A stretch of DNA of 34,991 bases from a virus. Numbering within the stretch: the stretch's first letter is position 1; each line of letters opens with the position of its first letter. The stretch is taken from positions 1 to 34,991 of IMG/VR virus record IMGVR_UViG_3300017783_000093, one strand, 5' to 3'. Positions 1 through 34,991 of the stretch are shown here, one piece after another. A program made the position numbers and the translations under genes. The notes beneath the pieces are model-generated. The model was given only the letters and a program-made list of their open reading frames with translations. It did not search any database and had not been told where the DNA came from.

Positions 1-1
1 A

Positions 2-889
2 GAACCAGACGGAACTGTTAACGCTCTTGAGCGTCACACAGCTATTTCTGTTGAGAAGCTAAACGATGAAGACTTCTCTCTAACAATCGACAAAGCAAAC
101 TACTTCGCATTCAAAATGGATGACATCGAAGACCAGTTCGCAAACGTTGATTATGTTAGCCTAGCTGCAGACCGTGCAGCATACAAAATGGCTGACGCAA
201 TGGACGCAGACGTATTGTCTTACTTGTCAGGTCACTCAACAGCAGGTGTTCTTTTGACATCTACATCAGGTGACGCACAGCACGACACTGCTGGCAACCT
301 AACAGGTGAATTCCTAACTGCGAACCACCTAACTATTGGTGATATTGGTCACATCACAACTGCTGACTCAGGCGGTACAGGTGACTCTATCCCACTAGCA
401 GCACGTCTTCCAGGCGCGACATCCTTGTCAACTACAACAACTTCACCTTTGACTGTTGTTGCACGTATGGCACGTCAGATGGACACAGCAAACGTTGACT
501 CACGTGGACGTTGGTTGGTTGTCGATCCAGTCTTTATGGAAATCCTAAAAGACGAAGACAGCCGCGTATTGCAAGCGGATTGGGGTGGAACTGGCCTAAT
601 GAATGGCTTGATCTTGAACAACCTACACGGCTTCCGTGTTTATGTTTCAAACAATCTTCCTTCAGCGGGTACAGGCGCAGGTACTTCAGGTACTACGGCG
701 CAGGACGACAACTACGGGGTGATCGTAGCTGGTCAGGACGAATCAGTAGCTTCAGCGGAGCAAATCAACAAAGTTGAGAACTACCGTGACCCTGATTCAT
801 TTGCTGACATCGTTCGTGGTATGCACCTATATGGTCGCAAGATTCTACGTCCAGAAGCACTAGTAACAGCACGTTACAACGCTGCTTAA
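2..889 (+). CDS. Major capsid protein, 3' part (5' end outside window)
   Basis: The reading frame is open from base 2, so the gene enters from the left edge and only about the last 295 residues are seen. The protein would form the icosahedral shell. The call rests on the overall look: charged N-terminal helix region, an Asn/Thr/Gly-rich middle, and a C-terminus ending near LRPEALVTARYNAA, a style I know from HK97-fold coat proteins of marine short-tailed phages. An internal ATG at 116 is not the start, because the coding frame continues upstream without a stop. A hairpin terminator follows directly, as is usual after a highly expressed capsid gene. Function is assigned by family resemblance and position; I cannot see the N-terminus or any scaffold or portal gene. 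Confidence 0.8.
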   Translation, partial: EPDGTVNALERHTAISVEKLNDEDFSLTIDKANYFAFKMDDIEDQFANVDYVSLAADRAAYKMADAMDADVLSYLSGHSTAGVLLTSTSGDAQHDTAGNLTGEFLTANHLTIGDIGHITTADSGGTGDSIPLAARLPGATSLSTTTTSPLTVVARMARQMDTANVDSRGRWLVVDPVFMEILKDEDSRVLQADWGGTGLMNGLILNNLHGFRVYVSNNLPSAGTGAGTSGTTAQDDNYGVIVAGQDESVASAEQINKVENYRDPDSFADIVRGMHLYGRKILRPEALVTARYNAA

Positions 890-903
890 TTAGCATAAAC
901 TTT

Positions 904-936
904 GGGGCTGGTCAAGTACTGGCCCCTTTGTGCTTT
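904..936 (+). terminator. Rho-independent terminator after the capsid gene
   Basis: GGGGCTGGT (904-912) can pair with ACTGGCCCC (918-926): nine pairs including two G-T wobbles, with a five-base loop. It is followed by TTTGTGCTTT. It lies 15 bases after the capsid stop and upstream of the Shine-Dalgarno of the next gene. It probably lowers transcription of downstream tail genes relative to capsid. Confidence 0.75.
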
Positions 937-953
937 AAAAAGAGGATATACTC

Positions 954-1391
954 ATGGCAATTACTACAGCAATGTGTAACAGCTTTAAACAGGAATTACT
1001 GCAGGGTGAGCATGATTTAGACAACCACACATTAAAAGTTGCCTTGATTAAAGCTACACCATCAGGAACCTATGGTGCTGCTACAACAAACTATTCTGAC
1101 GTTACAGGTAACGCAGATGAGGCTACAGGTACTAACTACACTGCAGGTGGTCAGGCACTAGATAGCCCTACTGTTAGTCTTTCTGGTGGTGTGGCTTACG
1201 TTGATTTTGCAGACGAAGTATTCAGTAATTTGACTATCTCTGCTGATGGTGCTATTATCTACAATAGTAGTGCTAGCAACAAGGCTATTGCAGTTTTTGA
1301 CTTTGGTAGTACAGTAACATCAACAGCAGGTGATTTTACTATTGTATTCCCAACTAATGATTCTTCTAGCGCAGTAATCCGTATTAGCTAA
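954..1391 (+). CDS. Small phage structural protein downstream of capsid
   Basis: 145 residues, preceded by an AGAGG Shine-Dalgarno about eight bases upstream of the ATG. The protein begins MAITTAMCNSFKQELLQG and continues with a predicted all-beta body rich in Thr, Ser, Gly and Ala. Proteins of this kind (short Cys-containing N-terminal helix, then a 'GGxAYVDFAD' strand and a C-terminal 'FDFGS...FTIVFPT' strand) recur next to head and tail genes of marine and alphaproteobacterial phages and are annotated only as structural. Position just after the capsid terminator fits a head-decoration or tail-attachment role, but I cannot decide between them. No enzyme motif is visible. Confidence 0.6.
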   Translation: MAITTAMCNSFKQELLQGEHDLDNHTLKVALIKATPSGTYGAATTNYSDVTGNADEATGTNYTAGGQALDSPTVSLSGGVAYVDFADEVFSNLTISADGAIIYNSSASNKAIAVFDFGSTVTSTAGDFTIVFPTNDSSSAVIRIS

Positions 1392-1406
1392 ACTAAGGCA
1401 TAAGCA

Positions 1407-4400
1407 ATGGCATTAATTCTCAAGGATCGTATCAAAGAGTCTACGACTATTACAGGTACAGGTGATGTATCTTTAGGCGGCTCTTCCGAAACGTTTGACA
1501 CATTCCAAAGTGTTATGTCAAATGGCGATACAACATTTTATGCCATTGTAACTAAAGAGTCGGGCGTAGATGAGTGGGAAGTAGGACTAGGTACGTTTAA
1601 CACAGGTAATACCCTGACACGTACAACTGTCTATGCTGGCTCTAACGGCACTTCTGCTGTTAACTTTAGCAGTGGTGGTAAAGATATATTTATCTCATAC
1701 CCTGCAAGTAAAGCTGTTGTAGCGGGTGAAGATATTACGTTTGCAGATATTACTGTAACAGGTACAGTAGATGGTAGAGACATATCTGCAGACGGTACTA
1801 AACTAGATGGCATTGAAAGTGGTGCGACTGCTGATCAGACAGCAGCAGAAATTAAAACAGCTTATGAAAGTAACAGTAATACCAATGCATTTACTAACGC
1901 AGAGCAAACTAAACTTTCAGGTATTGAAGCTGCTGCTGATGTAACAGACACTACAAATGTCACAGCGGCTGGTGCTCTAATGGACAGTGAGGTTACTAAT
2001 CTCGCTCAGGTAAAAGCATTCGACAGCAGCGACTATGCTACAGCAGCACAGGGAGCTACTGCAGACGCAGCACTACCTAAATCAGGTGGTACTATGACAG
2101 GTAACCTTATCCTGAATGCTGATCCCACTACCGCATTCGGAGCCGCAACAAAAGAGTACGTTGATACGATTGCTGCAGCAGGTATTCACTACCACACACC
2201 TGTACGTGTTGAAGCTCCCAGCGCACTTACTGCTACGTATGACAATGGTACGTCTGGCGTAGGTGCTACACTTACTAACTCAGGCACACAAGCCGCACTT
2301 GTTATTGATGGTGTTACGCTGTCTACTAGTGATCGTGTACTTGTGTATAACCAAACTAACGCAGCGCACAATGGTATCTACACTGTAACTAACACAGGTT
2401 CAGCTTCTACGAACTGGGTAATTACTCGTGCCACAGACGCAGACAGCTATGGTGCCTCAGACCCAGATGCTATGGGTGAGGGTGATGCATTCTTTGTCAA
2501 AGAAGGTGACACAGGTGCTGGTGAACTATATGTGATGAACACTAGCGGTACTATTACGTTTGGTACTACTAACATCACATTTACAGTTATCGCTGAGACA
2601 GCCGTATATAGTGCTGGCACAGGTATGTCTCTTGACGGTACTACATTTTCTACTGTCCAAGATATAAGCACTACAGCAAGTCCTGAGTTTGCTGGGCTTA
2701 CTATTTCAGGCAGTCTTGCTGATACCACTCTTTCTACTGTAAGTGGTGATAACTTTACTATAAATGTAGATGGTGTTGGCGGGGATATTGTTTTACAAAC
2801 AAACAGTGAAGATAGATTAAAATTATCTAACGGTTCCACGGAGTTACACGGACTTGTTTCTATTAATGGATCGTTTGGAGATCGTATTCGTTTTGAAGGG
2901 AACACAGCAGATGCCTATGAAACGACGCTTCGAGTTACAGAGCCTACAGCCGATAGGACAATAACCTTTCCAGATGCCACAGGTACTATTGCTTTCAATG
3001 ACGTAGCCACTACTTCAGCGAATGGCTTGATGTCATCGTCAGATAAGACAAAGCTAGATGGTGTTGCTGCAAGTGCAAACAACTACTCATTGCCTTTAGC
3101 TACATCATCTGTGCGTGGTGGTGTTAAAGTTGGCTACACTGAAAACGGAAAGAACTATCCTGTTGAGTTATCCAGTGAGCAAATGTTTGTTAATGTTCCT
3201 TGGACTGATACAAACACAACATATTCTGTTGGCGATGGCGGTCTAACTGAAATAAACTTTACAAGCGCATTAAACACTAAACTGAGCGGCATAGAAGCTG
3301 GTGCAGATGTAACTGACACAGCTAATGTCACGGCTGCTGGTGCTTTGATGGATAGTGAGGTAACAAACCTTGCCCAAGTAAAATCGTTTGATAGCTCTGA
3401 CTATGCTACTGCCGCACAAGGAACTACTGCTGATGCAGCGCTCCCTAAAGCTGGCGGCACTATGACAGGTGACATTACTTTTGCTGCAACCCAAACATTT
3501 GACGCAGGAGATTTAACAGGAACCTTACCAGCTATTGACGGTAGCAATCTAACTAATGTTGAAGCCTCGACATTTTACGTTGGTGACAGCGGCGACACTA
3601 ATTATTATTTTCCAGTGTTATTCTCAAGTTCTAGTGGTTCTGGAAACACTCAGGTATATGCTGTGCAAGATAGAGATGGTTATTTCAATAAACTTGCATT
3701 CAACCCCTACTTGAATAAGCTTTTAACTGACAATGTTTATTTATATGGAGATATGGAATTTTCAGGGTCTACAATAGACTCTAATGTAACTACTTTAACA
3801 GTCACAGACCCAACTGCCAGTCGCACAATCACACTGCCTGATGCTACAGGTACAGTAGCCCTTACAAGTGACATAGTTACCTACTCAAATGCAACGACAT
3901 CCGCTGCTGGCCTTATGTCATCTACAGATAAGACTAAGCTAGATGGCATAGAGACAGGTGCTGACGTAACTGACACGGCTAACGTAACGGCGGCTGGCGC
4001 TTTAATGGATAGCGAAGTCACTAACTTAGCGCAGGTTAAAGCATTTGATAGCAGCGATTACGCCGCAGCATCTCATAGCCATAATGATCTCTACTACACA
4101 GAGACAGAAGCAGACAGCCGTTTTGTGAATGTCACTGGCGATACTATGACGGGTGTACTTACCTTTAACAACACATCAACGGCATCTAGTAACGCAATCA
4201 GGTTTGGTCCTGGTCCAGCAGCTAACGATGATGCTCATATTGAGTGGGTTGGTGGAAGTAACGCTGGTAGTTTAAGATTTTCAACGTCTGACGATAATGG
4301 TATTGAGTCTATTGTATTTGGTGATTATGATAATACAAACAGAGGTGGTACATTTACTGCTTGGTTAATTATGAATAGAACCACCTTTACTTGGCAAGGT

Positions 4401-5642
4401 GATAATATCTTTCATGACGCTTATCATCCTAACGCAGACAAGTGGACTACCGCTAGAACGCTGTCCCTCTCAGGAGACGCATCAGGAAGCGTAAGCTGGG
4501 ATGGTTCAGCTAATGCTACGTTGAGTGTGACGGTAGCAGATGATAGTCACAACCACTCTAGCTCTTCTGGGGATTTTACCGTAGGTGGCGATTTAATAGC
4601 TACAGATGTACTGCCGCCCACAGACAGTACAGGTGTAGTAGGTGACCTCGATCACACATGGTACAACGGTAGATTTACTTATTTTCTAGTCGATAATACC
4701 CTGACAGTTCGAAATTACATTGATCTTGCTGATAGTGATGGCATTCGATTTGGTAGCTCTGACGATAGTCGCTTCTGGTACAATGGCTCAACCAACATGT
4801 TCCAGATAGAAATGGAGAGTGCTTGTTTGGGCCATCGGTGGACTAACAACGGCACAGAGATAGCGTTCCTAGAAAAGTCAACGGGTAACTTAACGCTATC
4901 AGGAACTGTAGATGGGCGTGATGTTGCGGCTGATGGTACAAAACTAGACGGTATTGAGGCTAGTGCAGATGTAACTGACACAGCAAATGTGACCGCTGCA
5001 GGCGCACTGATGGACAGCGAGCTTACAAGTGAAGCATCTGTTAAAGCCCTAGATCAGGGTGTTGCGACAACAGACAGCCCTAGTTTTTCAGGATTAACTG
5101 TTGATGGTTACACCCTGCAAGACAGTACTGATAGGTCTGGACTACTAGCACTAACCACTGGCCTCGGTACTTGGAGAGGCATTCAGATACAGCCCACAAC
5201 CACATCTAAGTGGTCTGTTATGGGTGACCAAGATGACTTTGGTTTGTACGATGATGCAAACAATCAATGGATAATGCTGTATAACGAAAACGGTTCGTTG
5301 CAGCTTTATTCAAATGGGTCAAATCCAGTCACCGTTACAACAACTGGGCTTAAATTAAATGCAAACGACTATATCACTTATGAAGGTTCAACTAATAATA
5401 CTTTTGAGACTTTCTTAAAAGTAGAAGACCCAACCGCTGACAGAACGATTACGCTGCCAAATGCCACAGGCACTGTTTGGACATCAGGCAATGACGGTTC
5501 AGGTTCTGGCCTAGATGCTGATTTACTAGATGGTCAACAAGGAAGCTATTACCTCGACTATAACAATCTTACAAACACACCATCAGCAGGCGGCGGTAGC
5601 GTGGCGCTAACGGCTGGCATAGCTAACTTTATAGGAAGATAA
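1407..5642 (+). CDS. Long repeat-rich tail fibre protein
   Basis: 1411 residues with an AAGG Shine-Dalgarno eight bases before the ATG. The first ~105 residues (starting MALILKDRIKESTTITG) resemble the virion-attachment domain common in marine phage fibres. The rest is low-complexity beta-rich sequence built from shuffled modules: KLDGIE/KLSGIE linkers followed by ADVTDTxNVTAAGALMDSE (four copies, nt 1935, 3303, 3960, 4965), and three 'PTADRTITLPDATGT'-type modules (around nt 2940, 3810, 5420). The C-terminus carries a 'GLDADLLDGQ...YNNLTNTP' element often seen in phage fibres. No enzymatic domain and no self-cleaving chaperone domain are recognisable. It likely forms a long trimeric fibre used in host recognition. 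Its place directly after the capsid region and before the tail-tube genes is unusual compared with T7, where fibre genes come later. Confidence 0.75.
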   Translation: MALILKDRIKESTTITGTGDVSLGGSSETFDTFQSVMSNGDTTFYAIVTKESGVDEWEVGLGTFNTGNTLTRTTVYAGSNGTSAVNFSSGGKDIFISYPASKAVVAGEDITFADITVTGTVDGRDISADGTKLDGIESGATADQTAAEIKTAYESNSNTNAFTNAEQTKLSGIEAAADVTDTTNVTAAGALMDSEVTNLAQVKAFDSSDYATAAQGATADAALPKSGGTMTGNLILNADPTTAFGAATKEYVDTIAAAGIHYHTPVRVEAPSALTATYDNGTSGVGATLTNSGTQAALVIDGVTLSTSDRVLVYNQTNAAHNGIYTVTNTGSASTNWVITRATDADSYGASDPDAMGEGDAFFVKEGDTGAGELYVMNTSGTITFGTTNITFTVIAETAVYSAGTGMSLDGTTFSTVQDISTTASPEFAGLTISGSLADTTLSTVSGDNFTINVDGVGGDIVLQTNSEDRLKLSNGSTELHGLVSINGSFGDRIRFEGNTADAYETTLRVTEPTADRTITFPDATGTIAFNDVATTSANGLMSSSDKTKLDGVAASANNYSLPLATSSVRGGVKVGYTENGKNYPVELSSEQMFVNVPWTDTNTTYSVGDGGLTEINFTSALNTKLSGIEAGADVTDTANVTAAGALMDSEVTNLAQVKSFDSSDYATAAQGTTADAALPKAGGTMTGDITFAATQTFDAGDLTGTLPAIDGSNLTNVEASTFYVGDSGDTNYYFPVLFSSSSGSGNTQVYAVQDRDGYFNKLAFNPYLNKLLTDNVYLYGDMEFSGSTIDSNVTTLTVTDPTASRTITLPDATGTVALTSDIVTYSNATTSAAGLMSSTDKTKLDGIETGADVTDTANVTAAGALMDSEVTNLAQVKAFDSSDYAAASHSHNDLYYTETEADSRFVNVTGDTMTGVLTFNNTSTASSNAIRFGPGPAANDDAHIEWVGGSNAGSLRFSTSDDNGIESIVFGDYDNTNRGGTFTAWLIMNRTTFTWQGDNIFHDAYHPNADKWTTARTLSLSGDASGSVSWDGSANATLSVTVADDSHNHSSSSGDFTVGGDLIATDVLPPTDSTGVVGDLDHTWYNGRFTYFLVDNTLTVRNYIDLADSDGIRFGSSDDSRFWYNGSTNMFQIEMESACLGHRWTNNGTEIAFLEKSTGNLTLSGTVDGRDVAADGTKLDGIEASADVTDTANVTAAGALMDSELTSEASVKALDQGVATTDSPSFSGLTVDGYTLQDSTDRSGLLALTTGLGTWRGIQIQPTTTSKWSVMGDQDDFGLYDDANNQWIMLYNENGSLQLYSNGSNPVTVTTTGLKLNANDYITYEGSTNNTFETFLKVEDPTADRTITLPNATGTVWTSGNDGSGSGLDADLLDGQQGSYYLDYNNLTNTPSAGGGSVALTAGIANFIGR
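1935..5024 (+). repeat. Four dispersed protein repeats in the fibre, diverged at DNA level
   Basis: Copies at 1935-2102, 3303-3470, 3960-4064 and 4965-5024 encode almost the same peptide (ADVTDTxNVTAAGALMDSE and onward). Copies 1 and 2 match in 52 of 56 residues, yet by hand count 25 of those 52 codons differ synonymously. Copies 1 and 3 match in 34 of 35 residues with about 21 synonymous differences. They are protein repeats rather than DNA repeats. Confidence 0.85.
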
Positions 5643-5645
5643 AAC

Positions 5646-6014
5646 ATGGCAAACCCAAACATTCTTAGCGCTACAAGTATCTATGGCAAGACAGTAGGTG
5701 CAGCCCTCACTACGACAACAACCACTGACATCATAACTTGTGCTGCTAATAAATTAGTAAAGATAAACACAATTCTTGTTTCAAACGTAGATGGCACAAA
5801 TAACGCTGATGCTACTGTGTACTTCTATGATAATTCTGCAACGGCAAGATGGGCGATTGCCAATACTGTAACTGTCCCAGCAGACAGCACTTTAGTTGTT
5901 CTTGGTAAAGACAGCCCAATATACTTGGAAGAAAGCGATCAGATAGAGGCTGGTGCAAGCGCTGCAAGTGACCTGCAAATTATAATTTCCTATGAAATAT
6001 TGGATGATGCGTAG
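5646..6014 (+). CDS. Small virion structural protein, tail/fibre region
   Basis: 122 residues, starting three bases after the fibre stop. The protein is a single predicted beta-sandwich with a Thr-rich segment (residues 22-27), 'LVKINTILVSNVDGTN' and an acidic C-terminus. Similar short proteins occur among virion proteins of marine cyanophages and podoviruses without an assigned function. It has no signal peptide and no membrane segment, so a particle component is more likely than a membrane factor. A role in collar or fibre attachment is a guess from its place between fibre genes. Confidence 0.55.
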   Translation: MANPNILSATSIYGKTVGAALTTTTTTDIITCAANKLVKINTILVSNVDGTNNADATVYFYDNSATARWAIANTVTVPADSTLVVLGKDSPIYLEESDQIEAGASAASDLQIIISYEILDDA

Positions 6015-6016
6015 GC

Positions 6017-6799
6017 ATGACGGCTAAAGTACAAAGAAACTTGGGGCTTATTGGCACTTCAGCAAAAGGCCAGAACGCAAGACAAAGCGGCATCGCTGAT
6101 TTTACAGCGCAGAGACTGTACCAAAAAACAAGCCCTAGCGTTGAAGTATATGGTTATCAGGGCCGTGTCGCACATTCTACTCATAGCTCTACTTCAGTTT
6201 CATCAACTATAAGTTTAGGTACTGCGTATTCTAACAGAGAAATATATATTATTGTTGCCACAATGTCGGGTGCTGGTGGTGGCTCTAACCAAACTCCTGT
6301 CAGCGGAGTTACAGTAGGTAGTCAGTCTTTTACTTCGCTTTATCAAACCACCCAAACCACTGAAAGCAACGCTTGCGCTATTGCATTTTACAGATATGTG
6401 GATAGCGGCTCTTTAGGTACTTCAGCTTCCTACACGGTTACTTTTAACAATGAGCAAGTTCACTCAGGAATTATGGCGTTTACAACAGGCCCAACAGCGA
6501 CAGCTAATGTAGGTACTTTTGGTGCTTCTTCTGCCACAACTAGCTGGGGATCAGGAGGAACTATATCTACAGATCAAGGCGGGTTTGTTCTGTTTTCGTC
6601 CATTGCTCAAAACTCATCAGCGCCATCAGGAACCTATGTGACAGGCTATATAAACGGCATAGGCTTTGACGCAGGTTCAAACGAATACGTTGTATTAGCC
6701 CATCAAGGAGATGTTGGTAGTGGAACTGTTACTGTACCTCAACCCAACTACACTCCTGCTGGCGACAACGCATTTGCCGCTATTTCTAGGGGAGAATAA
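6017..6799 (+). CDS. Hypothetical tail/fibre-associated protein
   Basis: 260 residues; the ATG lies immediately after the preceding stop, and its own stop overlaps the next ATG by one base (TAATG). I do not recognise the family. The body is Ser/Thr/Gly-rich and predicted all beta, with alternating hydrophobic strands such as 'REIYIIVATMSGAGGG', typical of phage receptor-binding or baseplate-like proteins. The N-terminal ~50 residues are more polar and could be an attachment segment. It sits in a cassette of small beta proteins that ends with a tail-fibre chaperone, so a host-range component is plausible but unproven. Confidence 0.5.
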   Translation: MTAKVQRNLGLIGTSAKGQNARQSGIADFTAQRLYQKTSPSVEVYGYQGRVAHSTHSSTSVSSTISLGTAYSNREIYIIVATMSGAGGGSNQTPVSGVTVGSQSFTSLYQTTQTTESNACAIAFYRYVDSGSLGTSASYTVTFNNEQVHSGIMAFTTGPTATANVGTFGASSATTSWGSGGTISTDQGGFVLFSSIAQNSSAPSGTYVTGYINGIGFDAGSNEYVVLAHQGDVGSGTVTVPQPNYTPAGDNAFAAISRGE

Positions 6800-7839
6800 T
6801 GACCAAGACTAATGGAAGAATAATTGGCCCCTACCAGAGCTTTGGTGCTGCTGGAGCATCTGGCGTACATGATAGCTTTGATCAATATAACTATAAGCTA
6901 ACAGGTCAATGGCCTTATCCTATGTCTGTTAGCGTGAGCCTAAGCACAACATCTTTAAACGAAACTACAAACAAAGACCTTGTTGTTACACTTAATACAA
7001 CAGGTTATGCAAGCGGAACACAGTTTAGCGTAGAGGCAGTTAATGTTTCTAACTTCTCTAGTTCTGACATGAACCCTTATAGCGGCACTGTGACAGTCAC
7101 AGGGGACGAGGCCTCAGCCACAGGAAGCACAACATTAACTGTTGTTGAAGATTATACAGACGAAACACCTGACACGGAAACATTTAAAGTAGAGGTAAGG
7201 GGGGCATTGCCAGCAACAACCTTGGTGGCAACAAGCAGCAATGTAACTATCTCCGACACTTCCACCGCAGCCCCAGCATTGTCTGTCAGTTTTTATGAAA
7301 GTGCTTATGGCACTAGTATTGGAACAATAAATGTTCTTGTTTGCAAGCTAGATAACACTGGAAACAACGTAGTTAGCTCCACAAATGTGTATACAAAGAC
7401 TGGGCCTAACTCTCCTGCAACTAGCAACTGGTCGCTTCGAAGTGGCTCAAACTATCCCAGTTTATCATCAGGGGATAAATATAGTGTTTGTTGGCACCAT
7501 AACAAAACTGCTAGTGGGTTTCAGGGCGATTATGCCATAGATGTCGTAACAATTACTGGCACAACTTATAATTTTGACAGTAGCTCTCAAAGTTTTGTAA
7601 GCACTTATGGAACAAATTACACTTCTGTTGAGCAAGCCTTTATTAATACTGGCGCAACGATAACTAGCACTTCCGCTGTGGTTGGTCGGTGGAATAGAGA
7701 CATTGGTTCCACACCCAGCGGGAATACGGGGCCAACTAGCGATGTTTCTGGCTCTGGCTACTTTCTTTATACAGAGACAAGCGGTTCAAACTCTGGAGCA
7801 GTAAATTTTTGGCTTTTTAGCCCTGTGTTTACATTATAA
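6799..7839 (+). CDS. Tail protein with a Calx-beta/Ig-like domain
   Basis: 346 residues, translationally coupled to the preceding gene by a one-base overlap. After a ~40-residue N-terminus, residues ~43-155 look like a Calx-beta or Ig-like fold: a 'LSTTSLNETTNKDLVVTLNT' strand pair, then 'STTLTVVEDYTDE' and 'ETFKVEVRG', matching the Calx-beta pattern of acidic loop followed by ETFxVxL. The C-terminal half is another beta-rich region with Trp and Tyr residues ('CWHHNKTASG', 'GRWNRDIGST') and could be the binding tip. Such domains are common on virion surfaces, where they bind sugars weakly. The gene ends just before a strong AGGAGG site for the putative chaperone. Specific ligand unknown. Confidence 0.5.
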   Translation: MTKTNGRIIGPYQSFGAAGASGVHDSFDQYNYKLTGQWPYPMSVSVSLSTTSLNETTNKDLVVTLNTTGYASGTQFSVEAVNVSNFSSSDMNPYSGTVTVTGDEASATGSTTLTVVEDYTDETPDTETFKVEVRGALPATTLVATSSNVTISDTSTAAPALSVSFYESAYGTSIGTINVLVCKLDNTGNNVVSSTNVYTKTGPNSPATSNWSLRSGSNYPSLSSGDKYSVCWHHNKTASGFQGDYAIDVVTITGTTYNFDSSSQSFVSTYGTNYTSVEQAFINTGATITSTSAVVGRWNRDIGSTPSGNTGPTSDVSGSGYFLYTETSGSNSGAVNFWLFSPVFTL

Positions 7840-7840
7840 T

Positions 7841-7846
7841 AGGAGG
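7841..7846 (+). promoter_or_regulatory. Full AGGAGG Shine-Dalgarno before the chaperone gene
   Basis: A complete AGGAGG lies ten bases before the ATG at 7857, separated by TTTTTTAAAA. Most other plus-strand starts in the window have only AAGG or AGAGG-like matches or depend on overlap coupling. Confidence 0.65.
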
Positions 7847-7856
7847 TTTTTTAAAA

Positions 7857-8285
7857 ATGTACTCATATCAAGGAAGCGAACCCAACCACCTCCCTCTTCG
7901 GCTGCGCCTTTCTGACGGCTTAACTAGGACAGACCCAACAACCTTTACCGATGCGGAAATAGCCGATGCAGGGTATGTCTACGTGGAGCCGTTTACAACA
8001 CCTTACGAGGATCGCACACAAAAGGTTGTTTGGAATAGCGGCCTGATTGCATGGGAGCTATTAGACAAGACGCACGAAGAAATAGCAGACTATGACGCAG
8101 ATATGTGGGAAACTGTACGAACAGAAAGAAACGAATTGCTGCAAGCGTCTGATGTCGATATTATAAAGGAGTTAGAGGCAAGTGGCGCTGTGTCACAACC
8201 GCTAAAAGATTATAGGCAGGCTCTGAGGGATTTGCCGCAAACCCAAGAGTTATACAGTATAACGTGGCCCACTAAACCAGAGTAA
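7857..8285 (+). CDS. Tail fibre assembly chaperone-like protein
   Basis: 142 residues. The C-terminal third carries the signature I associate with the phage tail assembly chaperone family (Phage_tail_APC): R-x2-R-N-x-LL-x2-SD (residues ~98-109), then YRQALRDLP near residue 122-130, and a final WPTKPE. The N-terminal half binds neither membrane nor nucleotide by any visible motif. Such proteins help adjacent fibre proteins fold or trimerise and usually sit directly downstream of the fibre gene they serve. Here the candidates are the 346-, 260- or 1411-residue proteins upstream. Codon choice in this gene (frequent CCC, CTC, CGG, CGC) differs from the phage's usual style and suggests recent acquisition with its cassette. 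Confidence 0.65.
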   Translation: MYSYQGSEPNHLPLRLRLSDGLTRTDPTTFTDAEIADAGYVYVEPFTTPYEDRTQKVVWNSGLIAWELLDKTHEEIADYDADMWETVRTERNELLQASDVDIIKELEASGAVSQPLKDYRQALRDLPQTQELYSITWPTKPE

Positions 8286-8289
8286 TTAA

Positions 8290-9039
8290 ATGTTAGGCTT
8301 TAGCACCTTTTCTCAGACAACGTTTAGTCAATCGGCTACTACACTGGCGCCTTTTGTAGATATGCCAGCGGCTACGGCAGTCTTTATCTTATCTCTTTTT
8401 GATGTTGAAGCTAAAGCAAACATAACTACTACAGATGTATCTTCTTCACTTTCAATATCAGCGCTTGACTTTGATGCACAGGCACGTATAACTACAGGTA
8501 GTATAACATCTACTTTTAGTATTAGCGATTTTTATGATATACTGCTTACAGCAAATATTACACCAGACGCTGTTACAGCTTTATTTGAATTAGACATAGA
8601 CTTTGATGCTGAAGCTAATACAAGTATTGGTGGTTCAGTTTCAGCAACGTTAGCAGTTTCAGACTTTGATAGCGTTAGAGGTGCTGCTAATATAGAACCC
8701 AGCGCAATCACAGCTACTTTAAGCAGCAACGCATTCGAAGAAGTAACTGGGTTAGCTTTTGTAACCTCGCCTTCAGTGTTACTAACTACAGCTACTAACT
8801 TAGATAATCCTACCGCTGTCAGGTTTGATTTTGGTCAATTCGCTGATAGTTATGACAGAGGTAGAATTGTTTATCTGGTTTCGTATGGTGGTAGTGATAC
8901 CATACATGTAACTGAAGAAAGCAGAGTAGTTTATATAGATGCCTACCCTCAAAATTACACTGTGCATATTACTGAAGAGAACAGAACAGTTTATATAGAA
9001 AAAGATACACAAAACAGAACTGTGTATATTGCAGCATAA
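8290..9039 (+). CDS. Tandem-repeat beta structural protein
   Basis: 249 residues, not a recognised family. Residues 28-163 form six tandem units of 22-23 residues, each with a hydrophobic strand (ATLSISDFD-like), a DFDA/EA turn and ANITP/TTxxV. Residues 202-249 hold a second repeat type of alternating Thr/Val/Ile strands with a conserved RxVYI (SRVVYI, NRTVYI, NRTVYI). This looks like an elongated beta-solenoid or layered fibre ending in a stitched beta sheet. It lies between the fibre chaperone and the tail-tube genes. It may be a tail spike or fibre linker. The N-terminal ~25 residues (MLGFSTFSQTTFSQ) are common at the start of phage tail proteins from environmental sequences. Confidence 0.55.
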   Translation: MLGFSTFSQTTFSQSATTLAPFVDMPAATAVFILSLFDVEAKANITTTDVSSSLSISALDFDAQARITTGSITSTFSISDFYDILLTANITPDAVTALFELDIDFDAEANTSIGGSVSATLAVSDFDSVRGAANIEPSAITATLSSNAFEEVTGLAFVTSPSVLLTTATNLDNPTAVRFDFGQFADSYDRGRIVYLVSYGGSDTIHVTEESRVVYIDAYPQNYTVHITEENRTVYIEKDTQNRTVYIAA

Positions 9040-9048
9040 GGACTAGAC

Positions 9049-9378
9049 ATGTCTTATAAGTGGCCCAACAAAGATCCAGATGAACAGAACGTAGACTACA
9101 GTGTTGATTGGTCACGCTTTCTAGGCGATGACACTATATCCTCTGTTGACTGGTATATCTATGATGCAGATGGAAACAAAGTGTTGGCAGTATTTGACTC
9201 TGATGTAGTCAACGGGTTGCAATATGTTACTAGTTCTACTAACACAGCAAACACTGTTGCTACTATTAGACTATCACTAGGTACAAATAATGTACGCTAC
9301 AGAATCGTATGCAGAATAAATACATCAGATAATGGATACTTTGAGCGTTCTATTTATTTGCGTGTTAAGGAAAAGTAA
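9049..9378 (+). CDS. Fiber-tail adaptor-like protein
   Basis: 109 residues beginning MSYKWPNKDPDEQNVDYSVD, with 'DWSRFLGDDTISSVDWYI' next and a C-terminal 'NNVRYRIVCRINTSDNG...RSIYLRVKEK'. This arrangement matches a small beta-sandwich family that databases name phage fiber-tail adaptor protein; the W-x-K-DPD and DWS-x-(F/W)-L-x-x-D-T-I motifs are its hallmark as I remember it. It likely joins a fibre to the tail or neck. Position immediately before the adaptor and nozzle genes supports this. No catalytic residues are seen. Confidence 0.65.
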   Translation: MSYKWPNKDPDEQNVDYSVDWSRFLGDDTISSVDWYIYDADGNKVLAVFDSDVVNGLQYVTSSTNTANTVATIRLSLGTNNVRYRIVCRINTSDNGYFERSIYLRVKEK

Positions 9379-9381
9379 AAG

Positions 9382-10071
9382 ATGGCGTATGATTATTTAG
9401 GTTTAGTTAATGATGTTAACCGTAGACTAAACGAAGTAGAATTGACTGCAGCAAACTTTGCTTCTACTACAGGCTACTACAGCTTTGCCAAGGATGCAGT
9501 AAACGCTTCTCTACGTCACATTCAGCAAGAAGAGTATGAGTGGCCTTGGAATCACGTAGAAGAGATTGAAGCCCTTGTACCTGGTACAGTAAGATACGGC
9601 TTTCCGTATGATGCTAAGACAGTTAATATGAACACGTTTAGAATCAAGCGTGACAACTCTCTTAATGTATCTACACGTAAGCTAAAAGTTATATCCTATG
9701 AAGAGTATCTTAATAAATATGCTGACTTAGAGTATGACACTAATTCCAGTAACAGAAGTACACCCACTCATGTAGCACGTGCACCTAGTCGTGAGTTTAT
9801 GTTATACCCTAGCCCAGACGCAGCCTATGAGATTGTGTACGAGTATTACAACGTAGGGTTCGACTTAGAGAATGCTACCGATGTACCTAACCTACCTGAG
9901 CAATATAAGTATGTTATTGTAGATGGTGCTATGTATTATGTTTATCAATTCCGTGGCGACATGCAAGCGGCACAATTAGCATTAAATAAGTTTGAGCAAG
10001 GTATTAAGTACCTACGCAGTATCCATATTAACCGTACCGATTATTTAGGTGATACAAGAGTTTACTTCTAA
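9382..10071 (+). CDS. Head-tail adaptor (T7 gp11 / SU10 adaptor-like)
   Basis: 229 residues, three bases after the preceding stop, with a one-base overlap to the next gene. The protein starts with a helix (YDYLGLVNDVNRRLNEVEL) and has 'FAKDAVNASLRHIQQEEYEW' followed by beta strands, then 'PEQYKYVIVDGAMYYVYQFRGD' and a long C-terminal helix. This layout is that of phage adaptor proteins which bind the portal underside and receive the nozzle (T7 tail tubular protein A, SU10-type adaptor). It is slightly longer than T7 gp11 (196 aa). Its partner would be the nozzle gene coupled directly downstream. Confidence 0.7.
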   Translation: MAYDYLGLVNDVNRRLNEVELTAANFASTTGYYSFAKDAVNASLRHIQQEEYEWPWNHVEEIEALVPGTVRYGFPYDAKTVNMNTFRIKRDNSLNVSTRKLKVISYEEYLNKYADLEYDTNSSNRSTPTHVARAPSREFMLYPSPDAAYEIVYEYYNVGFDLENATDVPNLPEQYKYVIVDGAMYYVYQFRGDMQAAQLALNKFEQGIKYLRSIHINRTDYLGDTRVYF

Positions 10072-11618
10072 TGGCTACACAATGGTCTACCTTTCCTATT
10101 GAGTTTAGAGGTGGTTTGATCTCTAACTTATCAGCCTTGCAGCACGGTACTAATGCTGTGGGTTCTGCTACTATTCTACAGAACTTTGAACCAAACAAAG
10201 AAGGTGGCTACTCTAAGATCAAAGGTTACGAAAAGTTTAGTGATACTGAGGTTACAGGTAGTGGACCTCTACTAGCTCTTAAAGTTATCTCTTCAGGTCG
10301 TATTATTGTAGCACGTAAGAATGCTAGTAACGAAACAGAATACTACTACGGTACAGGAACTAACTGGATTAGTATGGCTACAAGTGCAGGTACTAATGGC
10401 GGTAAAGCGAGACACGTAGAGTACAACCTAGATGGTGATGACAAAGTAGTTTTTGTAGATGGTACTAACTTCCCTGGTATCTACAATACTTCTGGCAATA
10501 CTATGACGTTCCTTACTGCTGCAGATAGCGCAGATGTAAGCGGTGCAGAACACGTAGCTATATTTAAGAACACAGCGTTCTACAGTAAAGGTAACAACAT
10601 ATTCTTTACGGCACCTTTTACTGTAGATGACTTTGATGTAGCAAATGGTGCGGGTAGTATTAACGTAGGGTCAGATGTCACAGGATTAGCAGTCTTTCGT
10701 GATCAACTTATTGTATTTACTACAAACAGTATCAAACGCTTAACTGGTAGTACCTCTGCTGACTTTCAGATGTCTCCTATTACGGATCGTATTGGTTGTA
10801 TTAACGGTGATACTATTCAGGAAGTTGGTGGTGATATTATCTACCTAGCCCCTGACGGTCTACGCCTACTAAGTGCTACTGATCGTATTGGTGACTTTGC
10901 TTTAGATGTTGCATCAGATAAAATACAAAAAGATGCTGTAGACTTTCTTAACACTGCATCAATCTTTTCTTCTGTAATACTTAGAGAGAAAGCCCAGTAC
11001 CGTGTCTTTGCTTATGTTTCATCTGAGCGTAGTGACACAGCTAAAGGTTTGCTTGCTACCAAGTTTATCTCTCAGGGTGCTTCTGGTTTATCATGGGCTA
11101 CGACTAAAGGCATCAAAGCATATGTAGCTGATAGTAGATATGCTAATGATCAAGAGACTATAGCGTTTGCTAACGAAGATGGTTACATTTACTTATTAAA
11201 TGCAGGCAATACATTTGATTCAGCTATTATTGAAGCTATCTATGAATCTCCCTTTATGCCTATCTCTGATCCACAGATACGTAAGACATTCTACAAGATG
11301 ACTTTGTATGCTGAACCTACAGGTAATATGAACTTAGATGTTAACCTGAAGTACGACTTCGCATCCTCTACTAACACAAAGAAAGTACAACCTGCTACCT
11401 TTAACATCACTAGTACAGGTAATACAGTATTTGAGTTTGGTTCATCTAACTCTACTTTTGGTACAGCTACATACGGCGGTGAATTAGATACAGTATACGA
11501 CTCTAATGTTATAGGCTCTGGTAAAACAGTAGCAATACGAATTGAAGACAGTTCAACAAACCCAACCTTTACGCTCGACACAGCGTTATTAGAATTTAGA
11601 CAAAACGATAGGCAGTAA
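10071..11618 (+). CDS. Tail nozzle / packaged-DNA stabilisation-like protein
   Basis: 515 residues, start overlapping the adaptor stop by one base. The N-terminus 'IEFRGGLISNLSALQHGTNAVGSATILQNFEPNKEGGY' region is typical of nozzle proteins of short-tailed phages: a segment fixing the protein to the adaptor followed by a beta-propeller of repeated strands. Repeated 'VFVDGTNFPGIYNT', 'LAVFRDQLIVFTTN' and 'IIYLAPDGLRLLSATDRIG' segments fit propeller blades, as in the P22 gp10 / SU10 nozzle type. The C-terminal ~150 residues are a beta domain (LKYDFASSTNTKK). It would close the tail channel below the adaptor and hold the genome. The pairing with the preceding adaptor gene strengthens the call. 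Confidence 0.7.
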   Translation: MATQWSTFPIEFRGGLISNLSALQHGTNAVGSATILQNFEPNKEGGYSKIKGYEKFSDTEVTGSGPLLALKVISSGRIIVARKNASNETEYYYGTGTNWISMATSAGTNGGKARHVEYNLDGDDKVVFVDGTNFPGIYNTSGNTMTFLTAADSADVSGAEHVAIFKNTAFYSKGNNIFFTAPFTVDDFDVANGAGSINVGSDVTGLAVFRDQLIVFTTNSIKRLTGSTSADFQMSPITDRIGCINGDTIQEVGGDIIYLAPDGLRLLSATDRIGDFALDVASDKIQKDAVDFLNTASIFSSVILREKAQYRVFAYVSSERSDTAKGLLATKFISQGASGLSWATTKGIKAYVADSRYANDQETIAFANEDGYIYLLNAGNTFDSAIIEAIYESPFMPISDPQIRKTFYKMTLYAEPTGNMNLDVNLKYDFASSTNTKKVQPATFNITSTGNTVFEFGSSNSTFGTATYGGELDTVYDSNVIGSGKTVAIRIEDSSTNPTFTLDTALLEFRQNDRQ

Positions 11619-11619
11619 T

Positions 11620-13791
11620 ATGGCAGGTTATACACGTCAGGATACAGCAAACAACATTGCTAACGGTAACGTTATTGATGCAGACGATTTCGACGCAGAG
11701 TACAACGCTGTCGAATCTGCATTTAACGCATCCGCAGGACACAAACACGATGGTACAGCAGGTGAAGGTGCACCTATTACAAAGGTAGGCCCAAGCCAAG
11801 ACATCATTGTATCAGCAACGAATGTCAATCCTAAGACAACCAACACACTAGACCTTGGTGTTTCAACGGGTGTTAAGTTTAAGGATGGCTACTTTCAAGG
11901 TACTCTTGTAGGTGAGACAGCAGTTAAAGCTGGCACCAACAGATACATGACATTGACAGATAATGAGCTTGATGTATCTACTGGTGATCTTACCCTTGAT
12001 GTAGAGGGTAACATTGTTATTGACGCTAATGGCGGTGACATTACGTTAAAGGATGATGGCACTACGTTTGGGGGTATATCAAACTTTTCAGGCCAGACAG
12101 TAATTAAGTCAGGTGCCACACCTACTACAGCTATTATCTTCTCTGACGCAGATGCCACGCTTGCAGGTAATACAACTCTATCAGGCACATTAGATGTAAC
12201 AGGCGATATCAACTTCAATAGTACTACTACTAGTACCACTAAAACTACAGGTGCTGTGATTGTTGATGGCGGTGTAGGTATTGCTGAGAATGTTAACATT
12301 GGTGGTGATGTAGCTATTGATGGTGACCTAACTGTATCAGGTGTAGGTAAAAACATCACAGGTGATTTGATAGGTGATCTAAAGGCGGTAGACGGTACTA
12401 GCGTTCTTGATAGCGGTACTGATGGTACAGACGCTACATTCACAGGTGACGTAACAGGTGATTTAACAGGCAATGCAGACACGGCTACTACATGGGCAAC
12501 TGCACGTGAGATTGCACTCACAGGAGATGTCACAGGTACTGTAACAGGTGTTAACGGCGGTGGTGATATTAGTATTACTACTACTATAGCTGCAGATTCT
12601 GTTGCGCTGGGTACGGACACTACAGGTAACTATGTAAGTGATGTTACTGCAGGTACAGGTGTCACGGTTACAAATACTCCTGCTGAAGGTTCTAGCCCTA
12701 TTATCGCTATTGGTCAGGCAGTTGAAACAAACTCAAATGTTCAATTCAATAACGTTACCGTTGATGGTAACCTAACTGTAGGAGGCACAACTACTACAGT
12801 CAATAGTACTACTGTGACTGTTGCTGACCCTATATTTACTCTAGGTGGTGATACAGACCCAGAGGGTGATGACAATAAAGATCGTGGTATTGAGTTTAGA
12901 TACCATGATGGTACATCCGCTAAAGTAGGCTTCTTTGGTTTTGACGATAGCGCAGGTAAGTTTACCTTTATTCCAGATGCAATTAATACAAGTGAGGTGT
13001 TCTCAGGTACTGCAGGTACTATTGTAGCGGGTACTTTTGAGGGTGCACTTACAGGGGATGTAACTGCAGCTTCTTCTTCTGATTTAACTCTTTCTACTGA
13101 TGAAGTAATGGTGTTTAAATCTGCAGATACATCAAACGTAGGTAATCCTGTATTTAATTTTCAACATACAAGCTCAGCAAATGTTGCCGCACCACCTCAG
13201 TTAAACATAAAGAATACAGACACAGCTACTTCTGAAGATCAGCTTATTGGTGCGTTTAGCTTTGTTGCTGCAGACAGTCTTGGTAATTACGTTGATTACG
13301 CAACCTTTAAGAGTACTATTTTAGATAACGATTCTGGTCAACGTGACGGTAGTTTTGTTATGACTGTAAGTAATGGTGGTACTAATGATTTTGAAGTGTT
13401 TAGTGCTGGCGGTGGTCAATCCACAATAATCAAATCAGGTGTGGGAAATATATCACTTAAAGCTGGTACAACAGCTATGACTAACACTGCTGGAACAGGT
13501 ACACTTACCTTTACTCCAAACAGTAGCTCTCAAGTTATATCTGCCCAAACAGACCTACGACTAACTGGTACAGACATACGAATAGATGCAACAACAAACG
13601 TAAAGTTAGAAGGTACAACAACAGATGTATTCGGTGATCTTGTTTTATCTAAAGGTACATCTGATTGGAAAGTAACAGTTAATGGCTCTAACGAACTTGT
13701 TATATCCTATGCGGGTGTAAATAAGATGAAGTTAGACTCTTCTGGCAACCTAACAGTAACAGGTAACGTCACAGCTTACGGAACAGTATAA
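11620..13791 (+). CDS. Second tail fibre protein
   Basis: 723 residues, starting two bases after the nozzle stop and overlapping the next ATG by one base. The N-terminus MAGYTRQDTANNIANGNVID, followed by a DADDFDAEYNAVESAFNAS segment and HKHDGTAGEGAPI, is the virion-attachment domain of tail fibres frequent in pelagic podoviruses and cyanophages. The shaft is Thr/Gly/Asp-rich beta repeat (DLTLDVEGN, GDVTGDLTGNADTATT, VDGNLTVGGTTTTVNSTT) with a conserved 'DPIFTLGGDTDPEGDDNK' and 'RGIEFRYHDG' block around residues 400-440. The C-terminus 'MKLDSSGNLTVTGNVTAYGTV' is a usual fibre end, so the tip is probably supplied by the separate glycine-rich protein encoded next. Confidence 0.75.
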   Translation: MAGYTRQDTANNIANGNVIDADDFDAEYNAVESAFNASAGHKHDGTAGEGAPITKVGPSQDIIVSATNVNPKTTNTLDLGVSTGVKFKDGYFQGTLVGETAVKAGTNRYMTLTDNELDVSTGDLTLDVEGNIVIDANGGDITLKDDGTTFGGISNFSGQTVIKSGATPTTAIIFSDADATLAGNTTLSGTLDVTGDINFNSTTTSTTKTTGAVIVDGGVGIAENVNIGGDVAIDGDLTVSGVGKNITGDLIGDLKAVDGTSVLDSGTDGTDATFTGDVTGDLTGNADTATTWATAREIALTGDVTGTVTGVNGGGDISITTTIAADSVALGTDTTGNYVSDVTAGTGVTVTNTPAEGSSPIIAIGQAVETNSNVQFNNVTVDGNLTVGGTTTTVNSTTVTVADPIFTLGGDTDPEGDDNKDRGIEFRYHDGTSAKVGFFGFDDSAGKFTFIPDAINTSEVFSGTAGTIVAGTFEGALTGDVTAASSSDLTLSTDEVMVFKSADTSNVGNPVFNFQHTSSANVAAPPQLNIKNTDTATSEDQLIGAFSFVAADSLGNYVDYATFKSTILDNDSGQRDGSFVMTVSNGGTNDFEVFSAGGGQSTIIKSGVGNISLKAGTTAMTNTAGTGTLTFTPNSSSQVISAQTDLRLTGTDIRIDATTNVKLEGTTTDVFGDLVLSKGTSDWKVTVNGSNELVISYAGVNKMKLDSSGNLTVTGNVTAYGTV

Positions 13792-14732
13792 TGGCTTTAC
13801 AGTCTTCAGGTGCTATATCTCTAAATGACATCCAGACAGAGTTTGGTGGTACTAACCCTATTAGTATGTCTGAGTACTACCGTGGTGGTTCGTTTGTGAC
13901 GGACAATAATACAGGCGTACCTACATCTGGTGCTATAGACTTTAATGATTTCTATGGTACAAGTAAGCAGTTTAGTTTTACTATTTCTACAGATACACAA
14001 GAAGCTAATTTAAGTACCTTAGCTACTGCAGCGGGATGGGATGGTATCAAGCCTGTAAATGCTACTATTTCTTCTGGGGTTTATTTATGGGCAGATGATA
14101 CTGCAGTAGGTGGCTTAACTATTCCTAGTAGTATGAATGGGCTAGTTACTCTTACAAACAACGGTTATATCATTGGTCGTGGTGGTGATAGTGATGGTAA
14201 CGATGGCGGCCCAGCTTTAGTTAATAACGCTACTGGTGTCACCCTAACAAACGCATCAGGTGCATACATTGCTGGAGGTGGCGGCGGTGGTGGGTCACCT
14301 AATGGCGGCGGCGGTGCTGGTGGTGGTGACTCTCTTGGTAGTTATGCTACTAGATATGGTGGCGCTATAGGTCAAGCAGGTCAGGTAGGCAATGGCGGTG
14401 GTAACGCTTATCATGGTGGTTCAGGAGGTAACTTTAGAAACAATTCTAGTAATGATTTTTACAACCCAATCGGATCAGGCGGTGGTCGTATTCTGAGCAG
14501 TGTAGGCGCAGATGGCGGCGGTTTATGTGATCCTGGCACTTTTGGCTATGGCGGCGGTGCTGGTGGCGTTGGCAACAATGCAGGTTCAACGGGCTGTAAT
14601 AATGGTACAGGCGGTGGTGGCGGCTGGGGCGCTGCGGGTGGAAAATCTGGTGGGGCTGGTGGTGCAGCTATTTCTGGTACAGCCATTGCAACATACACTA
14701 ACAACGGCACAGTTTATGGTACAGTCGCATGA
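13791..14732 (+). CDS. Glycine-rich tail-tip adhesin (T-even gp38-like)
   Basis: 313 residues. Residues 1-55 (SSGAISLNDIQTEFGG, PISMSEYYRGG, FNDFYGT) are a small attachment domain seen on marine phage tip proteins. Residues 60-125 are a beta domain. Residues 128-300 are glycine-rich: I count 59 Gly in residues 161-300 (42%), with long runs such as GGGGGGG and motifs TNNGYIIGRGG and GYGGGAGG. This resembles the polyglycine type II helical sandwich of T-even/S16 gp38 adhesins, in which variable loops between Gly strands contact the receptor. Two Cys (246 and 269) lie in that region. Coupled to the fibre gene upstream (TAATG), so it probably caps that fibre. Host-receptor specificity cannot be read from sequence. 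Confidence 0.65.
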   Translation: MALQSSGAISLNDIQTEFGGTNPISMSEYYRGGSFVTDNNTGVPTSGAIDFNDFYGTSKQFSFTISTDTQEANLSTLATAAGWDGIKPVNATISSGVYLWADDTAVGGLTIPSSMNGLVTLTNNGYIIGRGGDSDGNDGGPALVNNATGVTLTNASGAYIAGGGGGGGSPNGGGGAGGGDSLGSYATRYGGAIGQAGQVGNGGGNAYHGGSGGNFRNNSSNDFYNPIGSGGGRILSSVGADGGGLCDPGTFGYGGGAGGVGNNAGSTGCNNGTGGGGGWGAAGGKSGGAGGAAISGTAIATYTNNGTVYGTVA

Positions 14733-14983
14733 GTATAAACTTGACACCAGAAGAGCTAGAGGATATGCTTGATCGTGCAGCAAGACGCGGTGCTTGTGAG
14801 GCGTTAAAGTCTCTTGGGTTGCACACAGATGACGCACAAAAAGATTTCTACGAGATGCGTACTCTACTTGAAGCTTATCGTGATACAAAGAAAAGTATAT
14901 GGAATACAGTAGTAAGAATATCTACAGTGGCATTGCTATCATTTATAGCAGCATCTGTGTGGATGCAAATAGGGAATAAATAA
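14729..14983 (+). CDS. Small membrane protein, DUF6127-like (possible holin/spanin factor)
   Basis: 84 residues, overlapping the adhesin stop by four bases (ATGA). The N-terminal 55 residues are charged and helical (TPEELEDMLDRAARRGACEA, 'EMRTLLEAYRDTKKSIW') and are followed by a single membrane span, residues ~60-80, ending in MQIGNK. This layout matches a DUF6127-like family of phage and prophage proteins as I recall it. An N-in, C-out type protein of this size could be a class II or III holin or a membrane anchor, but function is not established. A second candidate holin lies at 18901-19344. Confidence 0.55.
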   Translation: MSINLTPEELEDMLDRAARRGACEALKSLGLHTDDAQKDFYEMRTLLEAYRDTKKSIWNTVVRISTVALLSFIAASVWMQIGNK

Positions 14984-14985
14984 TT

Positions 14986-17079
14986 ATGGCTAAAAGATTT
15001 GCAGGTTTCAAGACTGAGACACTACAGAATAAGATACTCCCAGCGCTGGGCTACAGTGGCCCCATGAGTGATAAATCTATTAACGCTTTCCTAGCATCTA
15101 ACCCTGCAGCGGCAGCCAAGATGGGTAAGTACACACTCGCAGCTAGACGTGCTATTGAGGGTGAGCAAGTAAAGATGGCTGGTGGCGGTACCGTTTTACA
15201 AAATCGAGTAACTGAAGTGTCTCAGCCCATGACACAAACTTTAGGTCAAGAACCAATAGCACAGCCACCACAACAGCCACCACAAGTACCACCACACAGT
15301 CACACAGTAAGCATGGCTAAGGGCGGTGTTGTATATGCGGCAGAGGGTGTTGATGTTCAAAACGATTCAGAAGAAGAAGAAGATACAACAATAAAGACAG
15401 AAAGCCCATCAAACGTATTTACTAAGGCTATAACAACTGACCCAACTAAGCTTGTAACTACAGCAGGTGTACAAGCAGAAACAGGTGAAGACACAGGTAT
15501 AACTGAAGGATCAGGGCAGCTAGGTGATGTTGAAGAAGCTGCAGCTATTAAAGCAGGGCGTGGTCCCGATGTTGTAGAGCCAGAGACACCAGAAGTTAAG
15601 ACTGTTGATACTGCAACTGTATCTGCAGAAGTGGAAGACACGCTTAGCAAGATTGAAGCTGCTACGGGTAAAGTAGGGCCAGACGCTCTTGCTGAAGCTT
15701 CTACTATGTCACCTGATGAACTTGCTACTCTAGGTCTTACTGCTGCGCAGATTAGTCAGGCACAGACAGTCAAAGCTCCTGCTCCACGCGGGATAGAAGA
15801 AGGTGAAATGATTGAAGGCTCCACTGTTGATATGGAGCGTGTCAAGAAAGAGATTAACTTTGAAGCTGCTACAGGTGCACCGTCTAGTGATGCTACTGTA
15901 CAAGGACAGCTTACTGGGTTGATGGAAGACTTTGAGGGTGGTGCTACACCTGCTTGGGCTGCTGGTGCTATGCGTAATGCGGCGGCTATGATGGCGGCAC
16001 GTGGTCTATCTTCTTCTTCTATGGCTGGGCAGGCAGCTATTCAAGCGGCAATGGAATCTGCACTACCTATTGCACAATCAGATGCTTCAACCTTTGCAAG
16101 ATTCGAACAGCAAAACTTAAGTAACCGCCAACAGGCCGCTATGTTTGCTGCAGAGAAACGTGCTGAGTTCCTTGGTATGGAGTTCAACCAAGAGTTCCAA
16201 ACACGTGTAGCTAATGCAGCTAAGATCAGTGATATTGCTAATATGAACTTTACCGCTGAGCAAACTATTGCATTAGAGAATGCACGATTAGCTCAATCCG
16301 TAGACTTAGCCAACTTAGATGCACGTAACGCTAAAGTACTAGCTGATGCTGCAGCTATGACGCAAATAGACGTTGCTAACTTAAACAACAGACAACAAGC
16401 GGCAGTAGAGAACGCTAAGTCTTTCTTGAAGATGGATCTAGCTAATTTAGACAACGAGCAACAGATGGCGGTGATTAGAGCGCAAGAAGTATCACGTGCC
16501 TTGTTAAGCGATCAAGCAGCAGAAAATGCTACACGTCAGTTTAACGCTACATCAGAAAATCAAGTAGAGCAATTCTTTGCCTCTCTATCTACGCAGGTAG
16601 CACAGTTTAACACAGAGCAAAAGAATGCCTTATCTCGCTTTAATGCTGGTGAAGCTAACGCTCTTGCACAGTTTAACACACAGCAAAAGAATGCACGTGA
16701 CCAGTTCAATGCCACAAACCATTTAGTTATTGCACAGGCCAATGCTGCATGGGCGCAAGCAGTTACAACAGCAGATAATGCCGCACAGAACCAAGTTAAC
16801 AGAGATGCAGCTTTGTTCGCTAATAACCTAACTATGACAGCGTATAATAATATTGTACAACGTGACCGTGACGTACTAGCATGGGCATGGCAGTCAGGAG
16901 AGAATGCAGCACAACGAGATGCTAATATACTTATTTCTAAGATTCAGGAAGAAAGTGCTAGGTATGAAGCAGACGTTGCTGCCGCAAGCAGGGCTGCTTC
17001 CTCTGGTTCCGCTGGCTCTGCTGCCTTTGGTAAGTTCTTGGGGCAACTCGCAATCAACGCTGCAGATCTTATATTCTAA
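14986..17079 (+). CDS. Internal/ejection-type structural protein with hendecad array
   Basis: 697 residues beginning MAKRFAGFKTETLQNKILPA. Residues 1-60 are helical. Residues ~90-105 are Pro/Gln-rich, ~120-300 acidic and disordered-looking, ~300-370 Ala/Met-rich with a GAMRNAAAMMAARGLSSSSM segment, and residues 377 to about 650 are a long alpha-helical array of 11-residue units, mostly starting with Asn (NLSNRQQAAMF, NLDARNAKVLA, NTEQKNALSRF). The pattern and place, before a lysozyme-bearing protein and large internal proteins, suggest an inner-core or ejection protein that forms a helical conduit or coiled-coil stalk. Similar MAKRFAGF proteins occur in marine phages without a tested function. 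A tape-measure role is less likely because the tail appears to be short. Confidence 0.6.
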   Translation: MAKRFAGFKTETLQNKILPALGYSGPMSDKSINAFLASNPAAAAKMGKYTLAARRAIEGEQVKMAGGGTVLQNRVTEVSQPMTQTLGQEPIAQPPQQPPQVPPHSHTVSMAKGGVVYAAEGVDVQNDSEEEEDTTIKTESPSNVFTKAITTDPTKLVTTAGVQAETGEDTGITEGSGQLGDVEEAAAIKAGRGPDVVEPETPEVKTVDTATVSAEVEDTLSKIEAATGKVGPDALAEASTMSPDELATLGLTAAQISQAQTVKAPAPRGIEEGEMIEGSTVDMERVKKEINFEAATGAPSSDATVQGQLTGLMEDFEGGATPAWAAGAMRNAAAMMAARGLSSSSMAGQAAIQAAMESALPIAQSDASTFARFEQQNLSNRQQAAMFAAEKRAEFLGMEFNQEFQTRVANAAKISDIANMNFTAEQTIALENARLAQSVDLANLDARNAKVLADAAAMTQIDVANLNNRQQAAVENAKSFLKMDLANLDNEQQMAVIRAQEVSRALLSDQAAENATRQFNATSENQVEQFFASLSTQVAQFNTEQKNALSRFNAGEANALAQFNTQQKNARDQFNATNHLVIAQANAAWAQAVTTADNAAQNQVNRDAALFANNLTMTAYNNIVQRDRDVLAWAWQSGENAAQRDANILISKIQEESARYEADVAAASRAASSGSAGSAAFGKFLGQLAINAADLIF
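16114..16938 (+). repeat. Array of about 21-25 in-frame 11-residue (33-nt) repeats
   Basis: Starting at Asn377, the protein can be cut into consecutive 11-residue blocks without a break through at least 21 units; the last four are weaker. Position 1 is Asn in 13 of the first 21 and Asp in three more. At DNA level most units differ, except a near-exact 29-base repeat (16600-16628 and 16666-16694, one mismatch) spaced 66 nt, that is two units. Eleven-residue periodicity fits right-handed coiled coils or amphipathic helix stacks. Confidence 0.8.
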
Positions 17080-17089
17080 GGATATTAGT

Positions 17090-18901
17090 ATGAGTTATAA
17101 TATAAACGCTATGGCTGCATATCAACAGTACGGTCAATCTATGACTGCATCTGGTGGTGGGCGTAACATGAGTGGATTAGGCGCTAGAAGTTCAACGTCT
17201 AGTATGACAACTGCACCAAGCGATCCTGTAGACTTTACTACCATAGACACTAAGACGGGTAAGCAAACTAAGGTTGCTACTATCACTGACTACGGCAACG
17301 ATGATGGCCCTACTGTGCTATACACAAAAGCAGCAAACGCTGCTACTGCTGCAGGTGTTGACTTAGCTAAGGCTGCAGCTAAACCTTTTGTAGACGCTAG
17401 TCTGATCTATAGTGAGCCTAGGTTTAACATAGAACAGCAAGCCACAAAGATAGAAGACTACCTACGTGGTACCGCTATAGAAGATTCTTTGTATGAGGCG
17501 CAAGGTTTTGAGAAGCCTTACTCAGGTCTTTACATTGAAGAAGATCGTCCCATGACTGAGGCAGAACTACAGAAGTACAAGCCTCTTATTGATATGGCTG
17601 ATGATGTCATGAATGAGAATATCACTGTAGAAGAACTTGGTGATATGGACAGAGAAGATCAAGAGGCGTTCTTAAGAGCTATAGGTGTACAAGGCTTAGG
17701 CCCAGCAAAGCGTGACACTGTGTTTGTTGGTGGTGACTTTGATGTAGCTACTACAGAAGAAGAGTTTGTGAGAGATCTTCTAAATCAAGGCTTAACTAAA
17801 AGGGACGCATCTTACTGGGATAAGCTTAGCGACTTTCAAAGACAGAAAGAAGAAGCAGAAGAAGATGTAGTAGACGCAACGGCTTCAGTTAGCTCAGAAG
17901 CTGAAGATCTAGCATTAGTACCTACTAGAGCAACCACCCCAACGTCAGAAAAAGAAACAACAGAAGAGTTCAACGAGCGCAGACGTAGAGAGCGTGGCTT
18001 GATGTCTCGCCCTGAAGGTACTGGTGATCTGACAGATCGTTTAGACGGTAAAGATGGTGATCTTTCCGTACCTACTCAGTATGGAACTGCTGTGTTTGAA
18101 ATGAGTACAGACCTTAAGGCTACAGAAGGTACAGAACCTCATATTGGTAGTGATTGGGAAAACGTAACTCTTTCGCTAGGTATTGTACCTACCAGTGGCT
18201 TAAAGATAGATGGTAAGGTAGTACCTAGAGATAGAGCTACAAGAGGTAAGTGGCTAAAGAGAAACGGATATGTAGGTAAAAACAACAAACCTACAAAGAA
18301 GTTTGAAAAAGCCAACATAGACACATCAGGTGCAGTAAAAGACGGTGTTAGAAGATCTGACTATTCTTCAGATACGGCTTGGTCTGCTGCAGTCATAGAT
18401 AATTTTAAACAGGGTGCGCAAAAAAAGGTAAAAGACTTTGACGAGTTAGGCGTAGACGAACAAAAAGTTGTTATTGACTTAGCTTGGAATATGGGCGTTG
18501 GTGGATTAGATTATACAGGAAATAGAAGCTTAATTAAAGAGCTTTCAAAAACACCTCAAGACAGAGATATACCTACTATGTTAGAAGTAGGTAAGCATGT
18601 AACTGAGGGTGGTAAGGTCATGAGAGGTCTAGCTAGACGTAAAGCTCTAGCTATCAATGAGCTTATAGATGACCCTGCAGAAAAGATAACAAAGATACGG
18701 CAGCTTAGTGTAGGGTCTAAAACATACCATACCTATATAAACGCTGCGGGTGAAGAAGTTAAAACTATAAAACTAGGACAGAAGCACAGAGGTTCGCCTG
18801 ATGGAATAATTGATGTCGCTACAGGTGACGAAGTTGTAGCTCAAGAAGATCTAGACTACTCAAGTGTGGTTGTTCGTCCTAAACTAAGGCCAAAGAAATA
18901 A
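17090..18901 (+). CDS. Virion protein with C-terminal GH24-like lysozyme domain
   Basis: 603 residues with the start at 17090 (MSYNINAMAAYQQYGQSM), ten bases after the upstream stop with AAGGA in front. A start further upstream at 16904 would run 176 nt into the preceding gene and is unlikely. Residues 1-320 are polar virion-type sequence. Residues ~335-530 look like a T4-lysozyme-type muramidase: Glu346 in ATEGTEPHIGSD with Asp355 eight residues on and Thr360 next, close to the E-x8-D-x5-T triad; then VVIDLAWNMGVGG (~res 463) and GLARRKALAIN (~res 513), matching the ALVSFxxNxG and RR blocks of GH24. It would cut peptidoglycan during DNA entry. No separate endolysin gene is visible in the window, so it could also serve lysis. 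Its stop overlaps the next start (TAATG). Confidence 0.65.
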   Translation: MSYNINAMAAYQQYGQSMTASGGGRNMSGLGARSSTSSMTTAPSDPVDFTTIDTKTGKQTKVATITDYGNDDGPTVLYTKAANAATAAGVDLAKAAAKPFVDASLIYSEPRFNIEQQATKIEDYLRGTAIEDSLYEAQGFEKPYSGLYIEEDRPMTEAELQKYKPLIDMADDVMNENITVEELGDMDREDQEAFLRAIGVQGLGPAKRDTVFVGGDFDVATTEEEFVRDLLNQGLTKRDASYWDKLSDFQRQKEEAEEDVVDATASVSSEAEDLALVPTRATTPTSEKETTEEFNERRRRERGLMSRPEGTGDLTDRLDGKDGDLSVPTQYGTAVFEMSTDLKATEGTEPHIGSDWENVTLSLGIVPTSGLKIDGKVVPRDRATRGKWLKRNGYVGKNNKPTKKFEKANIDTSGAVKDGVRRSDYSSDTAWSAAVIDNFKQGAQKKVKDFDELGVDEQKVVIDLAWNMGVGGLDYTGNRSLIKELSKTPQDRDIPTMLEVGKHVTEGGKVMRGLARRKALAINELIDDPAEKITKIRQLSVGSKTYHTYINAAGEEVKTIKLGQKHRGSPDGIIDVATGDEVVAQEDLDYSSVVVRPKLRPKK

Positions 18902-19344
18902 TGGGTGGCTTACCTCTAGAGCTTCTTACTATGCTTTTCTCCACAGTGCTTGGTGGAGTAATGTCTATATGGGGTCAGTCCATTAAGGCAAGACAAGCAC
19001 AGAACGAGATGCTACTACAACGCGCTAACTTTCAGAGAGAAGCAGTAGCAGATGCACGTGACGCTGGTAAAACAGATAAACACTTTGCATGGACACGCAG
19101 ACTCATAGCGCTATCTGCAGTGTTCTCAATTATAGTACTTCCAAAACTTGTAGCAGTATGGTATCCTGAAGTAGGTGTTTACGTAGGCTACACTGAAGTT
19201 ACAGGTGGGTTTATGAACTGGTTGTTTGGACCAGATGAAGTAATCAAGTGGAAGTACGCACAAGGATTTGTAATAACACCATTAGACACACATATAGTTT
19301 CAGCCATTGTAGGCTTATACTTCGGCGCAGGATTTACAAAGTAG
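18901..19344 (+). CDS. Holin-like membrane protein
   Basis: 147 residues. Three hydrophobic segments are visible: residues ~5-25 (LLTMLFSTVLGGVMSIWG), ~67-86 (LIALSAVFSIIVLPKLVAVW) and ~129-146. A charged amphipathic stretch (RQAQNEMLLQRANFQREAVA) lies between the first two. Proteins with this arrangement and a 'FAWTRRLIALS' junction occur in marine cyanophages and podoviruses and are often named putative holin. The direct coupling to the lysozyme-domain gene (one-base overlap) supports a role in membrane permeabilisation at lysis. It might instead be a membrane partner of DNA ejection, because it lies inside the internal-protein block. Confidence 0.55.
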   Translation: MGGLPLELLTMLFSTVLGGVMSIWGQSIKARQAQNEMLLQRANFQREAVADARDAGKTDKHFAWTRRLIALSAVFSIIVLPKLVAVWYPEVGVYVGYTEVTGGFMNWLFGPDEVIKWKYAQGFVITPLDTHIVSAIVGLYFGAGFTK

Positions 19345-19353
19345 GATAATGAC

Positions 19354-19884
19354 ATGCCAATAGCAGGACCATTTGATGCACCTATCCCAGGGCAATCTCT
19401 TACAGCAGAACCACGTAACAACCCTTGGGAGCAGCCACCAGAAATGGCTGACGTAAATGAGGTTGCTAAGTTCTACATCGAAAAGTTAGCTAACCCTGAT
19501 GTCTTAGATGACTTCGCAGCTATGGCACAGGCAGGTGTACCTATCACTCCTATAGTGGAGGGTGTATACTTGCAAGGTGTGATGCGTGGACTGCACACAC
19601 TAGACGCTGCTCTAGTTGTAGCACCCGTTATGCACATGTTTATTAAGCAATCACTAGAAGAGATGGGTATCAAGGCTAAGGACAGCAGTGATGATCCTCA
19701 AGCAAGAGCTACTGAAGCAGAGATGAATCGCTTTATGATGGTTGCTACAAAGTATTTAGAAGAGAATAACATGGATGAGGGTGATCCTGGCATGGAACTA
19801 CTAAGTGATGTAGTAGAGGATCAAGACACTGAGGAAGAGGCGACACAAGAAGAGAAGCCAATGGGCTTGATGGCGAAAGGTTAA
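19354..19884 (+). CDS. Conserved phage virion-module protein
   Basis: 176 residues, starting MPIAGPFDAPIPGQSLTAEP, then WEQPPEMADVNEVAKFYIEKL. The middle is helical (GVMRGLHTLDAALVVAPVMH) and the C-terminal ~50 residues are highly acidic (MDEGDPGMELL, EDQDTEEEATQEE). I recognise the 'PGQSLTxEPxNxPWEQPP' start from marine T4-like and T7-like cyanophages, where the protein is conserved beside structural genes but has no assigned function. The acidic tail may be a protein-binding or assembly element. Its constant neighbourhood (lysozyme/holin upstream, internal proteins downstream) suggests a core or assembly role. Confidence 0.55.
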   Translation: MPIAGPFDAPIPGQSLTAEPRNNPWEQPPEMADVNEVAKFYIEKLANPDVLDDFAAMAQAGVPITPIVEGVYLQGVMRGLHTLDAALVVAPVMHMFIKQSLEEMGIKAKDSSDDPQARATEAEMNRFMMVATKYLEENNMDEGDPGMELLSDVVEDQDTEEEATQEEKPMGLMAKG

Positions 19885-19888
19885 GACT

Positions 19889-21220
19889 ATGGCATTTGAT
19901 AAAAACGCATTCATGGCTGGCTTCTTTGAGCAAGCAGCAACAGGTATCGCTGAGAAACGTGAAGAAGCTAGGAAGTATAAAGAGCAAGAAGAACGCGCAT
20001 ACGAGCGTAACATTCAGCTTATCCAGCAACGTGACATGAGAGCTAAGCAAGCAGCCTCATTAGGTAAGCAAGCCCTAGAGCTACTACCTGAAGGTATGGA
20101 CTCTCAAGCTATGGTACGTAATGCTATGGCTTCTGGTATGACTGGTGTTGCTGATTTAGTTGAGTCATTAAAGCAAGCAGCACAAGACGCACGACTAAGA
20201 CCAGGCCAACGCCTATCTGTGTTTGACGTAGAGGCTGCAATAAGTATGCCACGTATAGCTGCTATTGATCCTTCTCTTGTTGATATGTCACTAGAAGAAT
20301 TCTCACGTAAAACATACGGCGCACAAGGGGTTGCTGCACCTGTAGAAGATGAACCTAGTGTACTAGGTAGGCTCTTTGGTGTAGGTGCACGTGAACAAGC
20401 TAAGCGTGAGCTACGTGAAGCACCTGCGTTTGGTGGTATGTCTATCGCTGATGTTAATGCTGCTGCACGTCAAGCAGAGTTTAACCAGCTTATCCCTAAC
20501 GCTGTCATGACTATCTCAGACACAGATGTATTCCGTAAGAATGATGCTATCAAGTTCTCTAAAGAAGTACGTGATGCATATGATGCTGCTAAGACTAGCA
20601 AGGCTGCTGAAGACTTTGCAGAACGTGCGTTACGTAGAGCCTTAGATAACGCTACGAAAGCAGGACAAGAGTTGTCTGTAGAACAGATAGACACTATTGA
20701 AGCCCAGTCTATGGAAGTGTATGCTAAGGCAGCAGCAGAGAAATTAATCAATGTATATGCCTATCAATACCCAGATGCATCAGGTGGTTTCTTTACTAAT
20801 GATTTTGCGCAAAAGACTATCGAAGACTTGATGGGTATGGAGTTTGCTAACTCTCTTCGTGAAGACTACGACATACCAGCTATGACACTAACACCAGATG
20901 AAGACCCTGAGCCAGAGCTGCCACCTATGCCAGAAGAAACACCTGAAGAAGAAGAAGTAGTACCACAAGATGTACCTGCTGTTGATCCGCGTCCTGGTGG
21001 GCGTAGAGGCTTTGCAGGAGAACAAAGAGATTGGGACAGGAAGTACAAAGATAAGTACGATCCTGTAACAGGTGAAGCTATTATTGTAGAGCCTCGTCCT
21101 GCAGAGGGTGGTCCTGTAACAGGTAGAGGCAGAAACAAAAAGACTGCAGCACAACAATGGGATGCTAAATACGGAAAGACACATAACCCAAACGGCACAC
21201 CTAAAGCTGTAGAGGAATAA
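19889..21220 (+). CDS. Internal virion protein (helical), function unknown
   Basis: 443 residues. The N-terminus is a basic/acidic helix (AFMAGFFEQAATGIAEKREE, EEARKYKEQEERAYERNI) likely to form a coiled coil; the middle (res ~60-290) is helical and Ala-rich; the C-terminal third is Pro/Glu-rich and disordered-looking (EPELPPMPEETPEEEEV), then GGRRGFAGEQRDWDRKYKDK. Such proteins are often internal or ejection components in marine podoviruses; I cannot name the family. It starts four bases after the preceding stop, and its own stop is two bases before the next ATG, in the same tight operon as the largest internal protein. Confidence 0.5.
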   Translation: MAFDKNAFMAGFFEQAATGIAEKREEARKYKEQEERAYERNIQLIQQRDMRAKQAASLGKQALELLPEGMDSQAMVRNAMASGMTGVADLVESLKQAAQDARLRPGQRLSVFDVEAAISMPRIAAIDPSLVDMSLEEFSRKTYGAQGVAAPVEDEPSVLGRLFGVGAREQAKRELREAPAFGGMSIADVNAAARQAEFNQLIPNAVMTISDTDVFRKNDAIKFSKEVRDAYDAAKTSKAAEDFAERALRRALDNATKAGQELSVEQIDTIEAQSMEVYAKAAAEKLINVYAYQYPDASGGFFTNDFAQKTIEDLMGMEFANSLREDYDIPAMTLTPDEDPEPELPPMPEETPEEEEVVPQDVPAVDPRPGGRRGFAGEQRDWDRKYKDKYDPVTGEAIIVEPRPAEGGPVTGRGRNKKTAAQQWDAKYGKTHNPNGTPKAVEE

Positions 21221-21222
21221 GC

Positions 21223-24200
21223 ATGGCCTTTTATAACTTAGATAATTACCTAGACTCTATAGGTGCACCTAGTGAAGTTGAGTCTACTCCTGAGCCTATC
21301 TTTAGTGATGACGTAAAGCTAAATGTCAATGACCTAAAGAAGAACACTATGTACACGCAGCCCATTCGAGATTACATGATTGAGCGTAAGGGCATCGACT
21401 ACAAGAAACTGTCTGATGAAGAAGTTGTAGACGACTTTGTGCAGCACATGCGTTACTTCAACGCTAACACAGTATCTACTGCTGGTGAGGTACGCTTTGT
21501 TAGTAAGGCTAATGACAGACAAAAGCAGACAGCACGTAGAGCGTATGACATCTACGATCAGCTAGGAAATGTGTTCCAAAACGATGGACTCATGGGTGCT
21601 GTGTCTGGCGTAGGTGACTACGTATTTGCTGCAGCTAAAGACCCTACCAACTACCTTGGTCTACTTACTGGTGGTTTAGGACGTGCTGCTGCAGGTGGTG
21701 TGTCCATTACAGGTAAGCAAGCGGTAAAGGCTGCTGTGCAACGCGCTGGGCGTGAAGCTCTTCAGTCAGGCGCTACTATGGAGGCTGCTAGAAAAGCTGC
21801 TGAAGCTGCAGGTAGGGAAGCGGCAAGACGTGCTGCATCACAGGGCATGGGTAAACGTGCATCTAACAACGTATATAAGAACGTTACAGACAAGGTGCAG
21901 AAAGAAGGTAGACGTGCTGTAGCTAAAGACGCAATGAGAGCTAAGCAACGTGAATTGTTTGAGACTGCAGCCACACGATCTCTGTATCAGACTACAGCAC
22001 TAGACTCCACTGCTGCTGTACTGCAGGATGTGATGGCACAACAAACCCAGCTAGAAGTAGGATCTCAAGAGAAGTACAGCTATCTACAGACAGGGTTCTC
22101 TTCTTTGCTGGGTGGTGTTGCTGGTGCAGCACAGCTAGGCTTCGGTAAGATGCGTGGTACGTCAGGCTTAGAGGATACTACATCTGAGCTAGACAAACTT
22201 ACCGCACGTACTATCGAAGAATACTCCCCTATCATAAAAGAGAAAGACTCTGCTGAAGCTGCTAAGGCTATCGGTGATGCTATTGATAAGTGGAATGCTA
22301 AGGTAGAAAAAGGTACACCAGGCTACAAAGACATTGATGAGTCACAACTTATTAAAGAGATGATCTTCGGTGAGCCTAATGAGGAAGGTAAGATTGGTGG
22401 CCTAGCTGGTTTCTTTAAAGATAAAGGCTATCAGATCAGCAAAGAGGTACACGTATCAGATGTTATAACAAACGTTGCAAACTCTCTTACACAAGAAGAG
22501 CTAAAAGGTATCAACAAAGTCATGGGTAAATACACATCCATGCAGTTCGGTAACTTGTCAGGCTCTCGTGTAAAGCTAGGTGATCTTATGGCTGCACGTT
22601 TAAGTGAAGCTGGTAAGACTTTGAACGTAGCATCACAGCTAAGCAAGATGATGGACGCTGGACTACTTGCTGCATCTAAGAAGATCGACGATCAGGTAGG
22701 TGAGATCGACGCTAAAGAAGCTGCAAAAGCTAAGGGTGCTGACAGACTACGCTATGGTCAATCCGTATGGAAACGTTTACTTGTTTCATCCCCTGCTACA
22801 ACAGCATTGAACGTTGCAGGTTTTGGTCAGTTCTACATTGGACAGACTATCGCTGATTTGTTTAGCTCTACAGCCTTGATGACACAGGGCTTGGCTCAGA
22901 TGGCAACAAACAGAAAAGCTGCACAAGAAAGCTTCAGACAAGCCTCTGCACTACGTATGGTACAGGCACAGAAGATCCGCAACCTTCTAGACCCTTACAC
23001 TACGCACGATGCATACATGAAGTTCCTAGACGAGAACAAAGATGTAGAGAAGGTCTTGTTTGAAACTATGGCAGGTGGCATTGAGCAGAAAGCTAGTCGC
23101 TATGGCATAGACCCCAATGATCCTACCTATAGAAAGATTGAATCTGTAGCTAATGCAGCCAATCAAATCACTGGCGTTAGGGTTCAGGATACGTTTACTA
23201 AGTCTCAGATGTTCATGACTGAGATGGATAAGTATCTACGACTAGAGAAAGGCATGACTCTAAAAGAAGCTATGCTTTCTGATGATACAATCATTGATGA
23301 AAAAGTAATTCAAGCGGCACTAGACGGTACACTTAAGTCTGTGTTTGCTAAGGACTACACAACAGCAGAACAGCCAGAGCTTGTTCGTACTGCAGCTAAA
23401 CTTGTGGAGAACCTATCTAACACCCCAGGCATTGGTACACTGATACCATTTGGTAGATTCTTTAACAACGTTCTAGCTACAGCATATCAGTGGTCACCCC
23501 TAGCTGCGCCTGAGTTAATACTCAAGCCGTTCTACAAGAAGATTGCTAAACAGGAAGCTAGAGATATAACTGAGATGGAAGCCTACTCACGCATGGTAGT
23601 GGGTACCACTGGTATTTTACTTGCATCAGAGTATGACACCCAGCGCAGAGAGCAAGGGCTTGGTGTGTATGACGTAGACGTAGGCGGCGGTACTATTGTA
23701 GATGCTAAGAACACGTTCCCATTCTCTGCATTCCTTGCTGCAGGGCGTATCTTTAACATGAAACGTAACAACGAGACTGTACCACCTGAGCTTATCCAAG
23801 AGCTAGGCACACAGGTAGCTATTGGTCAGGTGGCACGTGATGCACAATTCGGTAATGACTTAAACAATCTTATCGACATTATGGTTAACGCAGATGAAGG
23901 TGCAAGAGGTGCTACCTTTGATGCGTTTGCTAAGGCTGCAGGTAACTTTGTAGCAGGTACCACACGTCCTTTAGATGCGTTCAACAAAGTTGTAGGCTTT
24001 GCTATGGGTACAGATGGAGCTAAGGATGTGCGTCAAGCAGACGGTTTCAACATCTTTACTCAAACATCTACTAAGTACATCGACAATATCCTAGAAGCAT
24101 TCATTGATAAGACTGACACTATCACTGGTGAAGACTTAGCTGTGGCTACACGTGAAGGAGAGATCTATGATCCTAACCCATTCGCTCGTCTGTTTGGTAT

Positions 24201-24672
24201 TACTATTAAGCCAGGCCGTACTGCTACAGAGAAAACATACTCAATGGCAGAGATGCAACCTTGGACAGCCAACGAGCGTACCAAAGTACCAGCATACGAC
24301 AAAGCTCTGAATGCTATGCTTGCTTCAGTGTTAGAGCAACAGACAAACAGGCTACTTGCTACTGAAGAGTTTACCAAAGGCAACCTTACCCAGCGCCGTG
24401 CAATGCTTAAGAAAGTAATGCGTGATGCTAAGAAGCAAATCAAAGAGCGTATGGAAAAAGGCTATGGTGGCAGCGAGAGCGTACATCTACGCATGGTTGC
24501 TAAAGCTAATAGCAAGTACAACAAAGAGATACGCAACGAAGCAGCAAAGGCTATGAAAGAAACCTTTGGCATAGAGGGTAGCTTAGAAGATTATAACTTC
24601 GCTGAGTTGGATCTGTTTATGGAATACGCAGATTATCTAAACGATATGTATCAAGAGGCTGCTAGTTTTTAG
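21223..24672 (+). CDS. Large internal/ejection virion protein
   Basis: 1149 residues, the last gene of the late operon. It starts MAFYNLDNYLDSIGAPSEVE. Residues ~140-260 are Ala/Arg-rich helices (GREALQSGATMEAARKAAEA), ~285-310 and ~520-560 hold mildly hydrophobic Gly/Ala stretches (SSLLGGVAGAAQLGFGKM; TTALNVAGFGQFYIGQTIAD) that could insert into membranes, and the C-terminus is charged helix. Size, helical content and terminal position in the virion operon compare with T7 gp16 (1318 aa), which is ejected with DNA, but no transglycosylase motif is visible; the lysozyme activity appears to sit in the 603-residue protein instead. The end of the gene overlaps the convergent minus-strand gene by 11 bases. 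Confidence 0.55.
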   Translation: MAFYNLDNYLDSIGAPSEVESTPEPIFSDDVKLNVNDLKKNTMYTQPIRDYMIERKGIDYKKLSDEEVVDDFVQHMRYFNANTVSTAGEVRFVSKANDRQKQTARRAYDIYDQLGNVFQNDGLMGAVSGVGDYVFAAAKDPTNYLGLLTGGLGRAAAGGVSITGKQAVKAAVQRAGREALQSGATMEAARKAAEAAGREAARRAASQGMGKRASNNVYKNVTDKVQKEGRRAVAKDAMRAKQRELFETAATRSLYQTTALDSTAAVLQDVMAQQTQLEVGSQEKYSYLQTGFSSLLGGVAGAAQLGFGKMRGTSGLEDTTSELDKLTARTIEEYSPIIKEKDSAEAAKAIGDAIDKWNAKVEKGTPGYKDIDESQLIKEMIFGEPNEEGKIGGLAGFFKDKGYQISKEVHVSDVITNVANSLTQEELKGINKVMGKYTSMQFGNLSGSRVKLGDLMAARLSEAGKTLNVASQLSKMMDAGLLAASKKIDDQVGEIDAKEAAKAKGADRLRYGQSVWKRLLVSSPATTALNVAGFGQFYIGQTIADLFSSTALMTQGLAQMATNRKAAQESFRQASALRMVQAQKIRNLLDPYTTHDAYMKFLDENKDVEKVLFETMAGGIEQKASRYGIDPNDPTYRKIESVANAANQITGVRVQDTFTKSQMFMTEMDKYLRLEKGMTLKEAMLSDDTIIDEKVIQAALDGTLKSVFAKDYTTAEQPELVRTAAKLVENLSNTPGIGTLIPFGRFFNNVLATAYQWSPLAAPELILKPFYKKIAKQEARDITEMEAYSRMVVGTTGILLASEYDTQRREQGLGVYDVDVGGGTIVDAKNTFPFSAFLAAGRIFNMKRNNETVPPELIQELGTQVAIGQVARDAQFGNDLNNLIDIMVNADEGARGATFDAFAKAAGNFVAGTTRPLDAFNKVVGFAMGTDGAKDVRQADGFNIFTQTSTKYIDNILEAFIDKTDTITGEDLAVATREGEIYDPNPFARLFGITIKPGRTATEKTYSMAEMQPWTANERTKVPAYDKALNAMLASVLEQQTNRLLATEEFTKGNLTQRRAMLKKVMRDAKKQIKERMEKGYGGSESVHLRMVAKANSKYNKEIRNEAAKAMKETFGIEGSLEDYNFAELDLFMEYADYLNDMYQEAASF

Positions 24673-24868
24673 TGCCGTGACATTCGGCTGACTCCTCTGC
24701 CCATAACGTACAAGCTTGTAGATGTGTCTTGGCTTGATCTGTTTCGTGGCAGGGGTGTAAGCTGTTATCAATGTACTCTTCTACATAAGTGATATACTCA
24801 CGTAGTTGCTCTTTAAACTGCGCTCTCTTCTTGACTATGTGTTCCATAGCTTCTTGTTCTAGTTTCAT
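24662..24868 (-). CDS. 68-aa helical protein, candidate Acb2/Tad1-type hairpin (cyclic-nucleotide sponge)
   Basis: 68 residues; the last gene of the minus operon. Its ATG overlaps the stop of the endonuclease VII gene (ATGA), and its own stop overlaps the last late gene by 11 bases tail to tail. Residues ~3-33 form one charged helix (KKRAQFKEQLREYITYVEE) and residues ~43-60 a second (ETDQAKTHLQACTLWAEESA), separated by LHPC. The second helix follows P-x2-E-x5-T-x-L-x5-W-A. From memory, Acb2/Tad1-type hairpin proteins (sponges for CBASS or Thoeris signal molecules) carry P-x3-E-x5-T-x-L-x5-W-A. The match is suggestive only: the common 'IAR' after WA is missing, and no family N-terminal motif is obvious. 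Otherwise it is a hypothetical two-helix protein. Confidence 0.5.
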   Translation of the reverse strand: MKLEQEAMEHIVKKRAQFKEQLREYITYVEEYIDNSLHPCHETDQAKTHLQACTLWAEESAECHGTKN

Positions 24869-25284
24869 TTTACTCTCTCTAAATACTTTATTGCTCTTTC
24901 AAGCCCCTCTATACTATCCCCTAGAGAACCCAGCCCGTTATTACATTGAGGGCAGAGCCACCCTCTAAACTTACCTGTCTTATAGCAGTGATCCAAGTGT
25001 AACCCTAATGTAATTTCTGATGCAGGTCTACTACAGCAATCACATTTATCTGGCTTAGTATGCATATATTCTTTTTTAAGACGTGTGGTAATAGCGTTGT
25101 TCCTATTATTACACTCTTTACAAATACCTTTTAAGTGAACCTTACCTGATTGTTTAGATGCTCCTATATGAAAATTATCCTTTATCCAAGGCTTTGATTC
25201 ATTACAAACATAACAGGTTTTATGTCTTACCTGTTCGTCTGTGTTATCCTCTGATAGCGTAGAAGGAAAAAGATCTAATTGCAT
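24865..25284 (-). CDS. Endonuclease VII-type HNH nuclease with extra zinc ribbon
   Basis: 139 residues with GGAG five bases before the ATG. The C-terminal half is a T4 endonuclease VII fold: Cys81-x2-Cys84, then LHLDHCYKTGKFRGWLCPQC containing Asp98-His99, and Cys111-x2-Cys114-Asn115; the zinc Cys pairs, the DH and the Asn all match the HNH/ββα core that binds one metal and cuts branched DNA. The N-terminal half adds another Cys pair set (Cys24-x2-Cys27 and Cys55-x2-Cys58), a zinc ribbon also seen in related phage HNH proteins. The likely job is resolving Holliday junctions before packaging or attacking host DNA. It could alternatively act as a homing-type nuclease, but its operonic fit argues for a phage function. 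Confidence 0.75.
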   Translation of the reverse strand: MQLDLFPSTLSEDNTDEQVRHKTCYVCNESKPWIKDNFHIGASKQSGKVHLKGICKECNNRNNAITTRLKKEYMHTKPDKCDCCSRPASEITLGLHLDHCYKTGKFRGWLCPQCNNGLGSLGDSIEGLERAIKYLERVK

Positions 25285-25306
25285 AATAACTCCACCACAT
25301 AGTAAA

Positions 25307-25344
25307 GCCTAGCAATCACATCGACTGCTAGGCGTTTTTGTTTT
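25307..25344 (+). terminator. Strong plus-strand terminator inside the opposing operon
   Basis: GCCTAGCA (25307-25314) pairs perfectly with TGCTAGGC (25326-25333) around an 11-base loop and is followed by GTTTTTGTTTT. This is oriented to stop plus-strand transcripts about 640 nt beyond the last late gene, after they have run antisense to the two last minus-strand genes. On the minus strand the same hairpin is followed only by TTTACT, so it would be weak there, but it lies between two minus-strand genes and could process or stabilise that mRNA. Confidence 0.75.
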
Positions 25345-25492
25345 AAGCATCTGGATTGATTTTATCTTCTACGTATTCGTATCCAGCCTTAGCTTTGTCC
25401 CAGCCATATTGTGCTGCTGGTTCTACTACGTCAGTAATTACGCCAATGGTTAGGGCAAAAGCTGTAACAGCAACAAAGACAGTTTCTAACAT
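25343..25492 (-). CDS. 49-aa small membrane peptide
   Basis: Short gene encoding MLETVFVAVTAFALTIG and onward, 49 residues, ending NPDA. Residues 4-20 are a clear hydrophobic segment, followed by an amphipathic charged tail (YGWDKAKAGYEYVEDK). The start is supported by AAAGGA about nine bases upstream and by a seven-base overlap with the stop of the glutaredoxin gene; the reading frame is complete and its codons look like its neighbours'. Its stop falls in the T-tract of the plus-strand terminator. Function unknown; small phage membrane peptides include holin-like and superinfection-exclusion factors. Confidence 0.6.
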   Translation of the reverse strand: MLETVFVAVTAFALTIGVITDVVEPAAQYGWDKAKAGYEYVEDKINPDA

Positions 25493-25713
25493 GTAAGGTA
25501 TTCCTTTAGTTCTGTGTACCCTCCAATGTGCGTCCCTTTGTCATTGAAGATCTGTGGTACTGTGGTTATACTGGAACGCTTCAATAAGTATAGCAACCAT
25601 GCACTAGACTTAGATTGAATATTGTATTCTACGTACTGAATACCATTACCCTTCATTAAAGCCTTAGCATCATCGCAGAAGTTACATTGATCACGTGTTA
25701 TTATCACGTACAT
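25486..25713 (-). CDS. Glutaredoxin
   Basis: 75 residues. Active site Cys10-Asn-Phe-Cys13 after a short strand (YVIITRDQC), the cis-proline TVP at residues 51-53, and the glutathione-binding GG at 64-65 followed by YTEL are all present. It would reduce disulfides with glutathione. Two genes away is the class II ribonucleotide reductase whose C-terminal Cys pair needs re-reduction each cycle, so this is the probable electron donor. The first 23 bases overlap the end of the DUF1289 gene in another frame. The CNFC site differs from the common CPYC, which may shift redox potential; this is inference. Confidence 0.9.
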   Translation of the reverse strand: MYVIITRDQCNFCDDAKALMKGNGIQYVEYNIQSKSSAWLLYLLKRSSITTVPQIFNDKGTHIGGYTELKEYLTC

Positions 25714-25891
25714 CTTTTCTCCATTTCAGTTCATATAACAGTTTCTTCTGTTCGTACTCAGATAGTATCATCCAATCACGTATCTCGTCAACTGTTCTCT
25801 TACACCCCACACACTCATCGTTTTCAAGTCGACATATACGTATGCAGGGTGAAGGTGTTTTACCTAGGCGGTGAGATCTACGATTTCGCAT
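25691..25891 (-). CDS. DUF1289 family small zinc-binding protein
   Basis: 66 residues. The core PCIRICRLENDECVGCKRTV, then DEIRDW and LSEYEQKKLLYELKWR, is the DUF1289 pattern: Cys pairs C16-x3-C20 and C27-x2-C30 for a metal, an R-T-x-x-E-I-x-x-W segment and a helix. DUF1289 proteins are common in alphaproteobacteria and turn up in their phages, without a tested function. The gene overlaps the end of the ribonucleotide reductase gene by 28 bases and the start of the glutaredoxin gene by 23 bases, so it is almost certainly co-translated with them and may work in the same redox or nucleotide step. No other start codon removes both overlaps. Confidence 0.8.
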   Translation of the reverse strand: MRNRRSHRLGKTPSPCIRICRLENDECVGCKRTVDEIRDWMILSEYEQKKLLYELKWRKDVRDNNT

Positions 25892-27765
25892 ACGTCACCA
25901 GAGCAAGCCATTGTCTGCATGGCTACTGTGTTGTCCTCTTGCTCGTACTCAGATAGCTTAGTCCAGTCTACATTAGTTGGCATCTTAGCTAGTAGCTCTT
26001 CGTACTCTTCCTTAGTGCAGTCCTGATAAGGCGCTTGCTGATAAGTATGATCTGAGTGTGGCAAGAAAGACACACCTGACATCTCGTCAAAGTGTTTGAA
26101 CACGAATGCACCTACTTCTAGCCATTCAGAGTCACGAACTGAGATAGTCACCGATGGTTTATGCTCACACCAGTGTCGCTGATACGTTAACCACGTCTCT
26201 AGCTGTTCGATAGCTGTCATATCGTTACGTGTCACTGCACCTGCAGGAGACTTCTGAGGGAAGCTGAAGACTGTAGTAGTATCGCCCTTGAATACACATG
26301 GCTCGTTAGGAATACCTTGATCAATCATCATCTGTGTTAGTGGGTCTTTGTTATCACCACGTACAGTGCGGATATAAAAGGGGCTATGACGAGCGTGTAT
26401 ACCACTGGCGCTGTCCACCAACTGCGAGACAGTACCGCTAGGCTTGACGCAGGTAATCGAAGCGCTATGAGGGATACCAAGACGATCAGCCCACTCAGCG
26501 TTAGTGGCGACAGCAATACTTCGTAGATGCTCAAGAGTTTTCTCCAATCCTCTGTTCTTGCTTGTGAGTAGCGGGTTATCCATTATCCCTGTAAGAGACA
26601 CGCCAAGCAACCTCTCTTCCTCAGTATTCTTCTGCCACACCTTTCGCAAGTATGGGAACTTTGTGAGTGTTGACTGAATGGTACCAAGGATAGTAGCCAA
26701 CTTAACCTTACGCTCTAAGTCTTCAATGCTATCTGTTGCACGTACTACGCACTCTGTTAGGTTGCAGAACTGATAAGGTCTGAGGATTATCTCAGAACAG
26801 GGGTTCGTCCCGAAGTCAAACTCAGGGTTACGTCTACCAAACTTTGCCACTTGTTTCTTAGATGCTTCACGGTTGAATACTCCACGCTCACCAGACTTAG
26901 ACTCTACAAGGGCGGTCCACTCACGCATGAATGTCTCTACGTCAGGCTTCTCAGTGTATGACACAGAGTTGTTAGCCAATGCACGATGCGCTGCAGTTTC
27001 CCACCACTGTCCTGACTTAGCGTGACGCATACGGTCATCACTCAGGTTAGACAAAGAGATCATAGCAGAACGGCGAACACCCCCTACCACAACGATCTGA
27101 CCAATGAAGCACATAAGGTCATGACATTCTAGTGACGACAGCTTACGTCCTTGTGCATTCTTGAATGTAGATACAGCAAAGTTAAACAGTTCTACTAGTG
27201 GCGCTGGGCCTGATGCACGTCCACCAAACGTTTTAAGTCTTGCACCTGCAGGACGAACCTTTTCTACGTTCCATTTAGGAATCTCACCAGCCCATAGGAG
27301 TGCAAGAACTTGACGGAAAGCCTTAGCCCAACCTTCTTTACTATCTCTAACCATGACGGTAGTTTCACTGTCGTAGAGCGTAGGCACTTCGGGGAGCTTC
27401 GATATGTATTGTCGTTCAACAGAGAAGCCGACTCCAGTACCGCACAAGAGGATGTACATCGCTTCGTCGAAGCTCTTAGGGTCATCTACGGGTAGATATG
27501 AACAGTTGTATCCTGCTGTGTTGTCACGCTCAAGCGCTGGGCCAGCAGTCATCATAGCTCTCATAGATGGCATGATGTCTAGGCTCAGGATAGCATCACG
27601 AATCTGATTAATGTAAGAGTCATCTCCTGCTGCAGGACGCACAACGTTATCCATGTAACGCTCTACTGTTTCGTCCCAGTTCTCACGCCCTTTGCCATCG
27701 AAGTACTTAGCGTACCGTGACTTGTGAATGAATGACTGATAGTCTGTTGGTAATAAGTTGCTCAT
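25864..27765 (-). CDS. Class II (adenosylcobalamin-dependent) ribonucleotide reductase
   Basis: 633 residues, shorter than Lactobacillus leichmannii RTPR (739), to which it is most alike in layout. The thiyl-radical segment reads Asn321-Pro-Cys323-Ser-Glu325, with Cys334 eleven residues after Cys323 and Cys88 in NTAGYNCSYLP as redox partner: this matches RTPR Asn406/Cys408/Glu410/Cys419/Cys119. The C-terminal tail holds Cys621-x4-Cys626, the re-reduction pair. No R2-type partner gene is present, in keeping with a B12 radical source. It reduces ribonucleotides to deoxyribonucleotides for phage DNA, presumably NTPs given the monomeric RTPR form. Its start overlaps the MazG stop (ATGA), and glutaredoxin lies downstream. 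Confidence 0.9.
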   Translation of the reverse strand: MSNLLPTDYQSFIHKSRYAKYFDGKGRENWDETVERYMDNVVRPAAGDDSYINQIRDAILSLDIMPSMRAMMTAGPALERDNTAGYNCSYLPVDDPKSFDEAMYILLCGTGVGFSVERQYISKLPEVPTLYDSETTVMVRDSKEGWAKAFRQVLALLWAGEIPKWNVEKVRPAGARLKTFGGRASGPAPLVELFNFAVSTFKNAQGRKLSSLECHDLMCFIGQIVVVGGVRRSAMISLSNLSDDRMRHAKSGQWWETAAHRALANNSVSYTEKPDVETFMREWTALVESKSGERGVFNREASKKQVAKFGRRNPEFDFGTNPCSEIILRPYQFCNLTECVVRATDSIEDLERKVKLATILGTIQSTLTKFPYLRKVWQKNTEEERLLGVSLTGIMDNPLLTSKNRGLEKTLEHLRSIAVATNAEWADRLGIPHSASITCVKPSGTVSQLVDSASGIHARHSPFYIRTVRGDNKDPLTQMMIDQGIPNEPCVFKGDTTTVFSFPQKSPAGAVTRNDMTAIEQLETWLTYQRHWCEHKPSVTISVRDSEWLEVGAFVFKHFDEMSGVSFLPHSDHTYQQAPYQDCTKEEYEELLAKMPTNVDWTKLSEYEQEDNTVAMQTMACSGDVCEIVDLTA

Positions 27766-28142
27766 CGGTTATCTCCGCTTCCTTTTAGTTTACCGCGCTT
27801 CTGACGGTCATCTAGCTTCTCTATATTAAGTTGCAGCACTTCCTGCAACCCTCGTCCGTAAATGTTTGCTAGTGCTGTAGCGTAGAATACTACGTCACCT
27901 AGCTCTTTCATGATCTCTTCATTCTGGAAACGGTTGCTGTCACGGATCAACTTCTTAATCTTTTCTGCAACCTCACCAGCTTCTCCTACTAGACCTAGTG
28001 TATTCTCGACTAAGCGATCTGAACCTGATGTGAGTATCTTCTTCTCTACCCACGCAGAATACAGATCTGCCCAATCTACTTCGTCACTATCTGTAAAGTT
28101 TTCATAGTAACCGAAGTTTTCTAAGTCATCTCCACTCAACAT
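27762..28142 (-). CDS. MazG-like NTP pyrophosphohydrolase
   Basis: 126 residues. The MazG motif is visible as Glu54-Ala-Gly-Glu57 in NTLGLVGEAGEVAEKIKKLI and Glu80-Leu-Gly-Asp83 in KELGDVVFYATALA; these acids hold Mg and act on (d)NTPs. Helices before and after fit the four-helix all-alpha NTP pyrophosphohydrolase fold. In phages MazG may trim non-canonical nucleotides or alter (p)ppGpp levels; the substrate here is not visible. It is coupled to the ribonucleotide reductase (ATGA overlap downstream) and to the small gene upstream (TAATG). Confidence 0.9.
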   Translation of the reverse strand: MLSGDDLENFGYYENFTDSDEVDWADLYSAWVEKKILTSGSDRLVENTLGLVGEAGEVAEKIKKLIRDSNRFQNEEIMKELGDVVFYATALANIYGRGLQEVLQLNIEKLDDRQKRGKLKGSGDNR

Positions 28143-28306
28143 TATCGCTCCTTCACTGTTAGGTTTTCTATTTCTACATCGTCAACGTCATACATTACGC
28201 TAGTGATGAGATCGTGTACATCTTCCTCATGATTGTCCTCATAGGCAGACAAGAAATTGTTATCCTCGTCTACCTTCACCACGAATGTTACGCTAAACTT
28301 TCTCAT
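28142..28306 (-). CDS. Small acidic hypothetical protein
   Basis: 54 residues from the ATG at 28306 (MRKFSVTFVVKVDEDNN). I prefer this to an ATG 18 bases upstream because it makes an ATGA overlap with the DUF3310 stop, like its neighbours; the upstream one also has a plausible AGGA site, so the start is not certain. Predicted strand-loop-helix-strand with many Asp and Glu (EDNHEEDVHDL, DVDDVEIEN). No family recognised. The stop overlaps the MazG start (TAATG), placing it in the nucleotide operon. Confidence 0.55.
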   Translation of the reverse strand: MRKFSVTFVVKVDEDNNFLSAYEDNHEEDVHDLITSVMYDVDDVEIENLTVKER

Positions 28307-28530
28307 TTGTGAGTTTCCACCCATCGTTTACGCATCCTATTTAGATACCAGATAGCTTTATCAATATCCTCTAGGCCATTCTTGTATTCGCAGCGCCACA
28401 TATACTTGAGTACGTTAGCTGCCTGTGGCGCAATAGCTCCTGACATATTCTCTGTCATAGCTTCGATAGCATCAATACATTCGATGCCACTTTGATTGTA
28501 ATGAACTGGATTGTTTACTACATCCGTCAT
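28303..28530 (-). CDS. DUF3310 family protein
   Basis: 75 residues from the ATG at 28530, chosen because AGAGGG stands about six bases upstream and the ATG overlaps the preceding stop as ATGA; a longer form starting 24 bases earlier has no such site. The sequence shows the DUF3310 pattern: NPVHYNQSGIECIDAIEAM, then NVLKYMWRCEYKNG followed by LEDIDKAIWYLNRM. DUF3310 is widespread in phages near replication and nucleotide genes and is sometimes called a nucleotide-kinase-like protein, without proof. The conserved K-Y-x-x-R and D-x-x-K-A-x-x-Y-L residues suggest a nucleotide- or phosphate-binding helix pair. Confidence 0.8.
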   Translation of the reverse strand: MTDVVNNPVHYNQSGIECIDAIEAMTENMSGAIAPQAANVLKYMWRCEYKNGLEDIDKAIWYLNRMRKRWVETHK

Positions 28531-28874
28531 GCGCTGCCCTCTGTCTTTGTCCATCTATGCAACTTAATAACGTTGTCTTCTTTGGAGTATTTATTCTCAT
28601 TCTCTATCTCTTCTACGGAAGCTTGATATTGCTTAGGAAACATCTCTTCTAACAAAAGCTCTTTGTAGTAATCATACTCATCTAAGAACTCAGGATTATC
28701 TTCTAAGAATCTCTCTGTTGCTGCCATAGTAATAGCCATGTCCATAGAGTGTGACATTGCTTCACGTTCCTGTTCGTCACCAAACAACAAGCCTGTGTGT
28801 ATGGTACCAGTCCAACCGTGATCATCTACAATAGGTGTAAACACTATTGCTATTTGCCCTGGATCTAATTTCAT
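28527..28874 (-). CDS. Hypothetical replication-operon protein
   Basis: 115 residues from the ATG at 28874, six bases after GGAG; a GTG three bases further upstream is too close to that site. The protein starts MKLDPGQIAIVFTPIVDD and has a beta hairpin (GWTGTIHTGLLFGD), then helices with many Met and Glu, and a C-terminal segment EIENENKYSKEDNVIKLHRW. It resembles small, conserved hypothetical proteins of marine phages beginning with L-x-P-x-Q-x-A-I-V, without a function. Its start overlaps the endonuclease I stop by one base, and its own stop overlaps the DUF3310 start. Confidence 0.6.
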   Translation of the reverse strand: MKLDPGQIAIVFTPIVDDHGWTGTIHTGLLFGDEQEREAMSHSMDMAITMAATERFLEDNPEFLDEYDYYKELLLEEMFPKQYQASVEEIENENKYSKEDNVIKLHRWTKTEGSA

Positions 28875-29308
28875 CACACTCTCCTTTTGACTTTGAGTCT
28901 TTGTTCTTTTGAGCGATTACCTTTCTCAAGTAACCAACCTTCAGGTATGACACGATGCGCCCACTTGAAACCTTTCTGCTCACACCAATCACAATACCTA
29001 GACTTAGCCCCCTTGTAAAGCTTAGCGTTAGCGTTACTAAATACAAAGCGAATGTCTAGGGTGGGGTGTTGTCTCTGTATCTCAACATGCTTGCGTCTAT
29101 CTGCAGCACTGAAGATACCCTTAGTTTCTATTATAATACCGTTGTCTAACTCAAAGTCAGGCGTATAGGTGCGGTACTTAAGATCTTCCCATTCAATCTT
29201 AAGCTTCTCGTACTCAACTTTCTTTTGCCTAGACTTAAGAAAAGCAGCAGCCTCTTCTTCAAGGCCACTGCGATAAGTACGTTTAAGGTGTCTGCGTTTA
29301 GTCGCCAT
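28874..29308 (-). CDS. T7 endonuclease I-type Holliday junction resolvase
   Basis: 144 residues from the ATG at 29308 (MATKRRHLKRTYRSGLEEE); further upstream only a TTG is available. T7 endonuclease I (gp3, 149 aa) is matched along the length: SGLEEE with Glu17, YTPDFEL with Asp51, IIIETKG with Glu61 and Lys63, at the same spacing as T7 Glu20/Asp55/Glu65/Lys67; then RRKHVEIQRQHPTLDIRFVF, KLYKGAKSRYCDWCEQKG and RVIPEGWL. It is a dimeric PD-(D/E)XK nuclease that cuts four-way junctions and, in T7, degrades host DNA. It sits between the exonuclease and the small-gene cluster of the replication operon. A second, unrelated resolvase (endonuclease VII type) is encoded 3.6 kb downstream. Confidence 0.9.
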   Translation of the reverse strand: MATKRRHLKRTYRSGLEEEAAAFLKSRQKKVEYEKLKIEWEDLKYRTYTPDFELDNGIIIETKGIFSAADRRKHVEIQRQHPTLDIRFVFSNANAKLYKGAKSRYCDWCEQKGFKWAHRVIPEGWLLEKGNRSKEQRLKVKRRV

Positions 29309-29534
29309 CAGTCTTTTGATCTGGTAGCTTCTTAACCTCTTCTTCTGCAGGTGTCTCTGCGATCTGAACAATCATACCGCCTAGCTGATTGCAACGTGCA
29401 TCAAGTATACGCATCAAGTAGTCCATGCGCTGCATTTCTGAACGTGCAGCGTTGATCTCATTATAAGCAGACATCTGTTCTTCACTGAAGTCATCAGTGT
29501 AATAGTCTTTGTTATTGATAGTTAGTTTAGGCAT
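29298..29534 (-). CDS. Small DUF6447-like protein
   Basis: 78 residues from the ATG at 29534 (MPKLTINNKDYYTDDFSEEQ), because GGAG is six bases upstream of it; two upstream ATGs are possible but lack a proper site. The beta strand KLTINNKDYYTDDFS followed by a long coiled-coil helix (MSAYNEINAARSEMQRMDYL, MRILDARCNQLGGMI) is the arrangement I recall for DUF6447, a family of short phage proteins of unknown role. The C-terminal tail is charged. Located between the exonuclease and endonuclease I, possibly a small accessory of either; this is inference. Confidence 0.6.
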   Translation of the reverse strand: MPKLTINNKDYYTDDFSEEQMSAYNEINAARSEMQRMDYLMRILDARCNQLGGMIVQIAETPAEEEVKKLPDQKTDGD

Positions 29535-30387
29535 TGCCATCTCCAATAAATACATAATCCACTTCTGGTGGAGTTGCTGATTTAGATACCCGCGAGGGCA
29601 AGGGTTGTAGTGTCGGGTGACACTTATGTTTAAAACTACAAAACTTACATGCGCTGGGTAGCACTAGATTGCCACTTGGCTTTTTGTAGTATGTCTCAGG
29701 CACTGGCTCAAAGCAGCGCTCAAAGGGTTCATCATTGTCAAGATAGTCTACCAAGCTTTGAATGTCTTGTAGTACTGCATCCTTGTCTACCTCAGATGCA
29801 TCAACGTACTTGAACTCACCGTTGCCTTTGTTGACTACCCACCAACCACCAACATCTTTACCTGCCGCTGTAGCGTAACCTACTAGCTGTGCTACATAAC
29901 CAAAGCTATCGCCGTGTGACAAAGCATCGAAGGACGCAAACTTATTTTGATAGGACCAGGGTGATGCAGACTTAACGTCATCAATCTTACCGTTCATCTC
30001 CATGTCGTACTCGCCTTTGATCTCTCTGCCATTGGCTAACTTGAGTGTGACAACATCATTGTCTTTGAACTCAGCACCTGCAGCACGTAGCAATCCTTTG
30101 AACACAGCCTCAACGATGTCGCCTAGGATCATGTTCATCAAGAAGTGTGGTGGAAATGGAGTCTTATCTTCAGGGTCATTCTTCTCAAACCACAACTGGC
30201 ACTTAGGCTTTCCAATGTTAGACATACGTAGACGGAACTTGTCACGCGGTCCACTATTGAATTGCTTATGCATAGCGGCCTGAACATCAGAGGCGACTTG
30301 TTCAGCCACCTCGTCAGTCATGCTTGCTTCGCCAGCCATAGCCTTTTGCAAGAAGCTATAAACCTGTAGCTCTGCTGGATGATTCAT
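29527..30387 (-). CDS. PD-(D/E)XK exonuclease with Cas4-like Fe-S cysteines
   Basis: 286 residues. The nuclease core is seen at KGEYDMEMNGKIDDVKSASP: Asp128, then Asp136/Asp137-Val-Lys139 as the (D/E)XK strand, preceded by a helix with Glu93. One Cys lies N-terminal (Cys63 in GKPKCQLWF) and three cluster near the C-terminus (Cys247, Cys250, Cys256 in PSACKFCSFKHKCHP), the C...CxxCx5C pattern of Cas4/AddB-type 4Fe-4S nucleases. It likely degrades DNA ends 5'-3' or processes recombination intermediates, taking the place of T7 gp6. Coupled by TAATG to the upstream single-strand binding gene. Not a CRISPR Cas4: no array or cas genes are near. Confidence 0.8.
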   Translation of the reverse strand: MNHPAELQVYSFLQKAMAGEASMTDEVAEQVASDVQAAMHKQFNSGPRDKFRLRMSNIGKPKCQLWFEKNDPEDKTPFPPHFLMNMILGDIVEAVFKGLLRAAGAEFKDNDVVTLKLANGREIKGEYDMEMNGKIDDVKSASPWSYQNKFASFDALSHGDSFGYVAQLVGYATAAGKDVGGWWVVNKGNGEFKYVDASEVDKDAVLQDIQSLVDYLDNDEPFERCFEPVPETYYKKPSGNLVLPSACKFCSFKHKCHPTLQPLPSRVSKSATPPEVDYVFIGDGNA

Positions 30388-31262
30388 TAGTCTACATCCA
30401 CAAAGTCATTGTTGAGGATCTCTTGTACCAAGCCCTCATCTTCATCTGTGTGAGCCTTAGCACGTTCATGATGAAGGTCCAGAATCTTACCGTTGCTATA
30501 CTCAATAAGTTCAATGAAGTCTTTGAGCATTTCATTGTCACCTTCAACGATGTCAACCTTGTCACCAGTAGCTGCACTGATCTTGCCAAAGGTAGCACCT
30601 GTAGGAATGCTATCCTCTACACCTGCCAACTTAATAGTGGACATGATAGGAAGCATGTTCTTACGCTTGAGTGCATTCATCACACCATTGATAGACTTCA
30701 ATGAGTCACGATTCTTTACATCCATGACAAATGGAATGTCACGATATGTTTCATAGTCTAGTGCTTCACCCTTGTCATTGACTGGACTATCTAAAGACAC
30801 AGTACCATAGTAAACATTGACACGCTTCACACTACGAATGACTTGTTTAGTTGCATCAGGTAATGCATTGAAGTCTTCGATCCAACCAGACGGACGCCCT
30901 AGGTTGAAACCACCAATGCTATCCTTCATGTCACCATTGAGTGAGTTAGCTAAGACAGACTTCTCCATCTCTTCAGTATCGCTGTTCCAGCGTTGCCACT
31001 GTTGGCGCTGGGCAAAGATGCGCACTGTGATACCATCACTGTACACTTTCTCTTCACCACGTGTAAGGATGAATGCACCAACAGATACAACATCTGTCTT
31101 AATCATCTTACCGTTAACTTCGATCTCACCCTTGAGTGGCGAGTGCAGCATACCAATACGTGCAATGCTTGGGGTAGCTTCACCACCACCTGACATTGAT
31201 ACACCCATTAGTTCTGCCATTGATTGCCCACGCTCTTGGGCTACTGCTAATTCTGTACTCAT
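30387..31262 (-). CDS. Probable single-stranded DNA-binding protein
   Basis: 291 residues from the ATG at 31262, seven bases after AAAGG; an upstream TTG is a weaker choice. The N-terminal ~40 residues are polar and Gly-rich (MGVSMSGGGEATPSIARIG), followed by a beta-rich body (GEIEVNGKMIKTDVVSVGAF, ITVRIFAQRQQWQRWNSD) and a C-terminus ending in the acidic EILNNDFVDVD. Acidic tails ending like this are typical of ssDNA-binding proteins (compare T7 gp2.5), where they bind polymerase and helicase. Proteins of this type occupy the same slot between polymerase and exonuclease genes in marine podoviruses. The fold itself is not recognisable by eye, so the assignment rests on tail, size and context. 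Confidence 0.55.
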   Translation of the reverse strand: MSTELAVAQERGQSMAELMGVSMSGGGEATPSIARIGMLHSPLKGEIEVNGKMIKTDVVSVGAFILTRGEEKVYSDGITVRIFAQRQQWQRWNSDTEEMEKSVLANSLNGDMKDSIGGFNLGRPSGWIEDFNALPDATKQVIRSVKRVNVYYGTVSLDSPVNDKGEALDYETYRDIPFVMDVKNRDSLKSINGVMNALKRKNMLPIMSTIKLAGVEDSIPTGATFGKISAATGDKVDIVEGDNEMLKDFIELIEYSNGKILDLHHERAKAHTDEDEGLVQEILNNDFVDVD

Positions 31263-31303
31263 CTTAGTACCTTTCTTTAAAGTCAAAGAGCCTTAGTTAT
31301 AGC

Positions 31304-33352
31304 TCATACATCAACTGTGTCAAGCCAATTCGGTCCTATTTTAGCTTCTAATAATAGGGGTACATTCATCTTGACTCCATACTTCTCTTCTACAAGATCG
31401 TTAATACCTTGGTTAAGTAGTTCTATTATGTGTAGAACTTTATTCGTTTCATCTGGATGTACATCTACCACCATACTATCGTGTACTGAGTTGACTACAC
31501 AAGAATGTAACGATTGTAACAATTCGTGAAGTCTATTGAGTACAACAGGTACGACATCGCCTGTGGCAAAGCCCTGCACTGGATAGTTCTTGATCATGGT
31601 GAAGTGACTAGGAGAGCCGTTGTCTCTGCGTCTTACGTCAGGGAAAGCATACTGTCTGCCAGATATGTTAGTGATCTTCTGGAAACGTATTGCCTCTTCT
31701 CCTAGGTTCTTGTGCCATGCCGCTACTCCTCTGTACTTCTCGACGAAGTGATGGTAATAGGCGGCTTCAGCTTTTGAACGTCCATATCCAGTGGCTCCAA
31801 AGAGGGGAGCGAAGGTGTGCGCCTTTGCTTCTTGGCGGGACGTTTGTTGCCCTGCTTCAGTAATGACTTGCGCTGTGTAGGAGTGTACGTCAAAACCTGT
31901 TTCGATTTCTCTGATTGCTGTTTCGTCTTGCGCGAGGAACGCCGCCGTGCGAAATTCGAGTTGGGCAAAGTCTGCCTCCATGATTGAGCCACCGTCCCAG
32001 CGCGATACAAACACCTTCTTCACAGGGAATGTACCACCGCGTGGCATGTTTTGCATGTTAGGGTTACGTCCACTAAAACGTCCAGTGGCAGTGATGTGCT
32101 GGGTTAACCCTACGTGTAGGAATCCATCATGTTTAGTGTAGTTAGCTATACCCTCTACGAAAGAACTAAGATAAGAACTAATAGCAGAGAGGCGTTTAAG
32201 ATCGCTAAGAAAAGATTCAGCATCATGCATTCCATTGTTTCTAGCAGTCGCAATAAGAACATCTAAGTTCCCCTTTCCTGTACTGAAGCCGTTAGCACTG
32301 ACCCATTCTTTACTAGGGGCTGTGAACTTAAGTCCTGCGACTTGTGCAGTCTCTTCTAGTTTGAAACCACGTGCATCACAGTCCTTACATTTGTTAGGTT
32401 TTGCATACCTTTCGCCATTCTTCCTTACTTTATACGTTTTGCATTGCCCTTCACACGTAGGGCAGGTGTACGCTTTTGTCCTGTAGATCGTTTCACTATT
32501 GGCTTTGACTGCGTCTTTGTATTCTTGAACAGTTGATGTATAGTCAAATAATTCCTTCCACTCCCCCTTATTCTTAACGCGTTTAGAGAAGACGACTTGT
32601 GACATCTGCTCAGGCGAATTAAGATTGATAGGGGTGTCGCCCATAAGTTGCCTGACTTTCTTTTGGAGGCGGTCTTCGATCTCTGCTTTCTCTTTCTCAA
32701 AGGCATCTCTTACTCGCCCCAACTCTTGAAGATCAACTTTGATTCCTGACATGTACATTCTGGTAAGGGTTCTGCAGGTATCAAAGGTTGTGTCTCTAAT
32801 TGTTCTAAGACTAGAGGACTCTGGCTTGGCGTAGTCTTCTTCGATTGCGTGGAACAACCCGCTAGTTGTGAGAAGGTCATGCCTAAGATAAAAGCTAAGA
32901 TCGTTGAGAGGAATCTCGTTAGTGTTAAAACCCTCCTTGAAATACCGTTTGAGTGTATCATCTTTCTGTACCTCTAGTTGCCTACGCTCAGCACATGCAG
33001 CCAAGCTAAGGGGTGAACGCTGTCCACGATCAAGCACATACTCTGCCAACATCGTGTCATATATAGGGCCATCATACTTGAATCCACTCTCCCACAACCA
33101 CATAAGATCGTGCTGTGCGTTATGCATAATCAGTAGAGTCGTCATGTCTAAGATACTTTGTAGCACAAACCTTCCACGTCCTTGCTTATCCTGATACTCA
33201 TCATGATCTAATGTGATTATGTTTTCATTCTTCCAGTTGTCTACATCTAGTGTGCCTACCTGTACTAGCTGATTGCCTATCTCAAATGGATCTAAGTGAT
33301 CCTTACCGTTTCGTTTAGTGATGCTATTCTCAACATCTAATACGTTTCTCAT
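31304..33352 (-). CDS. Family A DNA polymerase with 3'-5' exonuclease and DnaJ-like zinc insert
   Basis: 682 residues. Exonuclease: LDVENS (Asp6/Glu8), HNAQHDLMWL (Asp82), FYLRHDLL (Tyr155/Asp159). Then a thumb with INLNSPEQMSQVVF (~res 242-255). Residues 297-325 insert a zinc module: CPTC (297/300) and CKDC (322/325), DnaJ central-domain style. Polymerase: motif A MEADFAQLEFRTAAF (Asp461), motif B RQEAKAHTFAPLFG (Lys510, Phe514, Phe518), motif C VNSVHDSMVV (Asp625). The E. coli Tyr766 equivalent is Phe518, and the Glu following the motif C Asp is Ser. It copies the phage genome. The zinc insert is the trait I associate with HMO-2011-like phages. Helicase gene upstream, ssDNA-binding gene downstream. 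Confidence 0.95.
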   Translation of the reverse strand: MRNVLDVENSITKRNGKDHLDPFEIGNQLVQVGTLDVDNWKNENIITLDHDEYQDKQGRGRFVLQSILDMTTLLIMHNAQHDLMWLWESGFKYDGPIYDTMLAEYVLDRGQRSPLSLAACAERRQLEVQKDDTLKRYFKEGFNTNEIPLNDLSFYLRHDLLTTSGLFHAIEEDYAKPESSSLRTIRDTTFDTCRTLTRMYMSGIKVDLQELGRVRDAFEKEKAEIEDRLQKKVRQLMGDTPINLNSPEQMSQVVFSKRVKNKGEWKELFDYTSTVQEYKDAVKANSETIYRTKAYTCPTCEGQCKTYKVRKNGERYAKPNKCKDCDARGFKLEETAQVAGLKFTAPSKEWVSANGFSTGKGNLDVLIATARNNGMHDAESFLSDLKRLSAISSYLSSFVEGIANYTKHDGFLHVGLTQHITATGRFSGRNPNMQNMPRGGTFPVKKVFVSRWDGGSIMEADFAQLEFRTAAFLAQDETAIREIETGFDVHSYTAQVITEAGQQTSRQEAKAHTFAPLFGATGYGRSKAEAAYYHHFVEKYRGVAAWHKNLGEEAIRFQKITNISGRQYAFPDVRRRDNGSPSHFTMIKNYPVQGFATGDVVPVVLNRLHELLQSLHSCVVNSVHDSMVVDVHPDETNKVLHIIELLNQGINDLVEEKYGVKMNVPLLLEAKIGPNWLDTVDV

Positions 33353-33360
33353 GTCTCACC

Positions 33361-34581
33361 TCATGCTGAATAGATAGAGCGTGACCCGTCTAGCATACAA
33401 GTGATCTTCCCTTGGTATCCATTCAGTTTATTCTTAGCTAGGTTGAGGTACCGTACTGGGTCTTCATCCTCACCCTCTGCTTGTTGTGTCTTACCAATCA
33501 GGATCATTAGGTCAGCCTCTGCAGCCTTGCCTGTCTTTGATCCTTCCATCATCGCTTGGTTTAGGTCAGCCTTACCTTCAGCCTCTGCTGATAACTGTGA
33601 CATCCATATCACACAGCAATCGTATTGCTTAGCTATGTTACGTGCATGGATAGCTGCAGTCTTAAGCGTGATGTCGCTACGCTCACTACTAATATCAGCA
33701 AACTTATCACCCATGTCAAGTACTACTATGTCGGGTTGCTCTTGTTTTACTACAGCCTCAACCCATGCCATACCCTTACCTGTGCTATCTTTAAACAAGA
33801 CGTTACCACGAATAGGTTCATAGCGCATCTGAGCTAGGGCTTTGTTCTCACGCACCTCTTGCATAGTCATGTTAGCAGAGGCACTGATGTACCGTGCAGC
33901 CACACGTGTGTATGCTTCCTCATTACATAACACAATACACTTGGCACCTTGATGTGCAAACCCTTCAGCACCTGCTAGTAGAGAGGAATGGAAAGAAGTT
34001 TTACCAGTGTTGGGACGAGCACCAACCAAGACAAGGTGACCACCACTAACACCTTCCACCCTACGAGCCAGGGAAGATATGTTGAACTTCCACTTGGATT
34101 CCAGAAGCGTGGCATCAAGTATTGTGTCAAGGCTATTGTCATCCCAGTCAACACGAAGGTTAGGAGTAAAGTCATTCTTGTAATCCTCTAGTAGTTGTCG
34201 CAAAGGTTCAAGGCTATTCTCTGTACCATTAACAAAGTCAAAGCCTAAGTTAGCTACACGATCACCGACATGCTGTTGGAATAGCTGTGATAGTGTGTCC
34301 TGTGCTATCTCTTCTTTGATTGGTTCAGTGATGCTGATACGCTTGAAGAGATCCTCATAGGCACCACGTGTAGCTGTAGTCATGCTTGCGTTCATGCGAC
34401 TGAACACAGCTTCAAGATCAGCAACTGTCATGTCACCTTCATAAGCTTCCATCGCACCATCTAAGGCTTGCTTTATCTTACGTACATCTTTGCTGAAGAT
34501 TTTGTCAGGGCATTTGATACCCTTATGTCTATCGTAAAAGTCACGATTGAGTAGCGTCTTAAGTAGAGCCAGTTCCATCAT
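33361..34581 (-). CDS. DnaB-type replicative helicase
   Basis: 406 residues with GGAG nine bases before the chosen ATG; a second ATG follows directly. Residues 1-110 resemble the helical N-terminal domain of DnaB. The RecA-like motor has Walker A GARPNTGKTSF (res 187-197), catalytic Glu221 in LCNEEAY, Walker B IVVLDMGD (Asp289), WMSQLSAEAEGK (Gln329, motif H4), and LAKNKLNGYQGK (~381-392), where an arginine finger would be expected but Lys/Asn are seen. It unwinds DNA ahead of the polymerase as a hexamer. Unlike T7 gp4 it carries no primase domain, and no primase is seen in the window. Its stop is 8 bases before the polymerase start. Confidence 0.85.
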   Translation of the reverse strand: MMELALLKTLLNRDFYDRHKGIKCPDKIFSKDVRKIKQALDGAMEAYEGDMTVADLEAVFSRMNASMTTATRGAYEDLFKRISITEPIKEEIAQDTLSQLFQQHVGDRVANLGFDFVNGTENSLEPLRQLLEDYKNDFTPNLRVDWDDNSLDTILDATLLESKWKFNISSLARRVEGVSGGHLVLVGARPNTGKTSFHSSLLAGAEGFAHQGAKCIVLCNEEAYTRVAARYISASANMTMQEVRENKALAQMRYEPIRGNVLFKDSTGKGMAWVEAVVKQEQPDIVVLDMGDKFADISSERSDITLKTAAIHARNIAKQYDCCVIWMSQLSAEAEGKADLNQAMMEGSKTGKAAEADLMILIGKTQQAEGEDEDPVRYLNLAKNKLNGYQGKITCMLDGSRSIYSA

Positions 34582-34756
34582 CGTCTATGTCTCCTGTTAG
34601 TATTCTATAATATACTTCCAATGCAGCCAAGGGCCAAGCTATTGCGAAGCGGATAGGTGCACCCGTGTCTTCCTCGTCTACAGGTGACGCTAGATAGTGC
34701 AGGAATGGTATCGCGAACAGATACATAAATGCAACACCGTAGAAAAAGTTAATCAT
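34559..34756 (-). CDS. Small two-span membrane protein
   Basis: 65 residues from the ATG at 34756 (MINFFYGVAFMYLFAIPFLH), nine bases after AAGG; a GTG 30 bases upstream would overlap the neighbour by 38 bases and is less likely. Two hydrophobic segments (res ~3-23, and ~34-50 in FAIAWPLAALEVYYRIL) are separated by an acidic loop (SPVDEEDTG), with an acidic tail GDIDDDGTG. Overlaps the helicase start by 23 bases. Function unknown; a membrane-anchored early phage peptide is all that can be said. Confidence 0.6.
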   Translation of the reverse strand: MINFFYGVAFMYLFAIPFLHYLASPVDEEDTGAPIRFAIAWPLAALEVYYRILTGDIDDDGTGST

Positions 34757-34991
34757 TACTGTTTGCCTTAGCTCGTTCCATTGCACGTTTACGTTCTTCT
34801 TGTGTGAATGGTAGTATAGCTTTTGTCTTGTAGTCTACCACTACACCTGTGTTCCAACGTGCAGCTTCCTCTTCTGCATCTCTTTTGTTATGGAATATCT
34901 TTGGCGCTGGGTGATTGTAGAACATGTTTGCGTTAGCTGGTACATACATCCAGTCACCGTCTACATCTATCATTACTGCATACTGCTTCAT
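34749..34991 (-). CDS. Small hypothetical protein at the right edge
   Basis: 80 residues. Its ATG is the last triplet of the window, so an upstream start cannot be excluded. Begins MKQYAVMIDVDGDWMYVPAN, a strand-turn-strand, then FHNKRDAEEEAARWNTGVVV and a basic helix EERKRAMERAKAN. The 'DAEEEAARWNTG' segment is typical of short phage proteins that fold as a small alpha/beta unit, with no assigned role. It overlaps the next gene by eight bases, at the head of the visible replication operon. Confidence 0.6.
   Translation of the reverse strand: MKQYAVMIDVDGDWMYVPANANMFYNHPAPKIFHNKRDAEEEAARWNTGVVVDYKTKAILPFTQEERKRAMERAKANSND

Follow-up and report, generated by a model that had tools for sequence, protein, structure and literature searches.

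Genomic context of the junction gene

The gene considered here is the last of its strand, ending where two gene blocks of a marine phage converge, and it raises the question of whether such a short product could sequester the cyclic nucleotide signals of host CBASS or Thoeris defence, as had been proposed from the letters of the sequence alone. The window, which is the whole 34,991 nucleotide stretch of IMG/VR record IMGVR_UViG_3300017783_000093, encodes a B12-type ribonucleotide reductase, glutaredoxin, MazG, family A DNA polymerase, DnaB-type helicase and endonuclease I. On the basis of this gene content, and of the 69 % identity of the 1149-aa convergent partner to a hypothetical protein of Roseobacter phage CRP-207, the phage can be placed in the HMO-2011 type, in agreement with the sequence-only reading. 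Phages of this type are described as a dominant and globally distributed marine group (PMC9038755). The junction gene (Table 1) starts with ATG and encodes a protein of 68 aa (MKLEQEAMEHIVKKRAQFKEQLREYITYVEEYIDNSLHPCHETDQAKTHLQACTLWAEESAECHGTKN). It overlaps the endonuclease VII gene by 4 nt and, as the initial reading had it, is terminal on its strand after a nuclease gene. The motif reported earlier is present exactly in the ORF translation (P39-x2-E42-x5-T48-x-L50-x5-W56-A57), with EESA directly after the WA. No match for the 68-aa protein was obtained with PADLOC.

Table 1 Features of the window that bear on the junction gene
Feature	Position	Strand	Basis or remark
68-aa gene, very probably an Acb2/Tad1-type helical hairpin	24662-24868, stop codon included	-	ORF, Pfam, hhalign, AlphaFold
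Recombination endonuclease VII, neighbour upstream of the hairpin gene	24865-25284	-	Pfam E 3.7e-20
1149-aa protein, convergent partner gene	21223-24672	+	3' ends overlap the hairpin gene by 11 nt
Helix 2 scaffold motif, E42 to A57 (codons 42-57)	24698-24745	-	Common to Acb2/Tad1 hairpins
Slot-linked N-terminal peptide KLEQEAMEHIV (codons 2-12)	24833-24865	-	Common to unrelated junction proteins
MazG pyrophosphohydrolase outside the slot, upstream of the RNR gene	27762-28142	-	Contrast case, lacks the LEQEA peptide

A family of constant length

Relatives of the protein are encoded by three isolates, the Roseobacter phages CRP-2, CRP-603 and CRP-207, and the family comprises about 155 IMG/VR loci, with a length that is constant at 67-68 aa. 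The dN/dS values of eight pairs (0.11-0.48) show that the family is under purifying selection and, with the length kept across these loci, indicate that the gene is real and more than a chance reading frame. In the loci examined it keeps its place at the convergent junction, but the gene upstream of it differs among related phages (endonuclease VII, a PhoH-annotated gene or another gene). Among 39 family members M1, E4, E6, A7, F18 and W56 are invariant, L3, L37, E42, A46, L50 and G65 are each conserved in at least 90 %, and the conserved pattern of the family reads E-x3-A-x3-L-x5-W. Relatives were not found in bacterial genomes in a search of limited sensitivity, for which a single peptide pattern was usable.

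Homology to the Acb2/Tad1 hairpins

Using Pfam, the window protein matched the Acb2/Tad1 hairpin family PF24729 with 17.3 bits (E 0.0054), which is under the gathering threshold of 27 bits and thus short of formal membership, and matches to the same family were found for 12 of the 39 family members (best E 0.003). Profile-profile comparison with hhalign of the hairpin family against 15 Acb2-type proteins gave a score of 40 (probability 95 %). The best of 200 column shuffles reached 19.7, the best of 200 seven-column block shuffles, in which real fragments are kept, 31.7, and the reversed profile 12.4. Against 70 further canonical Acb2-type proteins the family scored 36 (93 %), while T4 Acb2 alone, a proven sponge, scored 29.7 against the same 70 and two slot families unrelated to the hairpin scored 11-16. 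The profile search that the sequence-only reading had proposed thus yields a signal above shuffles, reversed profile and unrelated families alike, and that reading is not refuted on the terms it had set. When residues 1-12 were removed the score against Acb2-type proteins was unchanged, and the profile-level similarity extends across both helices.

The AlphaFold model of the 68-aa protein is a helical hairpin (pLDDT 95; helices 2-36 and 41-64). In a viral structure library the first-ranked match was an unnamed 68-aa protein (37 % identity), probably a member of the hairpin's own family, and ranks 2 and 4-11 all bore the name Acb2/Tad1 hairpin protein, the rmsd being 0.5-1.2 A for most of them, so that the modelled two-helix fold matches structures of the family. 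A fold search of the PDB returned no significant match (best E 0.61; Tad1 fifth, E 3.0, TM 0.39). When an early family profile (A1) was compared with PDB chains, Tad1 (8kbb) ranked first (E 0.12) and Acb2 homolog 43 (9ptq) sixth (E 0.76), both of them weak matches. Nothing was found when the PDB chains were searched with the window protein as a single sequence, a result that says little because a canonical Acb2-type protein used in the same manner reaches the Acb2/Tad1 chains only at E 0.2-0.3. Among the PHROGs, the unnamed phage family phrog_1454 was matched by 16 of the 39 members (best E 6e-7). It is also matched by T4 Vs.4 (Acb2), and is therefore more telling than phrog_423, whose endonuclease VII matches (E 0.008; 3 of the 39 members) were attributed to chance similarity between helices; on the basis of these hits, phrog_1454 is probably an unannotated Acb2-type family. 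Considering the sub-threshold PF24729 match, the profile-profile comparison with its controls, the A1 matches in the PDB and the viral fold search together, profile and structure comparison make it very probable that the 68-aa protein is homologous to the Acb2/Tad1 hairpins.

Residues kept and lost relative to known sponges

Like the PF24729 proteins, which include PaMx33 Acb2, T4 Vs.4 and the C-terminal hairpin of Tad1, the members of the family are short phage proteins (mostly 65-90 aa in PF24729) with a helical hairpin and an E-x3-A-x3-L-x5-W-A scaffold. Tad1, however, carries an N-terminal beta-sheet domain before its hairpin, which is absent from the 68-aa protein, all-helical in its model. 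Residues were compared between 70 canonical proteins and the 39 family members, with positions numbered as in Paenibacillus phage WildCape. The scaffold residues E46, A50, L54, W60 and largely A61 are kept, while Y12, H13, R27, R45, E55, N62 and R67, which occur in 66-70 of the 70 canonical proteins each, are not. There is no conserved arginine at the R45 position in the 39 members, and the position aligned to the aromatic N-terminal residue of sponges (Y8 in T4) holds K, Q, H, E, M or R. T52 is retained in only 3 of the 39, among them the window protein (T48), and the threonine of the motif can thus not be upheld as a family feature. Furthermore, the N-A-A-I-A-R that follows the tryptophan in PF24729 proteins is replaced, and a conserved aromatic and basic N-terminal segment is missing, with a different peptide fused in front. 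The initial impression of a shorter N-terminal part was mistaken in so far as many short Acb2-type proteins are likewise 65-70 aa long, and the N-terminus has been replaced and not truncated.

In T4 Acb2, Y8 (equivalent to Y12) is required for cyclic-dinucleotide binding (PMC12657218, PMC12657230), F82 stacks on the ligand (PMC12657218), and the T68M substitution, at the equivalent of T52, is described as reducing affinity (PMC12657230). T4 Acb2 itself lacks R45, E46, E55, N62 and R67, and the losses in the hairpin family are therefore compatible with binding. We take Y11 of PaMx33 Acb2 to be the T4 Y8 equivalent, the aromatic residue that the N-terminus contributes to the cyclic-dinucleotide pocket, and its R67 to be the arginine of the trinucleotide site (R45 in WildCape numbering); these equivalences, like that of K26, were in part read from an alignment. 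The known Acb2 ligand pockets are not conserved in the family. The proposal of a nucleotide sponge stands with respect to remote homology to the Acb2/Tad1 family, on the profiles and the fold search, but a sponge is not established, with most ligand-linked positions replaced.

An N-terminal peptide that follows the genomic slot

Residues 2-12 of the hairpin do not originate in Acb2-type proteins. They belong to a 12-residue peptide with the consensus LEQEAxx[FHWY], or roughly L-E-[QEK]-E-A-x-x-[FHWY]-[ILMV], which also begins the MazG proteins HMO-2011 gp21 and CRP-345 gp39 and is found near the start of CRP-13 gp34 and CRP-9 gp35, each of the four being encoded by the last gene before the same convergent junction. 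The unrelated peptide-bearing proteins of this slot include MazG enzymes, a small protein here termed YFAG, and a 43-residue microprotein. The N-terminal segment of the hairpin has thus been replaced by a slot peptide which is also the start of three unrelated proteins of sister phages.

When distinct MazG homologues whose downstream gene could be assessed were compared, the LEQEA peptide was present in 10/10 at the junction and 0/32 elsewhere (Fisher test 7e-10, a value that is only indicative because the MazG sequences are related). A slot survey was based on 80 loci chosen through the HMO-2011 convergent partner family and not through the peptide, 77 of which were uncut by a contig end. The peptide was encoded in 72 of these 77 slot genes (67 by pattern and five in the 43-aa microprotein), while the remaining five (L273, L279, L280, L281 and L297) contained a Na/Pi-cotransporter-like or other membrane protein instead. 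The description of the gene as accessory therefore holds to the extent that different genes can fill the slot, which, however, is hardly ever without a member of the set. Relatives of the YFAG protein, in a search seeded by the peptide, lay at a convergent junction in all 77 assessable cases. A scan of 2.9 million viral contigs for the exact codon pattern of MKLEQEA recovered 61 loci, comprising 40 hairpins (35 by rule and five on reading), 18 MazG proteins and three others, of which one was cut by a contig end and two were unrelated, with the ATG within a longer frame; the hairpin and MazG loci were at the convergent junction in 51 of the 51 assessable cases. The third codon positions of the peptide vary almost freely, with GAA and GAG at about 1:1 and GCT, GCA, GCG and GCC all in use, and the DNA upstream of the peptide codons differs between slot families. 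When compared by hhalign, the hairpin family aligned to the MazG family at residues 1-14 only, and to the YFAG family at residues 3-13 only. The MazG contrast, the slot survey, the YFAG relatives, the codon scan, the synonymous variation and the hhalign comparisons together show that the peptide is conserved at the protein level and is tied to the slot rather than to a protein family. Besides the window copy, unrelated slot proteins that share the peptide were recorded at L186:3887-4270, L188:3494-3856, L187:3675-3926 and L191:5327-5575. The endonuclease I protein (28874-29371) also contains a LEEEA, but this stretch lies inside the family sequence (SGLE...) and was put down to coincidence.

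Occupants of the junction slot

The slot MazG proteins (HMO-2011 gp21 and CRP-345 gp39) share the genomic slot and the LEQEA-type N-terminal peptide with the hairpin, but are all-helical pyrophosphohydrolases that are unrelated to it past residue 14. The AlphaFold model of one slot MazG places a separate helix at residues 2-15, which is only a hint because of the low confidence of the model (pLDDT 65). In the YFAG-type protein several to about 20 residues precede the motif. This protein (L187:3675-3926; relatives L352-L431) often carries an AT-hook-like KKPRGRPPKKK ahead of LEQEAQEF, with Pfam AT_hook below its cut-off. The 43-aa microprotein (MSLEEEAKKFLQQRN...EWFLEQLKKKGA in L324), which carries the peptide, is also found in L333, L334, L335 and L345, on the minus strand and about 12 nt past the stop of the convergent partner; it has no Pfam match.

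Possible functions of the hairpin and the slot peptide

The explanation that we favour, and to which we would give about an even chance when taken as a whole, is that the protein is an Acb2-type hairpin which has diverged and is plausibly an oligomeric binder of a nucleotide signal, occupying a swappable slot behind a common targeting or docking peptide. The gene very probably encodes a diverged member of the Acb2/Tad1 fold family in which the 12-residue helical peptide stands where the N-terminal segment of Acb2 helps to build the cyclic-dinucleotide pocket. The hairpin may still oligomerise and may bind a nucleotide-type signal of host defence in a pocket remodelled relative to Acb2/Tad1, and would thus act as a counter-defence protein, while the peptide would dock or deliver whichever protein fills the slot to one common partner. 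Of these components, shared docking or targeting through the peptide appears reasonably likely, while sequestration of some nucleotide signal by the hairpin is a tentative proposition that we put slightly short of evens.

A classical Acb2-type sponge, forming a hexamer and sequestering the cyclic di- and trinucleotides of CBASS in the manner of PaMx33 or T4 Acb2, would agree with the shared fold and scaffold residues, with the retention in the window protein of T48, the equivalent of a T4 residue whose substitution (T68M) is described as lowering affinity (PMC12657230), and with the absence of several canonical residues from the proven T4 sponge. It is nevertheless unlikely, considering that neither the aromatic N-terminal residue nor the R27 basic residue nor the R45 arginine is a conserved feature and that T48 is confined to 3/39 members. 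The positions conserved most strongly, which lie in the slot peptide (E4, E6, A7) and the core (F18, A46, L50, W56) and not in a ligand pocket, would also suit a fold repurposed as a structural or adaptor hairpin that binds no signal, its peptide leading it to a partner of the phage's own, for instance the replication machinery or the virion, and the company of MazG and of a protein of unknown function in the slot fits such a role. Yet the characterised structures of the fold family are sequestering proteins and the other commonest occupant, MazG, acts on nucleotides, and we regard repurposing as rather unlikely.

Short helical proteins are prone to spurious matches, and a generic two-helix protein with a fortuitous E...A...L.....W pattern would account for the RasGAP_C score, which for the window protein alone is slightly better than that of PF24729, as well as for the insignificant PDB fold search. 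This is highly improbable given a family profile score twice the best of the 200 column shuffles and far above unrelated families, the dominance of Acb2/Tad1 hairpin proteins among the best viral structures, and the fact that RasGAP_C is matched by 3/39 members as opposed to 12/39 for PF24729. The replacement of unrelated genes by one another behind a common 5' end could likewise mark a seam of recombination or a regulatory element at the DNA level, the encoded peptide having no role of its own. The nearly free third codon positions, the dissimilar upstream DNA and the internal position of the YFAG motif argue against this, and render it quite improbable. Returning to the diverged hairpin behind a common peptide, a more speculative extension, which we consider doubtful, is that the slot forms a counter-defence cassette in which hairpin, MazG, YFAG protein and microprotein are swapped behind one delivery peptide, loaded into the virion or docked on a common phage machine, and are thereby active as soon as infection begins. 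A phage MazG-like protein, Atd1, is described in a review as countering abortive infection (PMC10419184), which would fit nucleotide-signal counter-defence as a theme of the slot. The slot MazG may also simply serve nucleotide metabolism (PMC9038755).

Precedent and wider occurrence

The internal proteins Ip1-3 of phage T4 are unrelated small proteins with a common N-terminal leader, encoded in a hot spot of related phages, and are injected inhibitors of type IV restriction (PMC12373910, PMC3012670). As with the capsid-targeting sequence of Ip1-3, the slot proteins of HMO-2011-type phages are alike in the N-terminal leader only, and the junction slot shows the same combination of unrelated proteins, leader-only likeness and a variable slot. 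By analogy, the T4 internal proteins are the nearest precedent, although the slot proteins are known here from genes alone, with one tagged gene per genome and in a different type of phage. In the literature consulted on HMO-2011-type phages, no counter-defence gene is named for the group. In such phages a diverged Acb2-type hairpin would give the sponge fold a new ligand or function. The slot-linked peptide, a finding beyond the original claim, is the more surprising part and may be more interesting than the hairpin itself, since the occupants of a variable slot can be recognised by it in a simple way and it suggests a common delivery or docking signal that is directly testable. Elsewhere in the window, small DUF1289 and DUF3310 genes (25691-25891 and 28303-28554, minus strand) flank the nucleotide-metabolism block.
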